Positions 1-44,260 of a stretch of DNA of 44,260 nt are shown here, piece after piece. The stretch's first letter is position 1, and every line of letters starts with the position of its first letter. The translations under genes were made by a program, and so were the position numbers. The stretch lies in the NCBI GenBank assembly GCA_024401305.1, contig JAKSLI010000022.1, positions 1-44,260 of the forward strand, read 5' to 3'. The notes beneath the pieces were generated by a model. That model saw only the letters and a list, made by a program, of their open reading frames with translations, was not told the origin of the DNA and did not search any database. The DNA comes from Bacteroidaceae bacterium. GTDB lineage: Bacteria > Bacteroidota > Bacteroidia > Bacteroidales > Bacteroidaceae.

Positions 1-428
1 AAGTTGCTGGATTAATCAAATTACAGATTAAAGGTGGCGCTGCGAATCCTTCACCACCAGTAGGACCTGCTCTTGGTTCTAAGGGTATCAACATCATGGG
101 ATTCTGCAAAGAGTTCAACGCCAGAACCCAGGATAAGGCAGGTAAGGTACTTCCTGTTGTTATCACTTACTACTCTGACAAGTCATTTAGCTTCGAAATC
201 AAGACATCTCCAGCTGCTGTACAGCTCTTGGAGGCTGCCAAGATCAAGAGCGGTTCTGCTGAACCAAACCGTAAGAAGGTTGCATCTGTAACTTGGGAAC
301 AGGTTAAGGCTATCGCAGAAGACAAGCTCAAGGACCTCAACTGCTTCACTGTTGAGTCTGCTATGAAGCTTATTGCCGGTACAGCTAGAAGTATGGGTAT
401 CACAGTTACTGGAGAATTTCCAGGCTAA
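1..428 (+). CDS. rplK: 50S ribosomal protein L11 (5' partial)
   Basis: Large-subunit protein L11, which binds the GTPase-associated region of 23S rRNA. The first complete codon is at base 3 and reads [19 protein letters not shown], the conserved L11 N-terminus. Only about four codons are missing upstream, because the family normally begins MAKxVAG. The proline-rich [10 protein letters not shown] motif and the [13 protein letters not shown] segment are intact, and the RNA-binding C-terminal domain runs to the TAA at 426-428. It is the first gene seen of the rplK-rplA-rplJ-rplL-rpoB-rpoC operon, and nusG/secE would be expected upstream. Identification is certain; only the start lies outside the window. 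Confidence 0.97.
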
Positions 429-438
429 TTAATTAACT

Positions 439-467
439 TGCGGGAGGTGTTATCCGTTTGAACCGCA
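439..467 (+). promoter_or_regulatory. possible L1 autoregulatory hairpin before rplA
   Basis: The 53-base gap between rplK and the rplA ATG contains UGCGG (439-443) pairing with CCGCA (463-467) around an internal GGAGGUGUUAUCC segment. L1 is known to repress its own operon in many bacteria by binding an mRNA mimic of its rRNA site, and this is the right position for such a site. The assignment is inference from position and foldability; no consensus match was computed. The GGAGG lies too far from the ATG (over 30 bases) to be a simple ribosome binding site. Confidence 0.35.
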
Positions 468-481
468 TTAAATTTAAACAA

Positions 482-1174
482 ATGAGTAAACTGACAAAAA
501 ATCAAAAGGCTGTAGCTGGATTGGTTGAGACAGGTAAGGCTTACACACTTGCTGAGGCATCAGAACTCGTAAAGAAGATCACAACTACTAAGTTTGAGGC
601 TTCTGTCGATATCGATGTTCGTCTTGGTGTTGACCCTCGTAAGGCAAACCAGATGGTACGTGGTGTTGTAACTCTTCCAAACGGAACTGGTAAGACTGTT
701 CGCGTGCTCTGTCTCTGTACACCAGATCAGGAAGCTGCTGCTAAGGAAGCTGGTGCTGACTACGTTGGTCTTGACGAGTATGTTGACAAGATCAAGGGTG
801 GATGGACTGACATCGACGTTATCATCACAATGCCTTCTTGTATGGGTAAGATTGGTCCTCTTGGCCGTGTACTCGGTCCTCGTGGTCTTATGCCTAACCC
901 AAAGAGTGGTACAGTGACAATGGACGTTGCCAAGGCAGTTAAGGAAGTAAAGGCTGGTAAGATTGACTTCAAGGTGGACAAGACAGGTATTGTACACGCT
1001 TCAATCGGTAAGGTTACTTTCTCTCCAGAGCAGATCTATGGTAATGCAAAGGAATTCATCCAGACTATTATCAAGCTCAAGCCTGCTGCTGCTAAGGGTA
1101 CATACATCAAGAGTATCTTTATTTCGAGCACTATGAGTAAGGGTGTCAAAGTTGACCCTAAATCAGTTGAATAA
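482..1174 (+). CDS. rplA: 50S ribosomal protein L1
   Basis: L1 forms the mobile stalk at the E site of the 50S subunit and is usually the translational repressor of the L11 operon. The protein is 230 residues, the normal family length. The conserved block [20 protein letters not shown] lies about residues 126-145 and [14 protein letters not shown] follows. A TTG at 458 lies in the same frame, but the ATG at 482 (MSKLTKNQK) matches the family N-terminus and is preferred. It lies 53 bases after rplK and 20 bases before rplJ, in the same operon. Confidence 0.97.
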
Positions 1175-1194
1175 CTCCGATAACTAAGGTTACA

Positions 1195-1713
1195 ATGAAA
1201 AAAGAAGTTAAAGATACTATCATCGCTGAACTTGGTGAGAAGATTAAGGAGTACGGTCACTTCTATCTTGTTGATGTAACAGGATTGAATGCTGAGAAGA
1301 CTTCTGCTCTCCGTCGCAAGTGTTTCCAGAGCGAGGTGAAGATGGTTGTTGTAAAGAACACCCTTCTCCAGAAGGCTCTCGAGGCTTCTGAAGTTGACTT
1401 TGAACCTCTCTATGGCGCTCTTAAGGGTAACACAGCTATGTTGTTCTGCAACACTGCTAATGTTCCTGCAAAGCTCCTTAAGGATTACAAGAAGGAAGGC
1501 ATCCCATCACTCAAGGCTGCATACGCTGAGGAAGGCATCTACGTAGGTGCAGATCAGCTCGATATACTTGCAGCAATCAAGAGCAAGAACGAAGTTATCG
1601 CGGATATCGTTGCACTGCTTCAGTCTCCAGCGAAGAACGTTATTTCTGCTCTTCAGTCTGGCGCACAGACAATTCACGGTGTGCTTAAGACTCTCGGTGA
1701 GCGTCCTGAATAA
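1195..1713 (+). CDS. rplJ: 50S ribosomal protein L10
   Basis: L10 anchors the L7/L12 dimers to the ribosome to form the stalk that recruits translation factors. The 172-residue product begins MKKEVKDTIIAELGEKI and contains the typical VVKNTLLQKAL segment of the rRNA-binding domain. Its C-terminal helix (about residues 135-172) is the L7/L12 docking region. Only 20 bases separate it from rplA, so there is no room for the long L10 leader found in some phyla; autoregulation, if present, must use another site. Confidence 0.97.
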   Translation: MKKEVKDTIIAELGEKIKEYGHFYLVDVTGLNAEKTSALRRKCFQSEVKMVVVKNTLLQKALEASEVDFEPLYGALKGNTAMLFCNTANVPAKLLKDYKKEGIPSLKAAYAEEGIYVGADQLDILAAIKSKNEVIADIVALLQSPAKNVISALQSGAQTIHGVLKTLGERPE

Positions 1714-1798
1714 TCAACGCTCGGCGTAAAATTTTCAAGGCTAGGTTTTCTGGCCAATCAACAATTATTATTAAAAAACAATTAAAACATTAAATATC

Positions 1799-2176
1799 AT
1801 GGCAGATATCAAAGCTATTGCTGAAGAATTGGTAAATTTGACAGTAAAGGAAGTAAATGAACTCGCAACAGTTCTTAAGGAAGAGTACGGAATCGAACCA
1901 GCTGCTGCTGCAGTTGCAGTTGCTGCTCCTGCTGCAGGTGGTGCTGCAGAGGCAGCAGAGGAGAAGGATTCTTTCGATGTAGTTCTCGCTGAAATCGGTG
2001 GCGCTAAGCTCGCTGTTGTAAAGGCAGTTAAGGAAGCTTGTGGTCTTGGTCTTAAGGAGGCTAAGGATCTCGTTGACGGTGCTCCTTCAACTCTTAAGGA
2101 AGGTCTTTCTAAGGCTGAAGCTGAGAACCTCAAGAAGGCTATCGAAGAGGCTGGCGCTAAGATCGAGCTCAAGTAA
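1799..2176 (+). CDS. rplL: 50S ribosomal protein L7/L12
   Basis: The 125-residue acidic stalk protein binds translation GTPases. It has the standard layout: an N-terminal dimerisation helix pair (residues 1-35), an alanine-rich hinge (about 38-55) and the globular C-terminal factor-binding domain with [20 protein letters not shown] (about residues 72-91). It lies 85 bases after rplJ and is followed by two hairpins before rpoB, consistent with a need for more L7/L12 than RNA polymerase. Confidence 0.97.
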
Positions 2177-2194
2177 TCTTTCTTACGATTATAT

Positions 2195-2240
2195 AAAGTA
2201 TGCTAATTATCGGCGAAATGCTGCATAATTAGCATACTTT
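2195..2240 (+). terminator. hairpin 1 of the rplL-rpoB intergenic region
   Basis: A perfect 16-bp inverted repeat (2195-2210 with 2225-2240, starting AAAGTATGC) encloses a 14-base loop. It begins 18 bases after the rplL stop and its 3' arm ends in TTT followed by TTC. The position matches the partial terminator or processing site found between rplL and rpoB in other bacteria; the role here is inferred. Confidence 0.6.
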
Positions 2241-2258
2241 TTCACAAAAATCCATATA

Positions 2259-2298
2259 GAGTTAGGATTCATCCAGTAGATGAGTCCTGACTCTTTTA
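2259..2298 (+). terminator. hairpin 2 (likely attenuating terminator) before rpoB
   Basis: A 15-base arm at 2259-2273 (GAGTTAGGATTCATC) pairs with 2279-2293 through 13 Watson-Crick and two G-U pairs, with a 5-base loop, and TTTT follows at once. This is the form of an intrinsic terminator, placed 20 bases before the rpoB ATG. With the preceding hairpin it probably lowers rpoBC transcription relative to the ribosomal genes. Confidence 0.6.
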
Positions 2299-2317
2299 TG
2301 TCTTAATCCCATATAGA

Positions 2318-5300
2318 ATGGCTTCAAAAATCATTGACAACAGAGTAAACTTTGCGTCGATTCACAATCCGATGCCACTGCCGGACTTTCTTGACGTGCA
2401 GCTCAAGTCGTTCAAAGACTTCCTGCAGTTAGATACTCCACCAGAGGACAGAAAGAACGACGGTCTGTATAAGGTGTTCGCAGAGAACTTCCCTATCACG
2501 GATACACGTAACAACTTTGTGCTTGAATTCCTTGATTACTATATCGATCCACCTCGCTATTCAATAGCAGAGTGTTTGGAGCGTGGTCTTACTTACAGCG
2601 TGCCTTTGAAGGCAAAGATGAAGCTGTATTGTACAGACCCAGACCATGAAGACTTCGGTACAGTAATCCAGGACGTGTTCCTAGGTACAATCCCTTATAT
2701 GACTGACAATGGCACCTTTATCATTAATGGTGCTGAGCGTGTAGTTGTATCACAGCTCCACCGTTCTCCAGGTGTGTTCTTCGGTCAGGGTGTTCATTCA
2801 AACGGTACTGTTCTTTACTCTGCTCGTATCATTCCTTTCAAGGGCTCATGGATTGAGTTTGCAACAGATATTCAGGGTGTAATGTATGCTTACATCGACC
2901 GTAAGAAGAAGTTGCCTGTTACTACTCTTCTCCGTGCCATCGGTTATGAAACTGATAAGGACATCATCCAGATTTTTGATGCTGCAGAAGAAGTTAAGGT
3001 TACAAAGAAGGCCCTCAAGGAATGCCTCGGCAAGAGACTCGCTGCGCGTGTCTTGAAGACATGGACAGAAGACTTCGTTGATGAAGGTACTGGTGAAGTA
3101 GTTTCTATTGAGCGTAACAAGATGATTCTTGAGCGTATGACAGAGATTACTGAGGAGAATATCGAGGACATCCTTGATAGTGGCGTTTCTACAATCTTCC
3201 TTCACAAGGATGAGGAAACAGCTGAGAAGTATAGCCTTATCTTCAACACACTCGGTAAGGACCCTTGCGATTCAGAGCGCGAAGCTGTGCTCTATATCTA
3301 CCGCCAGTTGCGTAATGCTGACCCTACAGATGATGCAAGTGCTCGTGAAACAATCATGAACCTCTTCTTCTCTGACAAGCGTTATGACCTTGGTGAGGTA
3401 GGTCGCTACCGTATCAACAAGAAGCTTGGCTTGGATGAGAGCATGGATACTCGTATCCTTACAAAAGAGGATATCATTGAAATCATCAAGTATCTCATTC
3501 TTCTTGTTAACTCTAAGCAGAAGGTTGATGATATCGACCACTTGTCAAACCGTCGTGTGCGTACAGTAGGTGAGCAATTGAGCAACCAGTTCGCTGTAGG
3601 TCTTGCTCGTATGAGCCGTACAATCCGTGAGCGCATGAACGTTCGTGACAACGAAGTGTTTACTCCAACAGATTTGATCAACGCAAAGACTATCTCAAGC
3701 GTTATCAACTCATTCTTCGGAACAAACCCTCTGTCACAGTTCATGGACCAGACAAACCCACTTGCTGAGGTTACTCACAAGCGTCGTCTTTCTGCCCTTG
3801 GTCCTGGCGGTCTCTCTCGTGAGCGTGCAGGCTTCGAGGTTCGTGACGTACACTACACTCACTACGGTCGTCTTTGTCCTATCGAGTCTCCTGAAGGTCC
3901 AAACATCGGTCTTATTTCTTCACTTTGTGTGTATGCTAAGATCAACGACCTCGGATTCATTGAAACTCCATATCGTAAGGTTAACGATAGCGTAGTTGAC
4001 CTTAACAATGATAATATTGTTTACCTCTCAGCAGAAGAAGAGGAAAAGCTCGTTATCGGTCAGGGTAATGCACCACTTCGCGAAGATGGTACATTCATCC
4101 GTGATAACGTCAAGTGCCGTCAGGATGCTGACTTCCCTGTAGTTCCACCATCAGAAGTGAACCTCATGGATGTCTCACCACAGCAGATTGCCTCTATAGC
4201 TGCAGGTCTTATCCCATTCCTCGAGCACGACGATGCTCACCGTGCATTGATGGGATCTAACATGATGCGTCAGGCTGTGCCACTTCTTCACAATGAAGCA
4301 CCTATCGTAGGTACCGGTCTTGAGAAGAAGGTCTGCGAGGACTCTCGTACAATGGTTACTGCTGAAGGCGAAGGTGTTATTGAATATGTAGATGCTACTA
4401 CTATTCGTATCGCATACGACCGCACAGAAGATGAAGACTTCGTTAGCTTCGATTCTAATGTTAAGGAATATCCTATCTCTAAGTTCCGCCGCACTAACCA
4501 GAACATGGTTATCGACCTCCGCCCAATCTGTGAGAAGGGTCAGCGTGTAAAGAAGGGTGATATCCTTACAGAAGGTTATGCAACAGAAAACGGCGAACTC
4601 GCACTTGGTCGCAACCTCCTCGTGGCTTACATGCCTTGGAAGGGTTACAACTATGAGGACGCTATCGTGCTCAACGAGCGCATCGTTCGCGAAGATGTTC
4701 TTACTTCTGTCCATGTTGACGAGTACTCACTCGAAGTTCGTGAGACTAAGCGTGGTGAAGAAGAGTTCACTTCAGATATTCCAAATGTAAGCGAGGAAGC
4801 TACAAAGGATCTTGACGATAACGGTATCATCCGTATCGGTGCTCGCATCGAGCCAGGCGATATCATGATTGGTAAGATTTCTCCTAAGGGCGAAAGCGAT
4901 CCTTCACCAGAAGAGAAGCTCCTCCGTGCCATCTTCGGCGACAAGGCTGGTGATGTCAAGGATTCTTCTCTCAAGGCAAATCCTTCACTTAGCGGTGTGA
5001 TCATCGACAAGAAGCTTTTCAAGCGTGTTGTTAAGACTCGTGGTTCTCGTGCTCACGACAAGGCTGTTCTTGCAAGCATCGAAGAGGAATTCAACATGAA
5101 GGTTGAAGACCTTAAGATGATTCTCATCGATAAGCTCCTTGTTCTTACAGAAGACAAGCTTTCTGAAGGTGTCAAGGATTATACAGGTGCTATCATCATC
5201 CCTAAGGGTGCTAAGTTCACTGCTGCTATCCTCGGTACACTCGAGTATGACGGCATTGAGTCTAACCAGTGGACAGATGACGAACACACTAACGGACTTA

Positions 5301-6130
5301 TCCGTCAGCTCATCATCAACTACTTGAAGAAGTACAAGCTTCTTGATGCAGAGAGCAAGCGCCGTAAGTTCGCAGTTACTATCGGTGATGAACTTCCATC
5401 AGGCGTTCTTCAGATGGCAAAGGTATATGTTGCCAAGAAGCGTAAGATTGGTGTTGGTGATAAGCTCGCCGGTCGTCACGGTAACAAGGGTATCGTATCA
5501 AAGGTTGTTCGCCAGGAGGATATGCCATTCCTCGAAGACGGTCGTCCTGTTGACTTGGTATTGAACCCACTTGGTGTGCCTTCTCGTATGAACCTTGGTC
5601 AGATTTTCGAAGCTATCCTCGGTGCTGCAGGTAAGAAGCTCGGTTGCAAGTTTGCTACACCTATCTTTGATGGTGCCAAGCTTGAAGACCTTGAAGAATG
5701 GACTGAGAAGGCTGGACTTCCAAAGAACTGCTCTACTTACCTTTACGATGGTGAGACAGGTGAGAAGTTCGACCAGCCAGCTACAATTGGTATCACATAC
5801 TTCTTGAAGCTCGGTCACATGGTAGAAGACAAGATGCACGCTCGTTCTATCGGTCCATACTCTCTCATCACTCAGCAGCCACTCGGTGGTAAGGCTCAGT
5901 TCGGTGGTCAGCGTTTCGGAGAGATGGAAGTTTGGGCTATCGAGGCATTCGGTGCCAGCCATGTTCTTCAGGAAATCCTCACCGTTAAGTCTGATGATGT
6001 CGTAGGACGTTCTAAGACATACGAGGCAATCGTTAAGGGTGATCCAATGCCAACACCAGGCATTCCTGAATCTCTCAACGTGCTTCTTAATGAACTTGGA
6101 GGTCTCGGTCTTAGTGTTCGTCTCGATTAG
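2318..6130 (+). CDS. rpoB: DNA-directed RNA polymerase beta subunit
   Basis: Beta subunit of RNA polymerase, 1270 residues, the usual length for Bacteroidota. The rifampicin-binding cluster (about residues 466-515) reads [12 protein letters not shown] followed by [20 protein letters not shown]. Asp477, His487 and Ser492, equivalent to E. coli D516, H526 and S531, are all wild type, so no resistance substitution is seen at these sites. Other conserved blocks include [20 protein letters not shown] and [18 protein letters not shown] near the C-terminus, which docks onto RpoC. It follows rplL after two hairpins and precedes rpoC by 53 bases. Codon use is strongly biased, as in other highly expressed genes here. 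Confidence 0.99.
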
Positions 6131-6136
6131 GAAAAC

Positions 6137-6164
6137 AAGTATAAAGTATTACTTATTACTTATA
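6137..6164 (+). repeat. small inverted heptamer array between rpoB and rpoC
   Basis: Four 7-mers in phase form a palindrome: AAGTATA and AAGTATT on the left, ACTTATT and ACTTATA on the right, with no spacer. It fills half of the 53-base rpoB-rpoC gap. It is the smallest member of the short-unit array family described in the findings and uses nearly the same unit as the larger array at 24641-24765. Confidence 0.6.
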
Positions 6165-6183
6165 CTTAAAAAAATCAAACAAA

Positions 6184-9100
6184 ATGGCATTCAAAAAAGA
6201 ATCAAAGATAAAGAACAATTTCTCGAAGATTACAATCAGCTTGTCTTCTCCAGAGGAAATTCTTGAGCATTCGTGCGGTGAGGTTACAAAGCCAGAAACC
6301 ATCAATTACCGTACATATAAGCCAGAGCGTGACGGACTTTTCTGCGAGCGCATCTTCGGTCCTACAAAGGATTTCGAGTGTGCCTGCGGTAAGTTCAAGC
6401 GTATCCGCTACCGTGGCACTATCTGCGACCGTTGTGGTGTAGAGGTGACAGAGAAGAAGGTACGTCGTGAGCGTTCTGGTCACATTGAACTCGTTGTGCC
6501 AGTAGCTCATATCTGGTACTTCCGTTCACTCCCTAACAAGATTGGTTATCTCCTTGGTATTCCTACAAAGAAACTCGACAGCATCATCTATTATGAGAAG
6601 TATGTCGTTATTCAGCCAGGATGGTTTGCTAACAAGAAGAATGCTGAGAAGGAACTTCTTCTCGGCGCTCAGAGAGGCGACATCTTGACAGAGGAAGAAT
6701 ATCAGGAGATTATGGACAAGCTCCCAGAGGACAATGAATATCTCGAGGATAGCGATCCTAAGAAGTTCATTGCTAAGATGGGTGCTGAGGCTATCTACGA
6801 TCTCCTCAAGGACCTCGACCTTGACTCTCTTTCTTACGAACTCCGTGACCGTGCTACAACAGACGGTTCTCAGCAACGTAAGACAGAAGCCCTCAAGCGT
6901 CTTCAGGTAGTGGAGGCTTTCCGCCAGTCTATGGCAAAGAATCTCAATGGCGAGCCACGTCAGGAAGGCGAAGAGCCAATGAACCGTCCTGAATGGATGA
7001 TCATGAAGATTCTCCCTGTCACTCCTCCAGAACTCCGTCCACTCGTACCACTTGATGGTGGTCGCTTCGCAACTTCTGACCTCAACGACCTCTATCGTCG
7101 TGTTATCATCCGTAACAACCGTCTTAAGCGTCTCGTTGAAATCAAGGCTCCAGAGGTTATTCTCCGCAACGAAAAGCGTATGCTTCAGGAAGCTGTCGAT
7201 TCATTGTTCGACAACTCTCGCAAGTCATCTGCCGTTAAGAGCGAAAGCAACCGTCCACTCAAGTCACTCTCTGACTCTCTCAAGGGTAAGCAGGGACGTT
7301 TCCGTCAGAACCTCCTCGGTAAGCGTGTTGACTACTCAGCTCGTTCCGTAATCGTTGTTGGTCCTGAGCTCAAGATGGGTGAGTGTGGTCTTCCAAAGCT
7401 TATGGCAGCAGAACTTTACAAGCCATTCATCATCCGCAAGCTCATCGAGCGTGGTATCGTGAAGACTGTAAAGAGTGCTAAGCGTATCGTTGATCGTCGC
7501 GAACCAATCATCTGGGACATCCTTGAGAATGTTATGAAGGGTCACCCAGTTCTCTTGAACCGTGCGCCAACACTTCACCGTCTCGGTATCCAGGCATTCC
7601 AGCCAAAGCTCATCGAGGGTAAGGCAATCCAGCTCCACCCACTCGCATGTACAGCGTTCAACGCCGACTTCGATGGTGACCAGATGGCCGTTCACCTCCC
7701 ACTTTCTAATGAAGCAATTCTTGAAGCACAGATTTTGATGCTTCAGAGCCACAATATCCTCAACCCTGCTAACGGTGCGCCTATCACTGTGCCTTCACAG
7801 GACATGGTGCTCGGTCTTTACTACATCACAAAGCTTCGTCCAGGAGCTAAGGGTTCAGGTTTGAAGTTCTACGGTCCAGAAGAGGCTATCATTGCCCACA
7901 ACGAAGGCCGTTGCGAACTCCACGCACCTGTAAATGTTGTAGTAGAAGACCTCAACGAGCGCGGCGAATATGTTAAGAAGATGGTTGAGACTTCTGTAGG
8001 TCGTGTTATCGTTAACGAACTCGTACCTCGTGAGATGGGCTTCGTAAACACAATCATCTCTAAGAAGTCACTCCGTGATATCATCACTGATGTTATCAAG
8101 AAGGTCGGTTTCGCCAAGGCTTGCGAATTCCTCGATGGAATCAAGGACCTCGGTTACCGCATGGCTTACGAGGCTGGTCTTTCATTCAACCTCGACGATA
8201 TCATCATCCCTGAGTCTCGTGCAGCTATTATCAAGAAGGGTGAGGAAGATGTTCAGCAGATTACTGACAACTACAACATGGGCTTCATCTCAGATAACGA
8301 GCGTTACAATCAGGTAATTGATACTTGGACTCATGTCAACAATAACATCGGTGATGTCCTCATGAAGGAAATGACCGAGGCTGACCAGGGCTTCAACGCC
8401 GTTTACATGATGCTCGACTCTGGTGCCCGTGGTTCTAAGGACCAGATTAAGCAGCTCGCTGGTATGCGTGGTTTGATGGCTAAGCCTCAGAAGGCAGGTG
8501 CTGAAGGTCACGATACTATTGAAAACCCAATCCTTTCCAACTTCAAGATTGGTATGTCAGTGCTCGAGTACTTCATCTCTACTCACGGTGCTCGAAAGGG
8601 TCTTGCCGATACTGCTATGAAGACAGCCGACGCTGGTTACCTTACTCGTCGTCTTGTTGACGTTTCTCACGATGTAATCATCAACGAAGAAGACTGTGGC
8701 ACCCTCCGCGGACTTGAATGTCGCGCTCTCAAGAAGGGTGACGAGGTTGTTGCCAAGCTCTACGATAGAATCCTCGGTCGTGTATCTGTTCACGATGTTA
8801 TCCACCCACAGACAGGACGTCTCATCGTTTCTGCTGGTCACGAGATCACAGAGGCTATCGCACAGGCTATCGAAGATTCTCCAATCGAGACTGTTGAGAT
8901 TCGTTCAGTGCTCACTTGTGAAAGTCGTCAGGGTGTCTGCATGAAGTGTTACGGACGTAACCTTGCTACTGCCAAGATGGTACAGAAGGGTGAGGCTGTC
9001 GGCGTAATCGCTGCTCAGGCTATTGGTGAGCCTGGTACTCAGCTTACTCTCCGTACATTCCACGCCGGTGGTATTGCCGGTGGTGCTGCAGCTAACGCAT

Positions 9101-10533
9101 CTATCGTTTCCAAGAATGAAGCTCTCGTAGAGTTTGAAGAACTCCGTACAGTTCCTTTCGTTGACGAGGAAGGCAAGGAGTGCGAAATGGTAGTAAGCCG
9201 TCTTGCAGAATGTCGTTTCATTGAGCCACATACTAAGATTGTTCTCTCTGTAGTTCAGGTTCCTTACGGTTCTTCACTCTATGTTCACGAAGGCGATAAG
9301 GTTAAGGCAAACGAACTTGTGGCTAAGTGGGATCCATTCAACGCTGTTATCGTATCAGAATTCGGTGGTAAGGTTAGGTTCAAGGACATCAAGGAAGGTG
9401 TTACTTACGCAACAGAAACCGATGATGCTACAGGCCTTACAGAGCGTATCATCATTGAAAGCCGCTCTAAGACAGAGCTCTTCGTTCCTACTTGTGATAT
9501 CCTTGACGAGGACGGAAACGAAATCGCTTCATATATCTTCCCTGTAGGTGCTCACATCGCCGTAGAAGATGGCGCAATGATCAAGTCGGGTGAAACTCTC
9601 GTTAAGATTCCTCGTACTGTTGCCAAGGGTGGCGATATTACGTCAGGTCTTCCACGTGTTACTGAGCTCTTCGAGGCTCGTAACCCATCTAACCCAGCTG
9701 TTGTATCTGAAATTGATGGTACAGTAACCCTCGGTAAGGTAAAGCGTGGTAACCGCGAAATCATCGTAACTTCAAAGACAGGCGACGAGCGTAAGTATCT
9801 CGTTAACATGTCTAACCAGATTCTCGTTCAGGCTAACGATGCCGTTCGTGCAGGAACTCCACTCTCAGATGGTGCTGTTACGCCAAGCGACATCCTCGCA
9901 ATCAACGGTCCTACCGCAGTTCAGGAATACATCGTAAACGGTGTTCAGGATGTATATCGTGCACAGGGTCTTAAGATCAACGACAAGCACTTCGAGATTA
10001 TCGTACGCCAGATGATGCGTAAGGTTCAGATCAATGATCCGGGCGATACAACATTCCTCGAGCAGGAACTCGTTGACAAGCTTGATTTCCGTGAGGAGAA
10101 CGACCGCATCTGGGGCAAGAAGGTTGTTGTCAAGGCTGGCGACTCTAAGACACTCAAGCCAGGTCAGATCATCACTCCACGCCGTTTCCGCGACGAGAAC
10201 TCTGCGCTCAAGCGTCGCGACTTGAAGCTTGTTGAGGTTCGTGATGCAGTTCCAGCTACATCTACTCAGGTTCTTCAGGGTATCACTCGTGCTGCCCTCC
10301 AGACAAAGAGCTTCATGTCAGCAGCATCATTCCAGGAAACTACAAAGGTTCTCAACGAAAGCGCTATCCGTGCAAAGGTCGATGGCCTTGTAGGTATGAA
10401 GGAGAATGTTATCTGTGGTCACCTCATCCCTGCTGGTACAGGTCAGCGTGAGTTCGAGAAGATTGCCGTAACATCTCGCGATGAATACGAACGCGCACAG
10501 ATGACTCGTCAGCATATCACTGATTACTATTAA
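6184..10533 (+). CDS. rpoC: DNA-directed RNA polymerase beta' subunit
   Basis: Catalytic beta' subunit, 1449 residues. The N-terminal zinc ribbon has the CxC...CxxC pattern (CACG about residue 70, CDRCG about residue 86). The magnesium-binding active-site loop [12 protein letters not shown] begins at residue 493, with Asp495, Asp497 and Asp499. The bridge-helix/trigger-loop region and the second zinc site ([13 protein letters not shown]) are intact, followed by [16 protein letters not shown]. It is the last gene of the operon and is followed by a strong terminator. Confidence 0.99.
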
Positions 10534-10553
10534 AATTTTTTGTAAGATATAAT

Positions 10554-10590
10554 AAAAAAACCGCAACGCTTAAGTTGCGGTTTTTTTTTT
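10554..10590. terminator. intrinsic terminator after rpoC, bidirectional
   Basis: The stem CCGCAAC/GTTGCGG (10561-10580, 6-base loop) has seven A residues before it and ten T residues after it. It therefore works for rpoC on the plus strand and can also stop transcripts leaving the convergent EcsC-like gene. Confidence 0.92.
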
Positions 10591-10639
10591 ATTCTTCAGC
10601 TTCAGATTATCAATTTCCCATGAGACCTATCTCCACATT

Positions 10640-11398
10640 TTAGGCTTGTTCTTGCAAGTGTTTGCGAAGCTTGTTGCACATTGGAATGAAGATGACGACT
10701 GATACCAAGCCGGAGATTGCGGCACATGTTATCGGTACCAATGCGTTGAAGGCGAGGTCCACATTCTCCTTTGTAATGACGACTGAGCCCCATTTGATTC
10801 CTTGGCGGCGGAGTACAATGAATGCGGTTTTTGACAGTCTTGTCACGAACTGAGGTCCAAGTTTCTTTACTACCTGACGGGCGAGCCATCCTATGGCGCT
10901 CTTCAGCTTCTGGAGGATTGGATATTTTCCTATCATCAGTCCGCTACTGTCAATGGCTATGATGCGCTGCACACTCTCCTTTTCATCCTTGTGAAGATCG
11001 ACTGATGTGCCGTAGAGCATCATTATCTTCTGCATGGCAATGAAAAGAACGCTTTGGAAGAAGATGAGGTCGAAGGCGCAGGCAAGAATCATTAACCAGA
11101 AGTCTTCGGGGAATGTTGTCAGAAACGACACGAAGAACACCATCATTCCGTATTTTCTCATCATCTTGCGATACTCTTTCTTGCTCGCTTTCTCACCAAG
11201 AACAGCCGCCGGGGATGTTTCAGTGGCTTGCATTATGAGTTCATCTTTCTTGTCAGGATAATGTTTTGCGATGATGGAACTGATGTATTCGTCGCGATTT
11301 ACCTTGTTGTAGCGCACGCGGAGAAGCTGCGAGAGCAGCCATTCGTAGCGATCAGCAAAGAAGTTTATTATCTCTTTTATTTTGGTAATTATGCTCAT
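10640..11398 (-). CDS. EcsC-like membrane-associated protein
   Basis: The product of about 252 residues has hydrophobic stretches near residues 73-115 (MMVFFVSFLTTFPEDFWLMI and the following segment) and at the C-terminus (ITCAAISGLVSVVIFIPM). The pattern of a hydrophobic helix followed by QKIMMLYG, and a final small-residue membrane segment, resembles the EcsC family, whose biochemical role is not established. The ATG at 11398 (MSIITKIKEI) is chosen over an upstream in-frame start because a good -7 box lies just upstream of it. The gene is convergent with rpoC and divergent from the PUL, with no functional link to either apparent. Confidence 0.55.
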   Translation of the reverse strand: MSIITKIKEIINFFADRYEWLLSQLLRVRYNKVNRDEYISSIIAKHYPDKKDELIMQATETSPAAVLGEKASKKEYRKMMRKYGMMVFFVSFLTTFPEDFWLMILACAFDLIFFQSVLFIAMQKIMMLYGTSVDLHKDEKESVQRIIAIDSSGLMIGKYPILQKLKSAIGWLARQVVKKLGPQFVTRLSKTAFIVLRRQGIKWGSVVITKENVDLAFNALVPITCAAISGLVSVVIFIPMCNKLRKHLQEQA

Positions 11399-11426
11399 GA
11401 GGGGGGTGCTGTTAAAAATAACCGAT

Positions 11427-11435
11427 GCAAAGTTA
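11427..11435 (-). promoter_or_regulatory. -7 element for the EcsC-like gene
   Basis: On the minus strand TAACTTTGC fits the Bacteroidota TAnnTTTG -7 box, about 29 bases upstream of the ATG at 11398. No convincing -33 TTTG is seen at the ideal spacing, so this is moderate support only. Confidence 0.4.
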
Positions 11436-11702
11436 CACATTTATATATAAATACAGAAGACATACCTACTATTTTTGCAAAAAATATACTACTTTTTGTA
11501 ATTTCTATATAGCAAAAACTGATTTAACGCATAAATTTTAATACTATTTTTGCATTTTTCGTGCCATTGTTAAGAAATGTAAATCAACTTTTATAACTTT
11601 GCACTTGGAATTAAGTGTTGTATATACAAGGAATTAAGGTGATTTAATGTAGAGAATCAAAGACTAACCCGTATAAAATTCTTATTATTAAATACAATTT
11701 TT
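11436..11702 (+). promoter_or_regulatory. PUL promoter region upstream of susC
   Basis: This AT-rich stretch holds three matches to TAnnTTTGC on the plus strand: 11470-11478 (TATTTTTGC), 11545-11553 (the same) and 11594-11602 (TAACTTTGC). The last is the best candidate for the susC start because it leaves a 5' leader of about 95 bases. Its nearest TTG (11567-11569) is 24 bases upstream, somewhat longer than ideal. No gene and no sensor or regulator gene is found here, so the PUL regulator must lie elsewhere. Confidence 0.4.
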
Positions 11703-14700
11703 ATGACTAAAAAATTAGCAATGCTGCTCTTTGTGCTCGTAACGAGTACAATGGCTTTTGCACAGTCAGTGGTGAAAGGTAACGTCATAGACGCTGCCGG
11801 AGAGCCTGTGATTGGTGCAACTGTTAGCGTCAAGGGGGTTGCTGGTTCAGGAGTTATTACCGATTTTGACGGTAATTTCTCTCTCCAGATGCCTGCTGGC
11901 AAGACGCAAGTCGCAGTGTCGTACGTGGGTTATCTCACTCAGACACTCACCGCCAAGAACGGAATGGTGGTAACTCTTCAGGAAGACACTCAGGGTCTTG
12001 AGGAAGTCGTTGTAGTCGGTTACGGTACAATGAAGAAGTCAGACCTCTCAGGTGCTTCTGTTTCCCTCGGCGAGGAAGCCCTCAAGGGTTCGGTAATCAC
12101 CAACATCGACCAGTCTCTTCAGGGTCGTGCCACTGGTGTGACAGCCGTTACTACTTCAGGTGCTCCTGGTTCTTCATCATCTATCCGCGTTCGTGGTATC
12201 GGTTCCATCAACGCAAACCAGGAACCTCTCTACGTTGTGGATGGTGTGATCTTCCAGGCTTCAGGCCAGTCAGGTGCTGACCTCGGTCTCGGCGACCGTC
12301 TCGGTAACGGTAAGGTATCTACAGTTTCTCCACTTTCTACCATCAACCCATCGGATATCGTAAGCATGGAGATCCTCAAGGACGCTTCTGCTACAGCTAT
12401 CTACGGTGCTCAGGGTGCAAACGGTGTCGTTCTCATCACTACAAAGCGTGGTAAGGCTGGCGAGGCTAAGTTCAACTACGACGGTATGCTCGCTGTTAAC
12501 CGCCAGATGAAGCGCCTTGACATGATGAACCTCCGCGAATATGCAGAGTACTATCAGGACTTCGTTGACAATGGTTGGATCCTTTCTCAGCAGGCTAACA
12601 AGCGCTACTCTGACCCTTCTATCCTCGGTAATGGTACAAACTGGCAGGACGCTGTGTTCCAGACAGCTATCCAGCACCAGCACCAGCTCTCTGCACAGGG
12701 TGGTTCTGAGACTGTTCAGTACTATCTCTCTGGTAACTTCATGAACCAGGAAGGTACAATCATCGGTTCTGAGTTCCATCGTTACTCTGTACGTGCAAAC
12801 CTCGATGCAAAGCTCGCGAACTGGTTGAAGCTCGGTTTCTCTGCAACTTACTCTGACACATTCGATGACCTCAAGAAGGCTGATGGTACAGAAGGTATCA
12901 TCGGTTACTCTCTTACTACTATCCCTGATATTCCAATCTACGACGTTTTCGGTAACTACTATTCAGAGGCTCGTAAGGGCTACACAAGCCCTAACCCTGT
13001 AGCTATGGCTATGTTGAACAGCTACACTCTGAACCGCCGCAAGCTCACAGGTAACATCTTCGCTGACGTTAACTTCTTCAAGAACCTCGTTTGGCACACA
13101 GAACTTGGTTACGACATCTCTGGTTCTAACGCAGAGACTTTCGAACCTTCAATTGACCTCGGTGGATGGAAGAAGCCTGCAAACTCTGACCACTGGCAGA
13201 GCAACAATAACAATTTTTGGCAGCTTAAGAACTACCTCACATACACTGGCAACTTCAACAAGCACCACCTCACAGCCATGCTCGGTCAGGAGTGCTGGGA
13301 ATCTACTTGGAAGTACCAGGGTATTACAGGTTCAAACCTCCCTACCAACGACGTCCAGAACCCTTCTCTCGTAGAGAAGACAAACAAGGACTTCACTTCT
13401 GGTTTCGGTAGTGCAGCAATGGCTTCATTCTTCACTCGTGAAACTTACAACTACGACGATCGCTACTATCTCACTTACACATACCGTTACGATGGTTCTT
13501 CTAACTTCGGTCCAAGCAACCGTTGGGCAGGATTCCACTCTGTAGCAGGTTCTTGGCGTTTCTCTAACGAAGCGTTCATGAAGGATGTGAAGTGGCTCTC
13601 TAACGGTAAGATCCGTGCTGGCTGGGGTCAGACAGGTAACTCTAACATCGGTTCTTACAAGTGGGGTGTAGCCCTCTCTACAATGCCTTCAGCTCTCGGT
13701 CAGTCATACCGTCCAACAAACCTTCCTAACGAAGGTATCAAGTGGGAGACTCAGGAGCAGATTGACCTTGGTATCGACCTCGGTTTCCTCTCTAACCGCT
13801 TGAATCTTACTATCGACTGGTATCGCAAGGAATCAAAGGACATGCTCATGATAATGCAGCTCCCTTCTTACCTCGGTACTCAGGGTAACACTTCTTCTGC
13901 ACTCCAGGCTCCTTCTGGAAACTACGGTACAATGCGCAACACAGGTCTTGAAATCGAACTCAAGACTCGCCCAGTACAGACTAAGAGCTTCTCTTGGGAC
14001 AGCGACATCCAGTTCTCTTTCAACAAGAACGAACTCGTAGCTCTCCAGGGCACTACTTCTGCTGCCATCATCGGTTACGGTCAGTGGTCTGACGTTGTAG
14101 CAATGTCTTCTGTAGGTCGTCCAATGTATGACTTCTACGGTTATAAGGTAGAAGGCGTTTACAAGGATTTCGAGGATATCAAGAACTCTCCAGTGAACAC
14201 TCTCTATGCTGGTTCAAGCATTCATAACGATGATGGTACTTGGTCACATGTAACAGACCCTACAAAGTACAACAAGGCAAATACAGTATGGCCTGGTGAC
14301 CTCAAGTTCAAGGATGTGAACAATGATGGTATCATCGACGAAAACGATAAGACTCAGATCGGTTCTCCACTCCCTAAGTTCACTTTCGGTTGGACTAACA
14401 CATTCCGTATCAAGAACTTCGATCTCTCTATCTTCATCAACGGCTCTTACGGCAACAAGGTGATGAACTACACTTCTATCAACCTTACTTCTATGACTTC
14501 TACTTGGAACAACCAGATTAAAGAATCTATCGCAGACCGTGCTCAGCTCGCTGCTATCGATCCAGGTAAGGTTTACGATGCTGGTAACTTCTGGTACAAC
14601 GACGTTACTAATGTATATGTTACAAACGCAGATACAAAGACTCCACGCGTTGCTATCGGTAACACATACAACCAGAACATCTCTGAACGCTACATCGAGG

Positions 14701-15368
14701 ATGGTTCTTACATTCGCTTGAAGAACATCTCTCTCGGCTATACATTCCCTAAGAAGCTCATCAGTAAACTCTCTCTCGACAACGTACGTGTTTATGGTAA
14801 CATCCAGAACCTCGTTACTTTGACTAAGTATAAGGGCTATGACCCAGAAATCGGTGCTTCTACAACAGACGCAAACGGTTATGTATTCGGTCTTGACAAC
14901 GGTCGTTACCCTTCTCCAACTACATTCTCTGTAGGCGTAAACGTTTCTTTCGCAAGCTCTATCAAGGCTGAGCGCAAGGCAGCAGCTACACAGACAGTGG
15001 AAAGAGTTGTAGAGAAGATTGTTGAGAAGCCTGTCGTTAAGGAGGTTATCAAGGAAGTCGTTAAGGAAGTTCCTACTGACAGACTCTCTACAGTTCAGAG
15101 CACTTACGTTGTGACATTCCCTGCTTCTTCAGCAGTGATCGGCGACAAGTCAGAACTTGACGAAATTGAGAAGGGTCGCACAGTGGAAATCGTTTCTTAC
15201 GCTTCTCCAGAAGGTCCTGCAGACCTCAACGAATCTCTCTCTCAGCAGCGTGCTGACGCTGTTGCAGCATACCTCAAGGCTCGTGGCGTGAACGTTGCTC
15301 GCGTTATCTCTAAGGGTGCAAACTCTAACCACGCTAACCGTATCGCTATCGTTACTATTATTAAGTAA
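11703..15368 (+). CDS. SusC/RagA TonB-dependent transporter with C-terminal OmpA-like extension
   Basis: Outer-membrane glycan importer, 1221 residues. A signal peptide (cleavage after about residue 21, AFAQ) is followed by a carboxypeptidase-regulatory-like beta-sandwich (about 22-97). Then come the SusC segment EEVVVVGYGTMKKSDLSGA and a plug with QEPLYVVDGV and DASATAIYGAQGANGVVLIT, and a 22-strand-type barrel ending FSVGVNVSF near residue 1083. A normal SusC stops there. This one continues for about 138 residues: a Val/Glu/Lys-rich linker (VERVVEKIVEKPVVKEVIKE) and an OmpA-like segment with SYASPEGPADLNESLSQQRA and AVAAYLKARGVNVARVISKG. The barrel C-terminus faces the periplasm, so the extension is probably periplasmic and could touch peptidoglycan. 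It is paired with susD 83 bases downstream. Codon bias resembles the ribosomal genes. Confidence 0.95.
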   Translation: MTKKLAMLLFVLVTSTMAFAQSVVKGNVIDAAGEPVIGATVSVKGVAGSGVITDFDGNFSLQMPAGKTQVAVSYVGYLTQTLTAKNGMVVTLQEDTQGLEEVVVVGYGTMKKSDLSGASVSLGEEALKGSVITNIDQSLQGRATGVTAVTTSGAPGSSSSIRVRGIGSINANQEPLYVVDGVIFQASGQSGADLGLGDRLGNGKVSTVSPLSTINPSDIVSMEILKDASATAIYGAQGANGVVLITTKRGKAGEAKFNYDGMLAVNRQMKRLDMMNLREYAEYYQDFVDNGWILSQQANKRYSDPSILGNGTNWQDAVFQTAIQHQHQLSAQGGSETVQYYLSGNFMNQEGTIIGSEFHRYSVRANLDAKLANWLKLGFSATYSDTFDDLKKADGTEGIIGYSLTTIPDIPIYDVFGNYYSEARKGYTSPNPVAMAMLNSYTLNRRKLTGNIFADVNFFKNLVWHTELGYDISGSNAETFEPSIDLGGWKKPANSDHWQSNNNNFWQLKNYLTYTGNFNKHHLTAMLGQECWESTWKYQGITGSNLPTNDVQNPSLVEKTNKDFTSGFGSAAMASFFTRETYNYDDRYYLTYTYRYDGSSNFGPSNRWAGFHSVAGSWRFSNEAFMKDVKWLSNGKIRAGWGQTGNSNIGSYKWGVALSTMPSALGQSYRPTNLPNEGIKWETQEQIDLGIDLGFLSNRLNLTIDWYRKESKDMLMIMQLPSYLGTQGNTSSALQAPSGNYGTMRNTGLEIELKTRPVQTKSFSWDSDIQFSFNKNELVALQGTTSAAIIGYGQWSDVVAMSSVGRPMYDFYGYKVEGVYKDFEDIKNSPVNTLYAGSSIHNDDGTWSHVTDPTKYNKANTVWPGDLKFKDVNNDGIIDENDKTQIGSPLPKFTFGWTNTFRIKNFDLSIFINGSYGNKVMNYTSINLTSMTSTWNNQIKESIADRAQLAAIDPGKVYDAGNFWYNDVTNVYVTNADTKTPRVAIGNTYNQNISERYIEDGSYIRLKNISLGYTFPKKLISKLSLDNVRVYGNIQNLVTLTKYKGYDPEIGASTTDANGYVFGLDNGRYPSPTTFSVGVNVSFASSIKAERKAAATQTVERVVEKIVEKPVVKEVIKEVVKEVPTDRLSTVQSTYVVTFPASSAVIGDKSELDEIEKGRTVEIVSYASPEGPADLNESLSQQRADAVAAYLKARGVNVARVISKGANSNHANRIAIVTIIK

Positions 15369-15451
15369 GTTAAGGTTCGCTCTTTGAGCGAGGCTAAAGG
15401 CTAAAGGCTAAAAGCTAAAGGCCAAAAACCAAAAACTTAAAAACATACAAT
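15369..15451 (+). repeat. hairpin plus heptamer array, susC-susD gap
   Basis: A 6-bp hairpin TCGCTC-TTT-GAGCGA (15377-15391) is followed at once by seven heptamers in phase (15392-15440). These start as GGCTAAA and decay to GGCCAAA, AACCAAA and AACTTAA. The same layout recurs in the next two gaps of this PUL. It may affect mRNA stability or processing between cistrons; this is inference. Confidence 0.75.
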
Positions 15452-17272
15452 ATGAAAATCAAATCATTAAAATATATTGCAGCAGCCGCAGTGCTCGGCC
15501 TCGGAATGACTTCTTGCGAAGACTTCCTCGACCGTCCTACAGAGGACAGCTACGTTGCAAGCGGCTACTACAAGACAGATGCACAGTGTATTGCCGCTGT
15601 TGACTATCTGTACAATTCACCTTGGTACGATTTCCAGCGTGGATTCTTCAAGGTTGGTGAGGTGCTCTCAGGCAACTACTACTGGGGTGATTCTCCATAC
15701 CAGAACTTCTCGCTCAACTCAAACGACGAAGACCTCCAGAAGATGTCTTACTCTCTTTGGGCTGTAAACGGACACTCAAACATCGTTCGCAACTACATCA
15801 AGAATGGTGGTGCTTCAGAAGGTGTGAAGAACCAGACTATGGGCGAGTGTCTTCTCTGGAAGGCTATGGCTTACTTCTACCTCGTTCGTACTTTCGGTGA
15901 TGTGCCTATCGTTCACGACAATGGTGCCATGATCGAAGCTGGCGACTACAACGACCAGCCAAAGGTTCAGAAGGCTGACGTTTACGAGTATATCGTAATG
16001 ACTCTTGAGAAGGCTATCGAACTTCTCCCTGAGCAATGTACAGATGGTCGTCTCGACAAGGACTGTGCTCGCGGTCTTCTCGCTAAGGTTTACCTCCAGA
16101 AGGCTGGTGTTACTGGCTCTCTCAACAAGGAAGACCTCCAGAAAGCTGTAGAATATGCTACACATGTCATAACAGGTAAGGATCCTAAGACTGGCGTAGA
16201 GCATACTCCTCGTGAGCTTGAGCCAGAATATGCTAACTGCTTCAAGCTTGAAGGCAACAAGTCTAAGGAGAACATGATCGCTTGGCGTTGGATTGTTTCT
16301 TCACAGTGGACTTCTCAGAACTCTCTTCAGTCAGACCTCGGTATGACAGGTATGGACGAGTTCGGTGACCAGTGGGGTGAATGGAATGGTCCTTCTGTTG
16401 ACCTTCAGGACGCTTTCAACTTCAATGTTCTCGAGAACCCTGCTTCACGTATCTCTGCCGACACTCGCCGTGCCGCTACTATGATGACAGTAGGTGACGT
16501 TGTTCCTTATCTCTGGCGTGAGACGGACTTGTATGAATATAATGATAAGAAGGAACTCGTTCCTTCTGGCCAGAAGCATCATGGCTTTGACTACATGCGT
16601 TTTGAGTACGACAAGACTTACAATCCAGCTGCATGGGGCCAGCATCGTTCTCCTACAGGTGCTAACCTTGTAAAGCACATGTATGGTAACAACGCAGACC
16701 ACCTTGCTGTTCTCGGTTCTTCTGCAGACCGTATGGCATACTCTCTCTGTACTCCTATCCTCCGTCTTGCTGACGTTTACCTCGTGCTTGCAGAGGCTCA
16801 GGTTCTTATCGACGGTGGTCAGACAGGTAACAAAGTTGCTGTTGATGCATACAACGCTGTACGTAGCCGTGCCATCAAGGGCGTAGCACAGAAGCAAAAC
16901 ATCACATTCGACGATGTTTGGAAGGAGCGCCGCCTTGAGCTCGCTTGTGAAGGCGACCGCTGGTATGACTTCGTTCGTCTTGCTTACTACAACCCTTCAC
17001 GCGCTATCAACGAACTCAAGTCTCAGCGTCGTAACTCTTACTGGAACCTTGATGCTATGTTCAAGACATACTTCGAGACAGGCCAGTGGCAGCTTGTGAA
17101 CAAGGATGACAAGGGTAATGATCAGACTGCAATGTACGATGATCAGACTGAAGCTCCAAACGTAACAGAGGCAAGCTTCACTATTCCATTCCCAATGGAA
17201 GACCTCACATTCAATCCACACCTCAAGGAGGACCCTGTTCACGTGGATGTTCGTGCAACTTATAGCTATTAA
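15452..17272 (+). CDS. SusD/RagB starch-binding-like outer-membrane lipoprotein
   Basis: The surface glycan-binding lid of the SusC channel, 606 residues. The signal peptide ends with the lipobox TSC, followed by EDFLDRPTEDSYV, the usual SusD N-terminus. The first half is the helical TPR-like scaffold (for example LLWKAMAYFYLVRTFGDVPI about residues 135-154). The C-terminal SusD domain carries LRLADVYLVLAEAQ and WKERRLELACEGDRWYDFVR, both family hallmarks, and the product ends at YSY. It forms a complex with the SusC encoded upstream. The glycan ligand cannot be read from sequence, but the neighbouring GH5 suggests a beta-linked glucan-type polymer. Confidence 0.96.
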   Translation: MKIKSLKYIAAAAVLGLGMTSCEDFLDRPTEDSYVASGYYKTDAQCIAAVDYLYNSPWYDFQRGFFKVGEVLSGNYYWGDSPYQNFSLNSNDEDLQKMSYSLWAVNGHSNIVRNYIKNGGASEGVKNQTMGECLLWKAMAYFYLVRTFGDVPIVHDNGAMIEAGDYNDQPKVQKADVYEYIVMTLEKAIELLPEQCTDGRLDKDCARGLLAKVYLQKAGVTGSLNKEDLQKAVEYATHVITGKDPKTGVEHTPRELEPEYANCFKLEGNKSKENMIAWRWIVSSQWTSQNSLQSDLGMTGMDEFGDQWGEWNGPSVDLQDAFNFNVLENPASRISADTRRAATMMTVGDVVPYLWRETDLYEYNDKKELVPSGQKHHGFDYMRFEYDKTYNPAAWGQHRSPTGANLVKHMYGNNADHLAVLGSSADRMAYSLCTPILRLADVYLVLAEAQVLIDGGQTGNKVAVDAYNAVRSRAIKGVAQKQNITFDDVWKERRLELACEGDRWYDFVRLAYYNPSRAINELKSQRRNSYWNLDAMFKTYFETGQWQLVNKDDKGNDQTAMYDDQTEAPNVTEASFTIPFPMEDLTFNPHLKEDPVHVDVRATYSY

Positions 17273-17369
17273 TGGTTCGCGCCATGCGCGAGGCTAAAGG
17301 CTAAAAGCTAATGGCTAAAGGCATCGACTGCCAATAGTCAAAACGTCAAATCATTAAATCATTAAATAA
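17273..17369 (+). repeat. hairpin plus heptamer array, susD-SGBP gap
   Basis: The hairpin TCGCGC-CAT-GCGCGA (17277-17291) begins five bases after the susD stop. It is followed by phased GGCTAAA-type heptamers (17292-17326), a degraded stretch, and AAATCATT units just before the next ATG. Its layout matches the susC-susD gap but the stem sequence has changed with base pairing kept, which points to selection on structure. Confidence 0.75.
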
Positions 17370-18698
17370 ATGAAAAAGTATAACATTCTCTTCTTGTTTG
17401 TCGCTCTCATGGCAGCTGTAGGTTTCACTGCATGTGCTGACGAGCCTTTCAAGTATGAGGTTAGCGATGGTACTCCTACCATCCGCTATATCCGTCCAGT
17501 GGATGTGGCAAGCGCAGACTCGCTTCTCACAGGCGCATTCATGGACAACGAGATTTGCATCGTGGGCGAGAACCTCCGAAGCATCGTTGAGATGACTTTC
17601 AACGACCAGAAGGCTCAGCTCATTCCTTCTCTCATCACTGACAATACCCTCATCGTTACTGTTCCTGGTACAATCCCAGGAGAGGTGTTCGACAAGATCT
17701 TCATGAAGAACAACAAGGGTGAGGTTACTGAATATCCTTTCAAGGTTCTCGTACCTGGTCCAAAGATTATCTCTATGGACAACGAATGGGCTAAGGCTGA
17801 CGATGTCCAGAATCTCTATGGTAGCTACTTTGTTCAGGACCCTAACGTGCCTCTCACTCTTAAGATTGGCGGCAAGGAAGTGAAGATTGACGAGTTTACA
17901 GACAATACTATCACATTCACTGTTCCTGAAGGTCTTGAAAAGAACAGCGAGATTGAGGTTTCTACTGTCTATGGTTCACAGAAGGCTCCATTCAACTACC
18001 GAGACACTCGTGGTATGATCACAAACTTCGACAACCCTGACGGCTTCGCCGACAACTCTGGTACCAAGGGTATCGTTCCACAGGGTTGGAACCCTGCTTT
18101 CTTCTACTCTGATGAGGATGGTATTGATGGCTTCTACATTCAGGTAGGTGACGGCTCTAAGACAATGCCAGCTGACGGAAATTGGCAAGAAGAATTCAAG
18201 GTATCTTGGTGGTGTGGTAACTGGGGCGGCAACCCTATGGGTATCACAGAAGGTGCCGGTGTTCCTCTCCGCAACATCTTCCCTGCTGGTTACTTTGCAG
18301 CGCCTGCTAAGCTTGCGTTCAAGTTCGAGCTTTGCGTTCCTAATGATTGGGAAGCTGGTGTGCTCCAGGTAGTATTCGCAAACAATCAGGTTTGTGCTAA
18401 CGATACATGGCAGAACAACACATACATCAAGCCTTCTCCAGAAGGTCCAGACCTCTGTCGTGGTATGTATGCTCCATGGAATGGCTCTGGCTCATTCACT
18501 ACTAATGGCAAGTGGATTACAGTTGTTATGCCTCTCTCTAACTTTACTTACAACTTCGACGGTACTGCCGGTGCCAAGGAACTCACTCCAGAAAGCTTCG
18601 ATAGCTTCACTATGTGGCCTGTAGCTGGTGGTCTCGAAGGTAAGGAATGTAAGCCAATCCTCCGCTACGATAACATCCGTATCGTTCCTATTAACTAA
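17370..18698 (+). CDS. surface glycan-binding lipoprotein (IPT/TIG domains)
   Basis: A 442-residue predicted surface lipoprotein with lipobox TAC followed by ADEPF. Residues about 35-120 and 128-210 look like two immunoglobulin-like IPT/TIG folds (ICIVGENLRSIVEMTFNDQK and NLYGSYFVQDPNVPLTLKIG). The C-terminal half, from about residue 214 (MITNFDNPDGF), is a separate domain rich in aromatic residues (EFKVSWWCGNWGGNPMG). This matches the plan of SGBP-type proteins that hold polysaccharide for SusCD: Ig-like spacers and a distal glycan-binding domain. Its place directly after susD supports this. The substrate is not known from sequence. Confidence 0.8.
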   Translation: MKKYNILFLFVALMAAVGFTACADEPFKYEVSDGTPTIRYIRPVDVASADSLLTGAFMDNEICIVGENLRSIVEMTFNDQKAQLIPSLITDNTLIVTVPGTIPGEVFDKIFMKNNKGEVTEYPFKVLVPGPKIISMDNEWAKADDVQNLYGSYFVQDPNVPLTLKIGGKEVKIDEFTDNTITFTVPEGLEKNSEIEVSTVYGSQKAPFNYRDTRGMITNFDNPDGFADNSGTKGIVPQGWNPAFFYSDEDGIDGFYIQVGDGSKTMPADGNWQEEFKVSWWCGNWGGNPMGITEGAGVPLRNIFPAGYFAAPAKLAFKFELCVPNDWEAGVLQVVFANNQVCANDTWQNNTYIKPSPEGPDLCRGMYAPWNGSGSFTTNGKWITVVMPLSNFTYNFDGTAGAKELTPESFDSFTMWPVAGGLEGKECKPILRYDNIRIVPIN

Positions 18699-18798
18699 AG
18701 TTCGCGCTTTGCGCGAGGCTAAAGGCAATGGCTAAAGGCTAAAGGCATCAACTGCTAATAGCCTAAAGCCAAAAGCCAAAAACCAAAAACCAAAAACA
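18699..18798 (+). repeat. hairpin plus heptamer arrays, SGBP1-SGBP2 gap
   Basis: The hairpin TCGCGC-TTT-GCGCGA (18702-18716) is followed by GGCTAAA units with one 6-base slip, then a second array running from GCCTAAA through GCCAAAA to ACCAAAA units that ends at the ATG. It is the third copy of the layout in this operon and includes the longest CCAAAAA-type run. Confidence 0.75.
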
Positions 18799-20628
18799 AT
18801 GAAAAAGATATTCAATTACATAATGCTGTTTGCGGTGGCTCTCTCGGGTCTCACGCTGACAGCGTGTAGCGAGGATGAGCTCGACACCAACCAGTACAAC
18901 AAGGATGGTGTGAATATCCTTGCTTTCGGTCCGATGCCTATTACCCGTGGCGAGACAATGCGCCTCACTGGTACTAAGCTCGACCAGGTGAAGGAAGTGC
19001 TCTTCCCTGAAGGAAACCAGAAGCTCACTGCCGCTACCACTTACATTCAGGGCCAGTTCACTTTGAATGGCTCAGAGGAAATGACAGTTACTATTCCTGA
19101 TCTCTGTGTTCCTGGCAAGCTTCGTCTCGTTACAAACTCTAACGACACTGTTGTTTCTGCCTCTAACATCACATTCGTTGAGGAGATCAAGGTTGCAAGC
19201 TTCACTCCTTCTCATGTTCACCCTGGTGACATCGTGACTATCAAGGGTGAGTATGTTTGGAACATTGCTGAGGTTACATTCTCTGCTGCTGTGAAGGTAG
19301 CTGCTGAGAACTTCGTAAAGAACACTCGTAATGAGGTTCAGATTCAGGTTCCTATGAATGCTGTTTCTGGTCCTGTTACTTACAACGACGGTAGCGAGGG
19401 TGCAGAGGAAATCGTTCTCACTGACAACCTTGTTGTTGACGCCGCTCTTGCTACAGGTGTTTCTAACGCTGCTCCTGAGTATGGTGAGGAAATCACTATC
19501 ACAGGTCAGAACCTCGACCTCGTTGAAACTGTTGCATTCCCTTCATTCGGTGCAGTAAAGGAGTTCACTCTTGTTGACCGCAACACTATCAAGGTTGTTG
19601 TTCCTGGCACTTCTACTTCAGGTAACATCGTCCTCACTTCTTACTCTGGTCTCACTACATCTGTTGAGATTGCTGTTCCTCTCATCTCTTACGAGGCTGG
19701 TTCTATCGCTCCTGTTGAGGAACTCAAGGTTGGCGACAAGGTATCTCTCAAGGGTACTCTCCTCGACCGAGTACAGGTTGTTAAGCTCCCTGGCGACATT
19801 CTCCTCCAGAAGGGTGAGTTCGAGCAGAGCGCTAACGAGATCTCATTCATCGTTCCTAAGGGAATGGGCGACGGCAAGGTTGTTCTCATTCAGCATGACA
19901 ACTACTCTGTTGAGACAGATAAGATTGCTATGCACCACGACGGAGCAGAGAAGGTAATCTGGTCTGGTAGCTTCAAGATTGATGGTTGGAATGGTTTTGA
20001 GGATCTCTCATGGGGTCGCTATGATTGGTCTAACCTCAAGGCTGGCGACGAAATCATCTTCTACGTTGACTTCGTAGATCCAACAGCAGGTTGGGCTTGC
20101 CTCTCACCTCGTATGGGCGACGGTTGGAAGAACCTCTCTGTAAGCCAGATTGACTTCACTCCAGGTGCAGAAACTCAGCGCGTTGTATTCAAGGTGACAG
20201 AATCTGATGTTGATAACATCAAGAACCATGGTGGTCTTATCGTCACTGGTACTGGTATCATCCTCAAGCAGGTATGTCTCCCAATCCCACAGATCGTTGC
20301 TTGGTCTGGCAACTTCACAATCGATGGTTGGAACGGTACTCAGGATCTCGCATGGGGTGGCTACGACTGGTCAACTTTCCAGGCTGGTCAGAAGATTATC
20401 TTTACTGTAGGTTTTGTTGACCCAACAGCAGGATGGGCTTGTATCTCACCTCGTATGGGTGATGGCTGGAAGAACCTTTCAGTAGGTCAGATAGACTTCA
20501 CTCCTAGTGCAGAAGATCAGACTGCTACATTCATCCCAACATCTGAAGATATCTCACACCTCCAGAACGATGGTGGTTTGGTAATCACAGGTACTGGTAT
20601 TATCTTGAAGCAGGTTGTTATTCAGTAA
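18799..20628 (+). CDS. multi-domain surface glycan-binding lipoprotein with duplicated C-terminal domain
   Basis: A 609-residue predicted lipoprotein with signal and lipobox TAC followed by SEDELD. Residues about 40-380 hold a string of four or so IPT/TIG Ig-like domains (phrases such as HPGDIVTIKGEYVWNIAEVTF, EYGEEITITGQNLDLVETVAF and KVGDKVSLKGTLLDRVQVVKL, each under 25 residues and repeating every 85-90). The C-terminus is a tandem duplication: residues 386-493 and 499-609 share WSGxFxIDGWNG, DPTAGWAC and SPRMGDGWKNLSV and look about two-thirds identical by eye. The aromatic-rich repeats resemble carbohydrate-binding modules. It is probably the outermost glycan-capturing component of the PUL. 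A terminator follows. Confidence 0.75.
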   Translation: MKKIFNYIMLFAVALSGLTLTACSEDELDTNQYNKDGVNILAFGPMPITRGETMRLTGTKLDQVKEVLFPEGNQKLTAATTYIQGQFTLNGSEEMTVTIPDLCVPGKLRLVTNSNDTVVSASNITFVEEIKVASFTPSHVHPGDIVTIKGEYVWNIAEVTFSAAVKVAAENFVKNTRNEVQIQVPMNAVSGPVTYNDGSEGAEEIVLTDNLVVDAALATGVSNAAPEYGEEITITGQNLDLVETVAFPSFGAVKEFTLVDRNTIKVVVPGTSTSGNIVLTSYSGLTTSVEIAVPLISYEAGSIAPVEELKVGDKVSLKGTLLDRVQVVKLPGDILLQKGEFEQSANEISFIVPKGMGDGKVVLIQHDNYSVETDKIAMHHDGAEKVIWSGSFKIDGWNGFEDLSWGRYDWSNLKAGDEIIFYVDFVDPTAGWACLSPRMGDGWKNLSVSQIDFTPGAETQRVVFKVTESDVDNIKNHGGLIVTGTGIILKQVCLPIPQIVAWSGNFTIDGWNGTQDLAWGGYDWSTFQAGQKIIFTVGFVDPTAGWACISPRMGDGWKNLSVGQIDFTPSAEDQTATFIPTSEDISHLQNDGGLVITGTGIILKQVVIQ

Positions 20629-20658
20629 ACGCTTCAGAATAACTATTATAAACAAATT

Positions 20659-20690
20659 CGGGCGCACCAATCTCCGGTGCGCCCGTTTTT
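20659..20690 (+). terminator. intrinsic terminator of the sus operon
   Basis: A perfect 10-bp GC-rich stem CGGGCGCACC/GGTGCGCCCG (20659-20668 with 20676-20685) with a 7-base loop is followed by five T residues. It separates susC-susD-SGBP-SGBP from the GH5 gene. Confidence 0.92.
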
Positions 20691-20709
20691 CGTTTTGTTT
20701 CCTTTGTGT

Positions 20710-20945
20710 ATATAGCCTGAAAGGCTTATATCTCCATAGCCCAGGGTAGAGCGAAGCGGCACCCTGGGTGTTAGGGTGGTGCTGTTTGCATACGCCCTGT
20801 AAGGGCATAAGCCTATCTAACAGGCTGAAGATTAATAACTTTTGCCCTTACAGGGCGCATCCCCCACGAATAAATCACAATACCCAAGGCGCCGCTTCGC
20901 TTGCCATTGGGCTATGTAGGTCATTGGGCTTTCAGCCCGTTTTAC
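20710..20945. repeat. inverted pair of a modular GC-rich palindromic repeat
   Basis: Two copies of a roughly 100-base module face each other. Each copy carries, in order, a small GGCTGAAAGCC-type palindrome, a larger palindrome of the AGCCCAGGGT...ACCCTGGGT type with AGCGAAGCGGC in its loop, and CGCCCTGTAAGGGC. The central modules are exact inverted copies (20793-20807 and 20843-20857). Modules of this look are common intergenic repeats in Bacteroidota and resemble BIME/REP arrangements. No gene is seen in this gap, which runs from 20629 to 21075. Confidence 0.75.
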
Positions 20946-21010
20946 CGGACACCAATAATATACTTTCCTAATATATACTATTTTTTTGTGTTAAATTGTT
21001 TGAATTATTC

Positions 21011-21040
21011 CTTGCAATCTAATAATTATTTGTACTTTTG
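21011..21040 (+). promoter_or_regulatory. promoter of the GH5 gene
   Basis: CTTG (21011-21014), an 18-base spacer and TACTTTTG (21033-21040) match the Bacteroidota -33/-7 pair. Transcription would start near 21045, about 30 bases before the ATG. The GH5 gene therefore appears to be its own transcription unit. Confidence 0.65.
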
Positions 21041-21075
21041 TGGCGAAAATAGTATTATACTTTAACGAAAACATA

Positions 21076-22577
21076 ATGAAAACAAAGCTTTATTACCTCT
21101 TTGCCATGCTCTTCATGGCATTCACTTTCGTAGCTTGCGGCGATGATCCAGAGGATGAACCTAAGCAGGAACCTATTCATTCTCACACAGAGGAATTTAA
21201 CGTAAGCATTAACAGTGCGGATGCTCAGTCTGTGGAAAGGTCTTTCACTATCACAGAAACATGGAAGGCTACTTCCAATGCCGACTGGTGTACCGTATCG
21301 CCTGCCCAGGGCACTGCTGGCGAAGGCAAGAAGATTACCTCAGCGTTACAGAGAACCTTGATAAGGAACCTCGTAAGGCTAAGGTTGTTGTGAAGTCTAT
21401 CAATAGTGAAAGCTATACCTATACTTTCAACATCATTCAGGCTGGAATGAAGGAACCAGACAAACCTTCTAATCCAGACGGTGACCCTAAAGCACCGGAG
21501 GGCATGAAGCTCACTGCCGACCAACTCGTTCAGCAAATCAAGGTGGGCTGGAACCTCGGCAACACTTGCGAGGCTGGAATTTGGGACGGATGGAGCGGCG
21601 ACGACCTCACCATCGAGACAAACTGGCTCAACCCTAAGGTCTATACTTCAAAAGCAATGTTCACTGTCCTCAAGGAGGCTGGCTTCAATGCTATCCGTAT
21701 CCCTACTCGCTGGTATCTCCACGCTGACAAAGACCTTAATATCAACGAGAAGTGGCTTGCTCGCGTAAAGGAGATTGTAGATTATGCCGTTTCCCAGGAA
21801 ATGTATGTCATCCTCAACTCTCACCATGACGATTGGTACGACCGCCTTCCTGTAGGCTACAACGAGGCTGAGATCAACAAGAAGTTTGAGCACATGTGGA
21901 CTCAGATTGCCACTTATTTCAAGGACTATGATGAGCACCTTATCTTTGCCGGTACAAACGAGATTATCCGACTCAATTCCGACGGCAAGGAGAACTGGGG
22001 CGCTCCTACAGATGCTCATTTCAAGTTTGCAAACAACCTCATGCAGATCTTTGTGAACACCGTGCGTGCTACCGGCGGCAACAACGAGTGGCGCTGCCTT
22101 ATGGTACAGCCATGGGCTTGTAACCCAGGCAATGCTACCAGCGACAAGTTCGTCATGCCTACAGACTCAAAGAAATATCGACTCATCCTTGAGTTCCACT
22201 GCTACGATCCTTACGACTACGCAACTCCAAAGAAGAAGCACGAGGTAACGGATGCCGAGTTCATGGCTATCAAGGGCACCCTGAACACTCTCAACCGCAA
22301 GTTCGTCATGAATAACATTCCTTGTATCATGGCTGAGTTCGGTTCTACTCAGGACAATAATCACCCAAACGGCAATGCAAAAGCCGACCAAATCCGTGCT
22401 GACTACCACAAGTTCATCGTAAGCTCTGCCAAACCATACGACATCCCATGCTTCTATTGGGACAACTACTGCTTCGAGACTACAGGCGAGAACTTCGGTC
22501 TGCTCGACCGCAAGAACCTCAACTTCCCAGCACGCGCCAAGATTGCTCTCGACGGCATCATGGCAGGCTTGAAGTAA
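21076..22577 (+). pseudogene. GH5 endo-beta-glucanase lipoprotein with BACON domain, single-base frameshift
   Basis: Predicted surface lipoprotein glycanase. The ATG at 21076 starts a signal peptide with lipobox VAC followed by acidic GDDPEDEP, typical of surface export. A BACON domain follows (FTITETWKATSNADWCTVSP). At about 21337-21341 the frame breaks: adding one C after ATTACC would read ITLSVTENLDKEP and restore the domain and the rest of the protein. Downstream the GH5 TIM barrel is complete: KVGWNLGNTCEA, FNAIRIPTRW, VILNSHHDDW, the acid/base in FAGTNEI (family usually NEP, here NEI), LEFHCYDPYDY and the nucleophile in MAEFGST. It is most like endoglucanase/xyloglucanase-type GH5. The break may be a sequencing error, a recent mutation or a slippage site; the undamaged catalytic part argues against long decay. 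Confidence 0.8.
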
Positions 22578-22605
22578 TAGCACATATTCTTCCAGAAAAA
22601 CAATC

Positions 22606-22647
22606 AACCCCGAAAGTTCACGTCAAGTGAGACTTTCGGGGTTTTAT
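22606..22647. terminator. terminator between GH5 and tyrS
   Basis: A 12-bp stem AACCCCGAAAGT/ACTTTCGGGGTT (22606-22617 with 22632-22643) with further internal pairing TCAC/GTGA is followed by a T-rich tract. It lies between two converging genes and could serve both, although the T-tract favours the plus strand. Confidence 0.85.
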
Positions 22648-22700
22648 AATGAAGTGTTAGTTCTAAAGGTTTTCGCAATGTATTGATAGCAACAAGTGGA

Positions 22701-23996
22701 TTACTTCACTGTTACGAGGAAGTAGTTCTTCTTGCCACGCTGTACGAGGATGTACTTGCCTTCGATGAGGTCTTCCTCAGTGATTGCGCGGTCGAACTGC
22801 TGGAGCTTTTCCTTGTTTACTGAAACGCCACCGCCCTGAACCATCTTGCGCATCTCGCCCTTTGAAGGGAATATCTTTGCGTCCTGTGTGAAGAGTTCCA
22901 CTGCTGGCTGACCGAGACGCTCCTTTGAAACCTCAAACATTGGCACACCATCGAAGATGTCGAGGAATGTCTGCTCGTCAAGCTTAGCGAGAGAATCCTT
23001 TGTAGCCTTGCCGAAGAGGATGCCAGAAGCCTCGATAGCTGCGTCGAGAGCCTCCTTAGAGTGAACCATTGTTGTCACTTCCTCTGCGAGACGCTTCTGG
23101 AGAACACGGCGACCAGGATCCTGCTTGTGCTCCTCTACGAGTGCGTCGATAACTTCCTTCTCAAGTGAAGTGAAGATCTTGATGTACTTCTCTGCGTCGT
23201 CATCGCTAACATTGAGCCAGAACTGATAGAACTTGTATGGAGTGGTACGCTTTGGATCGAGCCAGATGTTGCCGCTCTCAGTCTTACCGAACTTCTTGCC
23301 GTCAGCCTTTGTGATGAGTGGACAAGTGAGTGCGTATGCCTCGTTGTCGTTGCCAAGAGTACGGCGGATAAGCTCTGTACCTGTTGTCATGTTACCCCAC
23401 TGGTCGTTGCCACCGAGCTGCATCTTACAGTTCTTTGCACGATAGAGGTGGAGGAAGTCGTAGCCCTGAAGGAGCTGGTAAGTGAACTCAGTGAATGAAA
23501 GACCGTCGCGAGCAGTACCGTTGAGACGCTGCTGAACAGAATCCTTTGCCATCATGTAGTTCACAGTGATGTGCTTACCAACTGTACGAGCGAAGTCGAG
23601 GAATGTGAAGTCCTTCATCCAGTCGTAGTTGTTTACCATCTCAGCTGCGTTAGGCTCTGTGCCATCGAAGTCGAGGAACTTTGCAACCTGTGCCTTGATG
23701 CACTCCTGGTTGTGGTAGAGAGTCTCTGCATCGAGGAGGTTACGCTCCTGGCTCTTGCCTGAAGGGTCGCCAATCATACCTGTAGCACCACCAACGAGGA
23801 TGATAGGCTTGTGGCCGCAGCGCTGGAGATGACGGAGCATCATGATACCACAGAGGTGACCGATATGAAGAGAATCGGCTGTTGGGTCAGTACCGAGGTA
23901 AGCAGTAACCATCTCCTTCTGAAGGAGTTCTTCTGCACCTGGCATTATCTGCGCGAGCATTCCGCGCCATTTGAGTTCTTCTACGAAGTTTTTCAT
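22701..23996 (-). CDS. tyrS: tyrosyl-tRNA synthetase
   Basis: Charges tRNA-Tyr, a class I synthetase of 431 residues. The HIGH motif is exact (LHIGHLCG, residues 43-50) and the KMSKS-equivalent is KFGKTESG near residue 234. The tyrosine-binding region has [14 protein letters not shown] and the [11 protein letters not shown] signature. A C-terminal S4 RNA-binding domain occupies about residues 360-431 ([20 protein letters not shown]). Sequence and length are normal. It is the last gene of the minus-strand run hemD-rnpA-yidD-tyrS, with 65 bases before it. Confidence 0.98.
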
Positions 23997-24017
23997 TTGC
24001 TTTGTTTTTTATTGAGA

Positions 24018-24038
24018 CCCGAAGACGAAATCTTCGGG
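24018..24038. other. short perfect hairpin between yidD and tyrS
   Basis: CCCGAAGA pairs with TCTTCGGG around a 5-base loop (CGAAA read on the plus strand). It lies in the 65-base gap upstream of tyrS. There is no clear T-run on the minus strand, so a 5' UTR structure or a weak terminator for the yidD transcript are both possible. Confidence 0.5.
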
Positions 24039-24061
24039 AACGGTGGCTTATTTGGAGAGGG

Positions 24062-24283
24062 TCAAGGCACGGGATCATATCCAGAGCCGCCCCAAGGATG
24101 GCATCGGCAGATGCGCTTTATTGCAAGCCAAAGGCCTTTGAAAGGACCGTGCTTGATGATTGCCTCCTTAGCATACTGCGAGCATGTTGGCGTAAAGCGG
24201 CATGCTGGCGGCGTGAAAGGAGATATGCAAGTCTGATAGAATGCTATCGGAGCGAGAAGTATGGCTGTAAGAAGCTTTTTCAT
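24062..24283 (-). CDS. yidD: membrane protein insertion efficiency factor YidD
   Basis: A 73-residue inner-membrane-associated protein that assists YidC-dependent membrane insertion. It shows the full family signature: an N-terminal amphipathic or hydrophobic helix ([14 protein letters not shown]), [41 protein letters not shown] and the terminal GGSGYDPVP. The ATG directly abuts the rnpA stop codon (TAA then ATG), so the two are translationally linked, as in most bacteria. Confidence 0.97.
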
Positions 24284-24634
24284 TTACAATTTACTCAGCA
24301 ATTCCTTAATCTTCTCGTGTATGAGACTTGATTCCTGCGGTTCATTGGCAAGCCATACGAAGGCGATGTTTGCTGCGCGCTCGCCAGAAGGCTTGTTGAG
24401 GCGGTAAGCCTCACGCATCTGTCGCTTTGCCCTTACGCGGTCAACAGCGCGGTGCAGCCTCTTCTTCGAAACACTTATCAGCACCTTCACTCGTGGTTCA
24501 GCCTCGTTTTCCCTTGTCACATAGCGATATACCATACGGATTGGGTAATTCGTAATGCCTTTTGCATTGCCCGGAGTGAAGAGTTCTTCTATCTCCTTCT
24601 GCAAGTATATGCGTTCTGCTTTAGGGAACTTCAT
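24284..24634 (-). CDS. rnpA: ribonuclease P protein component
   Basis: Protein subunit of RNase P, which matures tRNA 5' ends. The 116-residue product carries the arginine-rich RNR-type motif as RAVDRVRAKRQMREAYRLNK (about residues 62-81), with Val at the usual Asn position. SVSKKRLHRA precedes it. The N-terminus starts at 24634 (MKFPKAERIYLQKEI). It lies between hemD and yidD, a conserved Bacteroidales order. An inverted heptamer array separates it from hemD. Confidence 0.95.
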   Translation of the reverse strand: MKFPKAERIYLQKEIEELFTPGNAKGITNYPIRMVYRYVTRENEAEPRVKVLISVSKKRLHRAVDRVRAKRQMREAYRLNKPSGERAANIAFVWLANEPQESSLIHEKIKELLSKL

Positions 24635-24640
24635 TCTCTT

Positions 24641-24765
24641 AAGTTATAAGTAATAAGTTATATGTAATAAGTATGATTACCTTTGCAGGCGGGAACTTTT
24701 GCCGTAGTCATCCTTTTAAAGTCTAATCATACTTATTACTTGTTACTTAATACTTGTTACTTCTA
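24641..24765. repeat. inverted heptamer arrays flanking a 48-base core
   Basis: The left arm (24641-24675) has five phased 7-mers such as AAGTTAT and AAGTAAT. The right arm (24724-24765) has the complementary series ACTTATT, ACTTGTT and ACTTAAT. The right arm overlaps the last codon of hemD. The core (24676-24723) has no gene. It may form a long imperfect stem in the hemD-rnpA transcript. Confidence 0.75.
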
Positions 24766-25518
24766 TTCATCGTCCTCAAGGTCGCGGAGATACTTGTTGA
24801 GCGCTCCGGTCATTGAAGGGTACTTCTCAGTTGGAGCTTCTACAACGACATTGAGCTGTGCATCGTGAGCGGCCTTTGTTGTAGCTGGTCCGAAAGTAGC
24901 CACTGCCACTTTGTTTCTGATTTCCTCAGGCACATTCTTCTCGAAAGAAGCGATTCCAGAAGGCGAGAAGAACACGCACATGTCGTAGTCGAACTGCGCG
25001 ATTTCCTCTTCTGTGAAGTCATTGCTGAGCGTGCGATACATGACACATTCCGTGTGCTTGAGCTTCTTGCCGTCGAGCATCGACTTTATTGTGCTGTCGT
25101 GAACGTCTGAAAGCGGTACGAGGTAAAGCTCGCTCTTGTGCTTCTGCATTATTACTACGAGGTCTTCAATCTTGCCTGTTGGCGAGAAGAACACCTTGCG
25201 CTTGCGGTAAGGGATATACTTCTGGATGTAGAGGGAGATGGTTTCTGTCACGCAGAAGAACTTCATATCCTCCGGTATTGGCTGATGATTTTCCTTTGCA
25301 ATCTGGAAATAGCTGTCTATAGCATGTCGTGATGTGAACACCACTGCCGTGTAGTTGAGAATGTTAACTTTCTGCTTGCGGAATTCAAGTGACGGTATCT
25401 TCTCTACCTTGATGAAAGGACGGAATACAATCTCTACTTCGTAACGGTCAGCGATGTCATAGTATGGTGACTTCTCGCTACTTGGTTTCGGTTGTGAAAC
25501 AAGGATTTTCTTAATCAT
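24763..25518 (-). CDS. hemD: uroporphyrinogen-III synthase
   Basis: Cyclises hydroxymethylbilane to uroporphyrinogen III in tetrapyrrole synthesis. The product is about 251 residues when started at MIKKILVSQPKP (25518); an in-frame ATG at 25539 would add seven residues of no family similarity. Features visible are the two-lobed HEM4 pattern with VVFTSRHAIDSYFQ, ECVMYRTLSNDF, CVFFSPSGIASFEKN and the ligand-binding FGPATTKAAHDAQL. HemD proteins diverge greatly, but the fold motifs and the neighbourhood DUF4271-hemD-rnpA-yidD are characteristic of Bacteroidales. Other haem genes are not in the window. Confidence 0.88.
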   Translation of the reverse strand: MIKKILVSQPKPSSEKSPYYDIADRYEVEIVFRPFIKVEKIPSLEFRKQKVNILNYTAVVFTSRHAIDSYFQIAKENHQPIPEDMKFFCVTETISLYIQKYIPYRKRKVFFSPTGKIEDLVVIMQKHKSELYLVPLSDVHDSTIKSMLDGKKLKHTECVMYRTLSNDFTEEEIAQFDYDMCVFFSPSGIASFEKNVPEEIRNKVAVATFGPATTKAAHDAQLNVVVEAPTEKYPSMTGALNKYLRDLEDDE

Positions 25519-25566
25519 CTTTTTACCTGAAATTATCAAAGAGTTATAGTCTAGTGTTATGCGTTT

Positions 25567-26277
25567 CTACACTCGTAAAGTGTTGATAATCTGCGTCAAA
25601 ATGCCATATAAGGCGGCCATTGGCACAATTTCGAGCGTGCAAAAGTACAAAAAAATCTGCAGATGGGGGCGGTTTTTGCTGAAAAAGATGGAATAACAGC
25701 GGTAAAATGTAAGTATTTTGACGAATATCACCACCGCTACTATCAGCACCATCGCTGCAGTGAAAGTCAAGGAGAAGTAGCAGAGCATCAGCACTATAGG
25801 TAGTAGCGGGATGCTTTCCACGGCTAGCAGGAACAACTGCGATTTCTGCCAATAGCGGTTCTCCTGCGGTTCGAAATACACCCACCCGACCAGTGCTTGC
25901 AAGACGCTCTTGAACACGAAATATCCCATGTAGCATGCCACGAGCAGCAGGAAGAAGTTGTGCTGTGCTGTCACCGTCGTCTTGCCCGGCAAGAAGTGCG
26001 TGGCGAAGAGGAAGGTGGCAAGGGCAAGCATCAGGCATGTAAGGAAACCGAGGAAAAACTGGAAGCGTACCTCCACAGCTGTCTCGGTGTAGAAGTCGTA
26101 ATCGTAGCGTGATCTGCGGAAGAACATGCGTAACTCTCTCGAGATGAAGTCGCGCGACTGCGAGAATGCCACTATCGAAATGAGCACAGTGGCATAGAGC
26201 AACGATGTGATGAAATCGTCGCTCTGTATCGAGTACGGCGCTGGAATACCTTCTATCAAAGAGCTGATGTTGTCCAT
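25567..26277 (-). CDS. DUF4271 integral membrane protein
   Basis: A 236-residue membrane protein with about five to six hydrophobic segments (for example FFLGFLTCLMLALATFLFAT, LLVACYMGYFVFKSVLQAL and LPIVLMLCYFSLTFTAAMVL). It begins MDNISSLIEGIPAPYSIQSD. The family is confined largely to Bacteroidota and has no assigned function. It is consistently found beside hemD, as here (about 48 bases before the hemD ATG), so the two probably share a transcript. Confidence 0.8.
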   Translation of the reverse strand: MDNISSLIEGIPAPYSIQSDDFITSLLYATVLISIVAFSQSRDFISRELRMFFRRSRYDYDFYTETAVEVRFQFFLGFLTCLMLALATFLFATHFLPGKTTVTAQHNFFLLLVACYMGYFVFKSVLQALVGWVYFEPQENRYWQKSQLFLLAVESIPLLPIVLMLCYFSLTFTAAMVLIVAVVIFVKILTFYRCYSIFFSKNRPHLQIFLYFCTLEIVPMAALYGILTQIINTLRV

Positions 26278-26288
26278 GTTGTTGTTTT

Positions 26289-26409
26289 TATCAAGAATTG
26301 GAGAATTTAAGAATTACCATCCGGATGGATTCTCTATTTCTAATGAATTCAAAAAGAATTATAAGAACTCAATTAGCTGAAAAATTCTCTAATTCACTAA
26401 TTCTTGATA
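26289..26409. repeat. inverted octamer arrays with a CCATCCGGATGG palindrome
   Basis: AGAATT recurs every 8 bases at 26294, 26302 and 26310. The inverted series AATTCT, AATTCA, AATTCT recurs every 8 bases at 26383, 26391 and 26399. The outer ends are TATCAAGAATT and AATTCTTGATA. Just inside the left arm lies CCATCCGGATGG (26318-26329), a motif shared with the GC palindromes at 35423-35468 and 38295-38376. It fills the DUF4271-metK gap. Confidence 0.7.
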
Positions 26410-26430
26410 GATATAAAAACTTGGGGATAG

Positions 26431-27723
26431 TTACTTATTAAAAGCCTTCTTGATATCTTCTACGCGATCAAGGTTCTCCCAAGTGAAGAGCTTTACCTTC
26501 ATAGGCTTCTCTTCATGATAGCGAGACTTGAACACCTTTGTCACCTCACGGTATTCCTGACCCATGTGTCCGTAAGCAGCTGTCTCAAGGTAGATTGGTT
26601 GGCGGAGGCTGAGGGTCTTCTCGATAGCCTTTGGACGGAGGTCGAAGAGTTGGTTGATTTTCTCGGCAATCTGTCCGTCGGTCATGTCAACATTCTTCTT
26701 TCCGAAAGTATTTACACACACGCTGACAGGCTTAGCCACACCGATGGCGTATGCTATCTGCACGAGCATCTCGTCTGCCACGCCTGCTGCCACCATGTTC
26801 TTTGCGATGTAGCGAGCTGCGTAGGCTGCTGAACGGTCAACCTTTGAAGGGTCCTTTCCCGAGAATGCACCACCACCATGAGCACCGCGACCACCGTAAG
26901 TGTCAACGATGATCTTACGGCCTGTGAGACCAGTGTCACCGTGAGGACCGCCGATAACGAACTTTCCTGTAGGGTTTACAAGGAGCTTTTCGTCTGCATT
27001 GAAACCGTTGAAGAGGGCAAGAACCTTCTCGTTCTTGATCTGCTCCATGGCACGAGGAAGAAGAATCTCGCGAACATCCTTGCGGATAATGGCAAGCATC
27101 TCCTTGTCGGCAGCAAGCTGTGCTTCAGGATCCTCGTTGGCAGGCTTGATGAAATCATCGTGCTGAGTAGAGATTACGATGGTATCAATGCGCTGTGGGA
27201 TGTTGTCGTCAGAATATTCCACGGTAACCTGACTCTTTGAGTCTGGGCGGAGATATGTCATAACCTCACCTTCCTTGCGAATCTTTGCGAGAGTCTTCAC
27301 GAGGAGATGTGCAAGGTCGAGAGTTACCGGCATGTAGTTGTCAGTCTCGTTTGTTGCGTAACCGAACATCATGCCCTGGTCGCCAGCACCTTGTTCCTCC
27401 TGGCTTACGCCACGGTCGATGTCAGCACTCTGCTCATGGATACAGTTGAGCACACCACATGAGTTGCCGTCAAACTGATACTCCGACTTCGTGTAACCAA
27501 TGTTGTTGATAGTGTCGCGAGCAAGAGTCTGGAGGTCAACATACGCCTCAGAAGTAACTTCACCCGCAATAACCACCTGTCCTGTAGTAACAAGCGTTTC
27601 AACAGCTACATGGGAATTAGGAGCGTATGCGAGAAGCTGGTCGAGAATACGGTCTGAAATCTGGTCCGCCACTTTGTCAGGATGACCCTCTGAAACAGAT
27701 TCTGAAGAGAAAAGATATGACAT
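26431..27723 (-). CDS. metK: S-adenosylmethionine synthetase
   Basis: Forms S-adenosylmethionine from methionine and ATP; 430 residues. Conserved blocks seen are [20 protein letters not shown] at the N-terminus, [16 protein letters not shown], the ATP loop [20 protein letters not shown] and the [20 protein letters not shown] signature. The product is intact and of standard length for Bacteroidales. A likely promoter lies at 27848-27880 with a leader of about 115 bases containing heptamer arrays. No SAM riboswitch was recognised in that leader. Confidence 0.98.
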
Positions 27724-27730
27724 GTATTTT

Positions 27731-27835
27731 AGTTATTAATTATTAATTATAGTCTTCTGCCCCGATTAAGCCTTAAACTCTAAACATTCAACGCTCTTTA
27801 AACATTAAACATTAAACTTTAAACCTTCACCAAGG
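27731..27835. repeat. two heptamer arrays in the metK leader
   Basis: Near the start codon (27731-27751) there are three AATTATT-type units. Further upstream (27772-27830) AAACATT-type units recur in 7-base phase with one interruption. A GC-richer core (TTCTGCCCCGATTAAGCC) separates them. Both lie between the predicted metK transcription start and the ATG, so they are probably transcribed. Confidence 0.6.
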
Positions 27836-27847
27836 GTATAAATCGGT

Positions 27848-27880
27848 GCAAAATTAGGAAGAAAAAAGCAAATTCCCAAG
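27848..27880 (-). promoter_or_regulatory. promoter of metK
   Basis: On the minus strand CTTG (27880-27877), a 20-base spacer and TAATTTTGC (27856-27848) fit the Bacteroidota promoter pattern. The predicted start is near 27841. Confidence 0.6.
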
Positions 27881-28243
27881 GCTAAAAGTCAAATTGTTTC
27901 TAATAGCTCGCATTTAATAATCAGTTTCAAGTTTCGCAAGCTTCGCTCGCAAAGGCTAAAGACAAAAGACTACAATCTACAGGCTGCCACGGCGGTAAAT
28001 CTGACAAAATAGTATCACTCATCTTTTGCCAAATTACAGCTTAGAGCCCACTTTTGTAAGTAATTGATAATGTGCGAGTTATGGAAGCACAAAAAAACTC
28101 AGCGAGTTTTGCATAAAAAACCGCTGAGTTTTGGGTAAAAAGTCATAGAGTTTTTGATCGTTTCCCGCTGGGTTTTTATCCGTAATCCATAAAGTTACGA
28201 AAAACACCCCTCGGAATGACAAAATAGTATCAGAGCCTATAGG
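27881..28243. other. intergenic region with degenerate array and direct repeats, no gene
   Basis: No coding region is seen. Contents: a degenerate hairpin-like TTCGCAAGCTTCGCTCGC stretch followed by GGCTAAA-type heptamers (27954-27981), related to the PUL arrays. A 16-base direct repeat TGACAAAATAGTATCA occurs at 28002-28017 and 28217-28232. Between its copies are several variants of CGCTGAGTTTT (about 28098-28175), in which AAACTCAGCG and CGCTGAGTTTT can pair as a hairpin. Confidence 0.5.
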
Positions 28244-30388
28244 TCAGAAGCGCCAGCGAATTTGGAAGTCGATATCGGTTTTTGATGACGATTGGACCTC
28301 GTCCATTCCTGTGCCGATGGTGTTGCGATCAAAGTATTTTGTGGTGCCGAGCTTCAGGGCGGCGGAGAGTTGCTTGGTGAGATTAGAGCGCATGAGGAGC
28401 GAAAGACGAATGCCTTCGCCGTAGAACTGGGAGTAGCCCATGCTGTAGGTCATGCCGCGCTCGTAGGCATAGATGGCGGAATAGTAGTCGTCGGTGTTGA
28501 AATAACCGGCGGAGATGTCGATGGATAGACTCTTCTGCTTCCTGAGAGGCTGCAGACCGCCGGAAATCATTGCGAGCACGCCGTTGCTTTTAGCATCTGC
28601 TTTGTCGTAATGCGAGTATTGCATCAGCAGTTTGGCTCGCAGTCCGAGCATGCGAATCTCGTTCGGTTTTCTATTGCCATCGTTGGCATCATACTCACAT
28701 TGGAAGCGGAGAGACATATTGTTGCGCCAGACGAGGGCGGTCTTTGTGCTGTCGTTATACTCGCGGTTCTTCAGTCGAGCGCGAAGGGTTGCCGTCCATT
28801 CCTTCTTGTGCCACGAAGCTTGCAGTCCATTCTCCACCATGTGAGAAGGGAAATTCACGAGATACTTCGGACGAGAGAAGTATGCAAAGTCTGTATAATA
28901 GCTGAATGTCAGCACATTGGAAGCACGCCAGAGGATGCTGGCAAAGAGTGCGTTTTCGTCCTGCAGGTTGCTGCTCTCCGCAAAACTCCAGCCCCCGATT
29001 GCCGTATAACTGCTTGAAAAATAGCGATGCAAGAGTGTTGCCGAGAACCCATATCGCGGACGATAAGTAAGACTATTGATCGTTGCCACCGACATGCCTA
29101 TCAAGGAATCACTCGCCTGTCCAGATGGCGCAAAGGCTGTCTCGCCCTTGAATGTCAGTTTCTTGCCCTGATAGCCATAGTTCACACCGGCATTGAAGAA
29201 GTCTCTCCCCTCAGGATAACGCGCCCGGAACGCTTGCCTTTTGTCGGGCATCAATGTGCGATTGAGATGAAACCAAGCTGCAGTGACGCCAGCCGTAAAG
29301 CGCTTGTAATCAAACTGATAGTTACCTCCCACGGTAGCCATTGTAGCCGTATTCTTCTTCTGCACTTCATTCTGCGTGCGATGATAACCAGAAGTGATAA
29401 TCGTGGATATCGTATCGCCCGAGCGCGTTGCATTGATGTCACGGTAAGAGGCAAAGACACTAGCCTTGCCCTGAAAACCATTCTGCGACTTGCTGCTGCT
29501 CACCGTAGCTGCTGCGCCTTGGAAATAGTTGGCATCGGTAGTGCCTGTATGCGGGCGAAAGCCTGTGGAAATGCGACCACCAGAAGTCACCATCGTCGAT
29601 TTGCCGAGCGAAAAGTTATTGTTCACCACCAATCCCAAGCCAAAGGCGGCACGATAGCGACCCACGACAAGGTTGCTTAACGAAAGTTTGTCGGTAAGCC
29701 TCTGTGACTTAACCTGCACATAAAAGGAATAGAAATCGAATCCCTGCGGATTACTTCCCGCAAAGAATTCCTCGCCAGAATCGTTCGCGCCGAGCAATCC
29801 GATGCGGAACTTGTCGGAATAGGTGAGCGAATAGCGAAACTGATGCTTCAGCGGAAATCCCCTGTAGCCTCCCTTTTCTATAGACAAAACATCACCACGA
29901 CGCTCGTAAGTTGGTACCCTACCGCCGTAGTAAAGATCGTGCTTGCCGTATTTCAGTATGTTCCCAAGCGATAATCCTTGCCCTTTCTCCTTATCTCCAC
30001 AATAAAGGAAATACCTCAACAACTGGCGCTTTTCTGCACTGAGTTCTGGTATTGCCTGCAACTCCTGAAGCGTAAGCATACCATTGTAGCGATATACATA
30101 GTAGCCGATGGCATTGATGTCATCAGCAGAAAGGAATGGCAACTGCTCAAGCTGCTCCTGAGTGATGGTGTTGATGTTGAACGGATGCTCCGCAATATGC
30201 GCAAGATGCTCCCATGCATCTTCAATATTTTCAGCCTCTGCATCCTCGTTTTCTACAGCATTTATACGCTCATAGAGTTGTCGCCAATCGGAATAACCCT
30301 CATCAAACGACTGTGCGTTCGCTGCTTGCGCAAACATTATTATGATTGCGACAAGCAGCGAACGCACAATATGACTAGAATAATGCAT
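28244..30388 (-). CDS. helix-hairpin-helix / outer-membrane beta-barrel protein
   Basis: The product is about 714 residues when started at MHYSSHIVRSLLVAIIIMFA (30388); a further in-frame start at 30415 adds nine residues before the signal peptide. The signal peptide ends near ANAQ. Residues about 55-130 contain HHH-type segments (NINTITQEQLEQLPFLS, MLTLQELQAIPELS), as in ComEA-like DNA-binding modules. The rest is a run of amphipathic strands ending in RWRF, the C-terminal aromatic of an outer-membrane barrel. This pairing is widespread in Bacteroidota and its function is not known; DNA uptake has been suggested only by analogy. Downstream are the repeats before metK. Confidence 0.75.
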   Translation of the reverse strand: MHYSSHIVRSLLVAIIIMFAQAANAQSFDEGYSDWRQLYERINAVENEDAEAENIEDAWEHLAHIAEHPFNINTITQEQLEQLPFLSADDINAIGYYVYRYNGMLTLQELQAIPELSAEKRQLLRYFLYCGDKEKGQGLSLGNILKYGKHDLYYGGRVPTYERRGDVLSIEKGGYRGFPLKHQFRYSLTYSDKFRIGLLGANDSGEEFFAGSNPQGFDFYSFYVQVKSQRLTDKLSLSNLVVGRYRAAFGLGLVVNNNFSLGKSTMVTSGGRISTGFRPHTGTTDANYFQGAAATVSSSKSQNGFQGKASVFASYRDINATRSGDTISTIITSGYHRTQNEVQKKNTATMATVGGNYQFDYKRFTAGVTAAWFHLNRTLMPDKRQAFRARYPEGRDFFNAGVNYGYQGKKLTFKGETAFAPSGQASDSLIGMSVATINSLTYRPRYGFSATLLHRYFSSSYTAIGGWSFAESSNLQDENALFASILWRASNVLTFSYYTDFAYFSRPKYLVNFPSHMVENGLQASWHKKEWTATLRARLKNREYNDSTKTALVWRNNMSLRFQCEYDANDGNRKPNEIRMLGLRAKLLMQYSHYDKADAKSNGVLAMISGGLQPLRKQKSLSIDISAGYFNTDDYYSAIYAYERGMTYSMGYSQFYGEGIRLSLLMRSNLTKQLSAALKLGTTKYFDRNTIGTGMDEVQSSSKTDIDFQIRWRF

Positions 30389-30425
30389 CAAAAACAATCT
30401 GTAATGACACAGCAAAAGCCTCCTC

Positions 30426-32375
30426 TTATTTCAGGACTTTCCTACCGTTTACAATATAGATTCCACGCTCTACTGCAGTGTTCATGCGTTGACCTTGCAG
30501 ATTGTATATTGTTGTTTCAGAAGAAACAGGAATAAAGGCATTGCGAATAGCGGTGGAATTTGTAACTTCAGCCTCTACAGGAGCAGAATATCTTGACTGC
30601 CCAACGCTATATACGGCTGCTACCTGATAGCTGTAGGTGCCAGGGGCGAGCGGTGTATCAATGTAAGATGCAGCGGAAATCGGCTCTTCGTTGAGAAGTT
30701 TTCCATCACGAAGTATGTTGTAGCCAAGGAGTTGGCAGTCGGCAGGAAGGATTGGGCTCTGAATGAACGAGATGTTGTCGAGCATCAATGCCCAATTATT
30801 TGTCGTGGTATGGCGAATGGCAAAGTATTTTGCTCCTGCAGGAAGGGTGAAGTGGCACTCTGTCCAATCCTCGCCAATGCCAGTGGTGTCGTAATGGTTT
30901 GGATCGGCAAGTTTGATGAAATCCTTCACATCCTTGCCATCCTTTGAATAAAGAACCTCGAAAGTTTCCTTGCCGTATGCTACGCTGAACGCCTTGATAA
31001 AGAAGGATATGGTCTGCTCTTCGCCAGTGAGTTCGGGAGAGATGAGCCAGTTGTCTGTCTTTGCCTCGGAAGCGGAGTAGGAGATAAGGATGGAAGGACT
31101 GAGGTCAGGACCTACGAAGTCCGGGCGGTAGTTCTCTGGAAGTCCCGAGCGATCGAACTGCGTAAGCTGCCAAGACTTGAGGCTGCCGGTGTAAGGGTTG
31201 TTCGGGATGGTGACGATCTTGTACTCCGTTGTCTTGTCGCCGTCGTAGAGTGTCCAGCCGCCGAAGTTGTTTATGGCGAAGTCCGGGTAGTCGGGATTCT
31301 CGAAATTTTCGTTGCGATAGGTTGGAGAAGTGAGGATTGCCATATCAATGGCATTCCAAGTGAGGGTGATGGAACCGTCATTTTGAGAGCCAGGCGCCGA
31401 CTCGCCAGAAGCAGTGGCAGGAGAGACGGTGGCAGTGAGGCCTGTTGGAGTTGGGTATTTGTCGGAACCATAGTCGGGAGCTGTGGAACCGTCGTCGTCA
31501 AAGACACGGATGTTGTCGATGGCTACCGCCTTTGTCTCGGAGCTTTCATTGTCGGAGATGAAGTTCAGCGCAAACTGAATGGTGCCCTGTTCCTTATAGG
31601 ATTCAAGGTTAATCTTGCAGAGTTGCCAATCGCTGGCGGTGTTCTTTGACAGATCAATTGTAACGAAAGGAGCTATTTCAAGCGTGCCTGACTGACCTTT
31701 GTAATAGAACTCCAAAGCCGGATGTTCAGCCTTGCTGATATCGATCTTGCCGGAATACATGCCGAAGCGGTCGCCATCAGTGGTAGGCATCATGAGGAAG
31801 AAACCATTGTCGGCATCTTGGGATGTGATGAGATCTCCCCAATCGCCGTCTTTCAGTATCTTGTAGAAGCAGGTCTTCGTGGTCTCTGGCGTTACGCCCC
31901 ATAGCGTCTGCTGGGCAGTGCCGTTTTGGAAACTCTCACTCCAAGGCAACCTGTAGGCAGGACCGACGATGACGATGTTGGAATAAGCCACGAAACTCTC
32001 CGAATACATCTCGCCCACGCCCGCAGTTATCTCGTACGCCTTGAAGTCCTGCTCCTTGATGTTTGTGTAGTCGAAGGTGTAGGAACATTCCTTCGTCGTA
32101 GCAAGGAATGGGTCTGTAATCTTGCCGTAAGCATCGAAAATGTAGTATGTGAGCTTCGACTTGTCTATTGCCGAGCCGTCTTCCGTATGCGTAACGGCAT
32201 CCCATGAAACCGTCACTTTGTTGCCATCAGCAGAGAGAACCGCCTTGACATTTTGCGGCGGCAACGGACATTTGCCCGTGTCGGCAAGAAGCGGCAAGGA
32301 GAAGAGGAGGAAAAAGAAGGTGAGTATTGGGAAATGAGTATTGAGAAACGAGTTATGAGTAATGGCTTTAGGCAT
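30426..32375 (-). CDS. secreted choice-of-anchor-J / Fn3 adhesin-like protein with C-terminal sorting tail
   Basis: A 649-residue extracellular protein. The signal peptide (hydrophobic ILTFFFLLFSLPLLA, about residues 17-31) has an unusually long n-region made by a repeat array. Domains by eye: an Fn3-like domain (about 38-135), a choice-of-anchor-J/cleaved-adhesin-type beta-sandwich (about 140-290, with SKAEHPALEFYYKGQSGTLE and AVAIDNIRVF), and a second such domain (about 360-545, WLISPELTGEEQTISFFIKA, LMLDNISF). An Fn3-like stretch and a tail with TIYNLQGQRM and GIYIVNGRKVLK follow. The tail is of the kind recognised by the type IX secretion system in this phylum. Its target is unknown; roles in adhesion or glycan or protein binding are plausible. 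Confidence 0.75.
   Translation of the reverse strand: MPKAITHNSFLNTHFPILTFFFLLFSLPLLADTGKCPLPPQNVKAVLSADGNKVTVSWDAVTHTEDGSAIDKSKLTYYIFDAYGKITDPFLATTKECSYTFDYTNIKEQDFKAYEITAGVGEMYSESFVAYSNIVIVGPAYRLPWSESFQNGTAQQTLWGVTPETTKTCFYKILKDGDWGDLITSQDADNGFFLMMPTTDGDRFGMYSGKIDISKAEHPALEFYYKGQSGTLEIAPFVTIDLSKNTASDWQLCKINLESYKEQGTIQFALNFISDNESSETKAVAIDNIRVFDDDGSTAPDYGSDKYPTPTGLTATVSPATASGESAPGSQNDGSITLTWNAIDMAILTSPTYRNENFENPDYPDFAINNFGGWTLYDGDKTTEYKIVTIPNNPYTGSLKSWQLTQFDRSGLPENYRPDFVGPDLSPSILISYSASEAKTDNWLISPELTGEEQTISFFIKAFSVAYGKETFEVLYSKDGKDVKDFIKLADPNHYDTTGIGEDWTECHFTLPAGAKYFAIRHTTTNNWALMLDNISFIQSPILPADCQLLGYNILRDGKLLNEEPISAASYIDTPLAPGTYSYQVAAVYSVGQSRYSAPVEAEVTNSTAIRNAFIPVSSETTIYNLQGQRMNTAVERGIYIVNGRKVLK
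32321..32369. repeat. heptamer array inside a signal-peptide coding region
   Basis: Seven 7-mers in perfect phase on the plus strand, of the type TGAGTAT, TGGGAAA, TGAGAAA and CGAGTTA. They fall inside residues about 3-18 of the secreted protein on the minus strand and encode ITHNSFLNTHFPIL. Confidence 0.75.
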
Positions 32376-32388
32376 GGGGTATGATTTG

Positions 32389-34104
32389 TTAATGGGTATT
32401 AGACGACAACAAATTAAGCCAGTTGCCGCCCCAAATCTTTTGGATTTCCTCGTCGGTGTAGCCTTCCTTTATGAGGAAGCGGGTGAGGTTGAGCATTTCA
32501 GAGGCGTTGCGAAGTCCTGGGATGCCGCCGTCGCCATCGAAGTCTGTGCCGATGCCGACATGGTCGATTCCCATTATCTCAATTGCGTGCTTGAGATGCT
32601 TGAGGGCGTCGAGGATGGTGGCATTTTCGTCTTTCTGAAGGAAGCCTGGGTACATGGTAATCTGCATCACGCCGCCTTTCGCTGCCAAAGCACGCATCTG
32701 ATCGTCGGTGAGGTTGCGCGCGTGGTCGCAAAGTGCACGGCAGTTGCTGTGGGAACAAACAATAGGCTTCTCGCTTTCACGAATGCAATCGTAGAATGTG
32801 GTCTCGCCAGCGTGTGAGAGATCCACGAGAATGCCAAGACGGTTCATCTCCTTTACGACTTGCTTGCCGAAATCGCTGAGGCCGCCGAAGGTCTGCTTGC
32901 CGCGACAACTGTCGCAGATGTCATTGTCGCCGTTGTGGCAAAGCGTGATATAAGTGATGCCTTTGTTTGCGAAATATTCAATGTTTTTTAGGTCGCCTTC
33001 AAGTGCAAGTCCGTTCTCGATGCCAAGCATTATTGAGCGTTTGCCTTGGCGTTTGTTCTCCTTCAAGTCGCTGATAGTCTTGGCGATAGCAGCCATTCCG
33101 TTGGATTCTGCCACTTGTTTTTCTATGCCGTCGAAGATGAAATCGACATACTGCTTTGGAGATTCTATAGGGAAATGTATTTTCTTTGAGAAAGGTTCGC
33201 CCTCGTTTGGCTGGGGGAGATAGCAAACCATGTTCGAAACATCGAGTTTGCCTTCCTGCATCTTCTGGAAATCGACGAGCACATTAGGGTCGCGCTGCGA
33301 CAGATTCACACCGAGATGGAAGAACATTGGTGTGTCGCAGTGGGAATCGAGCGTAAGAATGCTGTCGTGGAGTTGCTTAGCGTGGCGATAGATGCAGGCT
33401 TCCTCAACGAGCCATTTGAAGAAAGGCTGACTGCTTTCCGGTACAGAATCGTAGAGGTTTTCTGGATGCCACTGCACAGCAACGATAGGCTTATGCTCAT
33501 TGCTCTCCACGGCTTCGATGAAACCGTCAGGTGATGTGGCGGTAACTGTGAAGCAAGGGCCTGGTTCTGAGGCTACTTGGTGGTGGAAGGAGTTGACGAG
33601 TAATTTATCCGAAGCGGATGCTTCGGACACGGTGGCAGCCACGGAAACCATTTCCCCCCTGTAGCTTACGCTATGCGTGGGTTCGCTTCTTACGGCATCC
33701 TGCGAATGCTTTATCTTCTGTGTTTCGCTGATATCTTGCTGTATCTTGCCTCCGAAAGCAGCAACAAGGGTCTGCAAACCGCGGCAGATACCGAACATAG
33801 GCACGTTGCGGTTGTAGGCAAGCTTGGCAAGAATGAGTTCTGCCCGGTCGCGTTCGGCATTGATGTTGCCAAGTTTTGGACTCGGTTCTTCGCCCCAAAG
33901 CAGCGGATTGAGGTCGGCGCCGCCGGTAAAGAGCAGTCCGTCAACACTGTCAAGCTGTGCTTTAAGGATGGTTTCGTCAGTTGTAGGAGGTAAAATAACA
34001 GGTGCTCCGCCCGCGCATTCTACGCAGCGGTAGTAGGCTTTTGTTATGGTTGTGAGTCCATCAGCAGCAGAGAAGTTGCCAGTTACTCCGATTATTGGGC
34101 GCAT
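32389..34104 (-). CDS. PuuD-like class I amidotransferase fused to M19 membrane-type dipeptidase
   Basis: A two-enzyme fusion of 571 residues. Residues 1-230 are a gamma-glutamyl hydrolase/peptidase C26 domain: GLLFTGGADLNP, the nucleophile in FGICRGLQ, and VQWHPE for the histidine-glutamate pair. Residues about 245-571 are a renal-dipeptidase (M19) domain with zinc ligands in LDSHCDTP, IMLGIENG, VDLSHAG, CSHSNCRAL and GIGTDFDGDGG. Both active sites look intact, suggesting sequential breakdown of gamma-glutamyl compounds and dipeptides in the cytoplasm, since no signal peptide is seen. The ATG at 34104 (MRPIIGVTGN) is preferred; the longer frame to 34155 reads through a palindromic repeat. 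Confidence 0.9.
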   Translation of the reverse strand: MRPIIGVTGNFSAADGLTTITKAYYRCVECAGGAPVILPPTTDETILKAQLDSVDGLLFTGGADLNPLLWGEEPSPKLGNINAERDRAELILAKLAYNRNVPMFGICRGLQTLVAAFGGKIQQDISETQKIKHSQDAVRSEPTHSVSYRGEMVSVAATVSEASASDKLLVNSFHHQVASEPGPCFTVTATSPDGFIEAVESNEHKPIVAVQWHPENLYDSVPESSQPFFKWLVEEACIYRHAKQLHDSILTLDSHCDTPMFFHLGVNLSQRDPNVLVDFQKMQEGKLDVSNMVCYLPQPNEGEPFSKKIHFPIESPKQYVDFIFDGIEKQVAESNGMAAIAKTISDLKENKRQGKRSIMLGIENGLALEGDLKNIEYFANKGITYITLCHNGDNDICDSCRGKQTFGGLSDFGKQVVKEMNRLGILVDLSHAGETTFYDCIRESEKPIVCSHSNCRALCDHARNLTDDQMRALAAKGGVMQITMYPGFLQKDENATILDALKHLKHAIEIMGIDHVGIGTDFDGDGGIPGLRNASEMLNLTRFLIKEGYTDEEIQKIWGGNWLNLLSSNTH

Positions 34105-34113
34105 AGATAAAAA

Positions 34114-34144
34114 AGTTCCCCCCATTTGAGGGGGGGTAGGATCT
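34114..34144 (-). repeat. single GC palindrome end (left-end type) between lrp and the dipeptidase gene
   Basis: On the minus strand it reads GATCCTACCCCCCC, a short loop, then GGGGGGAACTTTT. This matches the left ends at 42429 and 43332 (GACCCCCTA...GGGGGAACTTTTAATAG). It starts right after the lrp stop codon. No partner right end was found nearby, so it is a solo end. Confidence 0.7.
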
Positions 34145-34609
34145 TTACATTTCAATTTTTACAGGGAGCTCGCGCTTGATGCTTTGCTCGAGACAGATGA
34201 GCGTTTCTGTTGAGACTACACCAGGGATTCCCTGAAGACGGTTGTTTAGGAGGTCCATTAGTTGTTCGTTATCACGTGCGAAAAGCTTTACCATCATTGT
34301 GTAAGGACCAGTGGTAAAGTGACATTCTACGATTTCAGGAATCTTCTCGAGTTCTTCAACGACAGACTTGTACATGTTTCCTTTCTCAAGATTCATACCA
34401 ACATAAGTGCAGGTAGAATAGCCGAGAGCCTTTTGGTTGATGTTGAAGCATGATCCAAGGATGACGCCATCGTCCATTAGACGCTGTACACGCTGGTGAA
34501 TGGCGGCGCGAGAGATGTTGCATTCAGTAGCAATGTCCTTGATTGGAATTCGTGCGTTGGCAGAGAGTAATCCAAGAATCTTAATGTCAGTTTGATCTAA
34601 CTTTTCCAT
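34145..34609 (-). CDS. Lrp/AsnC-family transcriptional regulator
   Basis: A 154-residue regulator. The N-terminal winged helix-turn-helix reads LDQTDIKILGLLSANARIPI, then IATECNISRAAIHQRVQRLM. The C-terminal RAM (ligand-binding and oligomerisation) domain includes VECHFTTGPYTMMVKLFARD and GVVSTETLICLEQSI. The ATG at 34609 (MEKLDQTD) is chosen because a strong promoter lies directly upstream; the frame to 34672 would run through that promoter. The family responds to amino acids, and the downstream dipeptidase gene is a plausible target by proximity (inference). Confidence 0.92.
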   Translation of the reverse strand: MEKLDQTDIKILGLLSANARIPIKDIATECNISRAAIHQRVQRLMDDGVILGSCFNINQKALGYSTCTYVGMNLEKGNMYKSVVEELEKIPEIVECHFTTGPYTMMVKLFARDNEQLMDLLNNRLQGIPGVVSTETLICLEQSIKRELPVKIEM

Positions 34610-34641
34610 TATTTTTGTTGTTATTTGTGTCGGATTTGCTT

Positions 34642-34673
34642 GCAAAAGTACACAAAATCGGGCAATTTGCAAA
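34642..34673 (-). promoter_or_regulatory. promoter of the Lrp/AsnC gene
   Basis: On the minus strand TTTG (34673-34670), exactly 19 bases, then TACTTTTGC (34650-34642). This is a full match to the Bacteroidota promoter pattern and leaves a leader of about 27 bases. Confidence 0.8.
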
Positions 34674-34674
34674 C

Positions 34675-34709
34675 AAAATGTCAGAAATCTACCCGATTTC
34701 TGACATTTT
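34675..34709. terminator. 14-bp inverted repeat adjoining the lrp promoter
   Basis: AAAATGTCAGAAAT (34675-34688) pairs perfectly with 34696-34709 around a 7-base loop, one base from the -33 box. On the minus strand it is followed by TTTTGTTTG, so it may terminate the DUF4294 transcript. Its place also suits an operator for the Lrp-type protein. The sequence alone does not decide between them. Confidence 0.55.
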
Positions 34710-34724
34710 TATGATTTTTGTTGG

Positions 34725-34834
34725 TTTGGTATTTGGTATTTTGTTTTTAGTTCTTGGTGTTTGGAGTGAATTGGAACTCGAAACTGACGCTTCGAGTACG
34801 GGGGTGTTTAGTGTTGGATATTTAGTGTTTAGTG
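34725..34834. repeat. heptamer arrays flanking a hairpin, lrp-DUF4294 gap
   Basis: Left array 34725-34773 has seven phased units such as TTTGGTA, TTTAGTT and CTTGGTG. The hairpin ACTCGAA/TTCGAGT occupies 34776-34797. The right array 34807-34834 has four units of TTTAGTG or TTGGATA and stops exactly at the DUF4294 stop codon. The layout is the same as the PUL gaps but the unit differs. Confidence 0.75.
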
Positions 34835-35539
34835 TTACAACTGTCCTGCTTCTATTTGCTTTACGAGAAGTTCCATCTCCTTGTCTTCGCCCTCAGGATC
34901 GTATTTCTTGTTGAGCGAAGCACCGAAAGTCCAGGCGAACGCCTGATAGAATCCGGCGCGAACAGGACCGAGGAATGCTTGGAGAAGATTGTAACCTGAC
35001 GATTGCGTCTCGCGATGTACAAGCTTTATGAGCAGTTTTCCTTGGTTGAGTGTGAGTTTCTTCATGCGTGGCGTGTAGTCAGCCTTGATGTCCTTCTCCA
35101 CTTGCTTGAGATGCTTCTTTCGCTCTTTCTCGGAAGGTATCTGCGAAACCGTCTCGTAAGTCTCGATGACGATGCCGCGTATTTCCTTTGAGATAGGCAT
35201 AACCTTCTTCAAATTATATACAAGTCGGTCCCATTTCTTCTTCTCCTTGTCGTTCTTGAATGTGCGTGGCGGAACGATTGTCAGTGTGTTCAACTTTACG
35301 CTCAGCACATCTTCGCCGTTCATCTGAGTTTCTTCCACAGCAACCTTTGGCACGAAAGTAGGCGTGTTCAGGTTGATGCCATTGTCCTCGGGATTGTCTT
35401 GGGCGAAGGCTGCCCGCCACATGACCCCCTCCGACTCCCCCACAAGGGGGAGGGTTACCATCCGGAAGATTAAAGTATCCAAATGGAAAAGGAAAGTAAA
35501 GATAAATATGTATTTCAAATACTTTTGCACAATATTCAA
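34835..35539 (-). CDS. DUF4294 family protein, signal region containing a palindromic repeat
   Basis: A 234-residue protein of a Bacteroidota family without known function. The core has VPPRTFKNDKEKKKWDRLVY, YTPRMKKLTLNQGKLLIKLV, FLGPVRAGFYQAFAWTFGAS and KKYDPEGEDKEMELLVKQIE. The N-terminus is odd. A basic-hydrophobic segment (VQKYLKYIFIFTFLFHL) is separated from a signal-peptidase-like site (RAAFAQDNPED) by about 20 residues, of which residues about 24-39 are encoded by a GC palindrome. The frame opens with TTG (35539) or GTG (35530); ATG codons at residues 27 and 40 fall within or just after the repeat. It follows tamL and shares its conserved neighbourhood. Confidence 0.75.
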   Translation of the reverse strand: MNIVQKYLKYIFIFTFLFHLDTLIFRMVTLPLVGESEGVMWRAAFAQDNPEDNGINLNTPTFVPKVAVEETQMNGEDVLSVKLNTLTIVPPRTFKNDKEKKKWDRLVYNLKKVMPISKEIRGIVIETYETVSQIPSEKERKKHLKQVEKDIKADYTPRMKKLTLNQGKLLIKLVHRETQSSGYNLLQAFLGPVRAGFYQAFAWTFGASLNKKYDPEGEDKEMELLVKQIEAGQL

Positions 35540-35603
35540 TTTGTGGATTTGTTTTTATCAGCGATGTATGAATCCCTCCCCTGTGGGGAGGTTAGGAGGG
35601 GTC
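35423..35603. repeat. pair of GC palindromes with GACCCC/GGGGTC outer ends (181 bp)
   Basis: One end (35423-35468) runs GACCCCCTCCGACTCCCCC, loop ACA, then the complementary arm and GGTTACCATCCGGAAG. The other end (35573-35603) is CCCTCCCCTGTGGGGAGG with TTAGGAGGGGTC. The second end touches the tamL stop codon; the first lies inside the DUF4294 reading frame. The roughly 105 bases between them hold the DUF4294 start and the hydrophobic part of its signal peptide. Confidence 0.75.
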
Positions 35604-37769
35604 TTAGAACGGCAGACCGACTGCGAAGTGGAATGTGAAGTCGCGACTGAGTTTAGGGTGAATTATAGCCCAATGCTCCTCGTTTGTTTCGTAAGCAGGA
35701 TTGATAGCCTTCATGCCACAGTCGAAACGAAGGATGAAATAGTCGAAGTTGAAGCGCACACCGGCACCGTAACCCACAGCCATTTCTTCAAGGAAATGAT
35801 TTATTCGGAACTTTCCTCCAGGCTGGTCTTCATAGTTGCGCAGTGTCCAAAGGTTGCCGGCATCAACGAAGAGTGCATAGTTGAGTTTCCAGAACAACGG
35901 ACCGCGAAGTTCCGCATTGAGGTCAATCTTCATATCGCCCGTTTGGTTGATGAAGTCTATCGCGCCGTCCGTGCTGCGGAATCGTCCCGGACCAAGTTCA
36001 CGAACGCTCCATCCGCGAACGGAATTGGCTCCTCCAGAGAAATATCGCTTTTCAAAAGGGAGAATCTTGCTGTTGCCGTAAGGGTATGCTACGCCGAAAT
36101 CCGTGTGTAGGGCAAGGTCGGTTTTCGGTCGTAGAGGTAGGATCTTTGTGTAGTCGAAATCAAACTTTGCATATTGTGCGTAAGCATTTCCGAACATCAC
36201 TCGCTGACCGTTCTCGTTGATTCTTGCGTTGGTGAGTTTGCCAAATCCGCTAAGAATGTTACCTGCCGTTTCCACACCAACACGGAAAGCCTGGCTGCGA
36301 CCCTTGAACGACATGCTCATACCAATCTTCATGATGAAGAGATCCTCGTAGTTGTATTTGAGAATGGCATTGCGCTTGCTGCCCGATTCGAGGTATGTTT
36401 CCTTGAAAGTCTCTGAAATCCAAGGCATTGAGATGAAGTTCAAGTCGAGCAAATCGAATACGTATGAATGCGATTTCGACGCACTTTGCCAGCGGTAACG
36501 CCATGTGCTACGAAGCACTCGGCGATGGAATTCCGGTCTGTTCTGCGTGTTATAGCTAAGCGAAAGTTCGGAAGAAGCCAACTGTCGGCGGCGGAAATTG
36601 CGGTTAATGAAAGGCGCAAGCAAGCGTGGGAACTCCAGTTTCGCTTCGCTTCCAAACTCCCTATACTCACTGTCGCTATAGCCTTCCAATCCGTGAATTG
36701 CCTCGTATGCACCACGAAGCTGCATACTGAAGGTCTCGCTGCCTCTGAAAACATTGCGGTTGGAGTAGGTCAATGATGCTGCTGCACCAAGGTTTCCTGC
36801 CGTATTCGTACCCTCAGGCATGAATGAAATGCTATTCACGAGGTTCGGTTGCAGATGGATTACCGCATCAATGATATTCGTGTCAGGGCGTTCGCTGAGC
36901 ACAATCTGCGTAGAGCGCAAGGCTCCGAGTCTGCCGAAACGGTTGTAAGTCTGCTGAAGGTCAGAATACTTGAACAGCATCTTCTCTTCAAACAGGGTAT
37001 TCTCTTCAAGCACACTCTTCCTAAACACCTGCTTGTCAGCGTAAATGCTGTCTGCGTTTAATGGAGAATGCTTGGCATGGAGTGTCTTGTAAGTGATGTT
37101 TCCGATGCTATATTGCGGATGATTTGTAGGCTCCATTCTGGAATTAGCACGGAACTTCTCTATCTTCATTGTCATCCACACCTGGTTTTCACCTTCCATC
37201 GTGTCTGCATCGACGGTAATGAACTCCTTGTTGAAGCGACTATATCCCTTCTCGAGCAGATAGTCCGTGATGCGTTTGCGTTCGCTGTTCAGCGCTGTTG
37301 CGTTAAAAGGCTTTGTCTCAAACAGTGATGAATGTGGTAGAATATCATTCTTTCTAAGCAAGGAATCCATGTGTTCGTCTTCTACAAACACCTCGAAAGC
37401 ACCGACGAAGAGTTGCTTGCCTGGCTGGAGTTTGTAGGTTACATCCATCTTTCCCTTCTCGTTCACAACAGTATCAAGGTTCACAACAGCCTGCATATAA
37501 CCATTGTTGTTGAGGATAGCCTTGAAATCCCTGCGTGACGCTTCAGCTTCCTGCACATCAAAGATGTTCTTTCTGCCTTTCTTCGACAGTTTGCTAAGCA
37601 GACTCTTTGACGATGTTTGGCGGAGATAAGGCAGGAACTGCGATGTGGAAACGCTCGGGTCTTCGCTCTCCACACTGACACTACCAAGGTAATGTTCGCC
37701 CTCAGCAAGTTGTGTGCTGCTGCATGATGCAAACAAGCCCACCCCTATCGTGATAAGGATGAGCGTCAA
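35604..37769 (-). CDS. tamL: TamL-type outer-membrane assembly lipoprotein (BamA/TamA superfamily)
   Basis: An Omp85-family protein of 721 residues or a little more. The signal segment ends with a lipobox (FASC, then SSTQLAEGEHYLG), the lipid-anchored TamA variant of Bacteroidota. POTRA-like repeats occupy about residues 30-300 (LQPGKQLFVGAFEVFVEDE; RITDYLLEKGYSRFNKEFI). The C-terminal 16-strand barrel contains the L6 motif region YFSGGANSVRGWSVRELGPG and ends GLPF. It inserts or assembles other envelope proteins. The start is unclear: no ATG lies in frame before the lipobox. TTG at 37769 leaves no basic n-region, whereas the open frame upstream encodes KLLKPLKLLKPL from a 9-mer array after the trmH stop. 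A CTG start there is possible. Confidence 0.85.
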   Translation of the reverse strand: MTLILITIGVGLFASCSSTQLAEGEHYLGSVSVESEDPSVSTSQFLPYLRQTSSKSLLSKLSKKGRKNIFDVQEAEASRRDFKAILNNNGYMQAVVNLDTVVNEKGKMDVTYKLQPGKQLFVGAFEVFVEDEHMDSLLRKNDILPHSSLFETKPFNATALNSERKRITDYLLEKGYSRFNKEFITVDADTMEGENQVWMTMKIEKFRANSRMEPTNHPQYSIGNITYKTLHAKHSPLNADSIYADKQVFRKSVLEENTLFEEKMLFKYSDLQQTYNRFGRLGALRSTQIVLSERPDTNIIDAVIHLQPNLVNSISFMPEGTNTAGNLGAAASLTYSNRNVFRGSETFSMQLRGAYEAIHGLEGYSDSEYREFGSEAKLEFPRLLAPFINRNFRRRQLASSELSLSYNTQNRPEFHRRVLRSTWRYRWQSASKSHSYVFDLLDLNFISMPWISETFKETYLESGSKRNAILKYNYEDLFIMKIGMSMSFKGRSQAFRVGVETAGNILSGFGKLTNARINENGQRVMFGNAYAQYAKFDFDYTKILPLRPKTDLALHTDFGVAYPYGNSKILPFEKRYFSGGANSVRGWSVRELGPGRFRSTDGAIDFINQTGDMKIDLNAELRGPLFWKLNYALFVDAGNLWTLRNYEDQPGGKFRINHFLEEMAVGYGAGVRFNFDYFILRFDCGMKAINPAYETNEEHWAIIHPKLSRDFTFHFAVGLPF

Positions 37770-37795
37770 GAGTGGGATTATATTATGGTAGAGAG

Positions 37796-37829
37796 GTTTC
37801 AGTAGTTTCAGGGGTTTCAGTAGTTTCTG
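37796..37829. repeat. nonamer array at the trmH-tamL junction
   Basis: TTTCAGTAG, TTTCAGGGG and TTTCAGTAG follow in 9-base phase, then TTTCTG. In the tamL frame (minus strand) the units read LLK and PLK in alternation, directly upstream of the first annotated start. Confidence 0.65.
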
Positions 37830-37841
37830 TTTTTTCCGGTG

Positions 37842-38594
37842 TTATTTACGTCTGAATTCGGAGCAAGTGATGGCAGTTGCTATAGCTACATTCAAACTTT
37901 CTGCGGTGTCGCCGTCAGAGAAGCTTGGGATGAGGAGCTTGTGCGTAACAAGTTGGCGGACTTCTTCCGATATTCCGTTGCCTTCATTGCCCATAACAAT
38001 AACGCCCTCTTGCGAAAGTTTCTGTTCATAGATGTTTTCGCCATCGAGTAAGGTGCCATATACAGGTGTATCTTCAGGCAAGCATTTCAGCCATTCGGCA
38101 AGACTTTCCACATATATAATATTTACGCGCGCGAGACTTCCCATAGTGGCTTGGACAGTTTTCGGGTTGTAGGCATCAGCTGTTTCCTTGCTGCACACTA
38201 TCTGCTTTATGCCAAACCAGTCGGCAATGCGGATTATTGTACCGAGGTTTCCCGGGTCTTGAACGCCGTCGAGAGCGAGGATGAGCCCCCCACAGACCCC
38301 TCCCGACCTCCCCACAGGGGAGGGGTTACCTTCCGGATGGTTTTGTCCTCCCCCTGTGGGGGAGTTAGAGGGGGTCTTGGTAGGGCTTTTGAATACAGCA
38401 AGCATTTCCTGCGGATGTTTCAGAAAACTTACCTGCTTTATTTCCTCTATGTCGTTGAGCAGAATCTCAGGCTCTTGGTATTTCATGAACTCGCGCACAG
38501 CCTTCGGACCCTCCACAACAAACAAGCCGTGGCGGTCGCGATATTTCTTTTGCTCAAGCGAGCGTATGAGTTTCTTTTGTGCGTTTGTGAGCAT
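37842..38594 (-). CDS. TrmH/SpoU-family RNA 2'-O-methyltransferase with palindromic-repeat insert
   Basis: A 250-residue SPOUT methyltransferase acting on rRNA or tRNA with SAM. Residues 1-70 form the L30e-like substrate-binding domain (KKYRDRHGLFVVEGPKAVRE). The knotted catalytic domain has motif 1 GVQDPGNLGTIIRIADWFG (about 110-128), motif 2 VIVMGNEGNGISEEV and motif 3 IPSFSDGDTAESLNVAIATA. Between the two domains, residues about 73-100 (Pro/Gly/Ser-rich, containing SPTGGGQNHPEGNPSPVG) are encoded by an 82-bp repeat inserted without breaking the frame. Its exact RNA target is not evident. It ends 72 bases before the tamL start. Confidence 0.92.
   Translation of the reverse strand: MLTNAQKKLIRSLEQKKYRDRHGLFVVEGPKAVREFMKYQEPEILLNDIEEIKQVSFLKHPQEMLAVFKSPTKTPSNSPTGGGQNHPEGNPSPVGRSGGVCGGLILALDGVQDPGNLGTIIRIADWFGIKQIVCSKETADAYNPKTVQATMGSLARVNIIYVESLAEWLKCLPEDTPVYGTLLDGENIYEQKLSQEGVIVMGNEGNGISEEVRQLVTHKLLIPSFSDGDTAESLNVAIATAITCSEFRRK
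38295..38376. repeat. 82-bp palindrome pair inside trmH
   Basis: Two GC hairpins face each other with outer ends GACCCC (38295) and GGGGTC (38376). Each has an ACA/TGT-type loop, and the inner spacer contains TTACCTTCCGGATGG. It is the shortest complete member of the family and lies wholly within coding sequence. Confidence 0.8.
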
Positions 38595-38613
38595 CTCAAT
38601 TATGAATTACGCA

Positions 38614-39258
38614 TTAAAGAGCTTTCAGTTCATTGATTCTTGCATGCGGATCGTCGGTGCGGAACACATAACTGCCTGCCACCATCACGTCAACTCCAGC
38701 TTCAGCAAGGCGTGGGGCGGTCTCATTCTGTACGCCACCGTCAACCTCAATGAGTGCCTTTGAACCCTTGCGTGCGATGAGTTCACGCAGTTGTTTTACC
38801 TTGTCTATTGTATTCTCAATAAACTTCTGTCCGCCGAAGCCTGGATTAACACTCATGAGAAGTACCATGTCCACATCTTGGATGATGTCTTCAAGCATAC
38901 AAATCGGTGTTGCAGGATTGAGTGTTACGCCAGCTTTCATGCCAGCATCGTGTATTTCCTGGATGGTGCGGTGCAGATGTGTGCATACTTCGTAGTGGAC
39001 ATTCATCATCATTGCACCGAGAGCAGCAGTCTGCTTGATGTATCGTTCTGGCTGAACAATCATGAAGTGCACGTCCAAAGGCTTCTGGCAAATAGTTGCA
39101 ACCTGCTCAAGAACAGGAAAGCCAAAGGAAATGTTTGGCACGAACTTTCCGTCCATCACGTCAAGATGGAGCCAGTCAGCATTGCTTGTGTTAAGCATTT
39201 CTATATCCTTGCGAAGGTCCAGGAAGTTGGCTGCAAGGAGAGAAGGAGAAACGAGCAT
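38614..39258 (-). CDS. rpe: ribulose-phosphate 3-epimerase
   Basis: Interconverts ribulose 5-phosphate and xylulose 5-phosphate in the pentose phosphate pathway. It is a 214-residue TIM barrel. Typical motifs are SPSLLAANFLDL at the N-terminus, the metal-binding HLDVMDGKFVPNISFG (His, Asp), LDVHFMIVQPERYI, VLLMSVNPGFGGQKFI and the phosphate-binding IEVDGGVQ and DVMVAGSYVF. The product is intact. It is divergent from the trp operon and probably heads the transcript through trmH, tamL and DUF4294; only 19 bases lie between rpe and trmH. Confidence 0.97.
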   Translation of the reverse strand: MLVSPSLLAANFLDLRKDIEMLNTSNADWLHLDVMDGKFVPNISFGFPVLEQVATICQKPLDVHFMIVQPERYIKQTAALGAMMMNVHYEVCTHLHRTIQEIHDAGMKAGVTLNPATPICMLEDIIQDVDMVLLMSVNPGFGGQKFIENTIDKVKQLRELIARKGSKALIEVDGGVQNETAPRLAEAGVDVMVAGSYVFRTDDPHARINELKAL

Positions 39259-39576
39259 TGTTTTTCTTGGAGATAAAATTATTCAAAATCACATTTGCAG
39301 AAAAGGCAGTGTAGGCTTTCCTGCAAAAGTGCTGTTAGTTTACGCAATAACCGATAGTCTGGTTATTAGTTTTAATCACTCTGAATGTGTGAGCAAATTC
39401 ACGAATGAATGATAGTGTTCGTTCAGAAGGTGTAGAATTTTGTAAAGGAGTAGAATTTGGCATAGGCAATTGGTTTTAGTTCAAGCAAGTAAAGTTCTTA
39501 ACTTGCATTAGTCTATATAAAAAACGAATATATGTAAAGAATATTTTATGTTTGGTGTAAAAAAAATAAAAAAATA

Positions 39577-39608
39577 TTTGCTGGTTCAGTAATTATTGTT
39601 AACTTTGC
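39577..39608 (+). promoter_or_regulatory. promoter of the trp operon
   Basis: TTTG (39577-39580), exactly 19 bases, then TAACTTTGC (39600-39608). This is the best promoter match in the window. The predicted start near 39615 leaves a leader of about 218 bases before trpD. The rest of the 39259-39576 gap is AT-rich with no gene; a heptamer-like array was not seen there. Confidence 0.85.
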
Positions 39609-39674
39609 AGCGCAATGAAGGGCAAAAATGCTTACATAATGTAACAAAAAGTCCTCAAAATCTTACATTTTTCT

Positions 39675-39734
39675 ATGAAATCAGTTAATTATATTGCATG
39701 GTGGTGGCGCAACTCAGGATTGAAAAAGTCGTGA
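39675..39734 (+). CDS. trpL: trp operon leader peptide with three consecutive Trp codons
   Basis: A 19-codon reading frame, MKSVNYIAWWWRNSGLKKS, from ATG at 39675 to TGA at 39732-39734. The three TGG codons at 39699-39707 are consecutive. It lies in the leader between a strong promoter and a terminator hairpin, upstream of trpD. Tryptophan is rare, so three in a row in a 19-codon frame just here is what ribosome-mediated attenuation would require. The ribosome would stall on the TGG codons when charged tRNA-Trp is scarce. No Shine-Dalgarno sequence is seen, as is usual in this phylum. Expression is not shown by sequence alone. Confidence 0.8.
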   Translation: MKSVNYIAWWWRNSGLKKS

Positions 39735-39776
39735 GAAGCATCCCTCGTATGCCTTATAATTGAAAGGAAAATACAA

Positions 39777-39811
39777 AAAAGGGTCTGTTGCTTATCGCGA
39801 CAGACCCTTTT
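39777..39811 (+). terminator. trp attenuator terminator hairpin
   Basis: AAAAGGGTCTGTTGC (39777-39791) pairs with 39797-39811 over 15 bp (one G-U) with a 5-base loop and ends in TTTT, 22 bases before the trpD ATG. The 5' arm contains GTTGC, which can also pair with GCAAC (39709-39713) directly after the Trp codons. A small hairpin GCAT/ATGC occurs in between (about 39738-39752). Which of these is the antiterminator is not settled by eye. Confidence 0.75.
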
Positions 39812-39833
39812 AAAATTATAACCAACCAAAACT

Positions 39834-40829
39834 ATGAAACAATATCTTGATAAAGTGCTTGCTGGCGAACCTCTCCGCCGCGAAGAGACAAAGGACATTC
39901 TCGTAAACATTTACGAGCAGAAGTATAACGATGTGCAGATTGCTGCCATGCTTGCCATGCTTCAGATGCGTGGTGTTACCGTTGATGAGCTCCTCGGTTT
40001 CCGCGATGGTATCCTCGAAACTGGTGTGCCTGCCCTTCTCAATGCTGACCGTTATGTGGATATCGTAGGTACTGGTGGCGACCAGAAGAACACCTTCAAC
40101 ATCTCTACTTGCTCTTGTTTCGTAGTGGCAGGTGCGGGCTATAAGGTGGCAAAGCATGGTAACGTTGCTGCCACTTCAACATCAGGCGCTTCGGATGTTA
40201 TCCGTATGCACGGCGTGCAGTTCACGAACGACCTCGACCAGCTCAACCGTTCCATAAACGAATCTGGCGTCGTTTACCTCCACGCGCCATTGTTTGCTAA
40301 GGCAATGAAGTTTGTTGCGCCTATCCGTAAGCAGATAGCATTCCCAACACTCTTCAACCTTCTCGGTCCTATGGTAAACCCATCGCAGCCAGCTTGCCAG
40401 GTTCTCGGTGTTGCAAATCTCGACCAGCTCCGCCTTTACACTAATGTTTGTCGCCGTCTCGGACTCGACTTCGGTATCGTAAACTCTATCGATGGCTACG
40501 ACGAGATCTCTCTCACTGGCGATTTCAAGGTGTCAACAAACAAGGTTGAGCAGATCTATAACGCATCCAACTTCGGCCTCCCATTCACAAAGGAAGAAGA
40601 ACTCTATGGCGGAGCAACTCAGGAAGAGGCAATGAAGATCTTCGATAACGTGCTTGACAACTGCGCAACAGAGTCGCAGAAGAATGTCGTTATGATGAAC
40701 TCAGCCCTCGCAATCACCGTTGTTGACCAGTCAAAGTCGCTCGAAGAAGCCCTCGTAATGGCTAAGGAATCCATCGAAAGCGGCAAGGCTAAGCAGGTTC
40801 TCAAGAAGTTCATTGAAATTAACTCATAA
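39834..40829 (+). CDS. trpD: anthranilate phosphoribosyltransferase
   Basis: Transfers phosphoribose from PRPP to anthranilate, the second step of tryptophan synthesis. It has 331 residues of standard length. Motifs: the PRPP/glycine loop DIVGTGGDQKNTFNIS (about residues 75-90), VAKHGNVAATSTSGASDV, and the anthranilate-binding KFVAPIRKQIAFPTLFNLLGPMVNPS. The N-terminal helical domain begins MKQYLDKVLAGEPL. It is the first structural gene after the attenuator. trpE and trpG are not upstream and may follow trpB outside the window. Confidence 0.98.
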   Translation: MKQYLDKVLAGEPLRREETKDILVNIYEQKYNDVQIAAMLAMLQMRGVTVDELLGFRDGILETGVPALLNADRYVDIVGTGGDQKNTFNISTCSCFVVAGAGYKVAKHGNVAATSTSGASDVIRMHGVQFTNDLDQLNRSINESGVVYLHAPLFAKAMKFVAPIRKQIAFPTLFNLLGPMVNPSQPACQVLGVANLDQLRLYTNVCRRLGLDFGIVNSIDGYDEISLTGDFKVSTNKVEQIYNASNFGLPFTKEEELYGGATQEEAMKIFDNVLDNCATESQKNVVMMNSALAITVVDQSKSLEEALVMAKESIESGKAKQVLKKFIEINS

Positions 40830-40891
40830 ACTTTTAAACCGTTAAAACACATAAACATCCTTGATCAAAGGTCAAGGCTTGGTTAGGCTTT

Positions 40892-41701
40892 ATGGCAGAT
40901 ATACTCGACCAGATAATAGCAGACAAACGCATAGAGATAGCTCTTGCTAAAGAGCGTCTCTCGGAAACTGACATCCACAAGCTATGGGAAAGCAAGGCGT
41001 CAGAGTTGGAAAAATATCATCCATCGCTTGCAAAGGCGTTGGTAAACGCTCCTGGTGGTGCCGGCATCATCTCAGAATTCAAGCGTAGGTCGCCATCAAA
41101 AGGTTGGATAAAGGAGGAAGGTCGTGCAGACATCATCCCTATCTCTTACCAACAGAACGGCGCTGCGGCACTTTCCATTCTCACTGACGAAAAGTATTTC
41201 GGCGGAAAGGATGAGTTTATTGTAACAGCTCGCCAGAGCGGAGTCACTATTCCTATATTATATAAGAACTTCGTGGTCGATGAATACCAGCTTTTCCAGG
41301 CGACTCTCTGTGGCGCTTCTGCCGTTCTTCTCATCGCTGCCGACCTTAAGAAACCTGAGTGCAAGGCACTTCTTCTGACGGCTCATGAGCTCGGACTAGA
41401 GGTACTCCTAGAGATGCACAGTGAAGAGGAACTTGAATATGCAGAACTCGAGCCGGATGTTTGTGGCATAAACAACCGTAACCTCGGTTCTTTCGTCACT
41501 GATGTTCAGAACTCCTTCCGTCTTTCAGCCCTTCTTCCAAAGGACGCAGTGAAGGTAAGCGAGAGCGGCATCAGCAATCCGGAGACTGTCAAGCTCCTCA
41601 TTCAAGCTGGCTTCAACGGTTTCCTTATCGGCGAAAATTTCATGAAGACGGCTAATCCAGGCGAGTCATTAAAAGAATTCATTAATAATATAAACAACTA
41701 A
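40892..41701 (+). CDS. trpC: indole-3-glycerol phosphate synthase
   Basis: Converts carboxyphenylamino-deoxyribulose phosphate to indole-3-glycerol phosphate. It has 269 residues. Seen: MADILDQIIADKRIEIALAK, the catalytic-lysine segment IISEFKRRSPSKGWI, ALSILTDEKYFGG, VLYKNF-type PILYKNFVVDEYQ, VCGINNRNLGSF and VSESGISNPETV. It is monofunctional and not fused to trpF. It lies 62 bases after trpD; that gap holds a small hairpin CCTTGA/TCAAGG. Confidence 0.98.
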   Translation: MADILDQIIADKRIEIALAKERLSETDIHKLWESKASELEKYHPSLAKALVNAPGGAGIISEFKRRSPSKGWIKEEGRADIIPISYQQNGAAALSILTDEKYFGGKDEFIVTARQSGVTIPILYKNFVVDEYQLFQATLCGASAVLLIAADLKKPECKALLLTAHELGLEVLLEMHSEEELEYAELEPDVCGINNRNLGSFVTDVQNSFRLSALLPKDAVKVSESGISNPETVKLLIQAGFNGFLIGENFMKTANPGESLKEFINNINN

Positions 41702-41729
41702 TATTGCTGTTCCCACCACAGCATATTAC

Positions 41730-41765
41730 TCCCCTCCCATTAGGGGGAGGGGTAGGGGGTGGGGC
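41730..41765 (+). repeat. single GC palindrome (right-end type) before trpF
   Basis: CTCCCCTCCC, loop ATTA, then GGGGGAGGGG and a G-rich tail ending four bases before the trpF ATG. It has the same polarity and position relative to a start codon as the right ends upstream of trpA and trpB. No left end precedes it in the trpC-trpF gap. Confidence 0.7.
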
Positions 41766-41769
41766 TTCT

Positions 41770-42483
41770 ATGATAATCAAAGTATGCGGAATGCGCGAAG
41801 CGCAGAATATTGACGAAGTTGCAGCTCTTGGCGTTGACCTTATCGGTCTTATTTTCTATCCAAGAAGCAGACGCTATGTATCACAACTCCCAACAAGAGC
41901 TGGCATCATCCCTGATAGAGCAGGGCAGGGCCAGAGCACAGCACCAGTGAAGAAGGTTGGTGTTTTCGTTGACGACATGCCACAAACCATTCTTACTCGC
42001 GTGGTGAACTATGGTCTTTCGTATGTTCAGCTCCATGGAAACGAATCGCCAACGATGATTGAGAACCTTAAGCGAACACTCGTTCCAGACTTCGTTCCGG
42101 AGATTGGAATCATCAAGGCGTTGAGCGTTCAGAGCGAAGAGGATGTAGAACGATGGCGCCAGTATGAAGGACTCGTTGACTACTTCCTTTTCGACACCAA
42201 GTGTCCTACAGTCGGTGGCAGTGGCAAGCGTTTCAACTGGGACCTCCTGAAAGCATACGACGGCAACATTCCGTTCCTCCTTTCAGGCGGCATCGGACTT
42301 GAGGACCTTGACGACCTCAAGGCATTCTCTCATCCAATGCTTGCTGGCTACGACCTCAACTCAAAGTTTGAAGATGCTCCGGCACTTAAAAACATAGAAA
42401 AGATCAAGGAGTTCATCGAAAAAATCCAGACCCCCTACCCCCCCCAAGGGGGAACTTTTAATAGTCTTTTCCCTAAGATATAA
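41770..42483 (+). CDS. trpF: phosphoribosylanthranilate isomerase
   Basis: Isomerises phosphoribosylanthranilate, the third step of the pathway. It has 237 residues from the ATG at 41770 (MIIKVCGMREAQNIDEV, with the catalytic Cys). An in-frame start at 41704 would read through the palindrome and is rejected. Further motifs are DLIGLIFYPRSRRYV, KVGVFVDDMP, YVQLHGNES, DYFLFDTK (catalytic Asp) and LLSGGIGLED. Residues about 220-237 (TPYPPQGGTFNSLFPKI) and the stop codon come from the left end of the adjacent repeat element, so the natural C-terminus has been replaced or extended. Confidence 0.96.
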   Translation: MIIKVCGMREAQNIDEVAALGVDLIGLIFYPRSRRYVSQLPTRAGIIPDRAGQGQSTAPVKKVGVFVDDMPQTILTRVVNYGLSYVQLHGNESPTMIENLKRTLVPDFVPEIGIIKALSVQSEEDVERWRQYEGLVDYFLFDTKCPTVGGSGKRFNWDLLKAYDGNIPFLLSGGIGLEDLDDLKAFSHPMLAGYDLNSKFEDAPALKNIEKIKEFIEKIQTPYPPQGGTFNSLFPKI

Positions 42484-42558
42484 TATTTAGCACAAAATAA
42501 AACTCTTAACCCTCCAGAGTATAAAATCTCCTCCCCTTGGGGGAGGTTGGGAGGGGTC
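42429..42558 (+). mobile_element. 130-bp miniature element with inverted GC-rich ends (no gene)
   Basis: The left end (42429-42464) begins GACCCCCTACC, has a palindrome and ends GGGGGAACTTTTAATAGT. The right end (about 42503-42558) has CTCTTAACCCTCCAGAG, then ATAAAAT, then a CTCCTCCCCTTGGGGGAGG palindrome and GTTGGGAGGGGTC. Both match the ends of the 492-bp unit at 43332-43823 almost base for base. The 38-base interior has no gene. It fills the trpF-trpA junction and supplies the end of trpF. Confidence 0.7.
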
Positions 42559-42561
42559 TAT

Positions 42562-43341
42562 ATGAACAAGATAAACTCCCTTTTCCAGAACCGCGGCGAC
42601 CGCAAGCTGCTCTCGCTGTATTTCTGTGCAGGCTGTCCAACCCTCGAAGGCACAGCCGATGTCATAAAGACCCTTGAACGCCGAGGCATAGACATGATAG
42701 AGGTCGGCGTTCCTTTCTCCGACCCAATGGCTGACGGTCCTGTCATCCAAGGTGCTGCTACACAGGCATTAAAGAACGGTATGACCCTCCGTAAGCTCTT
42801 CTCGCAGCTCGAAACCATCAAGGACGAAGTGAAGATTCCGCTCATTCTCATGGGTTATCTCAATGTGATGATGCAGTATGGCTTCGAGGCTTTCTTCAGC
42901 AAGTGCAAGGAAGTTGGTGTCTCTGGTGCCATCATCCCAGACCTTCCTTTCAAGGATTATCTCGAGCTGAAGCCTATTGCCGACAAGTACGACATCCGCA
43001 TCATCATGCTCATCACTCCAGAGACTACCGAAGACCGCATCCGCTTCATCGACGAGAACACCGACGGCTTCATCTATATGGTAAGCTCAGCCTCTACAAC
43101 AGGTGCGCAGAAGTCTTTCGACGAGGCAAAGCAAGAGTATTTCCAGCGCATCAATGCCATGAACCTCCGCAACCCTCGCATGATAGGTTTTGGTATCAGC
43201 AACAAGCAGACACTCGAATCTTCTCAGCAGAACGCTGCCGGAGCCATAATCGGTTCTAAGTTCGTTAACCTCCTCAGCGAAGCCAACGGCGACGCCGAAC
43301 TCGCAATGGATAAACTCTACGAGGCGCTAACGACCCCCTAA
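42562..43341 (+). CDS. trpA: tryptophan synthase alpha subunit
   Basis: Cleaves indole-3-glycerol phosphate to indole, which passes to TrpB. It has 259 residues from the ATG at 42562 ([20 protein letters not shown]). The catalytic Glu and Asp are in [16 protein letters not shown]. Also seen are [41 protein letters not shown] and [15 protein letters not shown] lies seven bases before the ATG, contributed by a repeat end; this is unusual for the phylum. The stop codon TAA (43339-43341) lies inside the next repeat end, which supplies the last codons (TTP). Confidence 0.98.
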
Positions 43342-43823
43342 CCCCCCAAGGGGGAACTTTTAATAGTTTACATTTATGAAGGCAAGATTTGTAACAGCAG
43401 ATCCTGGTTATTATAGTTTGCTAAAGACATTTGCTGATAAAAACAAAGAACATCAGACAGATGCAGAGCAACTATTATGGTATTACCTTTCTAATAATAA
43501 TTGGGGACTAAGATTTCGCCGACAGTATATTATTGGTACATATATTGCTGATTTTGTCTGCTTAAAGAGTAATACTATTATAGAGATAGATGGTGGTTAT
43601 CATTCTCAGGAATGTCAGCAAGCCAAAGATTTGATTAGAACTACTAATCTTGAGCAGATGGGGTTTAAGGTTATACGATTCACTAATGAACGAGTATTCT
43701 CGGACCTTTCTGCTGTCTTAGATGAAATATTCAATTTTGTTGTTAAACATTTAGATATAAAATAGAGCTCTTAACCCTCCAGAGTATAAAAACTCCTCCC
43801 CTTGGGGGAGGTTGGGAGGGGTC
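43332..43823 (+). mobile_element. 492-bp element with inverted GC-rich ends carrying a DUF559 gene
   Basis: The left end (43332-43366) is GACCCCCTAACC, palindrome, GGGGGAACTTTTAATAGT. The right end (about 43768-43823) is CTCTTAACCCTCCAGAG, ATAAAAA, then a CTCCTCCCCTTGGGGGAGG palindrome and GTTGGGAGGGGTC. Outer termini are GACCCC and GGGGTC. Everything between the ends is one AT-rich gene (43376-43765). The unit separates trpA from trpB, two genes that are usually adjacent. No clear target-site duplication was found. Confidence 0.7.
43376..43765 (+). CDS. DUF559 (Vsr-like PD-(D/E)xK) nuclease-family protein
   Basis: A 129-residue protein of the DUF559 family, related in fold to very-short-patch-repair endonucleases. 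Motif residues seen are Glu31 in [26 protein letters not shown] with Arg48-Arg49 and Asp59, IIEIDGGYH with Glu70, Asp72 and His76, then [14 protein letters not shown]. The set of one early Glu, an Asp and an ExD is what this nuclease fold needs, so it is probably active. The gene is much more AT-rich than the trp genes on either side and uses different codons. It is closely framed by repeat ends (nine bases on the left, about two on the right). It has no obvious role in tryptophan synthesis. DNA cleavage or processing of the repeat ends is the main hypothesis. Confidence 0.88.
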
Positions 43824-43827
43824 GATT

Positions 43828-44260
43828 ATGAATTTTTTCGTTGATGAAAACGGATTCTACGGCAACTACGGTGGTGCCTACATCCCAGAAATATTATACA
43901 AGACAGTAAAAGACCTTGAGGCTGCTTATAAGCCTATCCTCGACAGCGAGGAGTTCAAGCAGGAATATCACGCTCTGCTGAAGGATTACGTCGGCCGTCC
44001 TTCGCCTCTCTACTATGCAAAGCGCATGTCGGAGAAGTACGGCTGCCAGCTCTACCTCAAGCGTGAAGACCTCAACCACACTGGTGCTCACAAGATTAAC
44101 AACGCTCTCGGTCAGATTCTCCTTGCGAAGAAGATGGGCAAGACTCGCATCATCGCCGAGACTGGTGCCGGTCAGCATGGTGTTGCTACAGCTACAGCCT
44201 GCGCACTTATGGACATGCCTTGCACCGTTTATATGGGTGCTCTCGATGTTCAGCGTCAGC
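43828..44260 (+). CDS. trpB: tryptophan synthase beta subunit (3' partial)
   Basis: Condenses indole with serine using PLP. The first 144 codons are present: ATG at 43828 ([20 protein letters not shown]), [36 protein letters not shown] with the PLP-binding Lys, and [14 protein letters not shown]. The frame stays open to the window end, so about two-thirds of the gene lies outside. GGAGG at eight bases before the ATG comes from the right end of the DUF559 element. Placement after trpA with an intervening element is atypical. Confidence 0.97.

Follow-up and report, generated by a model that had tools for sequence, protein, structure and literature searches.

A DUF559 nuclease gene between inverted C-rich hairpin ends in a Bacteroidaceae trp operon: a candidate minimal mobile element with gene-less relatives

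The unit between trpA and trpB

The trp operon forms the final part of the window, by which we mean the whole 44,260-nucleotide stretch of Bacteroidaceae DNA analyzed here, taken from an assembly of 3.2 Mb in 115 contigs that is 86% complete. Judged by the named loci that match its DUF559 genes best, the genome is presumably Prevotella-like. The gap between trpA and trpB is occupied by a unit with the following parts, located from the sequence.

43332..43823, + strand: whole DUF559 element, 492 bp, in the trpA-trpB gap
43332..43367, + strand: left end, made up of the tag GACCCCCTAA, a C-run/G-run hairpin and AACTTTTAATAGT; terminator-like
43376..43765, + strand: DUF559 gene (Vsr-like PD-(D/E)XK nuclease), 129 aa, Pfam DUF559 E 1.6e-31
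43759..43823, - strand: right end, made up of GACCCCTCCCAACC and a CCTCCCC/GGGGAGG hairpin; terminator-like, in the opposite orientation to the left end

The left end opens with GACCCCCTAACCCCCCAAGGGGG at 43332, and the right end terminates in GGAGGTTGGGAGGGGTC at 43823. The unit is flush with both trp neighbors, as its left end includes the trpA stop codon (TAA, 43339-43341) and the start of trpB lies 4 bases past its right end; the exact junctions in the window are putative. The DUF559 open reading frame has a GC content of 0.33, versus 0.47 to 0.52 in trpC, trpF, trpA and trpB. Together with the Pfam match, these observations confirm the first-pass annotation in its description of an AT-rich gene for a Vsr-like nuclease bracketed by inverted GC-rich ends between trpA and trpB.

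The window protein scored 108.9 bits against Pfam PF04480, for which the cut-off is 20.6. Residues T28, E31, W35, F47, Q50, D59, F60, E70, D72, G73, H76, D85, R88 and R101 were invariant in 24 aligned sequences, and the acidic and histidine residues among them (E31, D59, E70, D72, H76 and D85) bear out the earlier claim that the residues expected for nuclease activity are present. The fold assignment rests on sequence profiles matched to solved structures, namely, PDB 3hrl (5.8e-31) and PDB 3r3p (E 1.2e-6), the latter labeled "mobile intron protein," which we take to be the EDxHD homing endonuclease I-Bth0305I, set in a phage intron. Of 148 genomes sampled from the phylum, 78 had DUF559 matches, covering 54 of 83 genera, and their distribution within the genus was patchy (37 of 60 genomes, including the one studied here). 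Membership of the PD-(D/E)XK, Vsr-like family was already known, the YcjD profile being reported to pick up Vsr at 1e-5 (PMC1189080). The Caulobacter DUF559 protein VsrA has been reported to be responsible for an SOS response when the ScmA methylase is missing (PMC12907096), and a DUF559-containing gene of Thermosynechococcus appears under intein-containing genes, assigned to the EDxHD family (PMC9403480).

Local alignment of the upstream flank with the reverse-complemented downstream flank gave an inverted match of 32 at the window locus, compared with a maximum of 31 over 2,000 random window positions. Since this locus taken alone exceeds chance by little, the argument depends on recurrence. 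A repeat finder called no inverted pair at 43332-43823, because its ends match each other imperfectly. The DNA fold of the left end (-6.2 kcal/mol, z -1.24) was by itself not exceptional; that of the right end was -10.9 kcal/mol (z -1.47), and the single-strand DNA folds of five ends were unexceptional relative to dinucleotide shuffles (z -0.7 to -1.9).

Recurrence of matched ends and gene-less copies

In the same genome, all seven stand-alone DUF559 genes are AT-rich (GC 0.33 to 0.36) and have inverted C-rich hairpin ends, each pair being of its own sequence type, and an eighth DUF559 match, a domain within a 985-aa open reading frame, has no such ends. At one locus (L002) the matching end partner sits past a nearer, different hairpin. 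Inverted-end scores were obtained for sets of 37 loci, 65 loci, 79 of 80 named loci and 10 loci outside the phylum. The named loci were the best matching of 550 DUF559 loci, are largely from Prevotellaceae and Bacteroidales, many of them from the rumen, and lost one member to a short flank. The first-pass annotation had given DUF559 homologues without such ends as evidence that would count against it; most were found to have them, with scores of at least 30 at 7/7 loci of the studied genome, 22/29 of the genus, 18/29 of the phylum sample and 57/79 of the best-matching named loci. Only 12.6% of 3,000 swapped flank pairs and 0.8% of 2,847 random positions at the same loci scored as high. At a threshold of 50, the corresponding figures were 33/79 named loci versus 1.1% (swapped flanks) and 0.25% (random positions). 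Scores below 30 were obtained at 22/79 named, 7/29 genus and 11/29 phylum loci, some of which are in-frame units with degenerate ends and others of which are without ends.

Outside Bacteroidota, ten loci were scored, comprising 9 of 38 matching plasmid records, chosen for diversity, and Escherichia coli ycjD. Five exceeded all 200 shuffles (Pseudanabaena, Sphingomonas, Qipengyuania, Picosynechococcus and, narrowly, Deinococcus), and the other five, including ycjD, had no inverted ends beyond shuffles. When the plasmids of Picosynechococcus PCC 7002 and PCC 7003 were compared, the left-hand homology began at the GCCCC tip; this comparison informs on the left tip alone, the right side being common to both. 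Among plasmid records searched for empty sites, that of PCC 7002 was the one informative case. At least 80% of the ycjD region is present in 3,333 of 5,426 E. coli genomes, and ycjD was dropped as a population test since it lacks an inverted pair beyond shuffles and the one genome read that matches only on the fabI side (L128) had no clean empty site. In L128, the fabI-sapF interval holds a TetR-type regulator and an RND-pump gene beside fabI, where K-12 has ycjD, and matches confined to fabI suggest further genomes of this kind.

The window also contains palindromic elements without a gene.

42429..42558, + strand: gene-less sister element, 130 bp, at the trpF-trpA junction; same ends, longest open frame 40 codons
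41729..41768, - strand: single palindrome in right-end orientation in the trpC-trpF gap, found by eye in the sequence
38295..38376, - strand: gene-less 82-bp element of the CACAG-loop type, in frame in open reading frame 37842-38594 (- strand); a listed pair
35423..35603, + strand: gene-less element, 181 bp, same end class; a listed pair

The sister element lies 0.9 kb upstream of the DUF559 unit and shares its inverted terminal repeats, with 26/26 nucleotides identical at the left end and 94% identity over 68 nucleotides at the right. The trpF frame continues into 42429-42483, so that the protein gains the tail TPYPPQGGTFNSLFPKI. Neither the sister element nor the position of the trpA stop codon inside the left end figured in the first-pass annotation. 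The open reading frame at 37842-38594, named from motifs, is presumably SpoU-type methyltransferase-like.

The GACCCC/GAGCCC end pattern matched 111 times in the studied genome, a count that includes some overlapping duplicates, compared with once for the reversed pattern. From part of these places 33 pairs were listed, built by proximity with no demand that both ends match, and 3 of them combine different loop types. Thirty-one are 81 to 270 bp long and hold no frame of more than 74 codons; the other two (492 bp, the trpA-trpB unit, and 521 bp) contain DUF559. A second end, GCCTCT, matched 35 times (control, 0) and formed 11 inverted pairs within 600 bp. Nine of these join one TTA-type end to one AG- or CAG-type end; they comprise 8 of the 9 short pairs together with the DUF559 unit on contig 72. 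None of the 11 has two TTA or two AG ends, from which it follows that GCCTCT-type units keep two distinguishable ends. For both the GACCCC and GCCTCT types, the gene-less copies have the ends of a resident DUF559 unit. In a relative with a complete genome (G016), an identical or near-identical hairpin was present at nine fetched places without a DUF559 gene.

A strict scan of 837 kb yielded 19 inverted pairs, 14 short (under 300 bp) and 5 long, and all 5 long pairs held DUF559, called by motif and coinciding in each case with a Pfam match. Ten of the pairs, 9 short and 1 long with DUF559, came from stretches that had not been picked for the gene (20 evenly placed in G016, 14 in G059 and the window itself). 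The other nine, 5 short and 4 long with DUF559 in 4/4 of the latter, came from six G059 stretches chosen for DUF559. No gene other than DUF559 was found inside any of the 33 listed or 19 strict-scan pairs. These counts are lower bounds, as the scanner recovered a pair in 4 of the 6 picked stretches, and it found none in the window itself because it demands 6-base perfect arms. A reversed-sequence control, which tests arm polarity only, gave 0 pairs.

Other arrangements of palindromes were encountered. One stretch of G016 (C1:371400-372200) carries a tandem array of about nine single palindrome units of about 44 bp (AACCTCCCCC..CCCCTCCCAAGGAGGGGAGT), which shows that palindromes are arranged as direct repeats as well as in inverted pairs. 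In palindromes with TAAGTTA/TAACTTA loops (L224 and L238), the GACCCC tag is on the inner side of the hairpin, the opposite of the window type, and a pair with this loop brackets a DUF559 gene in G031 (C118:64742-65325).

Across 59 relatives of the genus, the studied genome being excluded, the number of palindromes (two patterns) tracked the number of DUF559 genes with a rho of 0.74; split gene pieces were counted once, DUF559 matches weaker than about 3e-15 were uncounted, and the P values are too optimistic because species of one genus are not independent. The first-pass annotation had held that ends equally common without DUF559 would speak against it; palindromes proved rarer there, with a median of 1.5 in the 26 genomes without DUF559 versus 43 in the 33 genomes with it, the former including three genomes (G007, G017 and G020) with weak matches only. 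Among genomes at least 90% complete, the medians were 1 and 52.5, respectively. Exceptions occurred in both groups, with at least 10 palindromes in 6/26 genomes without a clear DUF559 and fewer than 10 in 7/33 genomes with one.

End type covaries with the DUF559 protein. In 86 elements, restricted to those scoring at least 30, protein identity correlated with end similarity (Mantel r 0.39; 0 of 2,000 permutations), and after the 38 elements with similar flanks were removed, the remaining 48 with dissimilar flanks gave a Mantel r of 0.26 (0 of 2,000 permutations). Over 21 pairs in the studied genome, rho was 0.53 (P 0.014). Shared ancestry inflates these correlations, including those of palindrome number with DUF559.

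Insertion sites and alternative explanations

Unit-free trpA-trpB junctions were found in relatives, as the first-pass annotation had proposed to look for. The unit is absent from all 10 of the 29 relatives' loci in which trpA lies upstream of trpB, one of these having an intervening gene, and the relative matching best at the TrpB N terminus (G021; 90% over 144 aa) has a 26-bp gap and no unit. Base-exact empty sites were not obtained at trpA-trpB, groES-groEL or the SpoU linker in comparisons with relatives, because the gaps and the linker are too variable among them. No target-site duplication was evident in 33 units, with 2 two-base matches versus 2.16 expected and none of 3 to 9 bases.

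Units also occur in frame inside genes. DUF559 lay within a frame of at least 250 codons at 25 of the 80 best-matching named loci of 550. From motifs read by eye, we take the host genes to encode LeuRS (four loci, three insertion points), MetH, an ABC-F-type ATPase, HsdR, HsdM and helicases, as well as RecG (seven loci), UDP-GlcNAc epimerase, an XTP-phosphatase-like product and others; MetH-borne units were seen in three loci of relatives. The in-frame hairpins translate to Pro/Gly-rich stretches, e.g., PLPLGEDLGEGK. At the insertion point of the 82-bp element in the SpoU open reading frame, relatives have a variable, mostly shorter linker, and one (L285) has what appears by eye to be a different palindromic insert. 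Similarly, among 30 groES-groEL loci (that of the studied genome included, drawn from 358 genomes with a match), the gap holds different palindromic units in several species and none in others.

In one relative (L216), a small open reading frame lies between groES and groEL; its product presumably resembles four-helix-bundle proteins encoded by intervening sequences of rRNA genes. The window has AT-rich repeats composed of GGCTAAAGGCTAAA units at 15374-15436, 17274-17370, 18699-18794 and 27936-27984 (families D2 and D5), and GCCAATAGCC strings like them occur in the groES-groEL gaps of some relatives. Window positions 19960-20191 and 20302-20533 are 232-nucleotide direct repeats, 76% identical, with starts 342 bp apart.

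The main rival to a minimal selfish mobile element is site-specific homing, in which, as with free-standing homing endonucleases, DUF559 would cut an empty allele, recombination would copy the unit there, and the hairpins would be by-products or end protection. The profile match to 3r3p and the absence of target duplication are consistent with homing, as is the repeated occupation of the same gene in relatives (RecG and MetH, as counted above), which inheritance predicts likewise. However, homing predicts neither one end type at many unrelated sites of a genome nor an excess of short gene-less pairs over gene-bearing pairs, and we regard it as unlikely. The related suggestion of a group I-style unit was not borne out, since 41600-44260 gave no Rfam match at the gathering score, and no splicing (intein) domain was evident by eye in the in-frame DUF559 units. 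A different possibility is that the pairs are ordinary REPINs moved by a RAYT or IS200-type Y1 transposase, with DUF559 as a passenger. Inverted hairpin pairs without target duplication are a REPIN-like architecture, and Y1_Tnp is matched weakly twice in the studied genome (E 4e-6 and 9e-5). Against this, palindrome number across the 59 relatives was unrelated to Y1_Tnp (rho 0.09, and -0.02 given DUF559), whereas the correlation with DUF559 stayed at 0.74 given Y1_Tnp, and RAYT was rejected as the driver of the palindromes on these counts. Seven genomes (G003, G008, G019, G026, G047, G056 and G058) have at least 50 palindromes and DUF559 with no Y1_Tnp at E 1e-3; moreover, no second passenger gene was found in the pairs, which lack the GTAG tag. 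We consider this explanation most improbable.

It is also conceivable, though very unlikely, that the palindromes are useful to the host as terminators, mRNA 3'-end elements or supercoiling elements and that DUF559 acts as a nuclease in repair, removing or editing cruciforms. The Vsr-like fold hints at repair, and hairpins lie in operon gaps such as groES-groEL of several species. A terminator-like consensus matched 6 times in the stretch scanned versus 2.0 expected, and both ends of each of the two trp units conform to it (43342-43354 in the left end and 43811-43795, - strand, in the right end of the DUF559 unit); in 31 of 66 ends, TTTT occurs on the inner side of the hairpin within 15 nucleotides. 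By placement, however, the palindromes do not behave as terminators, as units are read through in frame inside LeuRS, MetH, RecG, HsdR and many other genes, and a terminator there would cut the host gene short. The patchy distribution of DUF559 and the fact that every DUF559 gene has its own matching ends are likewise at odds with a host function. Because the window ends are terminator-like, termination is kept as a possible side function, and the trp units may incidentally halt or modulate transcription.

Interpretation and comparison with known systems

The best reading of these data is a minimal mobile system that resembles REPIN/RAYT but is built on a Vsr-like nuclease. The trpA-trpB unit is probably a minimal selfish mobile element, in which the C-rich hairpin ends are the DNA sites and DUF559 is the cognate nuclease, predicted to be structure selective. 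We infer that the units move and that DUF559 recognizes, nicks and transposes them; that DUF559 proteins process or spread the palindromes was the hypothesis of the first-pass annotation. In the mechanism we propose, DUF559 would recognize hairpins of its own type, probably while they are single-stranded at replication forks or extruded as cruciforms, and would nick them at the tips. Host repair would then place the released unit or a copy in a new site, with no target duplication; the absence of such duplications is easier to reconcile with insertion through single strands or repair than with a DDE transposase. DUF559 might also work in trans on units that have lost the gene by internal deletion, and these would constitute the larger population of short inverted pairs.

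A broader proposition, for and against which we would place equal weight, is that these units belong to a multiphylum class of minimal mobile elements. In such a class, a Vsr-like DUF559 protein and self-matching hairpins would form a single-strand transposition or copy-in system that seeds gene-less palindromes. The system would also insert into open reading frames without breaking the frame, so that essential proteins acquire a nuclease domain or Pro/Gly-rich linkers, and its mechanism might account for orphan palindromic elements, those of Rickettsia among them. Such elements were found here in Bacteroidota, Cyanobacteriota, Alphaproteobacteria and, narrowly, Deinococcota. DUF559 is widespread and of known fold, with little assigned biology, and a link to resident palindromes would supply it with a role. 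If the tie between DUF559 and palindromes holds, many intergenic and intragenic palindromes of bacteria would have a driver, and the REPIN-like lifestyle would have a second enzyme type, unrelated to HUH transposases. The in-frame units in LeuRS, MetH and RecG point to one way in which essential proteins could gain domains from selfish DNA.

The first-pass annotation likened the unit to REP sequences and their RAYT transposases with a different enzyme family, and this resemblance is supported, with DUF559 as the flanked gene and Y1_Tnp not tracking the palindromes. As described for REPtrons (RAYT/TnpAREP with REP/REPIN), a small enzyme gene lies between palindromes, short inverted palindrome doublets are dispersed, and the enzyme is paired with its own repeat type (PMC3116915, PMC8266576); the dispersed doublets are represented here by 31 of the 33 listed pairs. 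In contrast to REPtrons, the flanked enzyme is a PD-(D/E)XK Vsr-like protein and not an HUH tyrosine (Y1) enzyme, the tag is not GTAG but a 5' C-rich sequence (GACCCC, GAGCCC, GCCTC or GACCCACC), several gene-bearing units occur per genome, and insertion into open reading frames in frame is frequent.

Other systems share single traits with these units. I-Bth0305I has a related catalytic domain, matched through 3r3p, and a selfish context, but the units described here have hairpin ends and a gene-less population, and 41600-44260 matches no Rfam family at the gathering score. Rickettsia palindromic elements are, by description, also palindromic units in frame in unrelated protein genes, but the units here include a gene-bearing form, and the account of the Rickettsia elements, as far as it covers them, mentions no nuclease gene (PMC10969869). 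In contrast to the intein-section DUF559 gene of Thermosynechococcus, the in-frame units here flank the domain, as judged by eye, with hairpin-coded Pro/Gly-rich stretches. As in DDE insertion sequences and their MITEs, terminal inverted repeats are common to gene-bearing and gene-less copies, but the target duplication of such elements is absent. The earlier claim of an undescribed class agrees with the open-licence literature searched, where, by title and start of abstract, no report ties DUF559 to palindromic ends. With the REPIN-defining enzyme and tag absent, we regard these units as a candidate new kind of putatively mobile element with a REPIN-like lifestyle.
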